From positions 953,345 through 1,017,344 of the forward strand of contig NZ_WUUT01000001.1 of assembly GCF_009831575.1 (NCBI RefSeq): DNA of 64,000 nucleotides, written 5' to 3'. A program made the translations under genes and the position numbers. This DNA is from Halovenus carboxidivorans (GTDB lineage Archaea > Halobacteriota > Halobacteria > Halobacteriales > Haloarculaceae). The notes beneath the pieces are model-generated. The model was not told the origin of the DNA. It saw nothing but the letters and a program-made list of their open reading frames with translations, and did no database searches. The first letter of the stretch is position 1. The number at the start of each line of letters is the position of its first letter. Below are positions 1 to 64,000 of the stretch, piece after piece.

Positions 1-688
1 CCTCGTCGGCCAGCCCCTCGATCTGTTCCAGCGCCGATTCGACGTGTTCGATATGCTCGCTCTCACAGTCCATCCGAACGAGATCGAGCCGTCCGGCGGC
101 GACGTTGATCGGATTGCCGAGGTCGTGCGAGACCAGCGAGCGCAGATCTTCGAGTCGCTCGCGCTCCCTGTCGAGTTCTCGTTCGGCCGTCCGACACTCG
201 AACCCGGTCGCGAGGAGGTCGCTGATTCGCTCGAACGTCTCGGCCGTCTCCCCGTGTGAGATGTCGCCGTCCGTGTACAGGTGCAAGACGGCAGTACCGT
301 CGAACGCGGGCAGCGGAATCGCGACCACCGACGCGGCCCCGGCTATCTCGCCGGCACCGCGGAGTCGGTTGTACTCGGGACTGTCCTCGGCCGGGAGGAT
401 CTGCACTGCTCCCGACGCCAGGGCGCTCTCGGTCGTCGAGTCGGTCAGCCCCGTAATCGTCTCGGGGACCGCCGGTGAACCCGCGTGAATCCTGACTGTC
501 CCGTCGGTACGTCCGGTCCGCCCGATCCAGGCAGCCCTGTTTTCGGGTGGGTCGGTGAGTGCGTCCGGAACCGTGTGGCCGAGCGACGCCCTGTCGTCCG
601 CCTCCGTCACGGCTCGGGAGACGGCGGTGAGCGTATCGAGGAGCCACGCTTCTGGCCGTCGGCCGCCCGATTCGTCGGCTGTTCCCAT
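1..688 (-). CDS. Sensor histidine kinase, GAF-like domain plus HisKA (3' end outside window)
   Basis: Minus-strand frame open from ATG at 688 to the window edge, so the C-terminal ATPase domain is missing. The first ~170 residues contain a GAF-like stretch (SVVAIPLPAFDGTAVLHLY), followed by a coiled segment rich in Arg and Glu. The H-box LVSHDLGNPIN follows, with the phospho-acceptor His at about residue 188. The Asn-Pro after the His-Asp is usual in haloarchaeal soluble kinases. No membrane segment is visible, so it is probably cytoplasmic. It lies 45 bp downstream of a HalX response regulator on the same strand and may share its transcript. The signal sensed is unknown. Confidence 0.85.
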   Translation of the reverse strand, partial: MGTADESGGRRPEAWLLDTLTAVSRAVTEADDRASLGHTVPDALTDPPENRAAWIGRTGRTDGTVRIHAGSPAVPETITGLTDSTTESALASGAVQILPAEDSPEYNRLRGAGEIAGAASVVAIPLPAFDGTAVLHLYTDGDISHGETAETFERISDLLATGFECRTAERELDRERERLEDLRSLVSHDLGNPINVAAGRLDLVRMDCESEHIEHVESALEQIEGLADE

Positions 689-732
689 GCTACAACTACC
701 CGTCCCGAACGACAAAATACCCTTCCCTTGCG

Positions 733-1302
733 CTACTGCTCGGAACCGATCATCTCGAAGACATCGTCTAGCTCCGACCGTTCCATCTCCCCGACGAGGT
801 CGTGTGTCTCCGCCCGGAGTCGGTCGCGCCTCTCGACGAGTGAGCTGTACTCCTCGTGGTGTTCGAGCCGGGAGTCGGTCATCTCCGCTTCCAGCGTGGC
901 GATCTTCTGGGTGACGCGGTAGAGTTCGTTCAGCCGCTGGTCGTACGCCCCCATCTCCGCGAGTCGACCGACGACCTCCCGGAGTTCGGACTCGTCGACC
1001 GGCTTCGAGATGTAGTGGTCGAATGGCATCTCGACGATCTCGAACTCCGGCGCGACGGCGGTGACCATGGCCACACGGCAGTCGTACCCCTCGGCGCGGA
1101 TCCGCTCTAACACCTCGTCGCCGGACATCTCGGGCATGTGCCGGTCCAGCAACACCACGTCGACCTCGTCGCTGATCTGTTCGAGGGCCTCGGCGCCGCC
1201 GGTCGCCGTCAGCACCTCGAACTCGTCTCCCAGCCAGATATCGAACGCCTGGACGACGCGTTCCTCGTCGTCGACCGCGAGGACGAGCGGGCGCTCGCTC
1301 AT
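733..1302 (-). CDS. Response regulator, receiver plus HalX domain
   Basis: 189 aa. Residues 1-115 form a CheY-like receiver: acidic pair DD at 11-12, phospho-acceptor Asp53 in VVLLDRHMP, Thr81 and Lys100 in YISKP. The C-terminal ~75 residues form a charged helical HalX domain (helix 'DQRLNELYRVTQKIATLEAE'), an output module largely confined to haloarchaea. No DNA-binding helix-turn-helix is present, so output is probably by protein contact. The start overlaps the stop of the upstream kinase by 4 bp (ATGA), with GAGGTG just before the ATG, so the two are translationally coupled and probably cognate partners. Confidence 0.9.
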   Translation of the reverse strand: MSERPLVLAVDDEERVVQAFDIWLGDEFEVLTATGGAEALEQISDEVDVVLLDRHMPEMSGDEVLERIRAEGYDCRVAMVTAVAPEFEIVEMPFDHYISKPVDESELREVVGRLAEMGAYDQRLNELYRVTQKIATLEAEMTDSRLEHHEEYSSLVERRDRLRAETHDLVGEMERSELDDVFEMIGSEQ

Positions 1303-2393
1303 GTTCGCACCTCGAATCGCGCCCCGCCGGACGCGCTTTCGGTCGCGCTGATCTCCCAGCCGTGGGCCTCTGCGATCTCTGCGACGATGCTCAGCCCGAA
1401 TCCGGTCCCGTCCTCGTTGGTCGTGTAGCCGTACTCGAACAGCTGGTCGGCGTCGGTGTCACCGAACCCCGTGCCGTCGTCGGCGACGTAGAATCCTTCC
1501 CCGTCCGCGAGCGGGCCTATCTCGACGGTGAGCGTCGCCGGGTCGTCCGCCGCGGACGAGCGACCGTGCTCGACGGCGTTCCGGAACAGGTTTCCGAACA
1601 GCGCCTCCAACCGCTCCGGATCCGCCGAGACGGTCGGCAGTGACTCCCCGAACGTGAGCGTCGCGCCGTCGGTGTCGGCCGTCGACCACGCCCGTTCACT
1701 GACCTCGCGCAGATCGACTGGCTCCGTCTCGCCGACCGCCTGACCCTGCTTGGCCAGTGAGAGCACGTCTTCGATCAGCCGCTCCATCCGGTCGTGGATC
1801 TCGTCGAGTTCCTCCAGCGCCTCCTCGTCGCCCGCTTTCGCGACGGCCGTCGTCGCTTTGGCTGCCTGCAGGGGGTCTCGGAGGTCGTGTGAGACAAGAC
1901 TCGCGAACTGCTCTAGGCGCTCGTTCTGGCGTTCGAGTTCGCGCTGCTGCTCGACGCGCTCGGAGATGTCCCGCATGATCCCCGAGAAGATCCGTTTCCC
2001 CTCGTAGGAGTGTTCCTCGAAGGTGATCGACAGCGTCACCTCGTGGCCGTCCTTGTGCAGGGCCGGCAGCCGGATGTTGTTCCAGTCCAGTTGGCGCTCG
2101 CCCGTCTCGAGATACCGCTGGACCGACTCGAAGTGGTCCGCCTGGAACCGCTCGGGCATGATAACCGTCAGTTTCTCACCGACGAGTTCCTCCGGTTCGT
2201 AGCCGAACACCCGCTCGACCGCCTGGTTCGCGTACAGGATCGTACTGTTCTCGTCGATCGAGACGATCGCGTCGGAGCCGTTCTCGACCAGCGAGCGAAA
2301 GAAGTCGGTGTCCCGGACGAGTGACTCGAGTTCCGCCGCCGACCCACCCATCTCCTCTGACGATGCCATCTTCCCTGTACGTTTCCGTGCCAT
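1299..2393 (-). CDS. PAS-domain sensor histidine kinase
   Basis: 364 aa from ATG at 2393; an alternative ATG at 2369 (MASSEE) is equally possible. PAS domain at about residues 28-145 (DAIVSIDENSTILYANQAVE), then a coiled linker, HisKA with LVSHDLRDPLQAAK (His near 169), and a HATPase domain with N-box LFRNAVEHG and G-boxes VADDGTGFG and GTGFGLSIV. There is no transmembrane helix, so it is a cytoplasmic sensor. The open frame extends much further upstream, but that part lies inside the phosphoesterase gene and is rejected. It starts 19 bp after rpe and overlaps the HalX regulator by 4 bp, so the two-component pair appears appended to the rpa operon. Confidence 0.88.
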   Translation of the reverse strand: MARKRTGKMASSEEMGGSAAELESLVRDTDFFRSLVENGSDAIVSIDENSTILYANQAVERVFGYEPEELVGEKLTVIMPERFQADHFESVQRYLETGERQLDWNNIRLPALHKDGHEVTLSITFEEHSYEGKRIFSGIMRDISERVEQQRELERQNERLEQFASLVSHDLRDPLQAAKATTAVAKAGDEEALEELDEIHDRMERLIEDVLSLAKQGQAVGETEPVDLREVSERAWSTADTDGATLTFGESLPTVSADPERLEALFGNLFRNAVEHGRSSAADDPATLTVEIGPLADGEGFYVADDGTGFGDTDADQLFEYGYTTNEDGTGFGLSIVAEIAEAHGWEISATESASGGARFEVRT

Positions 2394-2412
2394 CTGCATC
2401 AGTGTTGTGGGC

Positions 2413-3159
2413 TCACACCGACCGATACGGCCCGAGTCGTGTCCCGTCCAACAGGTACGCCTCCCCGTCGTCGATCCCCTCCGGGAGAAACGGCGAGAGA
2501 AACTCCTGACCTTCGACGTTGATCCACGTCCCGCCGGACCGGTCGTTGAAGACGGGAAAGACGACGAGTTCGCCGTCGACGGCCGCGTCCGGGACGGCAT
2601 CCGCGAAGGCCTCGGGGGCGAGTTGTCCCCGGAGCCAGACGTGTTCCATCCGGCCCCCGCCGACGCTGTCCTCCAGCCTGACGACCGGATGTTCGTGGCC
2701 CTGACAGACGATATCGGCTTCGAGTACCTCCCGGCTCGGCCAGGTGTGGCCGTGGACGAACCCCAGCGAGCCGATTCGCGTCCCCTGTGGCTCGGTGACC
2801 GTGATGGGATGGGCAATCTCGTCGACGAAGCCTTCGATCTCGCCGTCGTGGTTGCCCTTGACGAGCGTCACCGGGACGGCGAGGGCGTCGAACAGCGCGC
2901 GCAGTTCGTCCCGTTCGCTGTCCCACGGATCCCCGACGGCGTGGATCAGGTCGCCGAGGATGACCAGCCGGTCGGCGTCCGTTTCGGCGAGCAATCCGAG
3001 GACGCGCTCCCGGCGCCGCTGTGCCTGTGAGTCGAGTTCGACGCCCTCGACGCGCAGGACACTCTCGATGCCGGCGTGGTAATCCGCGATCACGAGCAGG
3101 CGCTCGCTCCCGGTTCGGGCCACGGCCGCCCGCTCGTCGGGGATCGGTTCGACGGACAT
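2413..3159 (-). CDS. rpe: Calcineurin-like metallophosphoesterase of the RPA operon (Rpe-like)
   Basis: 248 aa. The metallophosphoesterase motifs are complete: DYHAG (26-30), GDLIH (69-73), GNHD (102-105), HGHTW (136-140) and GHEH (154-157), which bind two metals. It directly abuts the rpap gene, with the ATG following that gene's stop and no gap. The order RPA, RPA-associated protein, phosphoesterase matches the rpa1-rpap1-rpe operon described in Haloferax volcanii, from which the name is taken. The substrate is unknown; a nucleic-acid or nucleotide phosphodiester is an inference from context. Confidence 0.88.
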   Translation of the reverse strand: MSVEPIPDERAAVARTGSERLLVIADYHAGIESVLRVEGVELDSQAQRRRERVLGLLAETDADRLVILGDLIHAVGDPWDSERDELRALFDALAVPVTLVKGNHDGEIEGFVDEIAHPITVTEPQGTRIGSLGFVHGHTWPSREVLEADIVCQGHEHPVVRLEDSVGGGRMEHVWLRGQLAPEAFADAVPDAAVDGELVVFPVFNDRSGGTWINVEGQEFLSPFLPEGIDDGEAYLLDGTRLGPYRSV

Positions 3160-4854
3160 TCAGATCGGTTTCAGCGTGTCGTCGTCGGGCTCGTAACACT
3201 GCCCGTCCATCAGCGCCGACTGAATCGCCTCCTCGACGGCCTCGCTGTCGAGCCCGTAGCGTTCGCCCATCTCCGCGATCAGACGCTCCCGGTCGGCTCC
3301 GTCGCCGTCGTCCAGTTCGCCCATGAGATCGACGACGGCCCCCTGCGGATCCTCGACTGACCGCTCGCCGCCGTCCTCACTCGTCGATTCAGCCGGATCG
3401 GAGCCGTCGTCGGACTCTGCTTCCACATCCTCTGGCTCGCTCGTAGCAGTCGATTCTCCGGGGTCGGCCTCCGGCTCCGCGTCCACGTCGCCGGCCGCCC
3501 CGCTTTCGAGTTCGCTGTCGGTCGAGTCGGTCGTCGTCGCGCCCTCTTCGCCTGCGCTCGGCTCCCCGCCAGCAGAACCGGGCTCCGCCGCCTCCCGGTC
3601 GACCACGTCGGGATCGGGCGTCTCGATGCCGGCACTTCCGGGTTCGTCGACCTCGGTGCCGGACTGGAACTCGGTGCCGAACTCCTCTTCGATCTCCTCG
3701 CGGGTCTCCTCTTCGAGTTCGAACTCCCCGGGCTCGAACTCTCCGAGGTCGTCGACCTCGCCCGAGTCGCCGGTCCCGCCGACGGGGTCCGACTCGGCTT
3801 CCGAACCGTCGGCGCTCAGCGGCTCCGAGTCGACGGGGTCCGACGACGGCTCCGCCGGTGCGGAGTCCGCAGGTGACCCCTCGGTCGGCTCCGTCGACTC
3901 CGGAGTGGAATCAGAGGGTCCAACGTCGTCCGAACCCGACGCCTCTGTCGGCTCCGTGGTCGAAGTCGACGAGTCTGGCTCCTCCTGTGCGGTGAGTTCG
4001 GTCTCTGTTCGCCCGCCAGCGGAGTCGGCTCCGCTCGAAGCGGGTTCGTCTGCCGTCGCTGTCGCGCCATCCTGGCTCGTTCCGGAGGCGTCCGAGCCGC
4101 CAGTCTCGCCGCCTTCGTCGGGCAGCGAGAGGGTCGCGGCCAGGTCCGCCACGGTCACGCGCCCGTCGGCATCCGGGGCGGTCCCGAACTCTCCGACCTC
4201 GTCGAGGTCACCGGAGACGGTCCGGGCCGCGTCGAGGGCCATATCACGGACCGCATCGAGATACGTCGGGGTGGTCCCGTAGTGGTCGAGCGCGAGTTCG
4301 ATCCCGTGAGCCAGGCCGTCGTCCGCGCCGCGTTCACCGAGTGCCGCCCGCAGGTCGGCGGCGTCGAGCCGTAGCGCCGTGGTCATCCAGCGGACCCGGT
4401 CGACGGTCTGTTCGGCCGTCTGGACGGTCCAGCGGTCCCGCGTCTCGCCGTCGACCTCGCTGATCGACTCCGGGCGGATCGACGTGAACACCTGATCGGA
4501 GTCCTCCGGCTGGAAGGTCCGGGCCTTCCCGGTGACGGCGACGAACGTCGGCGGGTCGAGTTCTTCGAGGACGGCCTGTTCGTCGGGCTGGTACTGGCCG
4601 GCGTACAGGACGAAGGCGCCGGTCGGATCGACGACTCGCGCCCGGAGCACGTCGTCGCTGACCTGTTCGACCTCGGTCAACACGCCGACGACGAACAGCC
4701 GGTTCGCTCGCGCGCCGGTCGGCGTGATCACGTAGTTCGGCGCGCGCTCCTCGTCGCTCTCGGAGTAGTCGTAGTCGGCGGCCTCGAACTCCGCGGCGAA
4801 GATCCGGTAGGCGACCTCCCGCTGGCCGGCGCCGCTTCCCTCCGACTCGCTCAT
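3160..4854 (-). CDS. rpap1: RPA-associated protein (Rpap, COG3390-like) with a long acidic/Ser-rich linker
   Basis: 564 aa. Residues 1-130 form an OB-fold-like domain (YVITPTGARANRLFVVGVL), followed by a helical part to about 235. Residues ~240-490 are low complexity, dominated by Ser, Glu, Asp, Gly and Thr. The last ~60 residues (DRERLIAEMGERYGLDSEAV) resemble a small winged-helix or dimerisation module. The ATG overlaps the rpa stop by 4 bp and is preceded 5 nt upstream by GGAGGTG, so translation is coupled. In Haloferax the homologue binds its cognate RPA in a ssDNA-binding complex; that role is inferred here. The linker is probably disordered and acts as a flexible tether. Confidence 0.87.
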   Translation of the reverse strand: MSESEGSGAGQREVAYRIFAAEFEAADYDYSESDEERAPNYVITPTGARANRLFVVGVLTEVEQVSDDVLRARVVDPTGAFVLYAGQYQPDEQAVLEELDPPTFVAVTGKARTFQPEDSDQVFTSIRPESISEVDGETRDRWTVQTAEQTVDRVRWMTTALRLDAADLRAALGERGADDGLAHGIELALDHYGTTPTYLDAVRDMALDAARTVSGDLDEVGEFGTAPDADGRVTVADLAATLSLPDEGGETGGSDASGTSQDGATATADEPASSGADSAGGRTETELTAQEEPDSSTSTTEPTEASGSDDVGPSDSTPESTEPTEGSPADSAPAEPSSDPVDSEPLSADGSEAESDPVGGTGDSGEVDDLGEFEPGEFELEEETREEIEEEFGTEFQSGTEVDEPGSAGIETPDPDVVDREAAEPGSAGGEPSAGEEGATTTDSTDSELESGAAGDVDAEPEADPGESTATSEPEDVEAESDDGSDPAESTSEDGGERSVEDPQGAVVDLMGELDDGDGADRERLIAEMGERYGLDSEAVEEAIQSALMDGQCYEPDDDTLKPI

Positions 4855-6125
4855 GACTGCACCTCCGAGAGCAACCGATTCGCACGCTCCGCGGGGTCCT
4901 CCGCGTGCTCGACGAACTCCGTCGCTTCGAGGTTCGCGCCGAAATCGTCGACGGTCAGCGAGCCCCGGACGCGGTACTCACGACCGACGACGGTGTCTGC
5001 GATGGACTCCGCGACGACTTCGCGGTCCATCGCGTCGCGGGCGTGCTCCATCGCCTCCTGCAGTCCGCCGCCGTAGACCTCCGCCGTGAGTTCCTCGTCG
5101 AGAACGACCGTGACGGTGCCGGTCCCGTCGTCGAGGATCGCCTTCGTCCGCAGATCGTCCTCGCCGTCGACTGCGCCGTGGCTCCGACACTCGCCGTTCT
5201 GGGTGACGCGGCCGCACTCGGGACAGCGCTCGATCAGCCCGGATCCGTCGCGGATCGCGACCACGTTCCCGACCAGTTCCACGTCGTAGAGGCCGCCGTG
5301 ATCGATGGCTTCCCGGATCGAGTACCGCGGGGCCGTCTCCGACACCTCGACCGTCCGGTCCAGCGGGGTCACCGTCGAGAACTCGGAGACGTTGACCGAG
5401 GGGACGCCCCGGAACTCCCGGATGAACGAGTCCTCGATGCGGACGCTCGCGCCGGTCTCGACCTCGGGGCGAGGCTCCCAGTCGGTGAAGGGGAGCTTTC
5501 CGGTTTCGTCCGCGAGTTCGCCGCTCAGAATCTCCGTCTCGCCGTCGCGGCCGTCGATCGTTTTCGACTCGCAGTCGAGGATCCGGACCTCGACGTTGAC
5601 CCCTCTATCTCCCGGCGCGAGGTCGGCGAGTGCGGCGTCACCGCCGACATCGTAGGGAACCTCCAGTGTCGATTCCTCGCGCTCGACGGTCGTCGACTCT
5701 CCGAGGTTGAGTTCCGGCTGGTCGTCCCACTCCCGGACGCCCGCGTTCCCGACGGTCAGCGTGTCGCCGGCTTCGAGGCCGAAATCCTCCCAGGAGGTGT
5801 AGGAAATCTTGCCGGTCTCGTCGGCAACCTCTCCCTCGAAGATGACGTGTTCCTCGCCGTTGTACTGGATCGAGCGTTTGCCGACCGAGAGCACGCGGAC
5901 CGTCACCGACACGTTGCTGTCGGTGGTGTCGATCTCCTCGATGTGCTTCGTCGGCACCGAGTCGCTCGAACTCTCCGCCCCGTCGCCGTACTTGCGACGG
6001 AGGCTCTGTTTCGCTTCGTCGACTGGCACGCTGTACGACAGCAGGTTGTCGAGATCCTCTTTGACCTCCTCCTTGTCGACGCCGAGGTCGGAGGCGAGTT
6101 CCTCGGCATGCTCTTCAAGCTCCAT
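4851..6125 (-). CDS. rpa1: Replication protein A, ssDNA-binding, multiple OB folds plus zinc finger
   Basis: 424 aa. The start is set at 6125 (MELEEHAEELASDLG); the 26 upstream in-frame residues are rejected because a TATA-like box (GATTTTAGG on the minus strand, ~6150-6158) fits a leaderless mRNA. After an N-terminal helical region come OB folds at about 70-150, 175-255 and 275-395. The paired 'F.GEVADETGKI.YTSW' and 'LSGELADETGKLPFTDW' blocks show internal duplication. A zinc finger inside the third OB fold uses Cys301, Cys304, Cys313 and His316. It coats ssDNA in replication, repair and recombination, and is the first gene of the rpa1-rpap1-rpe operon. Confidence 0.92.
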   Translation of the reverse strand: MELEEHAEELASDLGVDKEEVKEDLDNLLSYSVPVDEAKQSLRRKYGDGAESSSDSVPTKHIEEIDTTDSNVSVTVRVLSVGKRSIQYNGEEHVIFEGEVADETGKISYTSWEDFGLEAGDTLTVGNAGVREWDDQPELNLGESTTVEREESTLEVPYDVGGDAALADLAPGDRGVNVEVRILDCESKTIDGRDGETEILSGELADETGKLPFTDWEPRPEVETGASVRIEDSFIREFRGVPSVNVSEFSTVTPLDRTVEVSETAPRYSIREAIDHGGLYDVELVGNVVAIRDGSGLIERCPECGRVTQNGECRSHGAVDGEDDLRTKAILDDGTGTVTVVLDEELTAEVYGGGLQEAMEHARDAMDREVVAESIADTVVGREYRVRGSLTVDDFGANLEATEFVEHAEDPAERANRLLSEVQS

Positions 6126-6225
6126 GTCCCCCGGTTCGGCTCCCACTCCTAAAATCGTTCGTGCTCGCCGACCGTCGAATATATTCGGGAGAGTCGTTTC
6201 CACGCCGGACCGACTGGATCGAGAT

Positions 6226-7233
6226 ATGAGCCGACAACTGGACCTCAGCGACGAGGCCGTCGAGGACTACTACGATCAACTGACCGCCGCGCTCGCCGAG
6301 TCGTCGGAGATAGAGGTAGTCGCGGACGCCGATCCGACGATCACGCTCAGACGCTACGAGATCGAACACCGCCAGCGGCTGCAGTGGACGGTCGACCGGG
6401 CCGGCGAGGACTGGGCGGTCACCGTCGAGGCGTCCGAGGAGATGGACGAGACCGCGCTACCGGCGTTCGATGTCAGATCGATCCCGCCGCAGCGACGCCA
6501 CTCGGTGCTGACGGGCACCTTCGACGGACTCGACGCCGGCGACGGCTTCGTGCTGGTCAACGACCACGACCCCAAACCGCTGTATCACGAACTCCGCTCG
6601 CTGTACGGCGACATCGTCGACTGGGAGTACGAGAGTCGCGGCGGCGAGGACGGCTGGCGCGTCGAAATCACGAAAACCGACTCGGCCGACGGCGACGACA
6701 GCGACGTACACACGAAATTCGACGTTCGCGAAATTCCCAAGCACGAACGACACTCGACGATTCACCACCGCTACGGCATGATTCCCGAGGGCGAGGTCAT
6801 GGAGATTGTCGCGCCACACGAACCCCGTCCCCTGAAAAACGAGTTCGACCAGCAGTACGGCGACTCCTTCAGTTGGGAGGTCGTCGAAAAGGAGCCGAAC
6901 AAGTGCCGCGTCCAGATCACCAAAGGCGGCGATAGAACCGACGAAAGCGCCGATCTCGAGGTTGTCCGGGAACTCGACGTCCGAGATCTCCCGCCCGCAC
7001 AGCGCCACGAACAAATCTTCGAGGCCTACGGCGAACTCGAACCCGACACCGGGTTCGTACTGGTCAACGACCACGACCCCAAGCCGCTGTACCACCAGTT
7101 CGAGGCCGAAGCCGGGCCGGAGTTCTACTGGGAGTACCAGAAACAGGAACCCGGCGAGTTCAGAGTCCTGATCGGCAGATCCGAGGCCGACCCCGACAGC
7201 GTCCCCGAAGACGGCCAGCGGGCGCCATTTTAG
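6226..7233 (+). CDS. Triple DUF2249-domain protein
   Basis: 335 aa from ATG at 6226, divergent from rpa with 100 bp between starts. Three DUF2249 repeats at about residues 80-150, 163-232 and 250-320 each begin with a 'DVR.(I/L)P...RH' signature. Repeats 1 and 3 share DHDPKPLYH; repeat 2 has PHEPRPLKN and therefore lacks the His of that motif. An N-terminal 75-residue segment may be a degenerate fourth unit. DUF2249 proteins are often found near denitrification, NO-related or cupin genes and are thought to bind metal or haem, but the biochemical role is unsettled. The next genes encode an ABC-2 exporter, also common beside nos genes; a functional link is speculative. Confidence 0.85.
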   Translation: MSRQLDLSDEAVEDYYDQLTAALAESSEIEVVADADPTITLRRYEIEHRQRLQWTVDRAGEDWAVTVEASEEMDETALPAFDVRSIPPQRRHSVLTGTFDGLDAGDGFVLVNDHDPKPLYHELRSLYGDIVDWEYESRGGEDGWRVEITKTDSADGDDSDVHTKFDVREIPKHERHSTIHHRYGMIPEGEVMEIVAPHEPRPLKNEFDQQYGDSFSWEVVEKEPNKCRVQITKGGDRTDESADLEVVRELDVRDLPPAQRHEQIFEAYGELEPDTGFVLVNDHDPKPLYHQFEAEAGPEFYWEYQKQEPGEFRVLIGRSEADPDSVPEDGQRAPF

Positions 7234-7272
7234 CCGGTATCGTCGCCTCGGCACGCTCGTTAGTGGCATACT

Positions 7273-7278
7273 CTTAAG
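7273..7278 (+). promoter_or_regulatory. TATA-like box for leader ORF and ABC exporter
   Basis: CTTAAG centred ~29 bp upstream of the ATG at 7305, the spacing of haloarchaeal leaderless promoters. It implies that transcription starts within a few bases of the small ORF rather than at the ABC ATPase gene. Confidence 0.5.
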
Positions 7279-7304
7279 TCAGAATCCGGTGTAGAGACAG
7301 CAGT

Positions 7305-7382
7305 ATGAGTGCCCAGCCACGGTCGAATTTACCGATACTGAGTGTGGAAGAAACGCCAACGAACGCCGGTGAGCGGCCGTGA
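7305..7382 (+). CDS. 25-codon leader ORF overlapping the ABC ATPase start
   Basis: ATG at 7305 to TGA at 7380-7382 encodes a 25-residue peptide beginning MSAQPRSNLP and ending TNAGERP. The stop overlaps the GTG of the ABC ATPase gene (GTGA, 7379-7382), the arrangement of translational coupling. The TATA-like CTTAAG ~29 bp upstream suggests a leaderless transcript starting at this ORF. No family is recognised. It may be a real small protein, a leader that sets ATPase translation, or a chance ORF; the overlap and promoter spacing favour the first two. Confidence 0.45.
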   Translation: MSAQPRSNLPILSVEETPTNAGERP

Positions 7383-8311
7383 CGGCAATCGAACTCTCCA
7401 GCGTCACCAAGCGGTTCGGTCCGGTAACGGCGGTCGACGACCTCACGCTGGCTATCGAGGACGGCGAAATCTTCGGCTTCCTCGGGCCGAACGGCGCGGG
7501 CAAGTCGACGGTAATCAGCCTGCTGTTGGATTTCATCCGGCCGACTGCGGGGACCGTCCGAGTGCTCGGCCGCGACGCACAGGCGGAGAGTCTCGCCGTG
7601 CGCGAGCGGACCGGTGTCCTTCCCGACGCCTACCACGTCTACGACCGGCTGACCGGGCGCCAGCACGTGGACTTTGCGATCCGCTCGAAGGGGACAGACG
7701 ACGACCCGGACGCCCTGCTGGAACGCGTCGGGATCGAAGACGCCGGCGACCGGAAGGCCGGGACCTACTCGAAAGGGATGGCCCAGCGGCTCATGCTCGC
7801 GACGGCGCTGGTCGGAACGCCGGAGTTGCTCGTCTTCGACGAGCCGACGACCGGGCTGGACCCGACGGGTGCCCGGGAGATGCGCGATATCATTCGCGCC
7901 GAGCGAGACCGCGGCGCGACGGTGTTCTTTTCGAGTCACAGCCTCCACCAGGTCGAGGCGGTCTGTGATCGGGTCGGAATTCTCAACCGCGGGCGACTGG
8001 TCGCGCTGGACAGCGTAGCGGGTCTCCGCGAGCGAACCGGTGGTGGGGCCCGTCTGCGCATCACCGCCGATCAGATGTCGGACGCCGTCCTGAACACGCT
8101 CCGGTCACAGGATGGCGTCACGGCGGCAGAGGCCGACGGGCAGACGCTGCTGGTCACCTGTGACCCCGGTGCGAAGGCGGATGTCATCGCGACGCTCAGG
8201 GGATCGGGTGTCGATGTTGTCGACTTCGCGACCGAGACGACCTCACTGGAGGATCTGTTCATCGACTACACGACAGACGAACGGGCCGCCGCGCCGGGTG
8301 AGCAGCGATGA
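7379..8311 (+). CDS. ABC-2 type exporter ATP-binding protein
   Basis: 310 aa with a GTG start. Walker A GPNGAGKST at 36-44, signature YSKGMAQRL at about 130-138, Walker B LLVFDEP at 150-156, and the H-loop His in SSHSLHQVE. A ~80-residue C-terminal extension is typical of NosF/CcmA-type ATPases. The stop overlaps the permease ATG by 4 bp, so the two form one transporter. Substrate unknown. The start is coupled to the preceding 25-codon ORF. Confidence 0.93.
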   Translation: MTAIELSSVTKRFGPVTAVDDLTLAIEDGEIFGFLGPNGAGKSTVISLLLDFIRPTAGTVRVLGRDAQAESLAVRERTGVLPDAYHVYDRLTGRQHVDFAIRSKGTDDDPDALLERVGIEDAGDRKAGTYSKGMAQRLMLATALVGTPELLVFDEPTTGLDPTGAREMRDIIRAERDRGATVFFSSHSLHQVEAVCDRVGILNRGRLVALDSVAGLRERTGGGARLRITADQMSDAVLNTLRSQDGVTAAEADGQTLLVTCDPGAKADVIATLRGSGVDVVDFATETTSLEDLFIDYTTDERAAAPGEQR

Positions 8312-9144
8312 CCTGGCAGGCCGTCGCCTACAAGGATTTCCAGGACGCGATTCGCTCGCGGATGCTGCTGGTGCTCACGGCGCTGTTTGCCCTGTTCGTC
8401 GGGTTGGCCGCGTTCGCCTACTCGGAGCTATCCGGCGGCGACCCCTCCGGCGGCGGGTTGCTGTGGGCGCTGTGGGGACCGTCCGCGCTGCTGGTCCCGA
8501 TCATCGCGATTCTCGTGAGCTATCGCTCCGTCGCCGGCGAGCGCGAACTCGGCAGCATGCGGTTCCTGCTCGCCTTACCGCACACGCGACGCGCCGTCGT
8601 CTTTGGGAAGGTCCTCGGTCGGACGGCTGTCGTCGCCGTTGCCGTTCTCGCCGGGTTCGCTATCGGCGGTGCGATCATCTACGTCTCCTACGAACTCTCA
8701 CCGTTCGCGTATCTCGGGTTCGTAGCAGGGACGATCCTGCTCGGGCTGGTGTACGTCAGCGTCGGCGTCGGTGTGTCGGCGGTGACGGGCTCTGTCTCCC
8801 GGGCGGCGGCGCTCGTCGTCGGCCTCTTCGTCTTCGTCCAGTATCTCTGGAGTTACTTCTGGCTGCTCGTCGTCTACGTCACAAACGGATTCGAGGTCCC
8901 CGGCTTCGAGGAGTTTCCCGCGTGGTTCGACGTTGCCGCCGCCCTGGGTCCGGGCGTCGCGTACAACGAACTGATGGTCTCGATTGCCAACCGCGATCCG
9001 AACAGCGACATCATCTTCGCCGGCCAGCTCGACGACGCGGCGATCCAGCTCCCGGACTGGTACCCGCTTTTCGTCTTCGCCGGCTGGACCGTGGTAACGC
9101 TCGGGATCGGCTACTGGCGGTTCGAGCGCGCGGATCTGACCTGA
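8308..9144 (+). CDS. ABC-2 type permease (NosY-like)
   Basis: 278 aa with about six hydrophobic spans (MLLVLTALFALFVGLAAFAY; LLVPIIAILVSY; a long pair at ~100-165; VVGLFVFVQYLWSYFWLLVV; the C-terminal VFAGWTVVTLGIGYW). The region between spans 1 and 2 is SELSGGDPSGGG. The motif 'SYRSVAGERELGSMRFLLALP' region is the coupling helix usual for this permease family. It is coupled to the ATPase gene by an ATGA overlap. Together they form a predicted exporter or membrane-remodelling complex of unknown cargo. Confidence 0.9.
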   Translation: MTWQAVAYKDFQDAIRSRMLLVLTALFALFVGLAAFAYSELSGGDPSGGGLLWALWGPSALLVPIIAILVSYRSVAGERELGSMRFLLALPHTRRAVVFGKVLGRTAVVAVAVLAGFAIGGAIIYVSYELSPFAYLGFVAGTILLGLVYVSVGVGVSAVTGSVSRAAALVVGLFVFVQYLWSYFWLLVVYVTNGFEVPGFEEFPAWFDVAAALGPGVAYNELMVSIANRDPNSDIIFAGQLDDAAIQLPDWYPLFVFAGWTVVTLGIGYWRFERADLT

Positions 9145-9197
9145 CTCCCGCCCGTTCCAGTACGTTTATTTTTCGCAATCAGGTATCAGGAAACAGG

Positions 9198-10049
9198 ATG
9201 GACCAGTGTCCCCACTGTGGTTCCCGTATCGACGACGGCGTCAAATGCCCGAACTGCGGGCAGTCCCTCGACTCCCTCCCCGAATACTCCGAAGCGACGA
9301 CCGACCGTCCGGCAGTCCAGCAGAGCCGCCCTCCGACCGAAGTAGACAGCACCGTCGCTCCAATTGGCGGGGTCGAGCCGACTGACGGCCCCGGATCGCG
9401 CGAGGACGCCGACCGCGACGCGGCGGATCAACAGGCCGACAGAGACGCCGAGAGCGCCGGGCTGGGCACTTCGATCAGCCGCCGTGCCCTGCTCGGCGGC
9501 GCGGGTGCGTCGGTCGCGCTACTGGGCGTCGGCGGAGCGAGTTGGCTGTATCTGCGGGGCGGCGGTGCCGGCGACGATATCGTCCGGTCGTACGTGGATG
9601 CGATGGCTACCAACAACTGGTCACAGATCGAGCGACTGTATCACGAGGACTCTCCGGTCATCACGCAGATCGAAGAGAGCCAGGAGTTCGACGACTACGA
9701 GGGGTTTCTGGAATCGCGGGAGGTGCTCGAAACCTGGGAGCGACTCGAGCCGGAACTCGACGGTATCCAGGAGTTTTACCACGCGACGGAGGTCACCGAA
9801 CAGTCTGCGAAGGAGATCAACGTCCAGATCAAAGCCGACGCCGTAGAGATGATCGACGAGGTTCGGTCCGTCATCGCTTTCGTTTCGGTCGAAGTCGGAG
9901 CTATCGACGAGGGGCGGGAGGACGCCGCCCAGTACTACCAGGACGGTCGGCTGAACCGGCCGTTGACCCACAATCTCGTCTCCATCGACGGTCAGTGGCA
10001 CCTGTGGACGGTCCGCGGTATCGGACGGTTCAGACGACGGGGTTCGTGA
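9198..10049 (+). CDS. Zinc-ribbon protein with single membrane anchor and extracytoplasmic domain
   Basis: 283 aa, ATG at 9198, ~30 bp after a TATA-like GTTTATTTT (9164-9172). An N-terminal zinc ribbon (Cys4, Cys7, Cys17, Cys20) is followed by a ~70-residue low-complexity acidic linker. One hydrophobic segment at 97-119 is preceded by SRR, and the remaining ~160 residues resemble a small SnoaL/NTF2-like fold (IVRSYVDAMATNNWSQIERL). The twin Arg is not at the N-terminus, so this is more likely a type II membrane anchor than a Tat signal. Function unknown; the ribbon would face the cytoplasm. Confidence 0.8.
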   Translation: MDQCPHCGSRIDDGVKCPNCGQSLDSLPEYSEATTDRPAVQQSRPPTEVDSTVAPIGGVEPTDGPGSREDADRDAADQQADRDAESAGLGTSISRRALLGGAGASVALLGVGGASWLYLRGGGAGDDIVRSYVDAMATNNWSQIERLYHEDSPVITQIEESQEFDDYEGFLESREVLETWERLEPELDGIQEFYHATEVTEQSAKEINVQIKADAVEMIDEVRSVIAFVSVEVGAIDEGREDAAQYYQDGRLNRPLTHNLVSIDGQWHLWTVRGIGRFRRRGS

Positions 10050-10094
10050 CGGCGAGACGACGATTTTTTCACAACTGTGGACCGACGTTCGCTG

Positions 10095-10874
10095 ATGCCT
10101 GAAATCGAAAAGATCCGTGTCTATCCGGTGAAGGGTCTCGACGGGATCGAACTCGAACAGGCGGAGATCACCGACGGCGGAACGCTCGCCTACGACCGCG
10201 AATTCGCCCTCTTCGAGGACGACGAGATCGTCAACGCCAAAGACAGCGAGAAGTTCCACGACCTCTCGACGACGTTCGACCCCGAGCACCGAGAACTCGA
10301 AGTCACCGCCCCGGACGGCGAACGGCTCTCCTTCGCGCTCGCGACCGACGCTGATCGGGAACGCGCACAGGAGTGGTTCAGCGAGTACTTCGGAACGGAA
10401 CTTCGGCTCCGACGGAACACCGAACTCGGCTACGTCGACAGACGGACGATGGGGCCCTCTGTCATCAGCACTGCGACCCTCGAAACGGTCGCTTCGTGGT
10501 TCGACGACCTGACCGTCGAGAGCGCGCGCCGCCGCCTGCGCGCGAACATCGAAATCTCCGGCGTCGAGCCGTTCTGGGAGGACCGATTCGTCGGCGACGA
10601 CGCCCCCGTATTCGAGGCCGACGGCGTTCGGTTCGAGGGCGTGACGCCGTGTGGCCGGTGTGTCGTCCCCCAGCGGGATCCGGACACCGGCGAGCCACTC
10701 GAACAGTTCCGTCGACAGTTTATCGAGCAGCGCCGCGAGAGCTTCCCGGAGTTCGCAGACGAGGCGGCGTTCGATCACTTCTACACGCTGATGATAATCA
10801 CGCGGATTCCAGAATCCGACCGGACGGAGCGCCTCGCCGTCGGTGATCCTGTCGAGGATATCGAGGCGGAATGA
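10095..10874 (+). CDS. MOSC-domain protein (YcbX/mARC-like)
   Basis: 259 aa; the start is placed at ATG 10095 (MPEIEKIRVYPVKGLDG), which matches the N-terminal MOSC beta-barrel consensus. An in-frame GTG 18 bp earlier is less likely. The C-terminal MOSC core carries the conserved Cys in TPCGRCVVPQRDPDTG, which in this family ligates the molybdenum cofactor or carries sulfur. It probably acts in reduction of N-hydroxylated compounds or sulfur transfer. The window also encodes MoaC, MobB-MoaE and a molybdoenzyme about 33 kb away. Confidence 0.9.
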   Translation: MPEIEKIRVYPVKGLDGIELEQAEITDGGTLAYDREFALFEDDEIVNAKDSEKFHDLSTTFDPEHRELEVTAPDGERLSFALATDADRERAQEWFSEYFGTELRLRRNTELGYVDRRTMGPSVISTATLETVASWFDDLTVESARRRLRANIEISGVEPFWEDRFVGDDAPVFEADGVRFEGVTPCGRCVVPQRDPDTGEPLEQFRRQFIEQRRESFPEFADEAAFDHFYTLMIITRIPESDRTERLAVGDPVEDIEAE

Positions 10875-10935
10875 GGCGGATCGGTCGACTGGTCACCCGC
10901 AGTTTTTCGTATGGGGGCCTCGATAGGGGTAGACG

Positions 10936-12003
10936 ATGACAGCAGACGACGATTATTTCGACCGATTGGTCGATGTCGACGCGCTGGCCGAGTTCCTCAC
11001 AGAGGAACTCGGTCCCGTCGAGGAGTACGACGTATATCGCCACGAAGAGGGGCACTCGAACGAGACGCTGTTTGTCGACTGGGGGGACAGGGAACTCGTT
11101 ATTCGGCGGCCGCCGCCGGGCGAAACCGCCGATACGGCTCACGACGTCCTCCGGGAGTACAAGGTCATCGACGCCTTGCAGGAGACGGACGTTCCCGTTC
11201 CGCCGACAGTCGCCGCCACGGACGACCACAGCATCATCGGCAGCGACTTCTACGTCATGGATCGACTGCGCGGTGCGGTGTTACGGGACTCCGAGCCCGA
11301 GACCTTCGCGAACGAACAGGCACGCCGTCGGATCGGTACCGAACTCGTCGACACGCTCGCGTCGATTCACGAACTCGACTACGAGTCCGTCGGACTCGGC
11401 GAGTTCGGTCGCCCGGCGGGGTACACACAGCGACAGGTCGACCGCTGGGGCAAACAGCTCTCGTGGGCCTTCGAGGTGACCGCCGAGGAGCGAGAGGTGC
11501 CGACGCTTGAGACGGTCGGGGAGTGGCTGCAGGAGAACTGTCCCGACGAGCACCCGCACACGCTCGTCCACGGGGATTTCAAACTCGACAACGTGATGTT
11601 CGATCCGGAGCCACCCGCGGAACTGCTCGCCGTCTTCGACTGGGAGATGGCGACGCTCGGCGACCCACGGGCCGATCTGGGCTGGATGCTCTCCTACTGG
11701 CGCGAGGAGAAAGACGAGACGACCAGCCGCGAGGAGTTCGTCAGCACGTTCATGACCCATCCCGACTACCCCACGCGGGAGGAACTGGTCGAGCGCTGGG
11801 AGGACCAGACCGGCTACGAGTTCGAACACGAGCGGTTCTACCGGGCGCTGGCGGTGTACAAACTCGCCGCGCTCGGCGAGATGTTCTTCAGGCGGTACCT
11901 GGAGGGCAACTCCGACGATCCGATGTACCCGCGGATGGAACAGCAGGTGCCGGACCTCGCGGACCGCGCACTTCGAATCATCGAAGGCGATGAGCCGTTG
12001 TAA
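10936..12003 (+). CDS. Aminoglycoside-phosphotransferase-like kinase (ACAD10/11 N-terminal type)
   Basis: 355 aa. Kinase-like motifs are the ATP-anchoring GHSNETLFV near residue 39, the Brenner loop HGDFKLDNVMFD at 212-223, and DWEMATLGDP with the metal-binding Asp at ~235. This is the subfamily fused to acyl-CoA dehydrogenases in ACAD10/11, where it phosphorylates 4-hydroxyacyl-CoA intermediates. Here it stands alone, but the chromosome nearby carries separate fatty-acid oxidation genes. The exact substrate is not determined; a drug-resistance role is unlikely. Confidence 0.85.
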   Translation: MTADDDYFDRLVDVDALAEFLTEELGPVEEYDVYRHEEGHSNETLFVDWGDRELVIRRPPPGETADTAHDVLREYKVIDALQETDVPVPPTVAATDDHSIIGSDFYVMDRLRGAVLRDSEPETFANEQARRRIGTELVDTLASIHELDYESVGLGEFGRPAGYTQRQVDRWGKQLSWAFEVTAEEREVPTLETVGEWLQENCPDEHPHTLVHGDFKLDNVMFDPEPPAELLAVFDWEMATLGDPRADLGWMLSYWREEKDETTSREEFVSTFMTHPDYPTREELVERWEDQTGYEFEHERFYRALAVYKLAALGEMFFRRYLEGNSDDPMYPRMEQQVPDLADRALRIIEGDEPL

Positions 12004-12008
12004 CACCA

Positions 12009-12023
12009 GATACTGACAGTATC
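12009..12023. repeat. Perfect inverted repeat GATACTG-A-CAGTATC
   Basis: Two 7-nt arms around a single A, beginning 5 bp after the stop of the kinase gene and ~106 bp before the GlmU-like start. It has too small a loop for a good RNA hairpin, so it looks more like a dimeric-protein binding site than a terminator. Confidence 0.6.
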
Positions 12024-12129
12024 TCCCCAATTCTCACCGTCGTTTTCGAGAAATTCCGAGGAGTTTCCAGCATCTGTGTCGATTGACGGAGCCCAAAGGT
12101 ACAAACGGGAAGCCGGCTCACAATGACAT

Positions 12130-13323
12130 ATGGAACCCCGGACAGCAGTGGTCCTCGCCGCCGGAGAGGGGACGCGGCTACGGCCGCTGACCCAGAACCG
12201 CCCGAAGCCGATGCTTCCAGCGGCGAACCGGCCAATTCTCGAACACGTTCTCGACGCCCTCGTCGAGGCAGGTATCGAACGGATCGTTCTCGTCGTCGGC
12301 TACCGGCGCGAGCGCGTCCAGAGCTACGTCGGCCCGACCTACCGAGATGTCCCCGTCGAGTACGCCGTCCAGGGCAAACAACTAGGCAGCGGACACGCCC
12401 TCTCACAGGCGGCCGACGTCGTCTCCGAGCCGCTGTTGGTCGTCAACGGCGACCGACTCATCGAGTCCTCCGCCGTCGAGGCCGTCGCCACGGCGTTCAG
12501 CGAGTCCGGCCGCCCGGCCGCGATGGCGGTCATCGAGCGCGATCAGGCGAGCCGATATGGCGTCGTCTCGCTGGACGGCGACGAGGTGACGGAGTTGGTC
12601 GAGAAACCGGACTCGGAGGGACACGGCCTCATCAACGCGGGTGTCTACGCCTTCGAGGAGACGATTTTCGAGGAGATCGAAGCGACCTCCAGACAGTCGG
12701 GTGAACTCGCGTTGACGGACACGATCAGCCGACTCATCGATCGCCAGGCGGTCACCGGCGTTCCGATCGACGGTCTCTGGGTCGACGCGACATACCCGTG
12801 GGATCTGCTCTCGGTCGCGCAGGAGGTCTTCGAGCGGGGGCAGACGAGCGAGCCCGAATCAGCGCCCGGTGTCTGGGTCGACAACGAGGTCGGCGTCCAC
12901 GAGGACGCGACTCTCCAGCCGCCGGTCGTCGTCGGCCCGGACTGTGAGATTGCCGCCGGGGCGGTGGTCGGACCGAACGTCGCGCTCTCGCGCAACGTCA
13001 CCGTCGGCCCGAACGCGACGGTCGAGCGCGCCGTCGTCGACGAGGACAGCCGCATCGGCCACGGATCGACCGTCATCGACGCGGTCATCGGACAGGACAC
13101 GGACCTGGGCGTGGGAACGACCATCCCCGGCGGACCGAGCGACGTTCGCGTCGGCAACCAGATCCACGAGGAACAGCAACTGGGCGCGGTTCTCGCGGAC
13201 CGGGTCGAGGTCGCGGGGGGCGTCTCCTTCGAGCCCGGGACGCTCGTCGGGACGAAGGCCACGCTCGGGACCGGTGCACACGTCCGCGGCCACGTTCCCA
13301 TCGGTGCGGAGGTGGTCCGCTGA
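12130..13323 (+). CDS. glmU: Bifunctional sugar-1-phosphate nucleotidylyltransferase/acetyltransferase, GlmU-like
   Basis: 397 aa. The nucleotidyltransferase domain (1-230) starts with VVLAAGEGTRLRPLT and RPKPMLP (sugar-phosphate binding Lys), with VVNGDRLI at the metal site. Residues ~240-390 are left-handed beta-helix hexapeptide repeats (VVVGPDCEIAAGAVVGPNVA). Archaeal proteins of this layout make UDP-GlcNAc from GlcN-1-P, and the adjacent glmS supports that rather than a dTDP-glucose route. The stop overlaps the glmS ATG by one base (TGATG). Confidence 0.88.
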   Translation: MEPRTAVVLAAGEGTRLRPLTQNRPKPMLPAANRPILEHVLDALVEAGIERIVLVVGYRRERVQSYVGPTYRDVPVEYAVQGKQLGSGHALSQAADVVSEPLLVVNGDRLIESSAVEAVATAFSESGRPAAMAVIERDQASRYGVVSLDGDEVTELVEKPDSEGHGLINAGVYAFEETIFEEIEATSRQSGELALTDTISRLIDRQAVTGVPIDGLWVDATYPWDLLSVAQEVFERGQTSEPESAPGVWVDNEVGVHEDATLQPPVVVGPDCEIAAGAVVGPNVALSRNVTVGPNATVERAVVDEDSRIGHGSTVIDAVIGQDTDLGVGTTIPGGPSDVRVGNQIHEEQQLGAVLADRVEVAGGVSFEPGTLVGTKATLGTGAHVRGHVPIGAEVVR

Positions 13324-15149
13324 TGTGTGGCATCATCGGCTGTATCGGTCGCGGCGGTGAGACACTCGATACCCTCGTTCACGGGCTGGAAAATCTGGAG
13401 TACCGCGGGTACGACTCCGCCGGCGTCGCCGTCGGCGGCGACGACCTCGGCGTCCGGAAGACCAGCGGCAAGATCGAACAGCTACGGGAGATGCTCGACA
13501 GCGACCCCGTCTCCGGCACCGTCGGCATCGGACACACCCGCTGGAGCACCCACGGCCCGCCGACCGACGAGAACGCCCACCCCCACCAGGACTGTACTGG
13601 TGGCGTCGCGGTCGTCCACAACGGTATCATCGAGAACTACCAGAGCCTGCGCGACGATCTGACCGCCGCAGGACACACGTTCACGAGTGACACGGATACC
13701 GAGGTCGTCCCCCACCTGATCGAGGAAGAACTCGACCGGGGTGCGACGCCCGAAGAGGCCTTCCGGACTGCAGTCGGCCAACTGGAGGGGAGTTACGCCA
13801 TCGCCGCGATCATCGACGGCACCGACGCGCTGTTCGCTGCTCGAAACGATTCCCCGCTCGTGATCGGTGTCGGTCTAGACGCGGAGGGCACCGGTACGAT
13901 CGACGTGACCGAGGGGCCGTACTTCATCGCGAGCGACGTCCCCGCCTTCCGCGAGTTCACCGCACGGGTGATCTACCTCGAAGACGGCGAGTTCGCGCGG
14001 TTCGACGACGGCATCACCGTGACCGACGCCGAGGGTACCCAGGTCGAGAAAGCCGTCGAGACCATCGAGTGGGACGCCGAGGAGACCGGCAAGAGCGGCT
14101 ACGACCACTACATGCTCAAGGAGATCAACGAACAGCCACGGGCGCTCAGACAGTGTCTCCGCGCCCGCGTCGACGAACTCGGGAGCTCCGTCGACATCGA
14201 CACTGTCGGTGATCTCTCGCCGTCCGGCCTCCAGTTCGTCGCCTGCGGCACCTCCTATCACGCCGCGCTGTACGGCGCTCGCCTGTTCGAGCAGGCCGGG
14301 ATCCCCGCGCGGGCCTACCTCGCCAGCGAGTACGCCACCTCACCGCCGCCGATCGGAGACGACCTGGTCGTCGGCATCACACAGAGCGGGGAGACCGCCG
14401 ATACGCTCTCGGCGCTTCGCGAAGCGAAACGCCGCGGCGCGGAAACGCTCGCGGTGACGAACACCGTCGGTTCGACCGCAACCCGGGAATGCGATCACGC
14501 GCTGTACATCCGATCCGGGCCGGAGATCGGCGTCGCGGCAACGAAGACCTTCGCCGGCCAACTCGCCGCCCTCAATCTCTTCGCGCTCGCGACCGCCGAG
14601 GACAGCCAGACCCGTCGGTCGGTGATCCCGGCGTTGCGCGACCTTCCCGGCGACATCCAGAGCGTACTGGACAACTCGACTGCCGCGGAGATTGCCGAGC
14701 AGTACGCCGACGCCGAGTCGTTCTTTTTCATCGGGCGCCGGTACCAGTACCCCGTCGCTCTCGAAGGCGCACTGAAACTCAAAGAGATCAGCTACGAACA
14801 CGCCGAAGGCTTCGCCGCCGGCGAACTCAAACACGGGCCGCTGGCGCTGGTGACCGACCAGACGCCGGTCTTCGCGCTGGTGGTCGGTGACGGCGAAATC
14901 GCCCGCAAGACCGTCGGCAACATCAAGGAGGTCGAGGCCCGCGACGCACCGGTCGTCGCGGTGACGGACGGACAGAGCGACGCGGAGTTGTACGCCGATC
15001 ACGTCCTCGAAATCCCGGAGACACACCCGCGGGCGGCGGCGCTGTTGACGAACGTCCAGCTACAGTTGGTCGCGTATCACGTCGCGAACAATCTCGGGCG
15101 ACCGATCGACAAACCCCGAAACCTCGCGAAAAGCGTCACTGTCGAGTAG
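13323..15149 (+). CDS. glmS: Glutamine-fructose-6-phosphate aminotransferase (isomerising)
   Basis: 608 aa, the usual length. Cys2 after Met1 (MCGIIGCIG) is the N-terminal glutaminase nucleophile. The glutaminase domain (1-240) has RGYDSAGV, HTRWSTHG and HNGIIENY, and two SIS domains follow (SQSGETADTLSAL-like 'TQSGETADT' and EGFAAGELKHGPLAL). The C-terminus KPRNLAKSVTVE is canonical. It catalyses the first committed step to UDP-GlcNAc for N-glycans and the cell envelope. It is translationally coupled to the GlmU-like gene. Confidence 0.97.
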   Translation: MCGIIGCIGRGGETLDTLVHGLENLEYRGYDSAGVAVGGDDLGVRKTSGKIEQLREMLDSDPVSGTVGIGHTRWSTHGPPTDENAHPHQDCTGGVAVVHNGIIENYQSLRDDLTAAGHTFTSDTDTEVVPHLIEEELDRGATPEEAFRTAVGQLEGSYAIAAIIDGTDALFAARNDSPLVIGVGLDAEGTGTIDVTEGPYFIASDVPAFREFTARVIYLEDGEFARFDDGITVTDAEGTQVEKAVETIEWDAEETGKSGYDHYMLKEINEQPRALRQCLRARVDELGSSVDIDTVGDLSPSGLQFVACGTSYHAALYGARLFEQAGIPARAYLASEYATSPPPIGDDLVVGITQSGETADTLSALREAKRRGAETLAVTNTVGSTATRECDHALYIRSGPEIGVAATKTFAGQLAALNLFALATAEDSQTRRSVIPALRDLPGDIQSVLDNSTAAEIAEQYADAESFFFIGRRYQYPVALEGALKLKEISYEHAEGFAAGELKHGPLALVTDQTPVFALVVGDGEIARKTVGNIKEVEARDAPVVAVTDGQSDAELYADHVLEIPETHPRAAALLTNVQLQLVAYHVANNLGRPIDKPRNLAKSVTVE

Positions 15150-15156
15150 AACAGAC

Positions 15157-15447
15157 TTAGTTCGGAGTCGTCAGGTGGGCCGGTTTCGCGATGACGGTCT
15201 TCTCGACGTCGCCGTCGGTAATCTCGACCTTGTAGGCCTGGCCCTGCTCACCGATGACGGTCCCGACTTCGCCGTTGAAGCGCGGGTGGAACCGGCCTTC
15301 CTGCACGCTCGGGTCCAGCGAGAGGTGGACGGTGTCGCCCGCCTCGAACTCCTCGACGGCCTGCTGTGGCGGAGAGGTTCCCTGATCCCGTGGATCGTTC
15401 TGGAGTTTGTGCCGCGTGCCCTGCTGTGGTCCATTCGAGTTTGGCAT
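15157..15447 (-). CDS. rpl21e: 50S ribosomal protein L21e
   Basis: 96 aa, matching archaeal L21e in length and motifs: [15 protein letters not shown], then [36 protein letters not shown], ending [15 protein letters not shown] box GTTTTATAAC on the minus strand (15474-15483) lies ~30 bp before the ATG, so the mRNA is essentially leaderless. It converges on glmS with 7 bp between stops. Confidence 0.97.
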
Positions 15448-15473
15448 TCGTAGGGCCTTCTAAACCAGTCGGC

Positions 15474-15483
15474 GTTATAAAAC
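15474..15483 (-). promoter_or_regulatory. TATA box of L21e gene
   Basis: GTTTTATAAC on the minus strand, 27-36 bp upstream of the L21e start codon; a strong haloarchaeal core promoter. Confidence 0.7.
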
Positions 15484-15516
15484 GTGCGTTCCGTCCCCGG
15501 CGACCCGTTCCGATGG

Positions 15517-15524
15517 GTTTAAGC
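15517..15524 (+). promoter_or_regulatory. TATA box of tRNA-Ala
   Basis: GTTTAAGC, 27-34 bp upstream of the tRNA-Ala 5' end; placement fits a stable-RNA promoter. Confidence 0.65.
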
Positions 15525-15550
15525 AAGGCCACCGGAAATTCAGGGGTGGA

Positions 15551-15622
15551 GGGCTCGTAGATCAGTGGTAGATCATCCCCCTGGCACGGGGAAGGCCCCG
15601 GGTTCAAATCCCGGCGAGTCCA
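15551..15622 (+). tRNA. tRNA-Ala (GGC)
   Basis: 72-nt cloverleaf. The acceptor GGGCTCG pairs with CGAGTCC and includes the G3-U70 pair that identifies alanine tRNAs. The anticodon stem CCCC/GGGG holds loop CTGGCAC (anticodon GGC), and the T loop is TTCAAAT. The discriminator is A at 15622 and no CCA is encoded. The 3' end is repeated several times downstream, marking it as an integration site. Confidence 0.96.
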
Positions 15623-15667
15623 CTTCCTTCGCTCACTGCGTTCGCTCAGTCGTTCCCTCGCCGACCT
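15615..15667 (+). repeat. 53-bp direct repeat, copy 1
   Basis: Runs from the last bases of tRNA-Ala through TTCGCTCACTGCGTTCGCTC to CGCCGACCT. It is identical over 53 bp to 15762-15814, so it is a recent duplication. Confidence 0.85.
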
Positions 15668-15761
15668 CCGGCTTCGCTCAGTCCCGGCGAGTCCATTTCT
15701 GAACGAAGTGAGGAAACGACGAGCCGAGCGTCGCAAACTATTCTGTTTCGCTCAGTCCCGA

Positions 15762-15814
15762 CGAGTCCACTTCCTTCGCTCACTGCGTTCGCTCAGTCGT
15801 TCCCTCGCCGACCT
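15762..15814 (+). repeat. 53-bp direct repeat, copy 2
   Basis: Identical to 15615-15667, 147 bp downstream. It carries the tRNA end CGAGTCCAC, so the duplicated unit includes the attachment sequence. Confidence 0.85.
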
Positions 15815-15912
15815 TCGCGAAACCTCCGGTTTCGCTCAGTCCCGACGAGTTCCGACTCACGACAGATGTCCAACACACGAACTACGTTCGATACCAGTCC
15901 GACTGCTATCTG

Positions 15913-16218
15913 TTGACAGGCGAGTCCAGAGGTGGCTTCGGGACCGGACTGATCGCAACCTTCGTCTCGGCCTTCGGCGTTCTCCTCGGAGTGGTCCTCG
16001 CCTTCATCAGTGCCGTCTGTTGGGCAGCCGACCCGTTCAAACCCCCGGCGGCACTGTGCTCCGGGTTCGGTTCAGCCCTCGCCTTGGCTCTCAGCGGCGG
16101 CGCGGGACTGAGCCAACTACTGGGGATCCCGGCGTCGGTTCTCGTCCTCGTCTGGGCCGGCTTGACCGTTCGCGAGCGTTCGATGGCGGAGAGTTTCCAC
16201 GAACGGATGACTTCGTAG
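15913..16218 (+). CDS. Small membrane protein or fragment next to attachment repeats
   Basis: 101 aa from a TTG at 15913, with three hydrophobic stretches (GLIATFVSAFGVLLGVVLAF; GFGSALALALSGGAGL; PASVLVLVWAGL) and a charged C-terminus. The tRNA-end copy GGCGAGTCCA lies in the first codons, so the present N-terminus may have been created by recombination and the original start lost. No family recognised. It could be a remnant of an element gene. Confidence 0.35.
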   Translation: MTGESRGGFGTGLIATFVSAFGVLLGVVLAFISAVCWAADPFKPPAALCSGFGSALALALSGGAGLSQLLGIPASVLVLVWAGLTVRERSMAESFHERMTS

Positions 16219-16303
16219 CTACCGTCGGACAGCCCTGCCGTCTCTCACCTGGCGGAATATGCGTACCGAACCGGTGTCGTGAGATCCCTCCTCCTCCACG
16301 GCT

Positions 16304-16947
16304 TTGAAAACACTGAGCCTCGGACGGGTATGCAGCGTATTCTTGTGTATACTCTCGCGCGAGAATCCCGCTGACCAGTTCGCTCGGTGCAAAGTCGAGT
16401 CCGTCGACGATCTCGAACAGCCCGTCGAGGACGCACTGGAGAACATTGTTACCCCGAACGTCGAATCGACGCTCGACGAGCCTACTGAGTTCGGTGTTCT
16501 GATCAACTACCTTGGTGCGTATCCCGTCTGGAGCCTCCCGACTGACGAGCTATCGGCTCCCAAACTCGACGATTCAACTACTGAGTTTGGACAGGCACAC
16601 CAGCTATTGGAATCGAGAGGTGACCGACCACCGCCGATCAAAGAATACTGGGATTCACAGGCTGTCGATGATTGATCTGAGAGAGACATCTACGATGCTA
16701 TTACGCAAGTCGTGACCAGTCAGTACGGGACACTCACGTACCGGATGACAAACTCGAAGAGAGCGCGGATGGGCTAGCACTCTTAGTCATGAGGGAAGCC
16801 CACAGTGCTGAACTTATCGAGGAGAACAACGATGAAGAGTGCCATTCAAGGCTGAGGAAACTGCTCGGGCTCGACTTATCCTCTCAGACCACACCGGACG
16901 GTTGTTTCACGGTGGTACGTTTTAACCCGGAAATGGACATCAATTGA
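16304..16947 (+). pseudogene. Decayed ORF of unknown function in tRNA-Ala island
   Basis: A 123-codon frame beginning with TTG at 16304 ends at TGA 16673-16675. The same frame continues with a protein-like sequence (RDIYDAITQVVTSQYGTLTY). A shift then gives a second open stretch (DDKLEESADGLALLVMREAH) to a TGA at 16945-16947. The acidic, helical composition is constant across the breaks, which suggests one ancestral gene with an in-frame stop and a frameshift. No domain recognised. Base composition is visibly more AT-rich than the flanks. Confidence 0.45.
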
Positions 16948-16976
16948 TATATGTCCATTAGAAAGACGTTTTAAGT

Positions 16977-17444
16977 ATGAAGCGGCGAAAGTATCTTTCA
17001 GCAGTAAGCGTTGTATCAGCAGCCTCATTGAGTGGGTGTTTATTCAATCTCAATCAGTCAACAGTCCAGTTAGGCGGCGTTGTCGCTGCAAACTATCGTG
17101 ACGAGACACAGAGTCTAGAGATTACTATACGCGAAGATGACACAGAACACCAGCATGTGGAGTTAGATCTACCACCCGCCTCGGAGACCGAAGATGGATT
17201 TGCTATTCAGGCTCTAGAGTGTACGTGGCCTGCCGAGGAGGGTGCTTTTATTATCGAGAGCAGAGCCAACGATGAAGAATTCACCTTGGACTTAGCAGCT
17301 GAGACTGCGGATCGAGAGTCGAATTGTTTTGTTGTTTCGGTCACCATCGATAGAATCTTTTCTGGATTAGGTTGGTCTATTACGCCGTGCGAAGACGTTT
17401 CTAACCCTGACACCAACGTATTGTGTGGATTTGTCGACGAGTGA
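16977..17444 (+). CDS. Predicted lipoprotein, unknown function
   Basis: 155 aa. The N-terminus MKRRKYLSAV...SLSGC has basic residues, a hydrophobic core and a lipobox with Cys near residue 21, so it is exported and lipid-anchored. The mature domain is a beta-rich, acidic ~130 residues with three further Cys. A TATA-like TGATATATG (16945-16953) sits ~28 bp upstream. Codon use is far more AT-rich than the core genes. The stop lies 5 bp before a copy of the tRNA-Ala 3' end, placing the gene inside the island. No family recognised. Confidence 0.7.
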   Translation: MKRRKYLSAVSVVSAASLSGCLFNLNQSTVQLGGVVAANYRDETQSLEITIREDDTEHQHVELDLPPASETEDGFAIQALECTWPAEEGAFIIESRANDEEFTLDLAAETADRESNCFVVSVTIDRIFSGLGWSITPCEDVSNPDTNVLCGFVDE

Positions 17445-17448
17445 ATCT

Positions 17449-17462
17449 CCGGCGAGTCCACT
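17449..17462 (+). repeat. Distal copy of tRNA-Ala 3' end (candidate attR)
   Basis: CCGGCGAGTCCACT is identical to 15611-15624 at the end of tRNA-Ala, 1.84 kb away. The two copies flank the decayed ORFs and the first lipoprotein gene, as expected for att sites of an integrated element. Confidence 0.7.
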
Positions 17463-17607
17463 CGGGTTTTCTCGCTGTGTCGGAGAAGCAACTGACACGT
17501 TATAATTATCTCGTATAATCTCTCCGAGTGTAACTACCGCGAGCGATAATATTTATGCGGTACGTAGACGCACAAAATATTCACCACATAAAATTGATTG
17601 GACAACT

Positions 17608-18126
17608 ATGGACATCGAAACCACGCGCCGGTCAATGTTGGTGCTGTCTGCTGCGGTCACCTGTGGCTTCTCGGGGTGTTCGACCAGCGAGGGGAACAAG
17701 TCATCAAACTCAGATAATAGCCACGCTGAAGAAACAAATAACACGGAAGATACTGGTTCATCAGGTGGATGTGATATTGAACTCCGGAGAAAACAGGGAG
17801 AGGCACCCCCGATTGAGACAGTTGTTTCAGATGAAGAGTACGAGTCACCCTGCATAACTGGTGCGACAGAGGCGGCATACAACGAAATTCAACCGAAACT
17901 GCCGGAGGAAGGGACTGTGACGGGGACATCCTCCTTCACGGCCTCTGGCGGGGAGTCAATTATACGGATAATTATCTTTGGCGAGTGTAGGAGATCAAAC
18001 ATCTTTGCGGATGTCGTTTCGATCACTCCAGAATCTGTGCTCGTGACTGTACTGGGAGAAAGTGGCGAAAATAGAGACTGTAGAACCGAAATATATGTCG
18101 AAGAGAACATAGAGGGCAGTGATTGA
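17608..18126 (+). CDS. Predicted Tat-type lipoprotein, unknown function
   Basis: 172 aa. Twin arginines (TTRRSMLVLSA) and a lipobox FSGC with Cys near residue 24 predict Tat export and lipid anchoring. A Ser/Asn/Thr/Glu-rich spacer follows, then a ~110-residue domain containing four more Cys. Composition is AT-rich, like the lipoprotein gene at 16977. It lies just beyond the distal attachment copy, so it may belong to a second, older insertion. No family recognised. Confidence 0.72.
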   Translation: MDIETTRRSMLVLSAAVTCGFSGCSTSEGNKSSNSDNSHAEETNNTEDTGSSGGCDIELRRKQGEAPPIETVVSDEEYESPCITGATEAAYNEIQPKLPEEGTVTGTSSFTASGGESIIRIIIFGECRRSNIFADVVSITPESVLVTVLGESGENRDCRTEIYVEENIEGSD

Positions 18127-18470
18127 GCACGATTTTAATTCTCAGGCAACAGTCAGGAACCGAGAGAGTTCCGTTCGAAGAGAATTCGTGACACTCGCGT
18201 TTCCCGCCGAACTTCGGTTTTTTTATTCCGTACGTTGTTCCTGATTTTGGTCAGAAGCCCGAGTGAGTGCGCTCTGTTGAGCCACTTGGTTTTCCGACTC
18301 GTCTCTCACAGACTCCGCCCGTTCGTCAACCACTCGACGGCGGTAGGTTACAGCGAGTGGTGTTAGAACCCGCTATCTCCTCTGCCGACCTGCTTTAACT
18401 CTCTCATCAGAATTTGTGTTTTATTTATATATGCCCATCCTTTTACTCCTCGCTAGTGTGATACTAACAC
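18127..18470. other. Intergenic region with terminator and promoter
   Basis: 344 bp without a supportable gene. It contains the hairpin-T7 terminator at 18207-18224 and, near its right end, an AT-rich TTTATTTATATATG block (~18421-18434) that is probably the TATA region for the membrane kinase starting at 18471. Confidence 0.6.
18207..18224 (+). terminator. Hairpin plus T7 terminator after lipoprotein gene
   Basis: CCGAACTTCGG hairpin (CCGA/TCGG, 3-nt loop) immediately followed by seven T, 80 bp after the lipoprotein stop at 18126. Confidence 0.6.
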
Positions 18471-19919
18471 ATGAGGCTCCGAGAGAGTTCGCTATCAGTC
18501 GTCCTCTTCGGCGCTGTGTTGTTCTCTTTCGCCACAGCGTACCATCTATTCGAGATTTTCACTATCAACTCGGTGCTGCCACCGATTGTTGCGTGGCTTA
18601 TGGACGGGGGACTGGCGGTCGGGGTGATCGTTCTGGGGTGGCGGCTCACCGAGGCGGAGTTCTCTGCCGCGGAATCCGAGACGACAGTCCGCTGGATGCT
18701 CGTTGGGGCCGTCGCGGGCGGCGCGTTGATTGGGATGACGTTTGTCGTCCGACTCGTCGAGGGGCGAACGCTGTCTGAGCCGGTCTTTCCCCTTCTCGTC
18801 GGTATCAACGGCGGGGCACTGTTGGCGACGTTTGCTGGCTACTACGCTGCTCGCTCGGAGGCGGCAGCGCGACGGTTCGAGGGAATATTCAACAACACCT
18901 ACCAGCTCACCGGCTTGCTGGCGAACGATGGCACAATCGTCGAGGCGAACGAGACGGCCCTCTCGTTCGGAGGGTTGGCCCGTGAAGATGTCGTCGGCAA
19001 GAAGCTCTGGGAGACTTACTGGGTCGAGCCATACACGGAGTCACAGCAGATCATCGAGGCGGCGGTAACTGACGCGTGCGAGGGGGAACTGTTCAGAGAT
19101 CAGATCAAGATCCGCGGCGAAACCGGGAGCGCGATCATCGATTTCTCGGTCCGACCGATGTACGACGACTCGGGAGAGGTCGTCCAGCTCATCGTGGAAG
19201 GACGAGACATTACGAAGATTCAGCGCCAGAAGGAGTATCTCAGTGTCCTGCACAGGTACCTCCGGCACAATCTCCGGAACGACCTCAACACGATCCAGGG
19301 GTACGCGGTGCTACTGCTCGAGAAGTTAGAGGCCGAACCACACACCGAGCGTGCCAGGACGATCCACCAGACCGCGACGGAACTCAGCCACTCCTCGGAA
19401 CTCGTCAAGCAGGTCTCCGAGGTAACGGGTGAGGAGAGTACCGACGTATACCCTCAGGAGTTAGCCCGTCTCGTGAACAGAGGATGCGACCAGGCATCGA
19501 TTGCGACCTCACGCTTCAGCGTCGACGTCCCGTCCGGACAGACTGTCTACGTCGACGACCGGATTCATCTGATGTTCGAGGAGTTTCTCAACGCACTCGG
19601 TGACCATCTCGAAGACGACGGCGAGATCAGAATCACGCACGGTCAAGGGGACGAGCAGGTTCACCTGGAGATTAGCTGTCGTGGATTCACCATCCCGCCC
19701 GCGGAGCTTTCGGCGTTCGATTCGGTGAACGAACGCACCAGCACGCACCACCCGGACGGGATCCGGTTCTGGCTGCTCAAGTCCGTCGTCACGGAGTGTG
19801 GTGGACGTATTACGTACGACACGCGGTCCGGTGAGGGAACGAACATCACGCTCACGTTCGTCGACGGTTCCAAGGAGATGGAAGTGACTGTCCCGCCAGT
19901 CCAGCAGACGGCCGGCTAA
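18471..19919 (+). CDS. Membrane-bound PAS sensor histidine kinase
   Basis: 482 aa. Residues 1-125 hold about four transmembrane segments with short loops (VVLFGAVLFSFATAYHLFEI; VAWLMDGGLAVGVIVLGW; WMLVGAVAGGALIGMTFVV; LLVGINGGALLATFAGYYAA). A PAS domain spans ~135-255 (GIFNNTYQLTGLLANDGTIV), then an H-box RYLRHNLRNDLNTIQGY with His at about 266, a weak ATPase region and GIRFWLLKSVVTECGG near the end. The HNLRND box is the haloarchaeal variant. The ATP-lid glycine motifs are poorly conserved, so kinase activity is less certain. No cognate regulator is adjacent. Confidence 0.85.
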   Translation: MRLRESSLSVVLFGAVLFSFATAYHLFEIFTINSVLPPIVAWLMDGGLAVGVIVLGWRLTEAEFSAAESETTVRWMLVGAVAGGALIGMTFVVRLVEGRTLSEPVFPLLVGINGGALLATFAGYYAARSEAAARRFEGIFNNTYQLTGLLANDGTIVEANETALSFGGLAREDVVGKKLWETYWVEPYTESQQIIEAAVTDACEGELFRDQIKIRGETGSAIIDFSVRPMYDDSGEVVQLIVEGRDITKIQRQKEYLSVLHRYLRHNLRNDLNTIQGYAVLLLEKLEAEPHTERARTIHQTATELSHSSELVKQVSEVTGEESTDVYPQELARLVNRGCDQASIATSRFSVDVPSGQTVYVDDRIHLMFEEFLNALGDHLEDDGEIRITHGQGDEQVHLEISCRGFTIPPAELSAFDSVNERTSTHHPDGIRFWLLKSVVTECGGRITYDTRSGEGTNITLTFVDGSKEMEVTVPPVQQTAG

Positions 19920-20024
19920 GTGGGCCCGTCCGCTCTCGACTTCTGTTGCAGGCGGCCCCACATAGATCGTCCTCTCTCCGACTGCTTCGGTACAGTTATC
20001 CCATCTCTAGCCCACGTGTGGAGT

Positions 20025-21299
20025 ATGACTGCACCCATCAGCGAACAGCTCCCGGCCGACGAACTCCGGGAGGAGGGACAGCGGAAGATGGAGTGGGCTC
20101 GCCAGCACATGCCGATTCTCGACTCGCTGCGCGAGGAGTTCGAGGAGAACCAGCCGTTCGCGGGCGAGCGCATCGGGATGGCGATGCACGTCGAGGCGAA
20201 GACGGCGGTTCTCGCGGAGACGCTCGCCGCGGGCGGCGCGGAGGTCGCTATCACCGGTTGTAACCCGCTCTCGACGCACGACGACGTGAGCGTCGCGCTC
20301 GATGCCGTCGACGGGGTCACCTCCTACGCGAAACGCGGTGTCGACGACGATGAGTACTACGAGGCGATGGAGGCGGTCATCGACCACGAACCGACGATCA
20401 CCGTCGACGACGGTGGCGATCTGGTCTTCGCGATCCACGAGGAGTACCCCGAACTGATCGATACGATTCTGGGCGGTTGTGAGGAGACGACCACCGGCGT
20501 CCACCGACTGCGCGCGATGGACGACGACGGTGCCCTGGAGTATCCGATGTTCGCGGTCAACGACACGCCGATGAAACGGCTGTTCGACAACGTCCACGGC
20601 ACCGGCGAGTCCTCGCTCGCGTCGATTGCGATGACGACGAACCTCTCGTGGGCCGGCAAAGACGTTGTCGTCGCCGGCTTCGGCTACTGCGGGAAAGGCG
20701 TCGCGCGCAAGGCCGCCGGGCAGAACGCGAACGTCATCGTCACCGAGATCGACCCGCGACGGGCCCTCGAAGCCCACATGGAAGGGTACGACGTGATGCC
20801 GATGGACGAGGCCGCCGCCGAAGGCGACGTGTTCATCACGACCACCGGCAACCGCGACATCATCGTCGACGAGCACTTCGACGCGATGGACGACGGTGTC
20901 GTTCTCGCCAACGCCGGCCACTTCGACGTCGAAATCGATCTGGAGGCCCTCGAATCCAAGGCCGTCGACAGCTACGAGGCCCGCGAGGGGATGCAGGCCT
21001 ACGAGATGGCCGACGGTCGTCGCCTCCACGTCCTCGCGGAAGGACGGCTCGTCAACCTCGCGACGCCGGTCTCGCTCGGCCACCCCGTCGAGGTGATGGA
21101 CCAGAGTTTCGGTATCCAGGCCGTCTGTGTCCGGGAGATCATCGAGAACGGCGACGAGTACGACGCCGGCGTCCACGAGGTTCCGGACGCCCTCGACCGC
21201 GAGGTGGCGGAGATCAAACTCGACGCCGAAGGCGTCGGTATCGACGACCTCTCGGACGAGCAGGAAGAGTACATGAACAGCTGGCAGCACGGCACCTGA
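20025..21299 (+). CDS. ahcY: Adenosylhomocysteinase
   Basis: 424 aa from ATG at 20025 (MTAPISEQLPADELREEG); the 35 codons of upstream open frame are rejected because the family begins here. NAD-binding Rossmann motif VVVAGFGYCGKGVA, substrate-site residues in CNPLSTHDDV and EETTTGVHRL, and the C-terminal segment LGHPVEVMDQSFGIQAV. It hydrolyses S-adenosylhomocysteine to adenosine and homocysteine, completing the methyl cycle with the methionine adenosyltransferase encoded at 36.5 kb. Confidence 0.97.
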   Translation: MTAPISEQLPADELREEGQRKMEWARQHMPILDSLREEFEENQPFAGERIGMAMHVEAKTAVLAETLAAGGAEVAITGCNPLSTHDDVSVALDAVDGVTSYAKRGVDDDEYYEAMEAVIDHEPTITVDDGGDLVFAIHEEYPELIDTILGGCEETTTGVHRLRAMDDDGALEYPMFAVNDTPMKRLFDNVHGTGESSLASIAMTTNLSWAGKDVVVAGFGYCGKGVARKAAGQNANVIVTEIDPRRALEAHMEGYDVMPMDEAAAEGDVFITTTGNRDIIVDEHFDAMDDGVVLANAGHFDVEIDLEALESKAVDSYEAREGMQAYEMADGRRLHVLAEGRLVNLATPVSLGHPVEVMDQSFGIQAVCVREIIENGDEYDAGVHEVPDALDREVAEIKLDAEGVGIDDLSDEQEEYMNSWQHGT

Positions 21300-21355
21300 T
21301 CCCCGGAGCCACGGTCTGCCGTGTCTTTTAGTGAGTCCGGCACGGAGTAGTCGGT

Positions 21356-21595
21356 ATGACACTCACGCTGTACCGACTGGAGGGCTGTCCGTTCTGCGAG
21401 ATGGTCGTCGACAAACTGGACGAACTCGACCTAGAGTTCGAGAGCGTCTGGGTCGAGGGGCTGCACTCCCGGCGAGACGAAGTCAAACGGGTCTCCGGCC
21501 AGCGAGCCGTTCCGGTGCTGATCGACGAAGACCACGGCGTCACGATGGCCGAATCGGAACGCATCAACGAGTATCTCGAAACGACCTACGCCTGA
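21356..21595 (+). CDS. Glutaredoxin-like protein
   Basis: 79 aa thioredoxin-fold protein with CPFC active site at residues 11-14 (LYRLEGCPFCEMV), the cis-Pro in RAVPVLID, and the C-terminal TMAESERINEYLETTY typical of glutaredoxin/GST-N domains. It probably reduces disulfides or mixed thiols using haloarchaeal gamma-glutamylcysteine. Its last 10 bp overlap the convergent cupin gene. Confidence 0.92.
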   Translation: MTLTLYRLEGCPFCEMVVDKLDELDLEFESVWVEGLHSRRDEVKRVSGQRAVPVLIDEDHGVTMAESERINEYLETTYA

Positions 21596-22020
21596 TCGTC
21601 CAGCGCGTCGTCGATTTCCTCGTCGTCGAGGCTGTGCGGGTCCAGCCCCGGGTCTTCGACGCTCGGCGCGCCAATCGCGAGTACGGTTCCGCCGCCCTCG
21701 CTGATACAGCGGTGGCCGTGGCCGATCATCGGCTCCGCGACCCACGCCGTCCCCGGCCCGGCCTCGACGAACTCCTCCTCGTCCGACCGGCCGAGTTTCA
21801 GCGAGAACTCCCCCTCCATGATGTAGTAGACCTCCTCCTGTTCGGAGTGCGCGTGAAACTGGATCTCCTCGCCCTCCTCGAAGTACCACAGTTTCAGCGA
21901 CACGTTCTGGAGGCCGAGTGCCTCGTCCAGCGCCCGAATATCCAGATCCGGCGGAATCTCTTCGATCTCCGAGAGATCTGTGATCGGTACATCCTCCGTG
22001 TCGGCGACGTTGTACTCCAT
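21586..22020 (-). CDS. Cupin-domain protein
   Basis: 144 aa from ATG at 22020 (MEYNVADTEDVPITDL). Cupin motif 1 is FHAHSEQEEVYYIMEGEF, with metal-ligating His, His and Glu; motif 2 is PMIGHGHRCIS. It is a single-domain cupin of unknown substrate. It converges on the glutaredoxin gene with a 10-bp overlap. Confidence 0.88.
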   Translation of the reverse strand: MEYNVADTEDVPITDLSEIEEIPPDLDIRALDEALGLQNVSLKLWYFEEGEEIQFHAHSEQEEVYYIMEGEFSLKLGRSDEEEFVEAGPGTAWVAEPMIGHGHRCISEGGGTVLAIGAPSVEDPGLDPHSLDDEEIDDALDDQA

Positions 22021-22109
22021 ACGCGTTGGGTCCACGACGCCCGGGGACAAATAGCTACGGCCGGGCCGAACAACGAGACTTATACCGCCTGACCGTTCGG
22101 AGTTCTAGT

Positions 22110-22988
22110 ATGAGCGAGAGCAGTCCAGATTGGTCCCGACGACAGATTCTTCAGTACGGGGGAGTCGGTGCCGCTCTGGCAGTGGCCGGCTGTAACAGCC
22201 CAGGTAGCTCGACCGGGGACGGCTCGGAGCAGCAACCGGGTAGCCTGGCGGCACAGTTCGAACTCGCCGGTAACGGGGCGGAGGGGTTCCGACCGTGGCT
22301 CGACCCGGCGTTCACGATAGATCCACAGACCGAGGGACGGCGCCGACAGCTGTACCAGTTCATCGACTACGACCTGATCCCCAGGCAGGGGATGGAAGAG
22401 CAGAAACAGCGTCGCGCCGCCTACGCCGAGCGGATCGGGATCGCTCCCGAGAGCGTCAACCGGGAGCTTCTGCTCGGCCCGGTCGAAGGTGCCCTTCCGT
22501 ATCGCGCCCTGTTCGGTTCGTTCGACAGCACGACACTAGTCCAGAGCTTCGAGAACAGTGATTTCCAGCGGACGGCCGAACCCGGTGAGTTCGTCGTTTT
22601 CGACGACACGTTCGCGATCAGCGACGAGGCGATCATCGAACACCCGAGCGTCGTCGACCTTATCCAGGGACGACAGGAGGAGAAGCCGCCGTTCGAGGGA
22701 ATCGACGAGGAGATGGAGATTCTGTTAGATCTCGTCCCCGCCGGCCCGCAGGTTACGATCAACAGCCGAGACGACCTGGACGACGTCGTCGTCGACGGCC
22801 TGACGATCATCCGGCTGAACGGCTCGGTCGCCACCTACTCGATGCGGACGCTGGTCTTCGAGGACGAGTCGGCGGCCACGAGCGAACGCGTCCGAGAGCT
22901 CGATATCGAGAACAGCGCCCGAAACGAGGTGCTGACCGAGGAGATCCACGGTCGGGTCGCGATGATCGAATCACAGCGGAGCGGATAA
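22110..22988 (+). CDS. Predicted Tat lipoprotein, unknown function
   Basis: 292 aa from ATG at 22110; a TATA-like CTTATA sits ~29 bp upstream. The N-terminus DWSRRQILQYGG...VAGC has twin arginines and a lipobox (Cys near residue 29). The mature part is acidic with no further membrane span and contains no motif that I recognise. Its 3' end faces the CDC48 gene with 3 bp between stops. Probably a surface-anchored haloarchaeal protein. Confidence 0.78.
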   Translation: MSESSPDWSRRQILQYGGVGAALAVAGCNSPGSSTGDGSEQQPGSLAAQFELAGNGAEGFRPWLDPAFTIDPQTEGRRRQLYQFIDYDLIPRQGMEEQKQRRAAYAERIGIAPESVNRELLLGPVEGALPYRALFGSFDSTTLVQSFENSDFQRTAEPGEFVVFDDTFAISDEAIIEHPSVVDLIQGRQEEKPPFEGIDEEMEILLDLVPAGPQVTINSRDDLDDVVVDGLTIIRLNGSVATYSMRTLVFEDESAATSERVRELDIENSARNEVLTEEIHGRVAMIESQRSG

Positions 22989-22991
22989 CCG

Positions 22992-25124
22992 CTACTGCTG
23001 GTCGTCGAGTTGCTGTCGCGCCTGCTCGAAGTGATCGGCTTCGACGGTGATCGCCTCTGCGCGCTCCTGTGCCTCTGCGGGCTCGATTTCCGTCGCGACT
23101 TCCCGGACGGCGCGCATCGACGCCTCACGGACGAGTGATTCGAGTTCTGCGCCCGAGTAGCCGGCCGTCTGTTCGGCCAGCGTATCGATGTCGATCTCCT
23201 CACCGAGCGGGGTGTCTGCGGTGTGGACGGCGAGAATTTCCCGCCTGGCGGCCTCGTCGGGGTTCGGCACTTCGATGTGCTGTTCGAGGCGGCCGGGCCG
23301 CAACAGCGCCGGATCGAGCTGGTCGTAGCGGTTCGTCGCCGCGACGACGACCAGTTTCGGGTGTTCGGCCGCCCGGTCCATCTCCGTCAGTAGCTGGGAG
23401 ACGACCCGCTCGGTGACCTCGTGGCCCTCGCCTCGACGGTTCGCGACGGCGTCGATCTCGTCGAGAAAGATGATCGCGGGGGCGGTCTGTCTGGCCCGGT
23501 CGAACAGCTCTCTGATCGTCTTCTCCGTCTCGCCGACGTACCGATCCAGAAGCTCCGGCCCGGCGACGCGGATGAAGTTCACGCCGCTCTCGCCGGCAAT
23601 CGCCTCCGCGAGCAGGGTCTTCCCGGTTCCGGGCGGACCGTACAACAGCACGCCGGACGGCGGATCTGTCGACGCGGCCTCGAACAGCGGGCCGTACGCC
23701 AGCGGCCACTCGACGGCCTCGCGCAGCCGGTCTTTCGTCTCGGCCAGTCCCCCGACATCCGCGAAGGTCGTCTCGGGTGATTCGGCGACGTACTCCCCCA
23801 TCGCTGAGGGGTCGACGCCGGTGAGAGCCGTCTCGAAGTCATCGGCCGTGACGGTGAGCGTCTCGATCCCCGGACCGTCGGAGTCGTCTGTCTCCCGCTC
23901 GGTTCGACGGAGCGCGACCATCCCGGCCTCGCGGGCCAGCGAGGCGATGTCCGCGCCGACGAACCCGTGGGTCCGGTCGGCGAGCGCATCCAGATCGACG
24001 TCCTCGGCCAGCGGCATGTTCCTGGTGTGTACGTCCAGAATCTCCCGTCGCCCCTCGATTCCGGGCACGCCGATCTCGATCTCGCGGTCGAACCGCCCGC
24101 CCCGACGCAGCGCCGGATCGATCGCATCGACGCGGTTCGTCGCCCCGATGACGACGACTTCCTCGTTCTGTTCGAGCCCGTCGAGCAGCGTGAGTAGCTG
24201 CGCGACGACCCGGTTTTCCATGTCCGCTTCTTCGTCGCGAGACCCGGCGATCGAATCCACCTCGTCGAGAAAGACGATTGCCGGGGCGTTTTCGCGGGCG
24301 CGCTCGAAGGCACCTCGGAGCTGTTCCTCGGATTCACCCTTGTACTTCGAGACAATCTCCGGGCCGTCGATGGTCTGGAAGTGGGCGTCGACCTCGTTGG
24401 CGACTGCGCGGGCGATGAGCGTCTTTCCCGTTCCGGGCGGCCCGTGCAGCAACACGCCTTTCGGTGGATCGATCCCCAGCCGCGTGAACAGCTCCGGCTC
24501 GGACAGCGGCAGTTCGATCATCTCCCGCACTAACTCCAGTTCCTCGTCCAGCCCGCCGATGTCCTCGTAGGTCGTTCCGGTCTCCGGCTGGTCGTCCGAC
24601 TCCCTGCCGTCGTCGGGCGCGGGCTCCCCTGGCGAGGCAGTCTCGGGGTCGACCCGCACGCTCGTCGATTCGGTCACCCTGACCGATCCCGACGGCGTCG
24701 TCTCGGTCACGACGTAGGGGCCGTAGCCGTCGATCCGGACCTGTTTGCCGACCCTGACGAGTCGGTCGACCAGCCCCTGTCTGACTCCCTCGTCAGCGGG
24801 GGCGTCGTCGGCGTGTTCCGTCGCGGGTTGGAGGGTTACTCGGCGGGCGTCCTCAACGGAGGCTTTCTGGACGCGGACGGTATCGCCGATGTTGACGTCG
24901 ATACTAGCTCGCGTGTCGCCGTCGATCCGAACGATTCCTTCCTCGTCGTCGCTCGGCCAGACCTTCGCGACGGTCATCTGGTCGGCCTCGATGATGATCG
25001 GATCGCCGCTCAACACCCCGAGTTCGCGCTGGATGTCCGGGGACAGGCGGGCGATTCCCCGCCCGGCGTCGCGCTTGCGGGCACCCTCGACGCGGACCTC
25101 GACGGCTCCGTCACCGGTTGTCAT
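22992..25124 (-). CDS. cdc48: CDC48/VCP-type AAA+ ATPase
   Basis: 710 aa. The CDC48 N-domain (1-165) has VEGARKRDAGRGIARLSPDI. D1 has Walker A GPPGTGKT at 228-235 and Walker B IVFLDE near 283-288. D2 has Walker A at 496-503 and Walker B IIFLDE at 551-556. Both rings keep arginine fingers in DPALRRGGRFD and DPALLRPGRLE. It unfolds and extracts proteins, feeding the proteasome. It is slightly shorter than the usual ~740-residue haloarchaeal paralogue and has a low-complexity N-D1 linker, so it may be the second, shorter CDC48 common in these genomes. Confidence 0.95.
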   Translation of the reverse strand: MTTGDGAVEVRVEGARKRDAGRGIARLSPDIQRELGVLSGDPIIIEADQMTVAKVWPSDDEEGIVRIDGDTRASIDVNIGDTVRVQKASVEDARRVTLQPATEHADDAPADEGVRQGLVDRLVRVGKQVRIDGYGPYVVTETTPSGSVRVTESTSVRVDPETASPGEPAPDDGRESDDQPETGTTYEDIGGLDEELELVREMIELPLSEPELFTRLGIDPPKGVLLHGPPGTGKTLIARAVANEVDAHFQTIDGPEIVSKYKGESEEQLRGAFERARENAPAIVFLDEVDSIAGSRDEEADMENRVVAQLLTLLDGLEQNEEVVVIGATNRVDAIDPALRRGGRFDREIEIGVPGIEGRREILDVHTRNMPLAEDVDLDALADRTHGFVGADIASLAREAGMVALRRTERETDDSDGPGIETLTVTADDFETALTGVDPSAMGEYVAESPETTFADVGGLAETKDRLREAVEWPLAYGPLFEAASTDPPSGVLLYGPPGTGKTLLAEAIAGESGVNFIRVAGPELLDRYVGETEKTIRELFDRARQTAPAIIFLDEIDAVANRRGEGHEVTERVVSQLLTEMDRAAEHPKLVVVAATNRYDQLDPALLRPGRLEQHIEVPNPDEAARREILAVHTADTPLGEEIDIDTLAEQTAGYSGAELESLVREASMRAVREVATEIEPAEAQERAEAITVEADHFEQARQQLDDQQ

Positions 25125-25210
25125 TACCCGCCGTACGGCCGGCAGTTAATTAAGCCATGCTCACCGTTTCCGGAGAAACGACTATATCGGATTGTCACAG
25201 AGCTTCGAAT

Positions 25211-25345
25211 ATGGTCACGACAACCACGCGGGACGAGATGACGTGGTACGAGTGTGAGTACTGTGGCCTGCTGTTCGACATGGAGGAAGACGCACGGGAA
25301 CACGAACAGAACTGCGACGCCGAGGAGCCCTCCTACATCCAGTGA
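25211..25345 (+). CDS. C2H2-like zinc microprotein
   Basis: 44 aa. YECEYCGLLFDMEEDAREHE followed by QNC gives a Cys-x2-Cys...His-x3-Cys zinc knuckle. The short C-terminus ends PSYIQ. Tiny zinc proteins of this form are widespread in haloarchaea; I believe it is the DUF7128 type, but this was not checked. It starts after an AT-rich ACTATATCGG promoter-like stretch (~25181) and converges with the next gene without a gap. Likely a regulatory or structural microprotein; function unknown. Confidence 0.8.
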   Translation: MVTTTTRDEMTWYECEYCGLLFDMEEDAREHEQNCDAEEPSYIQ

Positions 25346-25771
25346 TCACTCCGCCGGCAGGAGTTCGTAGGAGTGTTCGCTGAACTGGTCTTCTTCGAAG
25401 ACGAACACCCGACCGGACAGGTCCGGTTCGACGACGATCTCGCTCCGAAGGTTGCCGCCGCGGACGATCACCCCCGGGAACAGTGTCGTCTCCTCGCCGG
25501 CCTCCAGTAGCACCCGGCCGACGCCGGTCCCCTCCAGGATCTCGGCGTCCGTCCGGCGTTCGTTGACGTACAGCAACACGCCGCTGGTCTCCGACTCGTC
25601 GACGACGAGCACGTGGGTGTCCTTCCCGGGGGCGGTCTCGTGAGGCGACTCGACCCGCTCGGGCACCCCGCGGTAGAGCACCTCCCTCCCGTCGGTGTAC
25701 TCGACGACGACTCCCTCCTCGACGAGGTCGACCGACAGCGTATCCGGCGGTACTTCCCTGAAATCGCTCAT
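25346..25771 (-). CDS. Conserved haloarchaeal protein (DUF5796-like)
   Basis: 141 aa from ATG at 25771 (MSDFREVPPDTLSVDL). It is a beta-rich acidic protein with blocks VEEGVVVEYTDGREVLYRGV, APGKDTHVLVVD, GVGRVLLEAGEETTLFPGV and a C-terminal SEHSYELLP. The pattern fits what I recall of DUF5796, a haloarchaea-only family without known function. The long upstream open frame is antisense to aroK and is rejected. Confidence 0.8.
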   Translation of the reverse strand: MSDFREVPPDTLSVDLVEEGVVVEYTDGREVLYRGVPERVESPHETAPGKDTHVLVVDESETSGVLLYVNERRTDAEILEGTGVGRVLLEAGEETTLFPGVIVRGGNLRSEIVVEPDLSGRVFVFEEDQFSEHSYELLPAE

Positions 25772-25898
25772 ACGAGGACTTCGCCGTCCGTGAGTAAAAA
25801 CGACGGTATTCTCACTGCTGGGGACCGCTCTCGAACGCAGTTCGGGCCGGAGCGCAATCACCACAAGTAAGTACTGTCGTGTGGGAGAGTGAGACAGG

Positions 25899-26750
25899 AT
25901 GGAAGGGCAGGCAGCCGCGCCGGCCGCGGGAACGGTGCTGAACGCGCTCGCGACCGGGACCGGGTCGGCCTTCGCGATCGACGAGTACACGACCGCGACA
26001 GTCGAACTCACCGACGAGGACGATGTCACCGGTGAGATCGACGGTGCCGAGGACGCCGATACCCGACTGATCGAGCGCTGTGTCGAACTCGTCACCGACC
26101 GCTTCGGCAACGGGCAGGGCGGCCACGTCGAGACCGAGAGCGAGGTGCCGATGGCCTCGGGGTTGAAGTCCTCGAGCGCCGCGGCGAACGCGACCGTGAT
26201 GGCGACCCTCGACGCTCTCGGCGCGACGGACCGGATCGACAGGGAGGACGCCGCGCGGATCGGCGTCAGCGCGGCCCGTGATGTCGGCGTGACTGTCACG
26301 GGTGCGTTCGACGATGCAAGTGCGAGCATGCTCGGCGGCCTGACCGTCACGAACAACGACGAGGACGAACTGCTCGCGCGGGACACCCCCGACTGGGACG
26401 TGCTCGTCTGGACGCCGCCGGAACGGGCGTTCAGCGCCGACGCGGACGTCGAGCGCTGCCGACAGATCGCTCCGATCGCGGAGGTTGTCGCCGGTCTCGC
26501 CTTAGACGAGCGGTACGGGCAGGCGATGACGATCAACGGCCTGGCTTTCTGTGCGGCGCTTGGCTTCCCCACCGATCCGATGATGGAAGCGATGAGGACG
26601 GAGGGGGTCTCGCTGTCCGGAACTGGTCCGAGTTTCGTCGCCGTCGGCACCACCGACCAGCTCGAACCCGTCCGCGAGCGCTGGAACGACCGCGAGGGAA
26701 CAGTCTGGCTGACACACACGCAAACCGAGGGGACACTGACAGATGTCTGA
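25899..26750 (+). CDS. aroK: Shikimate kinase, archaeal GHMP type
   Basis: 283 aa. The GHMP kinase ATP loop is EVPMASGLKSSSAAANAT near 83-100. The N-terminal AAPAAGTVLNALATGTGSAF and the C-terminal SLSGTGPSFVAVG are family signatures. It phosphorylates shikimate in aromatic amino-acid synthesis and is unrelated to bacterial AroK. It overlaps the chorismate mutase gene by 8 bp, forming a two-gene aromatic operon. Confidence 0.95.
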   Translation: MEGQAAAPAAGTVLNALATGTGSAFAIDEYTTATVELTDEDDVTGEIDGAEDADTRLIERCVELVTDRFGNGQGGHVETESEVPMASGLKSSSAAANATVMATLDALGATDRIDREDAARIGVSAARDVGVTVTGAFDDASASMLGGLTVTNNDEDELLARDTPDWDVLVWTPPERAFSADADVERCRQIAPIAEVVAGLALDERYGQAMTINGLAFCAALGFPTDPMMEAMRTEGVSLSGTGPSFVAVGTTDQLEPVRERWNDREGTVWLTHTQTEGTLTDV

Positions 26751-27057
26751 ACACGACGACGACCGCGACCGAGGAATCGACCCGCAAACGATGTCACTCG
26801 ACGAACTCCGCACGGAGATCCGCGGGATCGACCGCGAAATCGTCGAGTTGATCGCCCGCCGAACGTACGTCGCCGACACCATCGCCCAGGTCAAAGACGA
26901 ACGGGGGCTCCCGACGACCGACGAGGAACAGGAACAGCGCGTGATGGACCGGGCGGGCGAGAACGCCGAGCAGTTCGACGTCGACGCGAACCTCGTCAAG
27001 GCCATCTTCCGACTGCTGATCGAACTGAACAAGGTCGAGCAACGAGAGAACAGATAA
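26743..27057 (+). CDS. aroQ: Chorismate mutase, AroQ type
   Basis: 104 aa all-helical AroQ: LDELRTEIRGIDREIVELIA (active-site Arg near the N-terminal helix), RRTYVADTIAQVKDERGLPT and a C-terminal VKAIFRLLIELNKVEQ. It converts chorismate to prephenate and is translationally coupled to aroK. Confidence 0.94.
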   Translation: MSEHDDDRDRGIDPQTMSLDELRTEIRGIDREIVELIARRTYVADTIAQVKDERGLPTTDEEQEQRVMDRAGENAEQFDVDANLVKAIFRLLIELNKVEQRENR

Positions 27058-27163
27058 CGGCCGGACGAATCAAACGTTCGTCCACCGAGTCGCGGAAAAG
27101 TGTTTATTTTCTACTAGGAATATTAGGAGTAGGGCAATCAGTGTCCGGCTCTAACAGTGACAT

Positions 27164-27304
27164 ATGAGACCAGCAGACACGGCACCGGAGGGAGAACTGT
27201 ACGAATGTTTCGACTGTGGGCGTCGCGTCGAAGACCCGGAGACGGCCCGATGCGAGGGCTGCGGTGGACGGCTCAGAAACCTCGGCAAGCCGCGGGATCT
27301 GTAG
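27164..27304 (+). CDS. Rubrerythrin-like zinc-ribbon microprotein
   Basis: 46 aa. ELYECFDCGRRVE and ARCEGCGGRLRNL give two Cys-x2-Cys pairs (residues 15/18 and 30/33) forming a rubredoxin-like zinc ribbon, followed by GKPRDL. Many haloarchaea carry copies of this short family (DUF7129-like, from memory). The upstream AGTGTTTATTTTC (~27098-27110) may be the promoter; the stretch between it and the ATG contains an interrupted palindrome CTACT...AGTAG. Nothing is seen in the 130 bp after its stop. Confidence 0.75.
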   Translation: MRPADTAPEGELYECFDCGRRVEDPETARCEGCGGRLRNLGKPRDL

Positions 27305-27435
27305 CCCCCACGGCGTGATCCTCACGGCGGGGTTCGATCCCGGCGGCGAGAACTGGTCGTGACAACCTCCGTCGACGGCCAGGAACGAGTCGTCTACCGC
27401 GACCAGTATCGCCCAGAAAACTGCCCGTCGGCCCG

Positions 27436-29475
27436 TCACTCCTCGCGGTCGCGTTTCTCCATCCGCGCGACCAGATCGTAGGGACTCTCGCCGTGCCGGA
27501 TGCCGTCGAGGAGCGCGAACGCGTCTCCCGGCGAGAGGAAGTGACTCGTCACCGCTCGGCCGAGCGGCGTCGGTTCGAGGCCATCGATGAAGTCGTATTC
27601 GAGCAGTTTCCCGAGCGCGTGTTTCGTCGGCACGTCACCGACCATCATCTCGTTGAGCCGTTTGGCCTGGTTGCCACCGACCGTGACGTTCGCGAGCGTC
27701 TCCTCGACGGCCGCCGCCTCGTCGTAGCGGGTCTGTACGGGCTCCATCTCCCCTTTGAGCAGTTTGAACGCTACTTCGTCTTCGGTCATCTCCTGGCTGC
27801 CGTGGTAGCTGCCGTCCGGTTCGACGAGGAGGTAGACGGTCCCCTTGTCGTGGTAGTCCGGTCGCCCGGCCCGGCCGAGCATCTGGTGGAACTCCTGGAC
27901 CGAGAGCCACTCGATTCCCATCGCCAGCGAATCGAAGATGACCTGCGACGCCGGGAAATCCACCCCGGCGGCCAGCGCGGCGGTCGTCACGACCGCCGAC
28001 AGTTCCTGGTCTGCGAACTGCTCCTCGACGCGGGTTCGGCGTCGGTTGTCCAGTCCCGCGTGGTAGGGTGCAGAGGAGTAGGTCAACTTCCGGGAAATCT
28101 CGTGACAGCGCCGCCGGGAGTTGGTGAAGATGATCGTCTGGCCGCGATACCCTTTACTGGATTTCTGGTCGAACGCCCGCTGTGTGAGTTTGTCCTCTAC
28201 GTCGATCTTCTCGCGGCCGTCGAGGAAGGTCACGTGACGCTCGATGGGGACGGGCCGTTCCTCGAACTCGATCAGCGTGGCTTCGAGCGCCTCGGCGAGC
28301 GTGCCGGGGTTGCCGACGGTCGCGGAGAGGTAGATCCACTGGGTATCGCCGCTGCTCTTTTCCCGGCAGTAGTACTTCAGCCGGGAGATCAGCCCGTCGA
28401 GACGGTGGCCACGCTCGCCCTCGCCGAGGGTGTGTACCTCGTCGATGACGACCGTCCCGATGTCACCGAGTTGCTTGTTGGTCCGCAGCGCGTGATCGAC
28501 TCCCTCGTAGGTACCGACGATGATGTCGGCGCTCGGATCGAACTGCTCGCCGTCGTCGTTGATCCGGCTCGCACCGACGCGCAACGTCACGTCCGCAATA
28601 TCGCCGTAGCGGTCCTGGAACTCGCCGTACTTCTGGTTGGCGAGCGCGACCAGCGGCACCAGAAAGAGCATCTTGCCCTCGCCGTTGAGCACGCGGTCCA
28701 GCCCGGCCATCTCCCCGACCAGCGTCTTCCCCGTCGCCGTCGCGCTGACGACCAACTGATCTTCGCCCTCTGTCGCGCCGTTCTCGACGGCGAGGCTCTG
28801 GACGGGCAACAGCGTGTCGAAGCGGTCTTCGAGTTTCTGCTGGATACCCGGATGCAGCGACAGCGAATCGACGGGCACGGGATCGACGTCCTCGACCGTC
28901 GGGCTGATCTCGTCGAACTTCGTCAGCTCCGGGTCGAGGTCGCCCTTGAGGAGGTTGACGATCCGTTCGAGATCCTGCACCTCGAACAGAAGCGACTCCA
29001 GGCGCTCCTGTGCGGTTCCGGTGATGTCGCCGTGGTAGGCGAGCTGTCGGTCCAACTGCTCGCGGGCGCAGTCCGGACAGACCGTCTCGTTTTCGGTCTC
29101 GATGGCCGTCTCCGAGGTGATCGGCGAGTAGGTGCCGCTCTGGGCACAGAGCCGACAGGTTCGGACGACCTTCGCGTCAAGTTGGTAGCCGTCGAGCAGT
29201 TCCCGAAGCTCCTCGCGCCCCCGCGAAGAGGTCTGCTGTGAGACGCGGATGCGGTCGGCGCGGCGGGCGAGTTCGACGAACTCGTCGGGACTGCGAAGCT
29301 CCTCGTTCGAGCCGTCGACGACCCTGAGCCGGGCGGGTCGTGGCCCGGCGCTCGTCTCTTTCACTTCCAGGAAGCCGGTGAAGACGCGACTCCCTTCTCG
29401 CTGGACGACCACCCGATACTGGTCGTCGTCTTCGTGGAGGAACAACGTATCGACCCGCGCGACCTGCTGTGACAC
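27436..29475 (-). CDS. DEAD/DEAH helicase with N-terminal zinc finger
   Basis: 679 aa from GTG at 29475; earlier in-frame codons lie inside the cupin gene. The N-terminal ~240 residues include a four-Cys zinc site (107, 110, 133, 136). The SF2 motifs follow: Walker A ATATGKT at 245-251, VPLVALANQKY (Ia), DEVH at 345-348, SATVGNP (III), IIFTNSRRRC (IV), TTAALAAGVDFP (V) and QMLGRAGRPDYHD (VI). The core resembles Ski2/Hel308 helicases. Haloarchaeal proteins of this layout carry the DUF5814 label as far as I recall. Probable role in DNA repair or RNA turnover. Confidence 0.9.
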   Translation of the reverse strand: MSQQVARVDTLFLHEDDDQYRVVVQREGSRVFTGFLEVKETSAGPRPARLRVVDGSNEELRSPDEFVELARRADRIRVSQQTSSRGREELRELLDGYQLDAKVVRTCRLCAQSGTYSPITSETAIETENETVCPDCAREQLDRQLAYHGDITGTAQERLESLLFEVQDLERIVNLLKGDLDPELTKFDEISPTVEDVDPVPVDSLSLHPGIQQKLEDRFDTLLPVQSLAVENGATEGEDQLVVSATATGKTLVGEMAGLDRVLNGEGKMLFLVPLVALANQKYGEFQDRYGDIADVTLRVGASRINDDGEQFDPSADIIVGTYEGVDHALRTNKQLGDIGTVVIDEVHTLGEGERGHRLDGLISRLKYYCREKSSGDTQWIYLSATVGNPGTLAEALEATLIEFEERPVPIERHVTFLDGREKIDVEDKLTQRAFDQKSSKGYRGQTIIFTNSRRRCHEISRKLTYSSAPYHAGLDNRRRTRVEEQFADQELSAVVTTAALAAGVDFPASQVIFDSLAMGIEWLSVQEFHQMLGRAGRPDYHDKGTVYLLVEPDGSYHGSQEMTEDEVAFKLLKGEMEPVQTRYDEAAAVEETLANVTVGGNQAKRLNEMMVGDVPTKHALGKLLEYDFIDGLEPTPLGRAVTSHFLSPGDAFALLDGIRHGESPYDLVARMEKRDREE

Positions 29476-29533
29476 GACGCCTAGTACGGGCAGGGAGTAT
29501 TTGAGTGGTACGAACTGCTCCGCGCTGGCCCGC

Positions 29534-29911
29534 TCACTCCACCAACTGAATCTCGTCGTCGCCGGTCGGCACCGCACACAGGAACACGCCCGGTTGCTCG
29601 CCCTCGTTGCGATACCAGTGGACCGCGCCGGCGGGGATGTGGACCGTATCTCCGGCGGTAACGGTGTACTCCTCGTCTTCGATGCCGACGACGTACTGCC
29701 CCGAGAGGACGTGCTGTTCGTGTTCGACCTCGTTCGTGTGTTCCGGCACCGTCGCGTCCGGATCGAGAACGAACCGTCGCAGTGCAACGTTCGGTGCACC
29801 GTGGTCTTCGTTGACCAGCACGCCTTTAGACATCCCCTCGGCGGCGTCGACGGACTCGTATTCGATCTCTCGTGCCCGACGGACCAGCGGTGTGGATGCT
29901 GACTCAGCCAT
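29534..29911 (-). CDS. Cupin-domain protein
   Basis: 125 aa from ATG at 29911 (MAESASTPLV). Cupin motif 1 (PEHTNEVEHEQHVLSGQY, ligands His, Glu, His) and motif 2 (HIPAGAVHWYRNEG) are complete, so it can bind a metal. An upstream ATG at 29938 would add nine residues. Substrate unknown; similar proteins are often sugar- or quercetinase-like. Confidence 0.87.
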   Translation of the reverse strand: MAESASTPLVRRAREIEYESVDAAEGMSKGVLVNEDHGAPNVALRRFVLDPDATVPEHTNEVEHEQHVLSGQYVVGIEDEEYTVTAGDTVHIPAGAVHWYRNEGEQPGVFLCAVPTGDDEIQLVE

Positions 29912-29992
29912 ACCCGACGCTACGGCGGCGGTCTGCATATGCGTTCGGCCGGTTGCGGAGTCGGGGTCGCGCCGACGATTCCCTCGCGGTGC

Positions 29993-31261
29993 TCAGTCAG
30001 CGGGTTCGGTCTCGTACCGCTGGATGAAGTCGATCCGCCCCTCACCGACGAGCAGGACGACGGCCAGCCCGGAGCCGACCAGCGCGAAACTCGCGAGCAC
30101 GGCGAAGAAGGCCCCCAGTACGAACTGATCGAGGACGAACCCGCCGACGGCGATGCTCGCCGCCCCGAACCCGAACTCCGCGAGGTAGGTGTAGCCGTAG
30201 GAGAGACCGCGGCTGTCCGGCGGCGTGTACTGTGCGACCGCGACCTGATAGAACGGCTGGATGACGAAGAGGAAAAATCCGAGCACCCCACAGAGCACGA
30301 CCACCGCCGCGATGCCGAGATTGGAGACGGGCACGAACGCGAGCGCCAGCACGGCGAGGACCACGAAGATGCCCGCGAGCCCTCGTTCGACCGGCAGTCG
30401 GTCGGTCAGTTTTCCGCCGGCGTACTGGCCGGCGATGCCGACGACGAGCAGTCCCACGTAGATGTAGTCACCTGGTTCGATTCCGGTCAACCCCGCCGTG
30501 AGTTCGATGCCCTCCATCGCGGGCAGGCCCTGCAGAATCTCCGGGAGGAACGTGAGCACGCCGCGGTAGAACAGCCCCTCGAAGGCGACGAGGACGAACA
30601 CGACCAGAAACGCGCTGGCAAGCAGGCGGCGACTGTTCGAGAGGAACCCGGACAGCGTCAACGCCTCCTCGTCCTCGGTATCGACGTCGGAGTCGACGGC
30701 CGCGGTGGTGTCGAACTCCGCGCGGAGGCCGTACAGGAAGCCGACGACGGCCGGCAGGGCGAGCAACGCGGCGACCAGCGGCCAGTCCAGAAAGTACAGA
30801 AGCGTCGCGGCGGCGAAGGGGCCGAGCGCGATCCCGGCGTTGCCGGCCATGCCGTGGTACGCGAACACCGTTCCCTGCTGGCTGGCCCCCGTACTAATCA
30901 GTGCCATCCCTGCCGGGTGGTAGACGCTCGCTGCGATCCCCCACCCGATCAGCGCCGCGCCGACCAGATAGACGGAGTTCGCAACCGCGAGGGCCATAAA
31001 CGACAGCGACATGCCAGCGAGGCAGGCGAGGACGAGCCGCTTCGGGCCGAATCGGTCGGCTAACACGCCCGCCGGGAGCGCACCGATTCCGAACGGTGCG
31101 TAGCCCAACGATATAATGAAGCCCAGTGTCGCAAGACTGACATCGAACGAACTGTGCCACGTGACGAGAAAGATCGGAATCGACAGCTCGAACCAGTGGA
31201 CGAGGCCGTGGCCGAGCATGGTGAACCGCGCAATCGCCCGGTCGTTAGGGTTCAGTGCCAT
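29993..31261 (-). CDS. MFS transporter
   Basis: 422 aa with about 12 transmembrane segments. The MFS loop 2-3 signature is present (GVLADRFGPKRLVLAC, resembling G.LADR.G.KR). A charged cytoplasmic loop lies between helices 6 and 7 (TAAVDSDVDTEDEEA). The start at 31261 (MALNPNDRAIARFTMLGHGL) is preferred to the upstream in-frame ATG at 31384. Substrate unknown; the fosmidomycin-resistance-like subfamily of drug/sugar exporters is possible. It is divergent from the PQQ-repeat gene. Confidence 0.9.
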   Translation of the reverse strand: MALNPNDRAIARFTMLGHGLVHWFELSIPIFLVTWHSSFDVSLATLGFIISLGYAPFGIGALPAGVLADRFGPKRLVLACLAGMSLSFMALAVANSVYLVGAALIGWGIAASVYHPAGMALISTGASQQGTVFAYHGMAGNAGIALGPFAAATLLYFLDWPLVAALLALPAVVGFLYGLRAEFDTTAAVDSDVDTEDEEALTLSGFLSNSRRLLASAFLVVFVLVAFEGLFYRGVLTFLPEILQGLPAMEGIELTAGLTGIEPGDYIYVGLLVVGIAGQYAGGKLTDRLPVERGLAGIFVVLAVLALAFVPVSNLGIAAVVVLCGVLGFFLFVIQPFYQVAVAQYTPPDSRGLSYGYTYLAEFGFGAASIAVGGFVLDQFVLGAFFAVLASFALVGSGLAVVLLVGEGRIDFIQRYETEPAD

Positions 31262-31412
31262 CGGAGTTGACTGAGTAAACACGGTGGAGTCACTTAGCCA
31301 CACTGACTCGGGTCCGCCGTAGGCGGTACGTACCCCGACGTAGGTTCCTGATGTGGCCGTCGTAATCCATACCAAAATATACATTACGACCAGTGATAAT
31401 CATTTATGCAAC

Positions 31413-32747
31413 ATGTCGCCGCGGAACTCGCGCCCCCGGACCCGCCGGCAGTTCCTTCGGCTAGCCGGCTGTGCAGTCGGTTCCGGGGCGGTTCTGCGGG
31501 CGTCCGACGGGGCCCGCGCCGCCGCGACGGCGGACTGGCGGTTCGACACCGGCGGCCCCGTGTTTTCCTCTCCGACCGTCGTCGACGGGACGGTGTATAT
31601 CGGCTCGCAGGCCGGCGGCGTCTACGCCCTCGACGCCGAGACGGGCGTGCGGATCTGGGAGTTCGAGACCAGCGAACCGGTCGATAGCTCACCGTTCGTC
31701 GTCGACCGGGGCAACGAGACGGAGCGTCTCGTCCTCGTCGGCTGTGAGGATACGAACCTCTACGCGCTCGATGCCATCTCCGGGGAGGAGCGGTGGCGCG
31801 TCGAGACCGAGGGCCGAGTGCAGGCCTCGCCGGTCGTCGGCGCCGAAACGCTGTTTTTCACGAGCGACAGCGACGGCCTCTACGCGGTCGACACCGCGGA
31901 CGGCCAGCAGCGCTGGTTCTCGGAGTACCAGATGATGAGCGGCGCCTCGCCAACAGTCGTCGAAGACGCCGTCTTCGTCCGCGGGCAGTCTCTCCGCGCG
32001 CTCGATCCGAAATCCGGCTGGCAGCGCTGGCGCTTCGACCTCGGCAGCGGCACCTACTCCTCGCCGACCGTTGCCGACGGGTCGGTGTACGTCGGTGACC
32101 GCGAGCGCACCGGCGGCCCGAACTCGGCCGGTAACGTCTACGCGTTCGATGCGGAGACCGGCGACCGGGAGTGGGTCTTCGACACCGACGAGTTCGTCGA
32201 CTCCTCACCGACGGTCCACGGCGACACGGTCTACGTGGGCGGGTGGAAGACCCGGCTCAGGTCCGACGACGGCGGCAGTGCGACGGGGTCGGTCTTCGCG
32301 CTCGATACCGACGACGGCAGCAAACGCTGGCAGTTCGAGACCGGCGGCCGGGTCCTCTCCTCACCGACGGTCGCCGGGGGCGTCGTCTTCGTCGGTAGCT
32401 GGGACGGGACGGTCTACGGGCTGGACGAGTCGACCGGCGAGCAACTGCTCGCGCTCGACACCGGGGGCAAGGTCAGTTCGTCACCGACGGTGGCCGACGG
32501 ACGCCTCTACGTCGGCAGTAACGACGGATACGTCTACGCCCTGTCGGCGGGTGTCAGCGGGACGAGTTCCGACTCCCGGGTCCAACTCGGGACCCTCGGC
32601 CACACCGGGAGCAAGCGTCTGCCCAACAGTTTCAAACCGAGCAGCCGCCTGGACGGTTTCACCGCACGGGCGCTCGGGGCCGGGGGGGCGCTCGGGTTTC
32701 TCGCGGGGAGCGGTCTCCTCTACTGGGGGGAGGACCGCCTCGATTAG
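31413..32747 (+). CDS. PQQ-repeat beta-propeller protein, Tat-exported
   Basis: 444 aa from ATG at 31413. The Tat signal is RTRRQFLRLAG with Ala-rich cleavage region. About eight PQQ/BamB-like blades follow, each with SSPTV..G.VYVG and YALDA.TG...W (for example VDGTVYIGSQAGGVYALDAE). A C-terminal hydrophobic segment (LGAGGALGFLAGSGLLYW) likely re-anchors it in the membrane. An extracellular scaffold or quinoprotein-like propeller; enzymatic activity cannot be inferred. The last 4 bp overlap the convergent peptidase gene. Confidence 0.9.
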   Translation: MSPRNSRPRTRRQFLRLAGCAVGSGAVLRASDGARAAATADWRFDTGGPVFSSPTVVDGTVYIGSQAGGVYALDAETGVRIWEFETSEPVDSSPFVVDRGNETERLVLVGCEDTNLYALDAISGEERWRVETEGRVQASPVVGAETLFFTSDSDGLYAVDTADGQQRWFSEYQMMSGASPTVVEDAVFVRGQSLRALDPKSGWQRWRFDLGSGTYSSPTVADGSVYVGDRERTGGPNSAGNVYAFDAETGDREWVFDTDEFVDSSPTVHGDTVYVGGWKTRLRSDDGGSATGSVFALDTDDGSKRWQFETGGRVLSSPTVAGGVVFVGSWDGTVYGLDESTGEQLLALDTGGKVSSSPTVADGRLYVGSNDGYVYALSAGVSGTSSDSRVQLGTLGHTGSKRLPNSFKPSSRLDGFTARALGAGGALGFLAGSGLLYWGEDRLD

Positions 32748-34615
32748 ACGTGTTCGTCGAGGAAGTCGACGACTTCGGTGTACGCCTCGATCCGGTTGTC
32801 GAGCTTCGAGATGCCGTGGCCCTCGTCCTCGAAGATCAGTTTGCGGACCGGGACGCCCTGCTCGCGCGCTCGCTCGACGATCTGTTCTGCCTCTCCGACC
32901 GGCACTCGCGGGTCGTTCGCCCCGTGGAGTACGAACAGCGGCGCTTCGATGGCCTCGATGTTGTTCGTCGGGCTGATCGATTCGAGGAACTCGCGGTCGT
33001 CTTCGAGCGAGCCGTACTCGGCCTCTCGTAGCTCTCGCCGCCACGAGCCGGTGTTTTCGAGGAAGGTGACGAAGTTCGCGATGCCGACGACATCGACGCC
33101 CGCCGCCCACAGCTGTGGGTACTCCGTCAGCGCGGCGAGCACCATGAACCCGCCGTAGGAGCCGCCCTTCGCGACGACCCGGTCGGGGTCGACCGCGTCG
33201 GACTCTGCGAGCCACTCGACGCCGTATTTGATATCCGTGACCGAGTCCATCCGCTTTTCGACGTCGTCGAGGTGGGTGTACTCGCGACCGTAGCCAGAGG
33301 ACCCGCGGACGTTCGGCTCGAACAGCGCGTATCCCTCCGCGAGGAAGTACTGCCGCAGGCCGGAGAAGGAGGGCCGACGCTGGCTCTCGGGGCCGCCGTG
33401 GATATCGACGATTACCGGCGCACCGCCCTCGGGGACGGTGTCGGGCAGCGAGAAGAAGGCGGGAATCTCCCGCCCGTCGAAGCTCTCGTACCGGACGAGT
33501 TCCGGTTCGACGAACTGCTCGCTCGGGATTCCGGCCGTCGACGCCCGAGTCCAGCGTGTCGCCGCGCCGTCCGGATCGCCCGCGAGCGCGGCGTCGTCGT
33601 CGGCCACCTGCCGCAGCGCGGTCAGATCCACGACAGAGACGTTGGTGTTGTGTCGGCGGCCGGACGAGGACAGCGCGAACCGGTCGCCGTCGGGTCCGAA
33701 ACTGACGCCGCCGGCGACGTTCCCCGGGAGTTCCGGCATCGGCAACTCGCTGATTCCGTCCTCGGTCAACTCCCCGAGCGTGAGATCCGTGTAACCGTCG
33801 ACGTTGCGGGAGTAGACGACCGTTCCCGTCTCGTCGTCGACCGCCACGCCGTCGACGTTCCACTCGCCGCCGGACCGGAGTCGCTCGACCTCGCCGCTCT
33901 CGGGGTCCATCCGGGCGAGATACAGCGTCTCGGTCCCGTCGTCGGTGACGAGATACAGCCACTCGCCGTCCGGCCCCCACTGGACGCTCGAATAGCGGAT
34001 ATCGCCGTCGTGTGGGGTCAGGTGACGACGCTCGCCCGTCTCCAGATCCAGCACGTACACGTCCTGATCGAAGTTCGAGTAGGCCTCCCGGAGGAGCAGT
34101 GACTCGTCGCCGGGGTGCCAGCCGTTGACGCTCAGCCAGCCGTCGCCCTCGAAGACGAGTTCCGCCTCCTCGCCCACCGCGTCGCGGTCCTGGACGTAGA
34201 TGTCGAAGACGGACTCGTCGCGACGGTTCGAGGCGAAGGCGAACCGTTCGCCGTCGCTGCTCCAGCCGCCCCAGCGGTGTTTCGCCTCCGGCATCCCGGT
34301 CAGTTCGGTGATCGTTCCGTCCGCGTCGAGTCGGAACAACTGCATCCGCTCGTTGCCCCCGTCGTCCATCCCGAACACCATCTCGGGCCGTTCCGGGGCG
34401 TAGCTCACGAACGAGACGGGTTCGTCGTAGAACGTTCGCTGGACGGGCCAGGCACCCGGCTCGTCGAGTGTGTACACCTGCGCGACGCCGGTCGCGTCGA
34501 GCAGGAATGCGAGCCGACCGTCGGGACCGAGCGAGGCCCCGTACGCGGCGCGGACCGTCAGGTATCGTTCGAGATCGTAATCGCTCACGCCCGTGTCCAG
34601 TGGCGGCGCGCACAT
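32744..34615 (-). CDS. S9-family prolyl oligopeptidase/acylaminoacyl peptidase
   Basis: 623 aa from ATG at 34615. An N-terminal beta-propeller (~20-360) with WD/TolB-like blades (GGWSSDGERFAFASNRRDES) gates a C-terminal alpha/beta hydrolase. The catalytic triad is Ser486 in GGSYGGF, Asp568 in HGANDPRVP and His600 in EGHGI. The oxyanion region is DIHGGPESQRR. Cytoplasmic, as no signal peptide is visible. It cleaves short peptides after propeller access. Confidence 0.95.
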   Translation of the reverse strand: MCAPPLDTGVSDYDLERYLTVRAAYGASLGPDGRLAFLLDATGVAQVYTLDEPGAWPVQRTFYDEPVSFVSYAPERPEMVFGMDDGGNERMQLFRLDADGTITELTGMPEAKHRWGGWSSDGERFAFASNRRDESVFDIYVQDRDAVGEEAELVFEGDGWLSVNGWHPGDESLLLREAYSNFDQDVYVLDLETGERRHLTPHDGDIRYSSVQWGPDGEWLYLVTDDGTETLYLARMDPESGEVERLRSGGEWNVDGVAVDDETGTVVYSRNVDGYTDLTLGELTEDGISELPMPELPGNVAGGVSFGPDGDRFALSSSGRRHNTNVSVVDLTALRQVADDDAALAGDPDGAATRWTRASTAGIPSEQFVEPELVRYESFDGREIPAFFSLPDTVPEGGAPVIVDIHGGPESQRRPSFSGLRQYFLAEGYALFEPNVRGSSGYGREYTHLDDVEKRMDSVTDIKYGVEWLAESDAVDPDRVVAKGGSYGGFMVLAALTEYPQLWAAGVDVVGIANFVTFLENTGSWRRELREAEYGSLEDDREFLESISPTNNIEAIEAPLFVLHGANDPRVPVGEAEQIVERAREQGVPVRKLIFEDEGHGISKLDNRIEAYTEVVDFLDEHV

Positions 34616-34683
34616 AGCGTTTGCGTGCCGCCGGGGTGAGCACAACAGCTACGCTTATCAAAATCGCCACCGAAGGTGTAGAT

Positions 34684-34824
34684 ATGCCCGCGATCGACCT
34701 CGACGAAGACACGGTCGAACGGCTGGATAACCTCCGAATCGACGACGAGTCGTACGACGAGATCATCAACGAACTCATCAACATCTACGAGGCCGAGGAG
34801 CTGACGCTGTTCACCTCCGAGTGA
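34684..34824 (+). CDS. Small acidic ribbon-helix-helix-like protein
   Basis: 46 aa (MPAIDLDEDTVERLDNLRID...). A short beta segment followed by two helices resembles antitoxin-type RHH domains, and the frame ends EAEELTLFTSE. Homologous 45-50-residue proteins are common in haloarchaea (DUF7557-like, unverified). No toxin gene is adjacent, so a toxin-antitoxin role is not supported. Confidence 0.72.
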   Translation: MPAIDLDEDTVERLDNLRIDDESYDEIINELINIYEAEELTLFTSE

Positions 34825-34845
34825 GCGGTCGGCCCCGACAGCCGA

Positions 34846-36030
34846 TCACTCCAGACGTGTCCGGTCCGCGGCTACCCGGGCCGCCCGGTCCGCGAGGTCG
34901 TCGGGTTCGGCCTCCCGGACCCGCTCCAGCGGCGGCCGTGTCGCCGGCCGATCGGGTGCCAGCCGGTGACAGCCGGTATCGATCGTCGAGTCCGGGTACG
35001 TACCGATCTCCTGTGCGCGCTGGCTGATTGTCGACTTGTCACGAGCTAGCAGCGGGCGGTGGACCGGTAGCTCCGTCGCGGCGCTCGTCACCCGCAGATT
35101 CGCCGTCGTCTGGCTCGACTTCTGGCCGACCGACTCCCCGGTGACGATTCCGACCGCGTCGAGATCCGCGGCGACTTCCTCGGCGACCCGCAGCATGAAC
35201 CGCCGAACAACGGGCATCCGGTAGAGATCCAACTCGGCGGCCAGCGACTCGATTACGTCGCCGCCGGGAGCGATCCGGAGCCGGGTGTCGTAGTTAGGGG
35301 CGTACTCTGACAGCGTCGCCGCCGTCTCCTCGGCACGGAGGCGGTGGTCGACACCGCCGTACGCGCCGAGGTCGACGTACAGCGGGTAGACTGGTGCGCC
35401 GCGTTTCATCGCCAGCCAGGCCGCGACCGGCGAGTCGATGCCGCCGCTGACCAACGCGACGAGCGGCTGTTGTGTCCCCAGCGGCAACCCGCCCGGACCG
35501 CTCTGTCTGTCGAGAAAGACGTAGGCGTCGTCCTCGCGGACTTCGACGGAGACGGTCAGTTCGGGGTCGTCGAGGTCGACCGTCGGCTCCAGCCCCTTCT
35601 CCAGGGCGACCGCCCCGACCGCATCCCCGCCCTCGCGTTTGAGTTCCGCGCTGGTGAACGGGTGGGCGGACTTCGGACCGGCGCGGTGGGCCCGGACGGC
35701 GTAGGGTTGGCCCTCGTAGTGGGTGCGGGCCGTCTCCGCGAACGCCTCCGTGATTGCCTCCTTCGTCGCATCGACCCGTCTCACGGGACTCGCCGAGACG
35801 ACACCGAAGGTGTCTGTCACCGCTTCGATCACATCGTCGACACGCTCCGTACCGGTGTGGACGTACAGACGCGTGTTCTCGCGGGTGACATCGGCGTCGA
35901 TGGTTCGGTCCTCGAGCACCGCGAGCAGATTCTCCTGTAGCCGCTGTTCCATCCGGCCGCGGAGCTGTGAGCTTTTGACTCCGATCTCTCCGTACCGGAC
36001 GAGCACCGTCTCGGCCCCGGGTGGGTGCAT
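34846..36030 (-). CDS. thiI: tRNA 4-thiouridine synthetase ThiI
   Basis: 394 aa. N-terminal ferredoxin-like and THUMP domains (LVRYGEIGVKS; QPYAVRAHRAGPKSAHPFTS) precede the PP-loop ATPase with VALVSGGIDSPVAAWLAMKR near residue 190. The rhodanese domain of long bacterial ThiI is absent, as usual in archaea. It thiolates U8 of tRNA, and possibly acts in thiamine thiazole synthesis. The C-terminal EADDLADRAARVAADRTRLE-like tail is helical. Confidence 0.95.
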   Translation of the reverse strand: MHPPGAETVLVRYGEIGVKSSQLRGRMEQRLQENLLAVLEDRTIDADVTRENTRLYVHTGTERVDDVIEAVTDTFGVVSASPVRRVDATKEAITEAFAETARTHYEGQPYAVRAHRAGPKSAHPFTSAELKREGGDAVGAVALEKGLEPTVDLDDPELTVSVEVREDDAYVFLDRQSGPGGLPLGTQQPLVALVSGGIDSPVAAWLAMKRGAPVYPLYVDLGAYGGVDHRLRAEETAATLSEYAPNYDTRLRIAPGGDVIESLAAELDLYRMPVVRRFMLRVAEEVAADLDAVGIVTGESVGQKSSQTTANLRVTSAATELPVHRPLLARDKSTISQRAQEIGTYPDSTIDTGCHRLAPDRPATRPPLERVREAEPDDLADRAARVAADRTRLE

Positions 36031-36080
36031 GTCAACCCGTAACCCGCGGGCGGATAAACCGGCTACGATCGCGCGAACGC

Positions 36081-36458
36081 TCAGGTGCTACTCTCTGTGA
36101 TGTCCGTTTTCGACAAAATACCGACAATCTCGCCGTCTTCGGTCACCGGTACGTAGCTGATCCCCTCCTGCAGCATCGTCGAGGCGGCGTCTTTGATGTG
36201 TTGTGTCGGGTTGATGGTCGCCGTCACCTCCGTCGCCGCGTCGTCGACGTGTAACTCGGAGGTGTCTCTGCCTTCCGCGACCTGTTGTACGATGTCCGTA
36301 CTCGTGACGATACCCGTCGGTTCCCCCCTGACGATCACTGCGCCACTGTTCGCTTCCCCCATCCGCTCGGCGGCCGTCACCAACGACGAGTCCCGACTGA
36401 CCGTCTCGAAGGACTCCGACATGTACCGCCGGACCGTCTGATCTTGTTGCTTGCTCAC
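36081..36458 (-). CDS. CBS-domain pair protein
   Basis: 125 aa from GTG at 36458 (VSKQQDQTVRRYM); another GTG at 36467 would add three residues. Two tandem CBS motifs: SSLVTAAERMGEANSGAVIV...GIVTSTDIV and QHIKDAASTMLQEGISYVPV...GILSKTDIT. Such stand-alone pairs bind adenine nucleotides and act as energy or ligand sensors; the partner is unknown. Confidence 0.9.
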   Translation of the reverse strand: MSKQQDQTVRRYMSESFETVSRDSSLVTAAERMGEANSGAVIVRGEPTGIVTSTDIVQQVAEGRDTSELHVDDAATEVTATINPTQHIKDAASTMLQEGISYVPVTEDGEIVGILSKTDITESST

Positions 36459-36527
36459 ACGGTACACTAGGCGCGGCCGATAATGATAGTTCCGCCGGAT
36501 CCGACCGTGTCCGACGGCTCCGCGGGG

Positions 36528-37730
36528 TCAGAACGTCGAGAGTTCGTTTTCGATCACGCGCTCTGTGATGTCGGTGACGTTCGCGAGTTCGTCGTCGACG
36601 GTGTCGACGATCTCCTCGCGGATATCTTCGATCTCGACGCCGTCCTCCGTGAGCACCTGCGCGTCCGCCACGTGGGGGTGGTCGATGGGTTGGCCGATCT
36701 GGCTCAGCAGCCGCATCTGTAGCTGTCTGATCCCGTCGACGTCCTCGACGACGGACTCGGCGATTTCGGTCGAGAGGAGGTTGTAAATCTTCCCGATGTG
36801 GTTGACCGGGTTCTTCCCGCTCGTCGCCTCCATGCTCATCGGACGGTTCGGCGTGATGAGCCCGTTCGCGCGGTTCCCACGACCGACCGACCCGTCGTCG
36901 CCCTGCTCGGCGCTGGTTCCGGTGGTCGTCAGGTAGATCGATCCCTCCTCGTAGTCGTCGGCGGTGTTCACGTAGACGGTCACGTCCCGGTCGGTGTACT
37001 CGCTGGCGAGATCCTCGACGTACGCCTCGACATCGCGGACAGCCTGTTTGTACTCCTCCATGTCGGCAATGTACCGATCGACCATCGCCACGGCGACGGT
37101 CACGTCGATCTGATCGCCCTCGCGTTTGCCCATCACCTTGATGTCCTGTCCGATCTCGGGGTTGTCCTCGGCGTAGGTCGTGTTGAGTTGGCGCTCGGTG
37201 TTGTAGACGATCTGTTCGGTCTCGGTCAGCGGCGCGTGGCCGACGCCGTAGCTGGTGTCGTTGGCCATCGGAACCGCGCCCTCCTCGCCGAAGACGTCCT
37301 GCAGGTCTCCGCTCCCTTCCCCGAGTTTGATGTCGACGATGATGTCCGTCCCCACGTCGAGATGCGGGAACGTCTCGTCGAGATACTCCCGCGCGGCCTT
37401 CAGCGCAATCGTCTCGGCGGGTATCTTCTCGCCTTCGTAGGTCTTGGTCGCACGGCCGACGATCAGCAGATAGATCGGTTCCAGCATCTCGCCGCCGCCG
37501 AAGGCCGGCGCGGCCGTCCCCGCGACGAGTTGTGTCTCGTCGGTGTTGAAATGCAGCAGTCGCCCGAACCGGTCGAGATACGTCCGGGCGAGCGCCCGGG
37601 CGACCTCCTCGGCGACCCCGTCACAGATCGAATCGGGGTGGCCGATCCCCTTTCGCTCGACAATCTCGATATGCTGGTCTTCGACGGCCCGAGCCGCCGC
37701 CGGTTCGACGTGGATATTCCGTTCGGTCAT
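36528..37730 (-). CDS. mat: Methionine adenosyltransferase, archaeal type
   Basis: 400 aa from ATG at 37730 ([18 protein letters not shown]); the extra 20 upstream residues are rejected. Archaeal MAT signatures [54 protein letters not shown] and [20 protein letters not shown]. It makes S-adenosylmethionine from methionine and ATP and is not homologous in detail to bacterial MetK. SAM made here feeds fibrillarin and other methylases. Confidence 0.97.
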
Positions 37731-37805
37731 TACCACCGGCTTCGGCAGCGCCCGGTCTATAACTTTCGGAAACAATGACTCGCCAGACAATTTCTCGGAG
37801 TAATA

Positions 37806-38369
37806 CTACTCCTCGGAGAGCAACAGGCCGAGATAGGACGTTCGGATCTGCTCGTCGGTGTCGAGGCCGAGATCGGTGAGCAGGGTCAGGACGCGGTCGC
37901 GCGCGCTGTCGATGTCGCGTTCGGTTTCGAGTTCGGCCTCGACGAACTCCCCGAGACCGTCGACGGTATCGAGGGTCACGGTGACGCCTTCGACGGTGTA
38001 CCGCTCGCGCTCCTTGCGGACCGTCGCGGCGGGTTCGTAGCCGAGGCCGTTGAGGATGGCGCGGAGTTCCTCCGGGTCGACGACGGCGGTTTCGGCTTCC
38101 TGGCGTGTCTTCGAGTCGCTGTCGACGAGCGGCCCCTTGTAGGTGAGTCGGGTGTCTATCGTCTCCTCCTCGTCGTTCTCACAGCGACTCGTCGCTGACC
38201 GTTCCTCCCGCACTCGGAGGGCTTCGTCGGTCTGGGCGAAATCTCGATCAGGGGCGTCGTAGTAGATGTCCTCCTGTTCGACGGACTCGACGTGAACTGC
38301 GCCGACTGATTCGAGTGAATCGCGGACGGCATCGTGATCCGCGCGGACTTTGACCTCGACTTCGTACAT
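37806..38369 (-). CDS. CYTH-domain protein (CyaB/triphosphatase-like)
   Basis: 187 aa from ATG at 38369. The ExExK motif is MYEVEVKVR (Glu3, Glu5, Lys7), with further phosphate-binding Arg/Lys in ALRVREER and RLTYKGPL. A TATA-like CGTTTATGTG lies ~25-30 bp upstream on the minus strand. CYTH tunnels hydrolyse triphosphates or cyclise ATP; archaeal members are often called class IV adenylate cyclases but thiamine-triphosphatase or tripolyphosphatase activity is as likely. Confidence 0.9.
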   Translation of the reverse strand: MYEVEVKVRADHDAVRDSLESVGAVHVESVEQEDIYYDAPDRDFAQTDEALRVREERSATSRCENDEEETIDTRLTYKGPLVDSDSKTRQEAETAVVDPEELRAILNGLGYEPAATVRKERERYTVEGVTVTLDTVDGLGEFVEAELETERDIDSARDRVLTLLTDLGLDTDEQIRTSYLGLLLSEE

Positions 38370-38713
38370 ACGGGTTCGTGTATCCGAAGGCACATAAACG
38401 GTGCCGCAAGAGCCGTTAACAGTCTTTAACGCCCGCACAACGAGTGTTAACCGCACGCGACATCCGGGAAAACAGCCGAAGCCGAAATCTGAGGACGGTC
38501 GGTAGACCCACTCAGACGACGGTTTGGCTGGTCGCCACGAAACGACCTGATGCTCCCGGCGTCGACTGGTCCGGTTCCGGCCCCGGATACCCCCGCGCGA
38601 CTCACTTCGTCTGCCCGTCAGGACGCCCAATATCACGCTAACGTGGCACACGATTCCCGCGCTGAGCGTTGCGAAACGGTGTTCTTAAGAGTATTACGAC
38701 TGACCCACAGGGT
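38370..38713. other. Divergent intergenic region between CYTH and FKBP genes
   Basis: 344 bp. The left end carries the CYTH promoter. The right end has TTCTTAAGAGTATTAC (~38682-38697), ~28 bp before the FKBP ATG. In between, three GTTAA/TTAAC half-sites (~38413-38452) include GTTAA-N6-TTAAC, a possible operator. No RNA gene or supportable ORF is seen. Confidence 0.55.
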
Positions 38714-39652
38714 ATGAGCAACGATTCCGAGGAGGAGTCGACAGAGAGCGAAGAAGCACAGGAGGAAGAGGCAACGGGCCTTCAGGAAGGCGATTTCATC
38801 AGACTCGACTACACCGCCCGCACGGTCGAGGACGACCGCCTGGTCGACACGACAGACCCTGAGGTCGCCGAAGAGGAGGGAATCGACGACGACGAGCAGG
38901 AGTTCGCCCCGCGAACCATCGTGCTCGGTGAGGGTCACATCTTCCCCTCGGTCGAGGACGACATCGTCGGCAAGGAAGTCGGTGACACGGGCACCGCGAG
39001 CGTCGAAGCCAGCGAGGCCTTCGGCGAGTACGACGACGAGCAGGTCCGAACCGTCAGCAAGGACAAGATCCCGGAAGACGACCGCTACCCCGGCGCGCAG
39101 GTCCGTATCGACGGCGAGGAAGGCTTCATCGAGACGATCATCGGCGGACGCGCCCGCGTCGACTTCAACCACCCGCTGGCCGGCGAGGACATCGAGTACG
39201 AGTACGAGATCATCGAGAAGGTCGAGGACCGCAAAGAGCAGGCCCAGGGCCTGATCGACATGTTCCTCGGCATGGATCTCAACATCTGGTTCCAGACCGA
39301 CACTGTCGAGGAAGAGCAACTCGTCGAGGATGACGACGACGAGGACGACGAGGATGAGTCCGAACCCGAGTTCGAGACGGTCGAAGTCGAGAAGGAGTCG
39401 CTGTACATCGAGGCGACCCCGCAGCTGACGATGAACCAGCAGTGGATGATGCAGAAACAGCAGATCGGCCAGCAGCTCATGGAGATGGTCGGCGTCGACC
39501 GAATCGTCATCGAGGAGATCATCGACGGCGCCGGCGGCATGGGCATGCCCGGCATGATGGGCGGTATGGGCGGCATGGGCGGCGGCGACCTCGAAGAAGC
39601 CCTCGAAGACGCCGACATCGACGCGGACGAACTCGCGGACGAACTGGAGTAA
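38714..39652 (+). CDS. FKBP-type peptidyl-prolyl isomerase with long C-terminal extension
   Basis: 312 aa from ATG at 38714. After an acidic N-terminus, the FKBP core spans ~28-190 (EGDFIRLDYTARTVEDDRLV; IFPSVEDDIVGKEVGD) with an IF-domain insert of the SlyD type (VEASEAFGEYDDEQV...VDFNHPLAGEDIEYE). The C-terminal ~120 residues have an Asp/Glu run, a Met/Gln-rich helix and a Met-Gly repeat (GMGMPGMMGGMGGMGGGD). This is the FKBP26 layout of archaea, a cytoplasmic folding helper. Confidence 0.93.
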   Translation: MSNDSEEESTESEEAQEEEATGLQEGDFIRLDYTARTVEDDRLVDTTDPEVAEEEGIDDDEQEFAPRTIVLGEGHIFPSVEDDIVGKEVGDTGTASVEASEAFGEYDDEQVRTVSKDKIPEDDRYPGAQVRIDGEEGFIETIIGGRARVDFNHPLAGEDIEYEYEIIEKVEDRKEQAQGLIDMFLGMDLNIWFQTDTVEEEQLVEDDDDEDDEDESEPEFETVEVEKESLYIEATPQLTMNQQWMMQKQQIGQQLMEMVGVDRIVIEEIIDGAGGMGMPGMMGGMGGMGGGDLEEALEDADIDADELADELE

Positions 39653-39693
39653 TTTCCTCTCCGTTCTCTCGATCTAACTACCAGCAGTATCTG

Positions 39694-40317
39694 CTACTCA
39701 GGCGTCGCGACGACCCCGAGATGGTCGTCGTGAAACGGTTCGAGTGACTCCGCGTACTCGATCTCGTATCCCTCCGCCAGCCGTTCTTCGACCTCCTCGA
39801 AGACGGCTTCGGGGTCGCGGGTCACGTCCTCGCTTCTGGCTTTGACCGAGAGCACCAGCCGACCGTCCTCCCTGAGAAACTGTCTGTTCGCCAGCGCCAC
39901 GTCGGCCTGGCCTCGAATCGCGACGTCCTGGACGATCACGTCGACCGGTTCGACGACGTGAGCGTACGACTCCGGCTCGCGGGCGTCTTTCAGCAGCGGA
40001 AAGAGATTCTCCCGGTCGGCGGCTACGTCGAGCAGATCCCGCATCGGCCGCGGTGCGAACTCGACGGCGTAGGTCGGCCCGGCGAAGTCGGCGACGTGGC
40101 TGACGGTCGTGCCGCTCGCCGCGCCGAGATACAGCACCGTCGATCCGTCGTCGAGGCCGGTCTCGACCTCCCGGTCGAGCAGGACGGCGAGTTTCGACCG
40201 CGAGCGATCCCACAGCCGCCAGCCGTCGGCAGTCGGCTCACCGTACACCGGCTCACCCTCCGTGGCGAGCCCGGTCTCGCCGTCGATGCTCTTCCGAGCG
40301 ACGCCGTCCGGACTCAT
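39694..40317 (-). CDS. flpA: Fibrillarin-like rRNA/tRNA 2'-O-methyltransferase
   Basis: 207 aa. SAM-binding loop VLYLGAASGTTVSHVADF, followed by TYAVEFAPRPMRDLL and the IVQDVAIRGQADVAL region; catalytic Lys in LVLSVKARSEDVT. It is the methylase subunit of C/D-box sRNPs. It overlaps nop5 by 4 bp, so the two core proteins are made together. Confidence 0.97.
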   Translation of the reverse strand: MSPDGVARKSIDGETGLATEGEPVYGEPTADGWRLWDRSRSKLAVLLDREVETGLDDGSTVLYLGAASGTTVSHVADFAGPTYAVEFAPRPMRDLLDVAADRENLFPLLKDAREPESYAHVVEPVDVIVQDVAIRGQADVALANRQFLREDGRLVLSVKARSEDVTRDPEAVFEEVEERLAEGYEIEYAESLEPFHDDHLGVVATPE

Positions 40318-41159
40318 TGGTTCTCACGAGCGCGGATACGCTCCATTCGGTCGTCTAACTCGGCCTCTAACTCCGGGCGGTACTCCCCGGCGTAGTTGTC
40401 GACTCGGGCGGCGATAGCGAGTTTGCCGGCGAGCGCGCGGGCGGCCGAACCGCGGTCCTCCGGTCGGGTCCCTCGCACGTACTCGTGGGTGTAGATGATG
40501 CCGTGTTTCGGAGAGGGGGCCCCGCCACGGAGGTGTGCGAACAGGGCGTCTTCGGCACCCAGCACCTGTACCGTGCCAGCGGGCTTTTTGGCTAGTTCGT
40601 CGAGGCCGCCGGCCAGCGCGATCAGCCGCGCCGCCAACTCCGGGCCGGCGAGGGCGGTGAGGTTGGGCGCGACGGAGGTCGCCGTCGATTCGACGACAGT
40701 CTGCAGCGACCGGCTCTCCTCCTGGAGACCGACGATCCGGTCCGCGAGCGAGACGAGTCGGTCTTCCATCGGACTGTCCGGCTCCCGCTCGGCGAGAGCG
40801 GCGATGTACTCGTCGTCGACGTCCGCGTCGGCGTCCTGACTCCCGGCCCACTCGCCGACGCGTTCGGTGAGTTCGTTCGCCACCCGCTGGCAGTCGTCGA
40901 GCGCGCGGATCGCGTGGATTAGCTGCTGGTCGTCGGCCTGCTCGCGTTCCCTGACTTCGGCCCGCGTGGCCGCCATCGTCGCCTCGTGGAGGAGTCTGTA
41001 GTACTCCTCGCGCTCGGCGAATCCGGACTCGGCGGCGAGGGTTGGCCAGTCACGGGGCGCCGTGGCCGACCCGTCCCGGACCGCCGCCTGCGCGGCGTCG
41101 GTGTCGCCGGGGTCGATCCCGGCGAACCAGCCGTCGGTGGCGGACTCGTCGTGTGTCAT
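40314..41159 (-). CDS. nop5: NOP5/NOP56-like C/D-box sRNP scaffold
   Basis: 281 aa. Coiled-coil region in the middle (HAIRALDDCQRVANELTERV) and the Nop domain in the C-terminal half: LTALAGPELAARLIALAGGL, KKPAGTVQVLGAEDALFAHL, SPKHGIIYTHEYV and GKLAIAARVDNYAG. It bridges fibrillarin and L7Ae on guide RNAs. It starts the two-gene operon with flpA. The N-terminal domain is shorter than in most archaea. Confidence 0.96.
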   Translation of the reverse strand: MTHDESATDGWFAGIDPGDTDAAQAAVRDGSATAPRDWPTLAAESGFAEREEYYRLLHEATMAATRAEVREREQADDQQLIHAIRALDDCQRVANELTERVGEWAGSQDADADVDDEYIAALAEREPDSPMEDRLVSLADRIVGLQEESRSLQTVVESTATSVAPNLTALAGPELAARLIALAGGLDELAKKPAGTVQVLGAEDALFAHLRGGAPSPKHGIIYTHEYVRGTRPEDRGSAARALAGKLAIAARVDNYAGEYRPELEAELDDRMERIRARENQ

Positions 41160-41324
41160 ACCACGCAGTACAACTGCACCCGATTTAGATGTCGTGGTCG
41201 GGGTCGACCGGAGCTACGACGAACCGACGACTGCCGGACTTTCGCGATCCGTCGTCGAGGATCACCTGACGATGTACCGAAAGGACCGATCTTTTTATAA
41301 GAGTGTTTCGTATTTGGCTACAGT

Positions 41325-43370
41325 ATGTCGACCAAGATTCAGGGGCCTGACTGGTTGGAAGCAGAGCGTAACTACGACGATCCGATGCGCGAACGGGGGA
41401 CGATTCCGGAGCTGTTCGAGAAAAGCGCCGAGGCGAACCTCGACGGGGAGGCGCAACTGTTCAAGGGCGGGGTCTACGACAGATCGATCGACCACCTGCT
41501 CCCCGAAACGCCGACAGGCGAGTACGAATCGATCTCCTACCGACAGATGCGCCGGATCGTCAGGAATCTCGCGACCGGATTCCGGGAACTGGGGTTGGAA
41601 CCGGACGACCGTGTGGGGTTGTTCTGTAGCACGCGCATGGAGTGGGCACAGACGGACTATGCCCTGCTCGCGGCCGAGTGCGTGGTGACGACGGTCTACA
41701 CGGACTCCTCGCCGAAACAGGCGAAGTACCTGCTCAGCGACCCCGGTGCCAGCGCCGTCGTCGCCGAGAACGCCGAGTTGCTCGACCGGGTGATCGAGGT
41801 CGAAGACGACCTCGACCTCGAGTTCATGGTCGTCATCGACGAACCGGAGTCGGGCTACGAGCGGGAGGATATCTACACGCTGGGGGACGTGCACGATATC
41901 GGCGAGGAGAACTACGACGAAGACACCTACCAGGGCTGGCTCGACGACCGACAGCCGGAGGATCTCGCGAGCCTCGTCTACACCTCCGGAACGACCGGCC
42001 AGCCCAAGGGCGTCCGACTGACACACTGGAATTTCCGCTCGAACTTCCACATGATCCGGCGGCGCTCCGGCCCGCGGCCGGGCGAGCCGGACCGACCGTG
42101 TATCAGCAGCGACTCGACGACGATCTCGTTCCTGCCGCTGGCGCACGTCTTCGAGCGGACGGTCGGGAGCTTCGTAGCGTACGGCTCCGGCGCGACCGTC
42201 GGCTACGCGGAGAGCACCGACACCATCTCCGAGGATATCAAGAAGATCCAGCCGACGACCGCCGCGAGCGTCCCTCGCGTCTACGAGCGGATCTTCGACA
42301 GCATGCGCGAACAGGCCTCGGAGAGCCCGGTGAAAGAGCGGATCTTCAACTGGGGGCTGGACGTCGCAATCGACTACCAGAAAGCCGAGGATCCCGGCGC
42401 GCTCCTCCGGCTGAAACACTCCATCGCGGACAAACTCGTCTACTCGACGGTCCGCGAACAGCTCGGGGGTAACATCGAGATCATGGTCTCCGGCGGCGGC
42501 AGTCTCAGCACCGACCTCTGTCGGATGTTCAACGGGATGGGGATCGTCGTCACCGAGGGGTACGGCCTGACGGAGACCGCACCCGTCGTGGCGACGAACT
42601 CCGTCGACGACATCCGCCCCGGCACCCTCGGCGTCCCGGTCGTGGGCTGTGAGGTCGCAATCGACGAGTCCGCCATCGATCAGGAGGACGTCGACAGGGA
42701 AGTCGAGGGCAGTTCCGTCGGCGAACTGCTCGTCCGCGGTGACAACGTCACGGACGGCTACTGGAACAAGCCGGGCGCGACGGAGCGGGCGTTCACCGAC
42801 GACCCCTTCGGAACCGACGACGATACGGAGCCGGAACGGGAAAGCGTCGCCGCCGACGGTGCGGGCAAGTGGTTCCGCACCGGCGATCTGGTCGAGCAGA
42901 CCCCCGACGGCTTCCTGATCTTCAAGGAGCGGCTCAAGCAGATCATCGTGCCCGACACCGGGAAAAACGTCGCCCCCCAGCCCATCGAGGACCTCTTCTC
43001 GACGAACGACCGCGTCGAGCAGATCATGGTCGTCGGCGACAACCAGAAGTTCGTCGGCGCGATCATCGTGCCGAACTTCGAGTCGATGCGCAAGTGGGCC
43101 GACAAGGAGGGAATCGATCTCCCCGAGGACCCCCACGAGGCCATCGAGGACGACCGCGTGCGGGAGTGGATCGGTGAGGTCGTCGAGGAGACCAACCAGG
43201 AACTCGAAACGTACGAGCAGATCCGCGAGTTCGCGCTGGTCGCCGAGGAGTGGACGCCGGAGAACAACATGCTCACTCCGTCGATGAAGAAGGTGCGGAA
43301 CACGATTCTCGACGTGCACGAGGAGAAGATGCGGGAGATCTACGGCGAGGAGTACCGCCCGAAGAACTGA
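41325..43370 (+). CDS. Long-chain acyl-CoA synthetase (AMP-dependent)
   Basis: 681 aa. ATP/AMP motif VYTSGTTGQPKGVRLTH near 221-237, VTEGYGLTETAPV in the A5 region, and WFRTGDLVE at A7. The LKQIIVPDTGKNVAPQPIED block fits the FAA1-like long-chain class. A TATA-like TTTTTATAAG (~41291-41300) lies ~28 bp upstream. It activates fatty acids for the beta-oxidation enzymes encoded at 55-58 kb. Confidence 0.93.
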   Translation: MSTKIQGPDWLEAERNYDDPMRERGTIPELFEKSAEANLDGEAQLFKGGVYDRSIDHLLPETPTGEYESISYRQMRRIVRNLATGFRELGLEPDDRVGLFCSTRMEWAQTDYALLAAECVVTTVYTDSSPKQAKYLLSDPGASAVVAENAELLDRVIEVEDDLDLEFMVVIDEPESGYEREDIYTLGDVHDIGEENYDEDTYQGWLDDRQPEDLASLVYTSGTTGQPKGVRLTHWNFRSNFHMIRRRSGPRPGEPDRPCISSDSTTISFLPLAHVFERTVGSFVAYGSGATVGYAESTDTISEDIKKIQPTTAASVPRVYERIFDSMREQASESPVKERIFNWGLDVAIDYQKAEDPGALLRLKHSIADKLVYSTVREQLGGNIEIMVSGGGSLSTDLCRMFNGMGIVVTEGYGLTETAPVVATNSVDDIRPGTLGVPVVGCEVAIDESAIDQEDVDREVEGSSVGELLVRGDNVTDGYWNKPGATERAFTDDPFGTDDDTEPERESVAADGAGKWFRTGDLVEQTPDGFLIFKERLKQIIVPDTGKNVAPQPIEDLFSTNDRVEQIMVVGDNQKFVGAIIVPNFESMRKWADKEGIDLPEDPHEAIEDDRVREWIGEVVEETNQELETYEQIREFALVAEEWTPENNMLTPSMKKVRNTILDVHEEKMREIYGEEYRPKN

Positions 43371-43412
43371 CGGACCCACAGCGGTTTGTTGCTCGCTCGT
43401 GTACGTGCGTCC

Positions 43413-43961
43413 ATGGATAGCGACGAGGAAAGCTCACACGAACGCATGCAGCGGTACGAACAGCTCGCCGAGCGCGAGCGGGAGTACCGCGCACAGAAGC
43501 GGACGATGCTCGACGACGTCGGCGAGGAACTGACCGGCGTCGTCGAACGGGCAATCGCGATGGAAGGGGCGAACGTCGCCGTCGAATCGACGAGTTCGGA
43601 CGGGCGAACGCAGCGGCTCAAAGCCACTCTCGACCGCGCCGCGCTCGTTGCGGCCGTCTCCGAACAGCTCCCCTCGGGATTCGCGATCAAGGACGTCAAC
43701 GACGACGGGACGCTCTCTATCGAGTGGTCCCGCCGGGAGACCTCCGCCGAACAGCGCGCGATGGTCATTCTGCAGGCGATCGTCTCCGAAGAGATCGTCA
43801 CCGACGCCGACGAACTGATCGTCGAAGCACCGACTCGCCAGCGGGTGATCGAGCGCGCGACCGAACTCGGCATCGACGAGGACCTCGCCGGCGAACGCCT
43901 CCAGCGGCTGGACGACCTCGGGAAGGTCGACATCGAGGAGGGGCAGGTCTTCCCCGGCTGA
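43413..43961 (+). CDS. Conserved haloarchaeal protein of unknown function
   Basis: 182 aa from ATG at 43413 (MDSDEESSHERMQRYEQLAE). A long charged N-terminal helix, a mixed central domain (SEQLPSGFAIKDVNDDGTLS), and a C-terminal segment ERATELGIDEDLAGERLQRL that resembles a winged-helix DNA- or protein-binding module. No family recognised. It lies 43 bp after the acyl-CoA synthetase and 38 bp before moaC. Confidence 0.75.
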   Translation: MDSDEESSHERMQRYEQLAEREREYRAQKRTMLDDVGEELTGVVERAIAMEGANVAVESTSSDGRTQRLKATLDRAALVAAVSEQLPSGFAIKDVNDDGTLSIEWSRRETSAEQRAMVILQAIVSEEIVTDADELIVEAPTRQRVIERATELGIDEDLAGERLQRLDDLGKVDIEEGQVFPG

Positions 43962-43998
43962 CCGGTGAGCATTACTTCCGGGCCGCCCGAGTAGCGGT

Positions 43999-44475
43999 AT
44001 GAGCGATCAAGACGACCTGACACACGTCGAGGACGGCAACGCACAGATGGTCGACGTCGGTGACAAGGCCGACTCCAAGCGCCGAGCGGTCGCGGAGGGG
44101 CGGATCGACCTCCAGCCCTCGACGATCGACGCGATCCGGGCCGACGGTATCGAGAAAGGCGACGTGCTCGCGACGGCCCGCATCGGAGCCGTTCAGGCCG
44201 TAAAACACACGTGGGAAACGATCCCGATGTGTCACCAGATCCCGATCACGAACGTCGAGACGGACTTCACCGTCGACGAGGAGTCGGTCACGCTGACCGT
44301 CGCCGTCGAGACAGTCGGCAAGACCGGGTGCGAGATGGAGGCTCTGGAGGGAGTGACGACGGGGTTGAACGTGGTCTGGGACATGGTCAAAGCCGCCGAG
44401 AAAGACGACGACGGCGAGTATCCGGCGACCAGGATCGGCGACGTGGAAGTGATCGAGAAAAGCGTCGAGCGGTGA
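43999..44475 (+). CDS. moaC: Cyclic pyranopterin monophosphate synthase
   Basis: 158 aa, standard length. Signatures MVDVGDKADSKRRAVAEG, HTWETIPMCHQIPI and VGKTGCEMEALEGVT...NVVWDMVKAAEKDD include the catalytic Lys and Asp of MoaC. It makes cyclic pyranopterin monophosphate for molybdenum cofactor. It is followed by mobB-moaE and by the oppositely oriented molybdoenzyme operon, forming one Mo-enzyme locus. Confidence 0.97.
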   Translation: MSDQDDLTHVEDGNAQMVDVGDKADSKRRAVAEGRIDLQPSTIDAIRADGIEKGDVLATARIGAVQAVKHTWETIPMCHQIPITNVETDFTVDEESVTLTVAVETVGKTGCEMEALEGVTTGLNVVWDMVKAAEKDDDGEYPATRIGDVEVIEKSVER

Positions 44476-44524
44476 GCGTGGGAACAGGCCGAACAATCAA
44501 GCCCACGGCCCGCGAAGGGGAGGT

Positions 44525-45358
44525 ATGCACGTCCTCTCGATTGTCGGCCACTCTGATACGGGAAAGACGACACTGACCGAGCGACTGACCGACCGCTTCT
44601 CCGATCGGGGCCGGGTCGGCACGGTCAAACACATCGACTGCGAGCCGACCCTCGACACCGAAGGTAAGGACACCGCCCGCCACCGCGCGGCCGGCGCGGT
44701 CCAGACCTACGGCATCGGTGACGACGAGTGGTTCGCGACCGGTGACACCTCGGAACTCGACCTGCACGAGGCGCTCGAACGACTGGGCGAACGCTGTGAC
44801 TACGCGCTGGTCGAGGGTTACTCCGACCTCGCGCTGCCGACCGTCGTCCTCGGGGAGTACGATGTCGACCGCGGCGAGGTACTGGCGCGGCCCTCTCACG
44901 GCGAGGAGGCGGACATCGAGGCAATCGTCGACGCGCTCGAAGCGACCGAACCGTACGAGACGCTCTCCTCGCTGGTCGCGAAGGTCAAACGATCACCCGA
45001 CGAGGTGTACAGCGGCGCAATCGCCACCTTCACCGGACGCGTGCGAGCCAAGGAAGGTCCCGACGACGAACGAACGGAGAAACTGGAGTTCGAGAAGTAC
45101 GACGAGGTGGCCGAACAGAAGATGGCCGAGATCCGCGAGGAGTTGGAGAAGCGCGACGGCGTCTACGAGGTGCGGATGCATCACAAAACAGGCGTCGTCG
45201 AGGCAGGCGAGGACATCGTCTTCGTCGTCGTCTTGGCGGGCCACCGCGGGGAGGCCTTCGAGACGGTCGAAGACGGAATCAACCGCCTCAAAGAGATCGT
45301 GCCGCTGTTCAAAAAAGAGGTGACCGTCGACGAGGAGTTCTGGGCCCACGAGCAGTAA
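44525..45358 (+). CDS. moaE: MobB-MoaE fusion (Moco guanylyl-adaptor/molybdopterin synthase large subunit)
   Basis: 277 aa. Residues 1-150 are a MobB GTPase with P-loop GHSDTGKTTL (8-17) and LVEGYSDL. Residues ~155-277 are MoaE, with GAIATFTGRVRAKEG, YEVRMHHKTGVVEAGE and VVVLAGHRGEAFE, ending PLFKKEVTVDEEFW. MoaE inserts dithiolene sulfur from a MoaD-like carrier (SAMP/MoaD); MobB aids MGD formation. The fusion is known in haloarchaea. Confidence 0.95.
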   Translation: MHVLSIVGHSDTGKTTLTERLTDRFSDRGRVGTVKHIDCEPTLDTEGKDTARHRAAGAVQTYGIGDDEWFATGDTSELDLHEALERLGERCDYALVEGYSDLALPTVVLGEYDVDRGEVLARPSHGEEADIEAIVDALEATEPYETLSSLVAKVKRSPDEVYSGAIATFTGRVRAKEGPDDERTEKLEFEKYDEVAEQKMAEIREELEKRDGVYEVRMHHKTGVVEAGEDIVFVVVLAGHRGEAFETVEDGINRLKEIVPLFKKEVTVDEEFWAHEQ

Positions 45359-45543
45359 GCGTCCATCTCGGCGGAGACGATTGCTCCGGTTTCGTTTCCA
45401 CTCTCCGCCACCCGTCTCGTACTGCCGACGAACACCTCTCTGAAACGTATCCGTACTCTCCTCCCGGCAGTTCTTCAGGTAGTAACGAAACCAGCGACTC
45501 GATGCGTTGTGGAAAACGAGGAGATGACTACCGAACGCGGGGA

Positions 45544-46476
45544 TTACTCCGGCCCGGAGCGCTCGAACTCGTCGGGACCGAGACCGAACTCCTCGGGACC
45601 GGCCGGGACCTCTCCCCGCATCCCGTTGATGTGCTGGTCCATCTCGCCGTCGCCGCTGCCGCCACAGCCGCCGCAGCCACGGCCGGAGTCACCGAACAGG
45701 TCCTCGTTCCACTCGATGACCTCGGGGTCGTCCGGCACCCAGTCCGGATCGACATCCAGCCGGTCGATCTCCGTTTCGACCACTACGGCGAGCAGGTTCG
45801 CGACGGCGGCGTAGAAGCCGCCGTCCTGCTTGTTGACCTCTTCGGCGAACCGCCAGTACCACCGGCCGAGGTGCTCCTCGACGAAGGCCCGGCGTGCGCC
45901 GACGACGATTTCGATTCCCTCGTCGTCGCCGCGCCGCTTGAGTTCGGCCTCCCGGAGCGCGAGATCACTCAGGAACTCCGTCTGGAAGATGACGTGATCT
46001 TTCCTGTCGTTCTCGCCGTCCGCGATGGTGAGATCGAAGGCCTTGTAGAAGCCCGCGATGTCGGCCAGTTCGCGCGTCGCGGTCATCAGCGGTCCGGGCA
46101 GGTAGGTGAGTTCGTACGGCGAGACGGTGACGCCTTCCTCGATACCGAACAACGACCCCCACTGGCCGTATAGCTCGTCGCCCTCGGAGTCGGCGGCGAC
46201 GTCTGCGACCTGCTCGGCGGCCCGCGTGAGGTCCGGATCGTCGAGCCCTCCGGCGGCGTCGAGCAGTTCGGGACCGAACTCGTCGGCGCTGAGCATCGCC
46301 GTGAGCTGATCGCCGGGTCGGTCCAGCGCCAGCGAACACAGCGAGTACAGCCGCGCTCGGTCGACGGCGTTCTCGGGGGCGGCCTCGTAGGTCGGCACCC
46401 CGGTAAGCTCCGACTCCTCGCTCGCCTCTGGACCGGGCCGCTGCGTCGGCGTGCCGGATCCTAAGATGTTTCCCAT
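45544..46476 (-). CDS. TorD/NarJ-like molybdoenzyme chaperone
   Basis: 310 aa from ATG at 46476 (MGNILGSG); GAGGTG ~6 nt upstream selects this over the GTG at 46485. The central helical domain is TorD/DmsD-like (YSLCSLALDRPGDQL; LYGQWGSLFGIEEGVTVSPY; EYLGRWYWRF-like HLGRWYWRFAEEV). The C-terminal ~55 residues are unusual: GRGCGGCGGSGDGEMDQH, a possible metal-binding tail. It should load the cofactor and hold the Tat substrate of the catalytic subunit until folded. Last gene of the operon, 10 bp after the Fe-S subunit stop. Confidence 0.87.
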   Translation of the reverse strand: MGNILGSGTPTQRPGPEASEESELTGVPTYEAAPENAVDRARLYSLCSLALDRPGDQLTAMLSADEFGPELLDAAGGLDDPDLTRAAEQVADVAADSEGDELYGQWGSLFGIEEGVTVSPYELTYLPGPLMTATRELADIAGFYKAFDLTIADGENDRKDHVIFQTEFLSDLALREAELKRRGDDEGIEIVVGARRAFVEEHLGRWYWRFAEEVNKQDGGFYAAVANLLAVVVETEIDRLDVDPDWVPDDPEVIEWNEDLFGDSGRGCGGCGGSGDGEMDQHINGMRGEVPAGPEEFGLGPDEFERSGPE

Positions 46477-46486
46477 ATCTCTCACC

Positions 46487-47695
46487 TCACGTGATGTCGA
46501 GTCGGTAGACGTCCTCTTGTTCGTCGTAGCGCTTGCGGTCGGTCTGTGGCTCCTCGATCGGCACGCGGCCGACCTCGTCGCCCTCGTAGTAGCCGACGGC
46601 CTCGTCGCCCTCGATCTTGAAGCCGGTCAGCGACCACTCGGTGCTGCCCTGCAGGTGCAGCAGCGCCTGGATCTCCGGCTCCTCGCCGTTGCGGGCGGCC
46701 TGGTAGGTCTCGATGGCCTCCTCGACGCCCGGGCCGAACATCTGGGTCAGGTAATCGACCGGCGCCGTGATCGGCGGGATGTAGTAGATGTTCGGCTCGG
46801 TGCCGAACTGCGGGTACAGCGGCTTGGCCAGCCCTTTCTCGTGGACGAGGAAGTCGATGGGGTTGACAATCTCCTCGTTGGGGTCGCCCACGTCGGCGTC
46901 GTCCGGGTGGTTGATGTAGCCGTGCATCCGGATCTTGCCCAGGCAGTTCTCGAAGCACTGCGGGACCTTCCCCTCCTCGATCTTGGGGTAACAGCCGACA
47001 CACTTCTGGGAGACGCCCTCCTTGGGGTTGAGGATCGCCTTCTTGTACGGACAGGCTTCGTTACACTGCGTCGAGGCCTGACAGTTCTCCTGGTCGATGA
47101 GGACGATGCCGTCCTCCTGGCGCTTGTAGATGGCCTGGACCGGACACGACCCCGCACACGCCGCGTACGTGCAGTGGTTGCAGATCCGCGGCAGGTAGAA
47201 GAACCAGATCGGATGGGTGTCGTCGTCGAAGTGCATATCGCCGGTCATCTCCTCACCTGCGGGCTCGTCCTCTCCGAGGTTCGGGTACCGCCAGTCGTTA
47301 TCACCCGGCATGAACCCCGCGAGGTTGTCCGCGGAGCTGCTGAAGTTGTTGGTCGGATGGTTCTCCGGGTTCTCCCAGTCGGTCCCTTTGGCCTCGAAGA
47401 TCGTATCGCCCTGGTAGGTGCCGTCCTCGTCCCACTCGGCTTCGCCGAGTTCGTTCAGCAGACGGCCGTCCCAGCCGACGGGGTGGGAGCCGTAGGGTTT
47501 GGTCTCGACGTTGTTCCAGAACATGTGCTCCTGGCCCTCCCCGTGGGTCCAGGTGGTCTTACAGGCCAGGGTACAGGTCTGGCATTCGATACACTTGTTC
47601 AGGTCGAAGACGCCAGCCCACTGGTTGTCCGGCCGGGCGTCCTCGTAAGGATATTCCATCTCGCGGTTCAGGTGCCAGTTTTCGACTTTGGGCAT
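46487..47695 (-). CDS. Type II DMSO-reductase family Fe-S (beta) subunit
   Basis: 402 aa. Four ferredoxin-like Cys groups: C35/38/41/45 (CIECQTCTLAC), C172/175/180/184 (CNHCTYAACAGSC), C205/211/215 (CQASTQCNEAC) and C232/235/247/251 (CVGCYP...CFENC). The length and the LPRICNHCTYAACAGSCP region match beta subunits of nitrate, selenate, DMS and ethylbenzene enzymes. No signal peptide is seen, so it would be co-exported with the Tat-tagged alpha subunit. GAGGTGAC in the alpha 3' end is its ribosome-binding site, 6-7 nt before the ATG. Confidence 0.93.
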   Translation of the reverse strand: MPKVENWHLNREMEYPYEDARPDNQWAGVFDLNKCIECQTCTLACKTTWTHGEGQEHMFWNNVETKPYGSHPVGWDGRLLNELGEAEWDEDGTYQGDTIFEAKGTDWENPENHPTNNFSSSADNLAGFMPGDNDWRYPNLGEDEPAGEEMTGDMHFDDDTHPIWFFYLPRICNHCTYAACAGSCPVQAIYKRQEDGIVLIDQENCQASTQCNEACPYKKAILNPKEGVSQKCVGCYPKIEEGKVPQCFENCLGKIRMHGYINHPDDADVGDPNEEIVNPIDFLVHEKGLAKPLYPQFGTEPNIYYIPPITAPVDYLTQMFGPGVEEAIETYQAARNGEEPEIQALLHLQGSTEWSLTGFKIEGDEAVGYYEGDEVGRVPIEEPQTDRKRYDEQEDVYRLDIT

Positions 47696-47697
47696 TG

Positions 47698-50600
47698 TTA
47701 GTCACCTCGGGTGTTGATGTAGCCGCCGTCAATGTAGCGCAGCATGGCGTCGTTCTCGTAGCCCGGTCGCATGCTGAGGACGTCCGAGAAGTGGTCGTCG
47801 GGCCGCCAGCGGCCCTCGCCGTCCGCTGCGCCGTCTTCCGCCTTCTCGATTTTGACGAACGATTCCTTCGGCGCCCCGTTTGCGGCGTGAACGTCGGCCT
47901 CGAAGCCTTCGTCCAGGTTCTGTCCGAACTGATCTTTCCGGGGCATCGTGTCGGTCAGCCACGTACGGCGCAGCCACGTCGTCGTCATCGACTGGTGGCC
48001 GCCCTGGCGGTACAGCGAGACGTAGCCGGTCCGGTCGTTTTTGGCCCACTCGCTGTCGTCGTCCTGCTGGGCCTCGTAGGTGGTGTGGCTGGTCTGGTTG
48101 AGGTTCATCCAGCTACGCGTGACGCCGCGCGGAATTGAGGGCTGATGGCGCACCCGCATCATCGCGCGAGTGTAATGGTCCTCGTCGTCTTTCTCCGCGC
48201 CGGGGTACGGCCGGTCGCTCGGGTCCGCGTCGACCCACACGTAGTCGCCATCTTCGAAGCCTTCGTCACGGGCGTCCTGTGGGTTCATCTCGATGTAGCC
48301 CTCGCCGATGTACGGCTTGCGGTCATCCTCTGGATCCATGTCGCCGTAGTTACCCCACCAGACCGCGATGTTCGGCAGGGCGTTGGCGAAGGTGTGGGCG
48401 CCGTGGCGGTACTTCGGCGTCATGTAGATGTAATCGTAGCCGTCCTCGACGTCCATCAGCGGGTGGGTAGTATCCGTGAGTTCACTGGGTGAGTAGACGA
48501 CGTTGCGGACCTGTCGGTCGCTGGTGTCCCGCGCCACTGCGTCGCTGTCCCAGCCGCGGTCCTCCGGTGTGTCGGGATCGATCACCGGGCTATCGCTGTT
48601 GTCGACGAGGACGTTCGGTTCATACGGGGTCGCGTCCATCGGCTCCCGGTGCAGCGGAAGATTCTCGCCCGCCTCGGCGAACTCCTGCTCTTCGCGGAAG
48701 AACTCCAGGCGCCCGGTTTTGGTGTACCACGGTCGGTCGTCCTGAGTCTGCTCGTTGCCGATGTGTTTCGGATACGTCTGTGTCATCGTCATGCCGGGCG
48801 TGCCCTCGCGGGCTTTCTCCAGCAGATCCTCAATATCGTACCCTTTGACGCTGTTCGAGTTGTCGATGATCCGCTGGATGTACGGTTTGGCCCGGTACTC
48901 GTCTTCGTCGATGAACGCCCAGTAGTCCTCGAAGCGGCTGTCGCCGGTGATTTCGGCGAGCTTCTGGGCGACACCCTTGTAGTGTTGGGTGTCGTTGCGG
49001 GTGTTGTAGATCCGGCTATCCAGTTCCGTCTCCGGCATCACGTTGACGAAGGGGTTCGTCGGTGAGGCCGTGATGTCGTGGACGTGGTTCTCAGCCCAGG
49101 AGTCGACGGGGAAGACGATGTCGGAGTACTCACACGTCATCGTCCACCACCACTCGTTGCAGAAGAACGCTTCTATTTTACCTTCACGGAGCGCCTTCTC
49201 GATGATCTTGTAGGCACCTTTCGCGTTCCCGAGAATCGAGTTCGACCCTGACACCCAGATCGACTTCGTCGGCGTGTGCATGTGACTGTCGCCCTGGAAG
49301 TACTCGCCGTCGACTTTCAGCGGCTTGTCCAGGTTGGTATAGAAGTGTGCCGACTGCATGTCGTAGCGCCGGTCGACGTCGACGTGGGATTCTGGATCGA
49401 GTTCGATGTTGAAGGGATTCTCCTGGATGTACTGCGGGAGGCCGTTGAACAGCGCTGCCCGGTAATTGCCGGAGTAGCTGCCAACGTTGCCGGACTGGTA
49501 ACCGACGTTTCTGGTCAGACTGGCGAGTAGGAAGATCGCCCGGTCCTTGTTGTCGGAGTTGGCGTGGTGGTTCGGCCCCATCCCGGTGAGGATCAGCGTC
49601 TCCTGCTTGTTGGCCGCGATGTCCTCGGCGAGGTTGACGACCGACTGCGGATCGGAGCCGGTGACCTCCGCCGTCGACTCGGGATCCCAGGTCTCGTCGA
49701 GGTGTTCTTTGATGAGGTCGAAGACGGGCCGGACCTCGACGGTCTCGCCGCTGGCGAGTTCGACCTCGAAACTGCCTTCGAGGGTGGCAGTCACGTCGAA
49801 GTCGTCGCCGACGTCGTCGCGGCTGATCGCCTCGAACTCGCCGGTCTCGTCGTTGCGGACGACAAAGTCACCCCACTCGCGACGGTGCTCTTCGGTGATG
49901 ATCTGCGTGTCAAGATCCGTCACGTCCGCGCCGGGGCGCTGTTCGTCGCTTTCGACAGTGTCGGTCTTCGCAAGATCTTCGTGTTCGTAGTTCTCGAAGA
50001 GGTCGCTGGCCCGCAGGAACTTCTTGTCGTCGACCCGGACGAGCAGCGGGAGGTCCGTGTGTTTCTGGACGTACTCCTCGTCGTAGAGTTCGCGGTCGAT
50101 GACCTCCCGAGCAGCCCCGAGAAAGAGCGCGCCGTCGGTCGCCGGCCGGACGTTGATGAACTCGTCACATTTCGTCGACGTGGCGTTGTAGTCAGTATAG
50201 ATCCCGGTGATCTTCGAGCCTTTCAGACGGGCCTCGGTCAGCCAGTGCGAGTCCGCCATCTTCGTACAGATCCAGTTGAGACCCGCGAGCACGATGTGAT
50301 CGGCGTAGTCGGCGTTGATCAGGTCGAAGTCGACGGTCTGCTGGCCGGTGACCATCGTGTGGCCCGGCGGCAGGTCGGTGTGGAACGAGTAGTTATCGAG
50401 GCCGACTGCGCCGAGGGCCTCATCCTCGCTCACGTCTCGGACGTGGTTATCCAAAAGCGCCATCGAGTTGGCGTTGCGGTACTGGCCGAACAGTTTCGTC
50501 ACACCAAGCAGGGGCATGCCGCCGCGGAACTTCATCGTCCGGACGCCGGCGCCCTGGGTCTCCTCGACGACGCGTTCGTCGTAGTCCTGTTCGAGGAGAC

Positions 50601-51270
50601 TCTGCATCCCCGACTCGCCGCTGTAGTGTTCGGCGAGTTCGGCGAAGGTCCGCGCGGCGAGGTCGTAGGCCGTATCGAAATCGACTTCGACCCAGTCGTC
50701 GTCGCCGCGGTTGGCGTACTCCTGGGGCATCGATCCGTCGTCGTCGCGGGGGAAGCCCTCTTCGACCCACTGTTTGAACCCTTTGCGGACCATGGGCTGT
50801 TTGACCCGCCGTTCGCCGTAGAACCGTTCGATCATGGCCAGCCCCTTCTGACAGACCCGTGGGTCCCAGCGGTCCGAGACCTGATTGCCGTAGAGGTCCT
50901 CGGCCTCGCCGTAGTTCATCGACGGGCCGAGACGGGTGACTTCCCCGTTTTTCACGTTGGCCTGCAGATAACAGTTGTGCGTGTCGTTGGGTGTGCAGGT
51001 CAACATGAACTTGTTGTCGACCTCGTAGTGGTTCCGATACAGCGACTCCCAGTCGCGGTTGGGGTGTTCTGCGAGCGGGTTCCGGACGTCCGCGAGGGGG
51101 TCGCCTTCGTCGCCGCCGTCGGAACTCGACCCGCCACCCTCGTCCTCACGGGAGAAGCGCCGATAGCCGAGGTAACCCAACCCGACGGAGGTCGCAGTAC
51201 TCGCCGCACCGCCGAGGATCTCACGTCTGGAGAACGGAAGCACACCGTCGTCTCCCTCACTATCAGACAT
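47698..51270 (-). CDS. Type II DMSO-reductase family molybdopterin catalytic (alpha) subunit
   Basis: 1190 aa from ATG at 51270; GGAGGTG ending 10 nt upstream selects this over the ATG at 51288. Tat signal FSRREILGG (13-21) and an acidic linker. The FS0 motif is C92-x3-D96-x3-C100...C140: the first two positions differ from the H/C and C of the family. The Mo-ligand Asp is D299 in HTDLPPGHT. HTDLPLLVRVDD and the C-terminal MRVRHQPSIPRGVT fit the nitrate/selenate/DMS/ethylbenzene branch. Substrate unknown. No cytochrome or membrane subunit lies nearby. Confidence 0.92.
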   Translation of the reverse strand: MSDSEGDDGVLPFSRREILGGAASTATSVGLGYLGYRRFSREDEGGGSSSDGGDEGDPLADVRNPLAEHPNRDWESLYRNHYEVDNKFMLTCTPNDTHNCYLQANVKNGEVTRLGPSMNYGEAEDLYGNQVSDRWDPRVCQKGLAMIERFYGERRVKQPMVRKGFKQWVEEGFPRDDDGSMPQEYANRGDDDWVEVDFDTAYDLAARTFAELAEHYSGESGMQSLLEQDYDERVVEETQGAGVRTMKFRGGMPLLGVTKLFGQYRNANSMALLDNHVRDVSEDEALGAVGLDNYSFHTDLPPGHTMVTGQQTVDFDLINADYADHIVLAGLNWICTKMADSHWLTEARLKGSKITGIYTDYNATSTKCDEFINVRPATDGALFLGAAREVIDRELYDEEYVQKHTDLPLLVRVDDKKFLRASDLFENYEHEDLAKTDTVESDEQRPGADVTDLDTQIITEEHRREWGDFVVRNDETGEFEAISRDDVGDDFDVTATLEGSFEVELASGETVEVRPVFDLIKEHLDETWDPESTAEVTGSDPQSVVNLAEDIAANKQETLILTGMGPNHHANSDNKDRAIFLLASLTRNVGYQSGNVGSYSGNYRAALFNGLPQYIQENPFNIELDPESHVDVDRRYDMQSAHFYTNLDKPLKVDGEYFQGDSHMHTPTKSIWVSGSNSILGNAKGAYKIIEKALREGKIEAFFCNEWWWTMTCEYSDIVFPVDSWAENHVHDITASPTNPFVNVMPETELDSRIYNTRNDTQHYKGVAQKLAEITGDSRFEDYWAFIDEDEYRAKPYIQRIIDNSNSVKGYDIEDLLEKAREGTPGMTMTQTYPKHIGNEQTQDDRPWYTKTGRLEFFREEQEFAEAGENLPLHREPMDATPYEPNVLVDNSDSPVIDPDTPEDRGWDSDAVARDTSDRQVRNVVYSPSELTDTTHPLMDVEDGYDYIYMTPKYRHGAHTFANALPNIAVWWGNYGDMDPEDDRKPYIGEGYIEMNPQDARDEGFEDGDYVWVDADPSDRPYPGAEKDDEDHYTRAMMRVRHQPSIPRGVTRSWMNLNQTSHTTYEAQQDDDSEWAKNDRTGYVSLYRQGGHQSMTTTWLRRTWLTDTMPRKDQFGQNLDEGFEADVHAANGAPKESFVKIEKAEDGAADGEGRWRPDDHFSDVLSMRPGYENDAMLRYIDGGYINTRGD

Positions 51271-51334
51271 AGAGATACCACCTCCCATCGGCCGAACTGC
51301 TGTACTCGATCCGGGGTGCCTGTTCGGTAGTCAT
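51263..51334 (-). CDS. 23-codon leader ORF overlapping the molybdoenzyme alpha start
   Basis: ATG at 51334 to TGA at 51263-51265; the peptide starts MTTEQAPRIEY and ends GRWYLYV. The stop lies inside the first codons of the alpha gene, and the alpha ribosome-binding site GGAGGTG lies within this ORF. A TATA-like CATATAG (51362-51369) ~30 bp upstream would make it leaderless. So ribosomes entering here would have to finish before the alpha start is used. It may be a coupled leader or a small protein. Confidence 0.45.
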   Translation of the reverse strand: MTTEQAPRIEYSSSADGRWYLYV

Positions 51335-51361
51335 ATCGGTTACAGCAGTTCGTTTGACCCC

Positions 51362-51369
51362 TCTATATG
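51362..51369 (-). promoter_or_regulatory. TATA-like box of the molybdoenzyme operon
   Basis: CATATAG on the minus strand, ~30 bp before the leader-ORF ATG and ~95 bp before the alpha start, flanked upstream by a perfect palindrome. Confidence 0.5.
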
Positions 51370-51390
51370 AAGACCTGTATTTGATTCCCG

Positions 51391-51405
51391 CCCCTTGAGA
51401 AGGGG
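51391..51405. promoter_or_regulatory. Perfect palindrome CCCCTT-GAG-AAGGGG upstream of TATA
   Basis: Six-base arms with a 3-nt centre, ~22 bp upstream of the TATA-like box of the molybdoenzyme operon. The position suits an activator that helps TFB/TBP bind, or an operator for a dimeric regulator. Confidence 0.6.
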
Positions 51406-51439
51406 GTCGGAATTTGCCCAAATATCGGGGTGGATTAAA

Positions 51440-51523
51440 ATAGGGGAGTGTTTGCAACTGGTGGAGAACTGTTCCCAGCCGATGGAGAACCGTTTTCAGA
51501 TGGATGAGAACGCCCTGAAATCG
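51440..51523 (-). promoter_or_regulatory. Four 21-bp-spaced imperfect repeats (possible activator array)
   Basis: Units begin at 51440, 51461, 51482 and 51503. The core GAGAAC falls at 51464, 51485 and 51506, exactly 21 bp (two helical turns) apart; the first unit has GGGAGTG instead. Units 2 and 3 contain imperfect inverted repeats GAGAAC-T-GTTCCC and GAGAAC-C-GTTTTC. They lie 70-155 bp upstream of the TATA-like box, between the UspA gene and the molybdoenzyme operon. Confidence 0.6.
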
Positions 51524-51547
51524 ACAGAAGAGAGTGCTCGGGGCGTT

Positions 51548-51979
51548 CTACTCCCCGGAAACGTCGACAGTCAGCACCGGTACCGGCGATTGCGTGACGA
51601 CCTTCTGGGACGTACTGCCGAGGATGTTCTCGGTGTAGTCGTCGCCCTGCGTGCCCATCGTGATCACATCTATGCCCGCCGTCTCGGCGTAGTCGACGAT
51701 CTCCTCGGCCGGCCGCCCCCGCCGAATCGAGGTGACAGTCTCCAGTCCCGCGGTCTCGGTCTCCTCGGTGACGGCGTCCAGCGCCTGTTCGCCCTCCGCC
51801 TGCATCTCCGCCAGCACCTCGTCTTTCATCTCGTCGTCCAGTGTCAGAAAGGCCTGATCGTCGATGACGTACAGGACGTGTACCGTCGCGTCCCGTCTCG
51901 TCGCGATGTCCGTGGTGTGATCGAGGACCGACATCACCGAGTCGCTCCCGTCCGTCGGCACGAGAATATCGTCGTACAT
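51548..51979 (-). CDS. UspA-family universal stress protein
   Basis: 143 aa single Usp domain: MYDDILVPTDGSDSVMSVL at the start and the ATP-binding GTQGDDYTENILGSTSQKV (G-x2-G-x9-G(S/T)-like) near 110-130. It lies upstream of the molybdoenzyme operon on the same strand, with the 21-bp repeat array in between, so it is probably a separate unit. Divergent from the next UspA gene. Confidence 0.92.
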   Translation of the reverse strand: MYDDILVPTDGSDSVMSVLDHTTDIATRRDATVHVLYVIDDQAFLTLDDEMKDEVLAEMQAEGEQALDAVTEETETAGLETVTSIRRGRPAEEIVDYAETAGIDVITMGTQGDDYTENILGSTSQKVVTQSPVPVLTVDVSGE

Positions 51980-52098
51980 ACGTGTCGGTACCTCCGGTGG
52001 CTACACACGCCTTTCGGTTTGCGACGGCCAGCGCGGTCGATCCCGGTGGAGTGGGAACGCGCGCAGCCGCTTTTGCCGTTGCCCGTCGACGATCCAGT

Positions 52099-52716
52099 AT
52101 GTACGAGCGTATCCTCCACCCGACCGACGGGAGCACCGGAACGGCACACGTCACGCTCCAGGCGATCGATCTCGCGAAACAGTACGACGCCACGGTCTAC
52201 GCGCTACACGTCGTCGATTCAGATGTCACCTCGCTGCTGACGGACGTCGGACGTGACCGTGCCGCCCTCGACGAACGAGGGCAGAAGGCGGTCCGGAGCG
52301 TCGAACGGATGTGTGATGCGCACGGCGTCGACGCCGAGACAGCGGTACTCGACGGCGACCCCGCGGAGACGATTCTGGAGTACGCCGACGAGATCGAGGC
52401 TGATCTCATCGTCTCCGGAACGCACGGCCGGTCGGGCGTCAGACGGCAGGTGCTCGGCAGTGTGGCCGAGCGACTCGTCCGCCACGCCACGGTCCCGGTC
52501 ATGACCGTGCGACTCCCCGAGACCGACGTGACCGTCGAGGACGGCGAGCACGCGGAGTCCCTCGCCCGCGAGGCGCTCGCGGACGCCGGATACGACGCCG
52601 AGATCACCGACGTGACCCGCCAACTGACCGTGTGGGTGATCCACGCCCGGGCCGACGGCCGAGAGCTTCTCGTCTACCTCGATCCGGAGACCCAGCGGAC
52701 CAGCGTCATCGACTGA
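52099..52716 (+). CDS. UspA-family protein with C-terminal extension
   Basis: 205 aa from ATG at 52099. Usp domain 1-140 (MYERILHPTDGSTGTAHVTL; GTHGRSGVRRQVLGSVAERL) followed by ~60 residues (YDAEITDVTRQLTVWVIHAR...YLDPETQRTSVID) of a small extra domain. The nucleotide-binding glycines are intact, so it is an ATP-binding type. Confidence 0.92.
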   Translation: MYERILHPTDGSTGTAHVTLQAIDLAKQYDATVYALHVVDSDVTSLLTDVGRDRAALDERGQKAVRSVERMCDAHGVDAETAVLDGDPAETILEYADEIEADLIVSGTHGRSGVRRQVLGSVAERLVRHATVPVMTVRLPETDVTVEDGEHAESLAREALADAGYDAEITDVTRQLTVWVIHARADGRELLVYLDPETQRTSVID

Positions 52717-52793
52717 GCCGTCCCGACGCCCGGACCTCGGTCTGCTGGGAATCACCCCACCCACTCTTGTCCGGTGCTCGCGTACCGAGCGGT

Positions 52794-53651
52794 ATGAGCA
52801 TTCTCGTCGCCTACGATGGCTCGGACCAGTCGGAGTACGCCCTACAGACGGCGGTCGACTCGTTTCCCGACCAGCCACTGTTGCTCGTGTACGTCGTCAA
52901 ACCCGTCGGCAACTACACCGATGCGGCCGGCTACACTCGGGCACAGTACCGCCAGGAGTTCGACCGCGCGGAGTCGATGCTGGAGACGGCAAGCGAGTCG
53001 ATCCCGGCGGATCGCCCGGTCGAACACGTCGTCCGCCACGGTCGGCCGGCCCACGAGATACTGCGCGTCGCTGCCGACCGCGGGGTCGACCACGTCGTCG
53101 TCGGCAGTCGCGGCCGGGACGGAGCGAAACGTCTCCTGCTCGGCAGCGTGGCGGAGGCGGTCGCCAGGCGGGCGTCAGTGCCGGTCACCGTCGTCCGTCA
53201 CCCTCCCGCGGGTGGCAGTCCGGAGCGCGTGCTCGTGCCGTTCGACGGCTCGGACCCCGCGACGGCGGCGCTGGAGTACGCTCTCGGTCAGTATCCCGAC
53301 GCCGAGATCACGGTCGTCTACGCGGTGTATCCGCCGCCGGAAGTGACCGGAGCCGACGACGACCCCGTCTCCGGGTCGCTCGAAAACTGGGTCGACCGGC
53401 TCGACGAACACACGACCGATCTGCTCGAACAGGCAGAGAGCCGGGCGGCCCGCCCGATCGATGTCGAAACGGTCAGCGGCGATCCCGCGCCCGCGATCGT
53501 CGACTACGCCGAGACGGCCGCGGTCGATCACATCGTGATCGGCAGTCACGGCCGCGACGGTCTCTCCCGGCTCATCATGGGTAGCGTGGCGGAGACCGTC
53601 GTCCGTCGAGCACCGACATCGGTGACCGTCGTGAGAGAGTCGGACGACTAA
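52794..53651 (+). CDS. Tandem UspA-domain protein
   Basis: 285 aa from ATG at 52794. Two Usp domains (1-140 and 145-285), each with an intact G-rich loop: GSRGRDGAKRLLLGSVAEAV and GSHGRDGLSRLIMGSVAETV. The second begins ERVLVPFDGSDPATAALEYA. Tandem proteins form intramolecular Usp dimers. It lies 77 bp after the previous Usp gene on the same strand, so the three Usp genes make a stress cluster. Confidence 0.93.
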   Translation: MSILVAYDGSDQSEYALQTAVDSFPDQPLLLVYVVKPVGNYTDAAGYTRAQYRQEFDRAESMLETASESIPADRPVEHVVRHGRPAHEILRVAADRGVDHVVVGSRGRDGAKRLLLGSVAEAVARRASVPVTVVRHPPAGGSPERVLVPFDGSDPATAALEYALGQYPDAEITVVYAVYPPPEVTGADDDPVSGSLENWVDRLDEHTTDLLEQAESRAARPIDVETVSGDPAPAIVDYAETAAVDHIVIGSHGRDGLSRLIMGSVAETVVRRAPTSVTVVRESDD

Positions 53652-53708
53652 CGAGGCTCTCGGTCCGGCAAAAACCCGACGTTGCGGGTCGGCCGGTGGC
53701 CCGTCAGG

Positions 53709-53855
53709 TCAGGCCTCGATCCAGATCGTCTCCATCCCGCAGTGCGGGCACTCCCGGAGCGTCTTGAGCGGGTCGTCACCGGCCGGAACGTCCTCCTTGT
53801 CCACCGTTGCGACCGCCGTGTCGCCGCAGACGACACACTCGAATTCGACGTTCAC
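53709..53855 (-). CDS. Zinc-ribbon microprotein
   Basis: 48 aa from GTG at 53855 (VNVEFECVVCGDTAVATVDK). Two Cys-x2-Cys pairs (FECVVCGD and RECPHCGM) give a zinc ribbon, ending TIWIEA. The longer open frame upstream runs into tRNA-Glu and is rejected. Function unknown. Confidence 0.7.
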   Translation of the reverse strand: MNVEFECVVCGDTAVATVDKEDVPAGDDPLKTLRECPHCGMETIWIEA

Positions 53856-53932
53856 GTCCCGAAGTAAGCCAGTCGGACTCAATATATCTGACTCACGGCC
53901 GCGGCTGCCGGAGGTCAGTTTCCGTAGGAATG

Positions 53933-54007
53933 TGCTCGGTCGGGGATTTGAACCCCGGTCTTCGGCTCGAAAGGCCAAAATGATTGGCCGGACTACACCA
54001 ACCGAGC
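53933..54007 (-). tRNA. tRNA-Glu (TTC)
   Basis: 75-nt cloverleaf on the minus strand. Acceptor GCTCGGT/ACCGAGC, anticodon stem TTGGC/GCCGA with loop CTTTCGA (anticodon TTC), T stem CGGGG/CCCCG with loop TTCAAAT, discriminator A, no encoded CCA. Confidence 0.95.
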
Positions 54008-54033
54008 GTACACTCTTCAGTCGGGGGTAGTGG

Positions 54034-54041
54034 ATAATAAA
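54034..54041 (-). promoter_or_regulatory. TATA box of tRNA-Glu
   Basis: TTTATTAT on the minus strand, ~28-34 bp upstream of the tRNA-Glu 5' end. Confidence 0.55.
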
Positions 54042-54141
54042 CCCTGCCTTTCTCCCCGGAAACGACAGCCGTTGCCACGGGTTAGATCTCTCTTTGAGTC
54101 ACCAGATTGTATATCAGTGATACTTCCGACGGTATAGCTGT

Positions 54142-54912
54142 ATGCAACGCAACACGACCGCAGTCGGAGTGGCCGTGACAGTAGCACTGCTCGTCGTCGG
54201 CGTCGGTGCCGTCGCCGCATTCAGCGGCACGACGGGCGTGGCCGCACAGGAGTCGCCCGACGAGGCGACGAACGCGACCGACGACACCGAGCGAACGATT
54301 CGCGTTACCGCGACGGGGGAGGCCGAAGCCGAACCCGACCAGGCCGTGGTCCGTGTCGCGGTGACGGCAGAAGGGGAGACTGTCGGAACGGTCCGTGACG
54401 CCCTCGCGAACGGCAGCGAGGAGTTGACGGCTGCACTCGACGAACTCGGCGTCGAGTACGAGACGACGGAGTACGACATCCGGCAGCCGCGCCGCCCCAG
54501 AGGCGAACAACAGCAGGTGCCCGCGTACGCGGGAACACACGCGTTCGAGATCACCGTGGACGACCCCGACGCCGCCGGTGAGGTGGTCGATGTCGCTGCC
54601 GGTGCCGGCGCGGAAATCCGCGGCATCTCGCTGACGCTGTCCGACCAGCGCCGCGAACAACTTCGGGAGACGGCTATCGAGAACGCGATTCAGGACGCCC
54701 GCAGTCAGGCCGAGACGATTGCCGGCGAGAGCGGGTTGAACGTCACCAGCCCGACGGCTATCGACGCCGCACAGCGTAGCTACCGTCCCATCGAACTCGA
54801 CCGGGCGCAGGCCGAAGACGCCGGGGGTGGCGGCCCGCCGACGAGCATCGCTCCCGGGTCGGTGTCGGTCAGCTACACCGTCGACGTGACGTACGGTGCC
54901 GTGCGGGACTGA
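54142..54912 (+). CDS. SIMPL-domain (DUF541) secreted protein
   Basis: 256 aa. Sec-type signal peptide at 1-35 (VAVTVALLVVGVGAVAAF...VAAQ). The SIMPL domain starts TIRVTATGEAEAEPDQAVVR and includes TETAIENAIQDAR-like helices (ETAIENAIQDARSQAETIAG). Bacterial relatives are periplasmic and linked to stress tolerance or oligomeric channels. The C-terminus VSVSYTVDVTYGAV fits the family. Role in archaea unknown. Confidence 0.9.
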   Translation: MQRNTTAVGVAVTVALLVVGVGAVAAFSGTTGVAAQESPDEATNATDDTERTIRVTATGEAEAEPDQAVVRVAVTAEGETVGTVRDALANGSEELTAALDELGVEYETTEYDIRQPRRPRGEQQQVPAYAGTHAFEITVDDPDAAGEVVDVAAGAGAEIRGISLTLSDQRREQLRETAIENAIQDARSQAETIAGESGLNVTSPTAIDAAQRSYRPIELDRAQAEDAGGGGPPTSIAPGSVSVSYTVDVTYGAVRD

Positions 54913-54952
54913 TCGGGAACAGCTGAACCGGAAAAACCGTCCAGTGCGGCCG

Positions 54953-56923
54953 TTATTTGCCCTCGAACTCGGGCTCTTCGTCGCTCTGGATCTTCGTGAC
55001 GCCTTCCATCACGTCGTCCGTGGCGATGAGATGGCCGAAGGCGAAGGCCTCGGTTTCGAGACCGGCCTCGGTGTCGTCACGGCCGGCGTGCATCGCCTTC
55101 TTCGTGTACTCCATCGCCAGCGGCGGGCCGGCGGCGAGGTCGGCGGCGAGTTCGACCGCGTCCTCCTCGAAACTGTCCTTGTCGGTGAGGCGGTTGACGA
55201 ATCCCCACTCGTGCATCGTCTCGGCCTCGTAGCGCTCGGCCGTGAAGATGACCTCCTTCGCGCGGCTCTCGCCGATGTGGTTTTTGAGTCGCTGCGTACC
55301 GCCCCACCCCGGCAGGAGACCGAGGTTGAACTCCGGCTGGCCGAGTTCGGAGCGCTCGGTGGCGATTCGGAGATCCGCGCAGGCGGCCAGTTCCATCCCG
55401 CCGCCGAGCGCGAAGCCGTCGATTCCCGCGACCGTCGGCACCGAGGCGTCTTCGAGTTTGGCCCACGTCTCCTGGCCCTTCCGGGAGAGTTCGATGGCGT
55501 CGATGGGGTTGGCCGAGCCGGCCATACTCATCGCGTCCGCGCCCGCGCTGAACGCGCGGTCGCCCGCGCCCGTGACGAGAATCGCACGCACGTCCTCGTC
55601 GTCGTCGAGCATATCGACGGCCTCGCCGAACTCGTCGAGCATCTCGGGGTTGACCGTGTTGAGCTGGTGAGGGCGGTCGAGTACGATCTGGCCGACCATC
55701 TCCGTCGGGTACTCGACGCGGATGGTCTCGAACTCCACCGCGTCGTCTTCCTCGTCGGCTCCGTAGAAGCCGCCCTCCTCGGCGGCGTCGCGAAGTCCGT
55801 CACTGACCTCGTAGCGGGTCGCGTCACTGCTCTCCTGTAGCTCTTCGAGCGTCGCGATAGCGTCGTCCAGCCCTTCCTCGTCACAGAGTTTCGCGGGGCC
55901 TTTCGGGAAGCCAGCGCCGAGGGTCACCGCCTCGTCGATGTCTTCCGGCGGCGCGACGTCTTTCTGGATCAGTTTGCCGGTCTCGTTTGCGAGCACCGCG
56001 TACAGACGGTCGAGCACGTCCTCGCGGACCTGATCGGCCGGAACGTCCGCGCCCTCGCCGTCCTCGTAGTCGTAAAAGCCCTTCCCGGTCTTCTTGCCGA
56101 GGTGGTCGTTCTCGACGGTCTCCGCCAGCAGCGGACACGGCTCGTAGGCCGCACCGAGCACCTCGTGCATGTATTCGAGCACGTGGTAGGTCACGTCGTT
56201 GCCGACCTGATCGCCCAGCTCGAAGGCCCCCATCGGCAGCCCCATGCCGTACTTCGTCGAGGAGTCGACCTCCGCGATGGTCGCAACGTCCTCCTCGACG
56301 ATCCAACAGGCCTCGTTCATCAGCGGAACGAGAATGGAATTCACGATGAAGCCGGGTTCGTCCTTGCGGACGCGGACGGGCGTCTTGCCCATGTCCGCCG
56401 CGAGATCCTCGATGAGATCCATCGTCTCGTCGCTGGTGTGTTCGCCGCGGATGACCTCGACGAGATCCATCCGAACCGGCGGGTTGAAGAAGTGCATCCC
56501 GCAGAACCGCTCGGGGCGGTCGGTCAACTCCGAGAGGTCGGTAATCGACAGCGAGGAGGTGTTCGAGGTGAACACCGTGTGTTCGGGGGCGTACTCGACG
56601 ACCTCCTCGTAGACATCGGCCTTGATGTCCATGTTCTCCGGCGCCGCTTCGATGACGACATCGCTTCCCTCCATCGCCTCCTCGATGTCGACCAGCGGGG
56701 TGACGTTCTCCTTTGCGGCCTCGGCCTCCTCCTCGGTGATGCGTTCGTTCTCGGCCAGTTTGTCGAGCGACCACGTGATCTGCTCGTAGCCGTCCTCGAC
56801 GAACTCCTCTTTGATGTCGCGCATCTTCACCGAATAGCCCGACAGTGCCGCTACCTCGGCGATCCCGTGACCCATCGTCCCGGCACCGAGAACCGTGATC
56901 GTGTCGACGTCTGCAAGTTCCAT
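54953..56923 (-). CDS. Bifunctional 3-hydroxyacyl-CoA dehydrogenase/enoyl-CoA hydratase
   Basis: 656 aa. N-terminal 3HCDH: NAD loop VLGAGTMGHGIAEVAALSG (~10-28), HFFNPPVRMDLVEVI with catalytic His, and the C-terminal 3HCDH domains to about 390. Residues ~395-656 form a crotonase: DRAFSAGADAMSMAG, GFALGGGMELAACADLRIA and FVNRLTDKD. The order (HADH first) is the archaeal one, reverse to bacterial FadB. It carries out steps 2 and 3 of beta-oxidation. Divergent from the acyl-CoA dehydrogenase gene. Confidence 0.95.
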   Translation of the reverse strand: MELADVDTITVLGAGTMGHGIAEVAALSGYSVKMRDIKEEFVEDGYEQITWSLDKLAENERITEEEAEAAKENVTPLVDIEEAMEGSDVVIEAAPENMDIKADVYEEVVEYAPEHTVFTSNTSSLSITDLSELTDRPERFCGMHFFNPPVRMDLVEVIRGEHTSDETMDLIEDLAADMGKTPVRVRKDEPGFIVNSILVPLMNEACWIVEEDVATIAEVDSSTKYGMGLPMGAFELGDQVGNDVTYHVLEYMHEVLGAAYEPCPLLAETVENDHLGKKTGKGFYDYEDGEGADVPADQVREDVLDRLYAVLANETGKLIQKDVAPPEDIDEAVTLGAGFPKGPAKLCDEEGLDDAIATLEELQESSDATRYEVSDGLRDAAEEGGFYGADEEDDAVEFETIRVEYPTEMVGQIVLDRPHQLNTVNPEMLDEFGEAVDMLDDDEDVRAILVTGAGDRAFSAGADAMSMAGSANPIDAIELSRKGQETWAKLEDASVPTVAGIDGFALGGGMELAACADLRIATERSELGQPEFNLGLLPGWGGTQRLKNHIGESRAKEVIFTAERYEAETMHEWGFVNRLTDKDSFEEDAVELAADLAAGPPLAMEYTKKAMHAGRDDTEAGLETEAFAFGHLIATDDVMEGVTKIQSDEEPEFEGK

Positions 56924-57142
56924 GGTTACACCTCGTATACTCCCGCGGACGTGGCTTCAACGTTGTCTTTCGTCGCTGTACAAACAGAAAATCCGTTCAC
57001 TGCCGTTTTTCGCACCCGGGAACCCGCGTCGGCCGTACGGTGTACCACAACCCGGTGAGTGCGGCGGTACCGTACGACAACTCGCCGCCCGTTCACAACC
57101 GTGTAAAAACCGTTATACGTATCCAGTCGATCCAAAGCGTGT

Positions 57143-58303
57143 ATGGAGTTTGGACTTACACAGGAGCAGGAGCAGATCCGCGAGGAAGTGCGCAAGTTCG
57201 CAGAGAACGAGGTGAAGCCGGTCGCATCGGAGTACGACCGCGAGGAGAAGTATCCCCACGAAGTCGTCGACAAGGCCGCCGAGATGGGGCTGCTCGGCGC
57301 TCGCATCCCGATCGAGTACGGCGGTGCCGGCTACTCGACGCTCGAATCGATGATCATCAGCGAGGAACTGTTCGCCGCCGACCCCGGTATCGCACTCTGT
57401 CTGGTCTCCACCTCCTTCGGGACGGAGAACATCACGGAGTTCGGCACCGAAGAGCAGAAAGAGCGCTTCCTCGAACCGGTCGCCCGCGGCGAGATGATCT
57501 CCGGCGCGGCGATCAGCGAACCACACGCCGGCTCTGACGTGTCCTCGATTTCGACCAGCGCCGAGAAAGACGGCGACGAGTGGGTCATCAACGGCAACAA
57601 GATGTGGATCACCAACGGGACCGTCGCAGACTACGTCGTCGCGCTGTGTGAGACCGATCCCGACGCCCAGGGCCGGTACAACGGTTTCAGCCAGATCATC
57701 ATCGAGACCGACCGCGACGGATTCGAGGCCGAGAAGATCACGGGCAAACTGGGTATTCGCGCCTCTGACACGGCCGAGTTGATCTTCGACGACGTGCGCG
57801 TGCCCGAAGAGAATCTGGTCGGCACGCGGGGCGCTGGCTTCCTCCAGCAGATGCAGTTCTTCGACGCTACCCGAACGGGTGTCGCGGCACAGGGCGTCGG
57901 CATCGCCCGCGGGGCCGCCGAGCGCGCCCTGGAGTACGCCGAGGAACGCGAGCAGTTCGGCCAACCGATCGGGGAGTTCCAGGCGATCCAGCACAAACTC
58001 TCAGACATGTTCACGAAAATCGAGGCCGCACGCCTGCTGACGCTGAAATCCGCCTGGGCCGTCGAGAACGACTCCGACGCCAACCTCACGAAACTCGCCT
58101 CAATGGCCAAAGAATACGGCTCCCGCGTCGCCGTCGACGTGGCAAACGAGGCGCTGCAGATCCACGGCGGGGCCGGTTACGTCGACGACTTCGACGTCGA
58201 GCGGTTCTACCGCGACGCCAAGATCACCCAGATCTACGAGGGCACCACCGAGATCCAGAAGAACATCATCGCCCGCGAACTGCAGGGCAAAGGAATGGCC
58301 TGA
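57143..58303 (+). CDS. Acyl-CoA dehydrogenase
   Basis: 386 aa, the standard short-chain ACAD length. Signatures [20 protein letters not shown] (FAD region), [32 protein letters not shown], and [33 protein letters not shown] split over the C-terminus; the catalytic Glu lies in [14 protein letters not shown]-like CGTTATACG (57110-57118) lies ~28 bp upstream. First step of beta-oxidation; divergent from the HADH/ECH fusion. Confidence 0.95.
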
Positions 58304-58375
58304 CGGTCGGCACCGAGCGGATCCGCTCCGTTCTTGGCAGTTCTGTTCTCTTCTCTCGACTCGTGTCCGCCGCGG

Positions 58376-58385
58376 GTACTTAAAC
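58376..58385 (+). promoter_or_regulatory. TATA box of candidate ncRNA
   Basis: GTACTTAAAC, a good haloarchaeal TATA match, ~26 bp before the first G-rich bases of the structured stretch and without any ORF start downstream. Confidence 0.5.
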
Positions 58386-58399
58386 TACCTCGAAGTTGC

Positions 58400-58538
58400 G
58401 GGAGGCAACACATCCCTCTGGACCGACAAACACCAGTTGCCGGGCGTTGACCATGCCAGATACCGTCCGGCATGCTGGGGACTCACGTCTGGCCGCCTTG
58501 CCACCAACAGTCCGGGTAACCCGTTCTCCCGGTCTTTT
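58400..58538 (+). ncRNA. Candidate structured non-coding RNA
   Basis: A ~140-nt stretch in a gap between convergent genes, with a TATA box before it and GGTCTTTTT after it. Visible pairings are GGGAG (58400-58404) with CTCCC (58526-58530); GGCAA (58404-58408) with TTGCC (58437-58441) enclosing CTGG/CCAG; GGCG (58443-58446) with CGCC (58494-58497) enclosing GCCAGA/TCTGGC and GTCC/GGAC; and CGGG-TAA-CCCG near the 3' end. Several ACA triplets are present but an H/ACA fold is not established. It is neither RNase P nor 7S RNA by motif. Confidence 0.4.
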
Positions 58539-58539
58539 T
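58531..58539 (+). terminator. Poly-T terminator after candidate ncRNA
   Basis: GGTCTTTTT directly after the closing CTCCC arm; archaeal T-run terminator placement. Confidence 0.45.
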
Positions 58540-58557
58540 CGCTTTCTCGTCTCTCCG

Positions 58558-58917
58558 TTAGAGCCGTCGCCTGATCGACGCGACGAGTACGGAGAGGATG
58601 CTCTCGCTCTCGTCGCCCTCGGGACGGCGCGCGTCGTCGGAGTCGTCGGAGTCGACGGACAGGCCGGTCACCAGCGGGTCGGGCGTCGGCCCGTCGTCGT
58701 TGGGGCTTTCGCGGGCCAGTTCTTCGGGCTCTCGCCCCCGCGAGTCCGTCGTGTCGTAGTTGAGAATCACGTTCGAGCAGCTCGTACACTGAAAATAGAT
58801 GTTTCCGCCGACATCGCTGCCGTACCGCCGGTATGTCTCGTGGTCGCAGTCGTCGTCGCCCCCGATGCTCACCCCCTCTGTCGGAATCTCCTCGCGGTTG
58901 AACTCCTCGAAGCCCAT
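58558..58917 (-). CDS. Small conserved protein with Cys-x2-Cys, unknown function
   Basis: 119 aa from ATG at 58917 (MGFEEFNREEIPTEGVSIGG). A central FQCTSCSNVILNY gives one Cys-x2-Cys; with the Cys and His of DDCDHETYRRYG upstream it could bind zinc. The C-terminal half is Ser/Asp-rich and ends with a helix SILSVLVASIRRRL. It is divergent from the SAMP2 gene and convergent with the candidate ncRNA. No family recognised. Confidence 0.72.
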   Translation of the reverse strand: MGFEEFNREEIPTEGVSIGGDDDCDHETYRRYGSDVGGNIYFQCTSCSNVILNYDTTDSRGREPEELARESPNDDGPTPDPLVTGLSVDSDDSDDARRPEGDESESILSVLVASIRRRL

Positions 58918-59000
58918 ACGACCGCGTAGGGCTGTGCCAGTTTCAAGCTTGTGTCCCGCGAGGCGATACGCTCAAACCGCTCAAGCGGCTATCCCCGGTA

Positions 59001-59204
59001 ATGACCGTTACCGTCGAACTGGCCGGCGAAGGGAGCCACGAGGTCGACGCCGCCGGCAAGACGTACGCGGACCTGCTCGCCCCGTTCGACGTGAGCAAAC
59101 ACGAGGTGTCGGTGCTCGTCGACGGCCGGCCCGTTCCGGAGGACCAGGCCGTCGACAGCGACGTGGAGCGAGTCGAGGTCGTCAGACTGATCCAGGGCGG
59201 ATAG
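59001..59204 (+). CDS. samp2: Ubiquitin-like small archaeal modifier protein SAMP2
   Basis: 67 aa beta-grasp protein ending in the Gly-Gly needed for adenylation and conjugation (VEVVRLIQGG). The HEVSVLVDGRPVPEDQAVDS core matches what I recall of Haloferax SAMP2. Such proteins both tag target lysines and carry sulfur for tRNA thiolation. It abuts a GNAT gene without a gap. Confidence 0.92.
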   Translation: MTVTVELAGEGSHEVDAAGKTYADLLAPFDVSKHEVSVLVDGRPVPEDQAVDSDVERVEVVRLIQGG

Positions 59205-59588
59205 ATGCGCGTCCGGGAGGCGGCACCGCCGGAGTACACGGAACTGCTGAGTATTCTCGACGCCGCGGCGCTGCGAACCGACAGCGACCGGATCCGCGCG
59301 GCAATCGACCGGGGAGCGGTTCTCGTCGCCCTCCCGGACCGTCCGGACGGGACCGACGCTCCGATACTCGGGACGCTCGTCCTCGACGGGGCGACGATCA
59401 GGGCGATTGCCGTTCGCCCGGGTCGACGCGGCCAGGGAGTCGGACGGGCGCTCGTCGCCCACGCACAGCAGTCCAGTCAGCGTCTGATCGCGGAGTGTGA
59501 TCCCGGTGTCCGGCCGTTCTGGGAGGCCGTCGGCTTCACGATCACCGACGAGAGCGGCGGTCGGTTGACCGGGGAGTGGACCGCCTGA
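59205..59588 (+). CDS. GNAT-family N-acetyltransferase next to SAMP2
   Basis: 127 aa. GNAT motif A IRAIAVRPGRRGQGVGRALV (acetyl-CoA pyrophosphate loop) and the C-terminal FWEAVGFTITDESGG. The ATG follows the samp2 stop directly, so the two are one transcript. An acetylation role in SAMP2 biology or a lysine target is conceivable but not shown. Confidence 0.9.
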   Translation: MRVREAAPPEYTELLSILDAAALRTDSDRIRAAIDRGAVLVALPDRPDGTDAPILGTLVLDGATIRAIAVRPGRRGQGVGRALVAHAQQSSQRLIAECDPGVRPFWEAVGFTITDESGGRLTGEWTA

Positions 59589-60986
59589 TCAGTCGAGGTG
59601 CGGGCGAAGTAGCGTCTCGCCGGCGTCGAGTAACTCCTCGACCCGGCGCTGGGAGTCCGCCTCGGCGTAGACGCGCAGTTTCGGCTCGGTTCCGGACGGC
59701 CGAATCAACACCCAACTGTCGTCGTCGAGTCGGATCTTGAACCCGTCGACGGTCTGTATTTCCGCGACCGCACGGTCCGCAACGCGGTCGGGGACAGTCC
59801 CTTCCAGGCTGTCGATGACGGCGGCCTTTCGCTCGTCCGGGCAGTCGAGGCTCCGGCGGTCCTGTACAATCGTCCCGTGGCGCTCCAGCAGCGCGTCGAT
59901 CCGGTCGTCGATGGGCCGTTCGGCGTGGGCCGCCGAGAGGACCAGCGCCAACAGCACACCGTCCTTGTTCGGGAGGTGACTGCCGATTCCGTAGCCGCCG
60001 CTCTCCTCGCCGCCGGCGAGGGCGTCGTGTTCCACCATCGCCTCGGCGACCCACTTGAATCCGACCGCCGTCTCGTGGACGCTCTGGCCAGCCTTCCGGG
60101 CCACCCGGTCGACGAGACTACTCGTCGAAACCGTCCGGACGACGTCGCCGGCTTCCGTCTCGTGATCGAGCAGGTACTCGTACAGTACGGTCAACAACAC
60201 GTTGGGGTCGACAAAGCCCCGTTCGGGCGTGATAACTCCGAGGCGATCGGCGTCGCCGTCGTTGATCAGGCCGAGCGAGACCGCTCCCTCGTCGACGAGG
60301 GTGGTCAGTTCCTCGGCGCGTTCGGCCACCGGTTCCGGCGGACCCCCGCCGAAGGTCGGGTCGCGCTCGCATCGGAACCGGGTGAGATCCGCACCGGCGC
60401 GTTCGAGCAGTTCGTCCGTCACGCCCCGACCGCTGCCGTGCATCGCGTCGTAGCCGATCCGCAGACCGTCGAGGTCGGCGTCGACGAACGACTGCGCGTG
60501 ATCTGCGTACGCGTCAGTGAACGTCGCTTCGCTCGTCTCGCCGGCGGCGTCCTGCGGCGGCGCTCTCCCAGTAAGTCGCCGTTCGAGTTCGTCGGTCACG
60601 TTCGGGCGGGCGGGGGTGCCGTCACCGAGGATGTACTTCACGCCGTTGTACTCCGGGGGATTGTGCGACGCGGTGACCATCAGACCGCCGACGTACGATC
60701 CCGTCCTGACGGTCCAGGCCAGCACGGGCGTCGGACAATCGCGCTCGCTCAGCGTTACGTCTCGGCCGCTCGCCGTGACGGCGGCGGCGAGTTGTTCGGC
60801 GGCCTCGCGGGAGTTCTCTCGGCCGTCGTACCCGACCGCGACGGGACCGGACCGGTCTGCGGCGTCGAGAAACGCGGCGACTGCGACCCCGATTGCCCGC
60901 ACGCGTGACATCGTGAACTCCTCGCCGGCGGCTCGCCAGCCGTCAGTGCCGAACTCGATTGCCTCGCTGGGATCGTCACTCTCCAT
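59589..60986 (-). CDS. Phosphoglucomutase/phosphomannomutase (GlmM-like) family
   Basis: 465 aa from ATG at 60986 (MESDDPSEAIEFGTDGWRA). Phospho-Ser loop TASHNPPEYNG (Ser107), metal loop DGDADRLG, sugar loop GGEESGGYG, and phosphate loop RPSGTEPKLRVYAEA: all four family motifs are intact. Substrate (glucose, mannose or glucosamine phosphate) cannot be decided by eye; GlcN-6-P would connect GlmS and the GlmU-like enzyme at 12-15 kb. It converges on the GNAT gene with no gap. Confidence 0.94.
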   Translation of the reverse strand: MESDDPSEAIEFGTDGWRAAGEEFTMSRVRAIGVAVAAFLDAADRSGPVAVGYDGRENSREAAEQLAAAVTASGRDVTLSERDCPTPVLAWTVRTGSYVGGLMVTASHNPPEYNGVKYILGDGTPARPNVTDELERRLTGRAPPQDAAGETSEATFTDAYADHAQSFVDADLDGLRIGYDAMHGSGRGVTDELLERAGADLTRFRCERDPTFGGGPPEPVAERAEELTTLVDEGAVSLGLINDGDADRLGVITPERGFVDPNVLLTVLYEYLLDHETEAGDVVRTVSTSSLVDRVARKAGQSVHETAVGFKWVAEAMVEHDALAGGEESGGYGIGSHLPNKDGVLLALVLSAAHAERPIDDRIDALLERHGTIVQDRRSLDCPDERKAAVIDSLEGTVPDRVADRAVAEIQTVDGFKIRLDDDSWVLIRPSGTEPKLRVYAEADSQRRVEELLDAGETLLRPHLD

Positions 60987-61136
60987 ACTCGTCTCTGCTG
61001 TGGCGTTGCACATAAAACACGGGCGAACACAGCGGCGGTCAACACGGCCGCCGACTGTGGACGTCTCGCACCGTATCGCTCCCGTCCGCAGGAAACGGAT
61101 CGTACCAGCCAGGTGGGGTCCGCGGGATCGATACGC

Positions 61137-61286
61137 TCACACCTCTTGGGCGCGCTCTCTCGCCGCCTCGGCGATTCCAGCGTTCGCCGAACAACTCGGG
61201 CATGCCCGAATCCGTCCGTACTCGTCAGCGAACACTCGGGCAAACCGGTCTGAGACGTGCGCGCCGCAATGGTCACACTGTGGCAT
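61137..61286 (-). CDS. DUF7563-like zinc microprotein
   Basis: 49 aa (MPQCDHCGAHVSDRFARVFA...). Two Cys-x2-Cys pairs (4/7 and 29/32: QCDHCGAH and ACPSCSAN) form a zinc finger, followed by a helix GIAEAARERAQEV. The family is common in haloarchaea, often in many copies; the DUF7563 label is from memory. Function unknown. Confidence 0.75.
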   Translation of the reverse strand: MPQCDHCGAHVSDRFARVFADEYGRIRACPSCSANAGIAEAARERAQEV

Positions 61287-61407
61287 CGTATACATACCGG
61301 CCTACGCCGGCGTTCAACTGTTGTGGAGGTATACAAATAGAGGTGGTACCTTACTATGTTAAACTGGTCCCAGTAAGATTTATTCTTCCTCCGGTATCCC
61401 GGTTCTG

Positions 61408-62169
61408 TCACTCCCGCGCACCGTCGAGCTGTCGGGCGATGAGCCCCGCCTGGACGCCCGCTGTAAATCCGGCGTCGATATTGACTACTGACAGGGCAGT
61501 ACAGGACTGTAACAGTCCGGATAGCGCCGCTTCACCCTCGCCGCCGTGGCCGTATCCGGTCGAGATCGGGAGTCCGATGATCGGTACGTCGACGAGTCCG
61601 GCGAGGACGGTCGGCAGGGCACCTTCCCGTCCGGCCGCGACGATGAGTACGTCCTGTTCGCGCAACCGTGGCACCTGGTCGAGCATCCGGTCGAGCGACG
61701 CGACACCGATGTCCTCGACCCGTTCGACAGTCGCGCCCATCTCTCGGAGGATAGTCGCCGCCTCTCCGGCGGGCATCGCGTCGGACGTGCCGGCGGTGAC
61801 GACCCCGACCGTCGCGTCGAGATCCGGACGGTCGAACTCCGATTCGTGTACGACGACCGTCTGTGCTCGCTCGTCGACTGTGATCGTCATCTCCGGATCG
61901 CTGGCGTATTGCTCCTCCAGTGCTGCCGTCGTCGTCGCCGTCGCGCGAGTGACGATGGCCCGTCCGGTCCCGGCGAGGCTCGTTTCGACGAGCATCTGGA
62001 TCTCCTCGGTGGTCTTTCCGGCCGCGAGAATCACTTCGGGGACGCCCGCCCGCTTCGCCCGCGCCGTGTCGAACCGGCCGGCGTCGCTGGTGACGTACCC
62101 GCGCAGTTCCGATTCCGCGGCCGCCGGCGACAGGTCTCCGTCGGCGACCGCTTCGAGCAGTTCGCGCAT
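61408..62169 (-). CDS. larB: LarB, nickel-pincer cofactor synthase (P2CMN synthase)
   Basis: 253 aa. The AIR-carboxylase-like core has VGVVTAGTSDAMPAGEAATI, EDIGVASLDRML, VLIVAAGREGALPTVLAGLV and PISTGYGHGGEGEAAL; the N-terminus EVILAAGKTTEEI is LarB-specific. It carboxylates and hydrolyses nicotinic acid adenine dinucleotide in nickel-pincer cofactor synthesis. No larC, larE or larA lies in the window. Confidence 0.93.
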   Translation of the reverse strand: MRELLEAVADGDLSPAAAESELRGYVTSDAGRFDTARAKRAGVPEVILAAGKTTEEIQMLVETSLAGTGRAIVTRATATTTAALEEQYASDPEMTITVDERAQTVVVHESEFDRPDLDATVGVVTAGTSDAMPAGEAATILREMGATVERVEDIGVASLDRMLDQVPRLREQDVLIVAAGREGALPTVLAGLVDVPIIGLPISTGYGHGGEGEAALSGLLQSCTALSVVNIDAGFTAGVQAGLIARQLDGARE

Positions 62170-62308
62170 ACCGGAACAAGCGGAGCCGGATACTCGTCGC
62201 TGTCGGTTGGGCCCTCGGCAGAAATCACCGGCGAAACGGCCCGCACAGGCGGCGAAACCGGAGAGAAACGGGAAAGCTTATAAACGATCCTCGAAAAAGC
62301 TCGCCTGT

Positions 62309-62476
62309 ATGGCAGACCTAATTGTCAAAGCCGCCGTGAAAGAAGAGCTCGACGACATGAACGTAGCATCGGACTTCTACAGTGCCCTCGACGACGAGGT
62401 CGAGGAACTGCTCGAAGACGCCGCGCGACGCGCGGAAGCAAACGACCGCAAGACGGTCCAGCCGCGCGACCTGTAA
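62309..62476 (+). CDS. DUF1931-like histone-fold microprotein
   Basis: 55 aa (MADLIVKAAVKEELDDMNVA...TVQPRDL). Helical with the AAVKEELDD...LDDEVEELLEDAARRA pattern of the DUF1931 histone-fold family; the C-terminal KTVQPRDL resembles the histone K-T-V...D-L tail. A TATA-like GCTTATAAACG lies ~28 bp upstream, so it is leaderless. DUF1931 proteins may bind DNA or act as an alternative histone fold; role unknown. Confidence 0.85.
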   Translation: MADLIVKAAVKEELDDMNVASDFYSALDDEVEELLEDAARRAEANDRKTVQPRDL

Positions 62477-62500
62477 GGCGATTTCCCCGTCTGGGGAACT

Positions 62501-63181
62501 TTATTCTGTCCGGTGAACCACGCCGTCAGCCGTTCCTATGTAGATCTCGTCGGCGAGACCGACGAACAGGCCGTGCTCGACGACGCCCGGTAGCTGTGAG
62601 AGTTGCCGTGCGAGCGCCGCAGGCTCCTCGATCTCCCCGAACGAACAGTCGACGACCAGGTTGCCGTTGTCCGTCACGACGGGGCCGTCCTTCCGCTCGG
62701 CGCTCCGGAGTGTCGGTTCCCCGCCGAGGTCTCCGAGCCGTCGGCTCACGGTCGGTCGCGCGTCGGGCAAGACCTCGACCGGAACCGGATGGTCCAACGT
62801 CTCGGTTTCCTTCGTCGGGTCGGCGACGATGAGCAGTCGGTCGGCGGCGCTATCGACGACCTTCTCGCGTGCGTGCGCTGCGCCCCCTCCTTTGATCAGC
62901 GTCGTCCCGGCGATCTGGTCCGCCCCGTCGATTGCGATATCGGGCGTCGCGTCTTCGAGGGTCACCAGCGGAATCCCCGCCTCCCGGGCGCGCTGGCGCG
63001 ACTGGTAGGAGGTCGCAATTCCGGTGATCTCCAGCCCGTCGTCGACTCGCTCACCCAGTTTGTCGATTGCAAACCCGGCGGTACTGCCCGTCCCGAGGCC
63101 GACGACCATCCCCGAGGAGACGGCCGTGACGGCACGCTCGGCGGCCCGTCGTTTCTGCTGGTCGGTCCCACCGCGTTTCAT
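62501..63181 (-). CDS. rpiA: Ribose-5-phosphate isomerase A
   Basis: 226 aa. RpiA signatures GLGTGSTAGFAIDKLGERV, IDGADQI (catalytic Asp), KGGGAAHAREKVVDSAADRL with the catalytic Lys/Glu region, and GVVEHGLFVGLADEIYIG. It interconverts ribulose-5-P and ribose-5-P for nucleotide synthesis. TTTTATC ~25-30 bp upstream (minus) suggests a leaderless mRNA. Confidence 0.96.
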   Translation of the reverse strand: MKRGGTDQQKRRAAERAVTAVSSGMVVGLGTGSTAGFAIDKLGERVDDGLEITGIATSYQSRQRAREAGIPLVTLEDATPDIAIDGADQIAGTTLIKGGGAAHAREKVVDSAADRLLIVADPTKETETLDHPVPVEVLPDARPTVSRRLGDLGGEPTLRSAERKDGPVVTDNGNLVVDCSFGEIEEPAALARQLSQLPGVVEHGLFVGLADEIYIGTADGVVHRTE

Positions 63182-63237
63182 ACCCGCTTGTCTCCGCCCG
63201 CTGTGATAAAATCTTCCGGGACGAACGAGTTCGTAAC

Positions 63238-63245
63238 GTATATTT
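63238..63245 (+). promoter_or_regulatory. TATA box of tRNA-His
   Basis: GTATATTT, 28-35 bp upstream of the tRNA-His 5' end. Confidence 0.6.
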
Positions 63246-63272
63246 GTCCCACTGAGTTACGTGCAGGTGCGT

Positions 63273-63344
63273 GTCCGGGCTGGGGTAATGGTATCCTTTG
63301 GGCTTGTGGTGCCCAAGACGCGGGTTCGATTCCCGCGCCCGGAC
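63273..63344 (+). tRNA. tRNA-His (GTG)
   Basis: Cloverleaf with encoded G-1 (63273) facing C73 (63344), the histidine identity pair. Acceptor TCCGGGC/GCCCGGA, anticodon stem GGGC/GCCC with loop TTGTGGT (anticodon GTG), T stem GCGGG/CCCGC with loop TTCGATT. No CCA encoded. Confidence 0.96.
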
Positions 63345-63358
63345 CTTCTCCTGGGAAA

Positions 63359-63385
63359 TCGAGACCGAACATCGTGAGGTCTCGA
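63359..63385. repeat. Inverted repeat TCGAGACC-N11-GGTCTCGA downstream of tRNA-His
   Basis: Perfect 8-bp arms with an 11-nt loop, 15 bp after tRNA-His. It could be a transcription terminator or part of an element junction. Confidence 0.6.
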
Positions 63386-63527
63386 ATGCGAATGGTGAAA
63401 GCGTGAGCAGCGTGAGGACTAAAAGTCCGCCGCAAGGGAAATGAACTTTAGAACTCCTGCTCTCGCACTGAAGGAAGTGAGTGAGCCAGACCGTCATGCT
63501 TGTGAAGTGACACTACTCGGTTCCGGA

Positions 63528-64000
63528 TTACTCCAAGTACCCGAGATCGCGGAGCTGAGACCGCATGTTGTCCGTGAGTTGGCTCTCCTCTGTACTCTCG
63601 ACGCGCTGGCCGTCTGTTTCGAGCCACTCGTCGACCATCTCCTGGAACTCAGCAGTCGTCTCTGGATGGTCAGCGCTCACGTCAGTTTCCTCATCTGGCG
63701 GGACGAGCAACTCGCTCCGATCCTCACTCGTCTGAAACCGGTACTCGTGAGTCCGGTAGGAGGTGAGCAATCCGGAGTGGTACCGATCCGTGTCGAAGTC
63801 CGGATTTCGTTCGAGGTACACCTCGAAATCTTCTGGACCACGTTGGCTGATGGCTCCCTCGCGAGTCTGTTGCCGGAGGTCAACACCGTGGAACGTGTCG
63901 GTATCACCGCCGGCCTGTGTGACCAGCGTGGTCATGAGATCGACATGTTGAACGATGTCGTCTGTGGCGCCCCCAATCTCGTCGAACCCGTGGACGATCA
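63528..64000 (-). CDS. Sulfatase/alkaline-phosphatase superfamily protein, 3' end only (5' end outside window)
   Basis: Minus-strand frame open to the window edge, ~157 residues visible. FDEIGGATDDIVQHVDLMTT and the C-terminal LTDNMRSQLRDLGYLE are typical of haloarchaeal sulfatases, whose substrate is often a sulfated sugar or lipid. The N-terminal catalytic Cys/Ser motif lies beyond the window. It sits 184 bp past tRNA-His, a common place for envelope and glycan genes gained by transfer. Confidence 0.72.
   Translation of the reverse strand, partial: IVHGFDEIGGATDDIVQHVDLMTTLVTQAGGDTDTFHGVDLRQQTREGAISQRGPEDFEVYLERNPDFDTDRYHSGLLTSYRTHEYRFQTSEDRSELLVPPDEETDVSADHPETTAEFQEMVDEWLETDGQRVESTEESQLTDNMRSQLRDLGYLE

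Follow-up and report, generated by a model that had tools for sequence, protein, structure and literature searches.

A 64,000-nucleotide stretch of Halovenus carboxidivorans DNA (hereafter the window) carries an operon that, judged from its sequence, encodes an enzyme of the periplasmic NXR/NAR lineage, a haloarchaeal sister of the nitrite oxidoreductase (NXR) of Kuenenia, and its membership of this clade is shown here. We consider it likely that the product is an exported alpha-beta molybdoenzyme with D102 at its FS0 cluster, which acts as an extracellular nitrate reductase. Haloarchaea that do not possess the usual nitrate reductase probably use this one in its place.

Operon organization

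The NxrA/NarG-type alpha subunit of 1196 aa is encoded on the minus strand at 47698..51288, counted from the first ATG at 51288. The first-pass annotation of the locus began at an in-frame ATG at 51270, six codons later, and its residue numbers are therefore six lower than those used here. A Tat signal, SRREIL, is found at alpha residues 20-25; R21 and R22 are invariant in one alignment (A1), and the motif [ST]RR is present in 37 of the 38 aligned haloarchaeal alpha sequences.

The alpha gene is followed on the same strand by the gene of the NxrB/NarH-type beta subunit (46487..47695, 402 aa) and then by that of a TorD/NarJ-type assembly chaperone (45544..46485), which scores 54 bits against PF02613 and 68.7 bits, below the cut-off, against TIGR03482. 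The beta subunit contains the Cys motifs for FS1-FS4 and is of the NXR-B type with four Fe-S clusters: its best PDB match is the beta subunit of Kuenenia NXR (7b04_A, KsNXR-B; 332 bits), compared with 196 bits for PcrB and 163 for NarH, and its score against TIGR03478 is below the cut-off.

Two genes of molybdenum cofactor synthesis lie nearby on the plus strand, a convergently oriented MobB-MoaE fusion (44525..45358) and MoaC (43999..44475); both are linked to the operon by association only. Just upstream of the operon is a gene for a UspA-type universal stress protein, adjoined by two more Usp-like open reading frames (ORFs; window positions 51548-53651). In one relative (L003, 7298-8647), an Mrp/NUBPL-type P-loop NTPase is encoded directly upstream of alpha, and several others have an ORF of comparable size (about 400-450 aa) in this place; the one in the Natronococcus occultus record is annotated as a P-loop NTPase. 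No P-loop NTPase-type ORF of this sort adjoins the alpha copy of the window.

Predicted ligands of the FS0 cluster

Counted from the ATG at 51288, the FS0 column of the alpha subunit reads C98-T-P-N-D102-T-H104-N-C106 ... C146. The first-pass annotation had described it as C92-x3-D96-x3-C100...C140, with an Asp at the site of the second Cys, and this is confirmed by alignment to the NarG proteins of E. coli, Thermus and two haloarchaea (H-x3-C-x3-C...C), in which Cys98 falls in the His column. Asp102 stands in the second-Cys column.

In the crystal structure of Kuenenia NXR, published in 2021, the ligands of FS0 are three Cys and Asp71 (PMC8387239), and the residues of the window enzyme match this set one to one. 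Cys98 (50995..50997, minus strand, as are all residues given here; C92 in the first-pass numbering), which stands in the His column of NarG and EbdA, aligns with KsNXR-A Cys67, Asp102 (50983..50985, codon GAC; D96) with Asp71, Cys106 (50971..50973; C100) with Cys75, and Cys146 (50851..50853; C140) with Cys115. All four are predicted FS0 ligands, and FS0 would be a [4Fe-4S] cluster with C98, C106 and C146 as ligands and D102 as the fourth. Asn101 (50986..50988), the putative substrate-binding Asn opposite the Mo, aligns with KsNXR-A Asn70 (PMC8387239). The predicted Mo ligand, Asp305 (50374..50376; D299 in HTDLPPGHT), aligns with KsNXR-A Asp275 and with the Mo-ligand Asp of E. coli NarG, in agreement with the earlier statement that this Asp and the type II architecture are kept.

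The haloarchaeal alignment comprises 38 sequences, drawn from genome_contigs and from 391 Halobacteria genomes. The FS0 region is present in 37, each of which has C, N, D, H, C and C at its six key residues, and is missing from one only, a broken plasmid copy from N. occultus. The window genome encodes a second alpha copy, 66-67% identical, with the same four FS0 residues. Because these residues are invariant across the alignment, are repeated in the second copy and match KsNXR-A, chance or error at Asp102 is excluded; a sequencing error or a mutation of this strain, in favour of which nothing was found, is of negligible probability and already refuted by conservation. The N. occultus copy, on plasmid 2 (L057:10001-13389), is interrupted by a change of frame immediately past the FS0 region and has no gene in the PLSDB table; either the copy is broken or the sequence contains an error.

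The first-pass annotation had left the choice between an Asp- and a His-ligated cluster, and of the two only the Asp, homologous to the Asp71 ligand of KsNXR, has stood. The nearby His (H98 there, H104 here) is invariant in the clade, as would be expected if FS0 were His-ligated. However, KsNXR-A also has a His two residues after its Asp, which is not a ligand in the crystal (PMC8387239), and the three Cys and the Asp are just as invariant in the clade. This His was therefore rejected as an FS0 ligand, and a cluster that is His-ligated or lost, with the Asp as a non-ligand, is very improbable. No structural claim rests on the AlphaFold2 model computed with 12 close haloarchaeal sequences, the mean pLDDT of which was 31.

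The 3Cys/1Asp ligand set is itself already known from the crystal structure and is thus not uncharacterised. In the NXR and NAR lineages, each lineage has either 3Cys/1Asp or 3Cys/1His (PMC8387239). Redox tuning by the FS0 ligands is discussed by the authors of the same study, and the shift in redox potential that had been suggested for Asp ligation is plausible for the haloarchaeal enzyme.

Relationship to Kuenenia NXR and to other type II enzymes

The best PDB match of the alpha subunit is Kuenenia NXR-A (7b04_B), with 722 bits over residues 64-1191; PcrA reaches 179 bits, EbdA 116 and NarG about 100. The score against TIGR01580 (respiratory NarG) is 131 bits, with a cut-off of 1084, and the HxxxCxxxC ligands of that family are not found; against TIGR03479, which covers PcrA, SerA, ClrA, DdhA and EbdA, it is 292 bits, with a cut-off of 985. 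In the tree, a branch supported at 100/99.9 separates the haloarchaeal clade and KsNXR-A from the remaining sequences, NarG and PcrA among them; the sample holds a single bacterial NXR on a long branch, and the program warns of long branches meeting there. Grouping of the haloarchaeal clade with the all-Cys haloarchaeal enzymes described below was rejected (p-AU 0.0004). The earlier proposal that the Asp marks a distinct clade is thus borne out by 37 of 37 relatives and by a tree in which they stand apart from NarG and from PcrA (entered as a partial sequence of matched parts), SerA, ClrA and DdhA lying outside the tree's sample. The accompanying idea of an uncharacterised substrate branch does not hold, since the 3Cys/1Asp FS0 is known (PMC8387239) and the branch is the periplasmic NXR/NAR lineage, for which nitrate and nitrite are the expected substrate pair. 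This lineage has a Nitrospira/anammox side and a Nitrotoga/Hydrogenobacter side (PMC6050957).

Kuenenia NXR-AB (7b04; PMC8387239) and the window enzyme share the FS0 pattern C-x3-D-x3-C...C, the substrate Asn, the Mo-ligand Asp and the same clade, and alpha (37.8% identity over 901 columns) and beta can both be aligned over their full length. They differ in that the window enzyme belongs to a haloarchaeal host, is predicted to be Tat-exported and has no linked or detected EB_dh gamma subunit, and in that the haloarchaeal enzyme has T/S in place of N312 and M in place of E527. The second-sphere residues are mixed, T342 being NarG-like, K959 KsNXR-like and M570 like neither, so the direction of catalysis cannot be read from them.

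The canonical haloarchaeal NarGH (Haloferax, Halomicrobium; PMC8301774) is likewise an exported alpha-beta type II Mo-enzyme with a TorD chaperone, but its NarG has an H-x3-C-x3-C FS0, is about 980-1090 aa long and is only 25-27% identical to the window alpha, and its operon includes Rieske/cytochrome b and EB_dh genes. PcrAB (4ydd) and ethylbenzene dehydrogenase (2ivf) share the type II architecture and the Mo-ligand Asp; they differ in their 3Cys/1His FS0 (H-x3-C-x3-C in PcrA) and in their far weaker match to alpha.

Membership of the SerA/ClrA/PcrA/DdhA/EbdA group was rejected on the TIGR03479 score and the tree. The main substrate might nevertheless be another oxyanion (chlorate, perchlorate or selenate) or an organic compound, as in these enzymes, which like the window enzyme are members of the type II superfamily. 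Promiscuity is a feature of haloarchaeal NarG and of PcrA (PMC8301774), and the two paralogues of the window genome could differ in substrate. Given an FS0 set unlike those of PcrA and EbdA, the low family score and the distance from PcrA in the sampled tree, such a substrate is unlikely.

Distribution and genome context

The enzyme was found in 32 of 391 Halobacteria genomes, the window's own included; no relatives turned up when viral contigs were scanned. Canonical haloarchaeal NarG was detected in none of the 32 carriers (NarG query, E 1e-120), while the same query recovered NarG from 16 of 50 genomes taken for comparison (Fisher p 1.3e-4, a contrast that is partly taxonomic). Within the carrier-rich family (f3), the corresponding numbers are 0 of 29 carriers and 4 of 35 other genomes, which is not significant (p 0.12).

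Denitrification genes are frequent among the 32 carriers: NirK occurs in 24, NorB in 22 and NosZ in 19, with at least one of them in 29 and all three in nine. NirK was found in 186 of the 359 other genomes (p 0.015). In two carriers (G131 and G247), the matches to alpha and NorB start about 8 kb apart, and in Natronococcus amylolyticus genes for NorB and a ScdA/Ric-type protein lie close downstream of the operon; the annotated neighbourhood of the N. occultus plasmid locus is comparable. The NorB-like proteins near the operon in N. amylolyticus (L014:15424-18693), G131 and G247 have about 1080-1120 aa and are considerably extended at the N terminus; the ordinary NorB-like proteins of other carriers have about 780 aa.

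NorB and an assimilatory NasA are encoded in the window genome, in which no NirK, NosZ or canonical NarG was found. Without NirK and NosZ, the organism is no complete denitrifier, and its physiology may stop at nitrite. An EB_dh-type haem b gamma subunit (PF09459) is also absent from this genome; the same search was positive in the control, Haloferax volcanii.

Nitrate reduction or nitrite oxidation

The proximity of NorB and the presence of NirK, NorB or NosZ in most carriers favour nitrate reduction in a denitrification setting. The absence of NirK, NosZ and an EB_dh-type subunit from the window genome, the mixed second-sphere residues and the non-significant contrast within f3 count against this reading. 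Under it, the folded alpha-beta complex would leave the cell via the Tat route on the signal of alpha and would reduce nitrate to nitrite outside the membrane. Electrons would enter via the four clusters of beta and pass through FS0 to an Asp-bound Mo-bis-MGD, in a reaction that is probably reversible, as in Kuenenia NXR.

The opposite direction, in which haloarchaea would oxidise nitrite to nitrate within their own metabolism, as a source of electrons or for the removal of nitrite, appears improbable. The closest solved relative is a nitrite oxidoreductase with identical FS0 ligands, the window enzyme carries a Tat export signal, its genome has no NirK, and this part of the family may include nitrite-oxidising archaea (PMC6050957). 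On the other hand, most carriers have denitrification genes and several have alpha near NorB, the active-site residues N312 and E527 of KsNXR are not kept, no gamma haem subunit was found in the window genome, and relatives within the lineage, such as the NAR of Hydrogenobacter, reduce nitrate (PMC6050957). That Natrialbaceae-type haloarchaea and the window organism run the enzyme oxidatively, and are thus nitrite-oxidising archaea, is likewise improbable.

Nitrate reduction, the preferred reading, also touches on two earlier reports. In a survey of haloarchaeal NarG proteins (2021), all had HxxxCxxxC except those of Halobiforma haloterrestris and Halopiger aswanensis, which were called NarG without explanation (PMC8301774). 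H. haloterrestris encodes a member of the present clade (L007) and has no canonical NarG (G320); very likely, therefore, this member is the reported exception, which would tie the unexplained 'NarG' to a known ligand set. Furthermore, nitrate-respiring haloarchaea without canonical NarGH exist, among them Natrinema versiforme, N. altunense and Haloterrigena saccharevitans, and the NarG of Natrialbaceae is longer (PMC8400030); for such organisms the enzyme is a candidate nitrate reductase. In a literature search of open-licence papers, no assignment of haloarchaeal proteins to the Asp-ligated lineage of the NXR type was encountered. The predicted NXR-type Asp-ligated FS0 is hereby extended to an archaeal group with cultured species, and culturable haloarchaea would allow a comparison of how Asp, His and Cys as ligands affect cluster potential and catalytic direction.

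Other ligand variants

According to earlier work, every type II enzyme keeps the 3Cys/1His pattern (PMC8301774, PMC8840923), a generalisation that fails for two haloarchaeal clades, the Asp-type described above and an all-Cys type. The latter (Halobaculum magnesiiphilum WP_222609407, L064-L069) forms the next branch of the tree at about 35% identity and also has Cys in the His column; it differs in that the second position is Cys, not Asp (CHPNCTQSC), and in having a linked EB_dh subunit and halocyanin. All seven sequences of this clade (L058:9905-13099 and L064-L069) have Cys at the four FS0 positions, and in the H. magnesiiphilum operon the EB_dh subunit occurs with halocyanin, a formate/nitrite transporter being encoded nearby. 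A further variant is found on a plasmid of Alisedimentitalea scapharcae (L060:4899-7445), where a type II alpha gene directly follows a gene of the chlorite dismutase family; its product, possibly a chlorate reductase, carries an Asn (NMPNCTGSC) in the His column of FS0.
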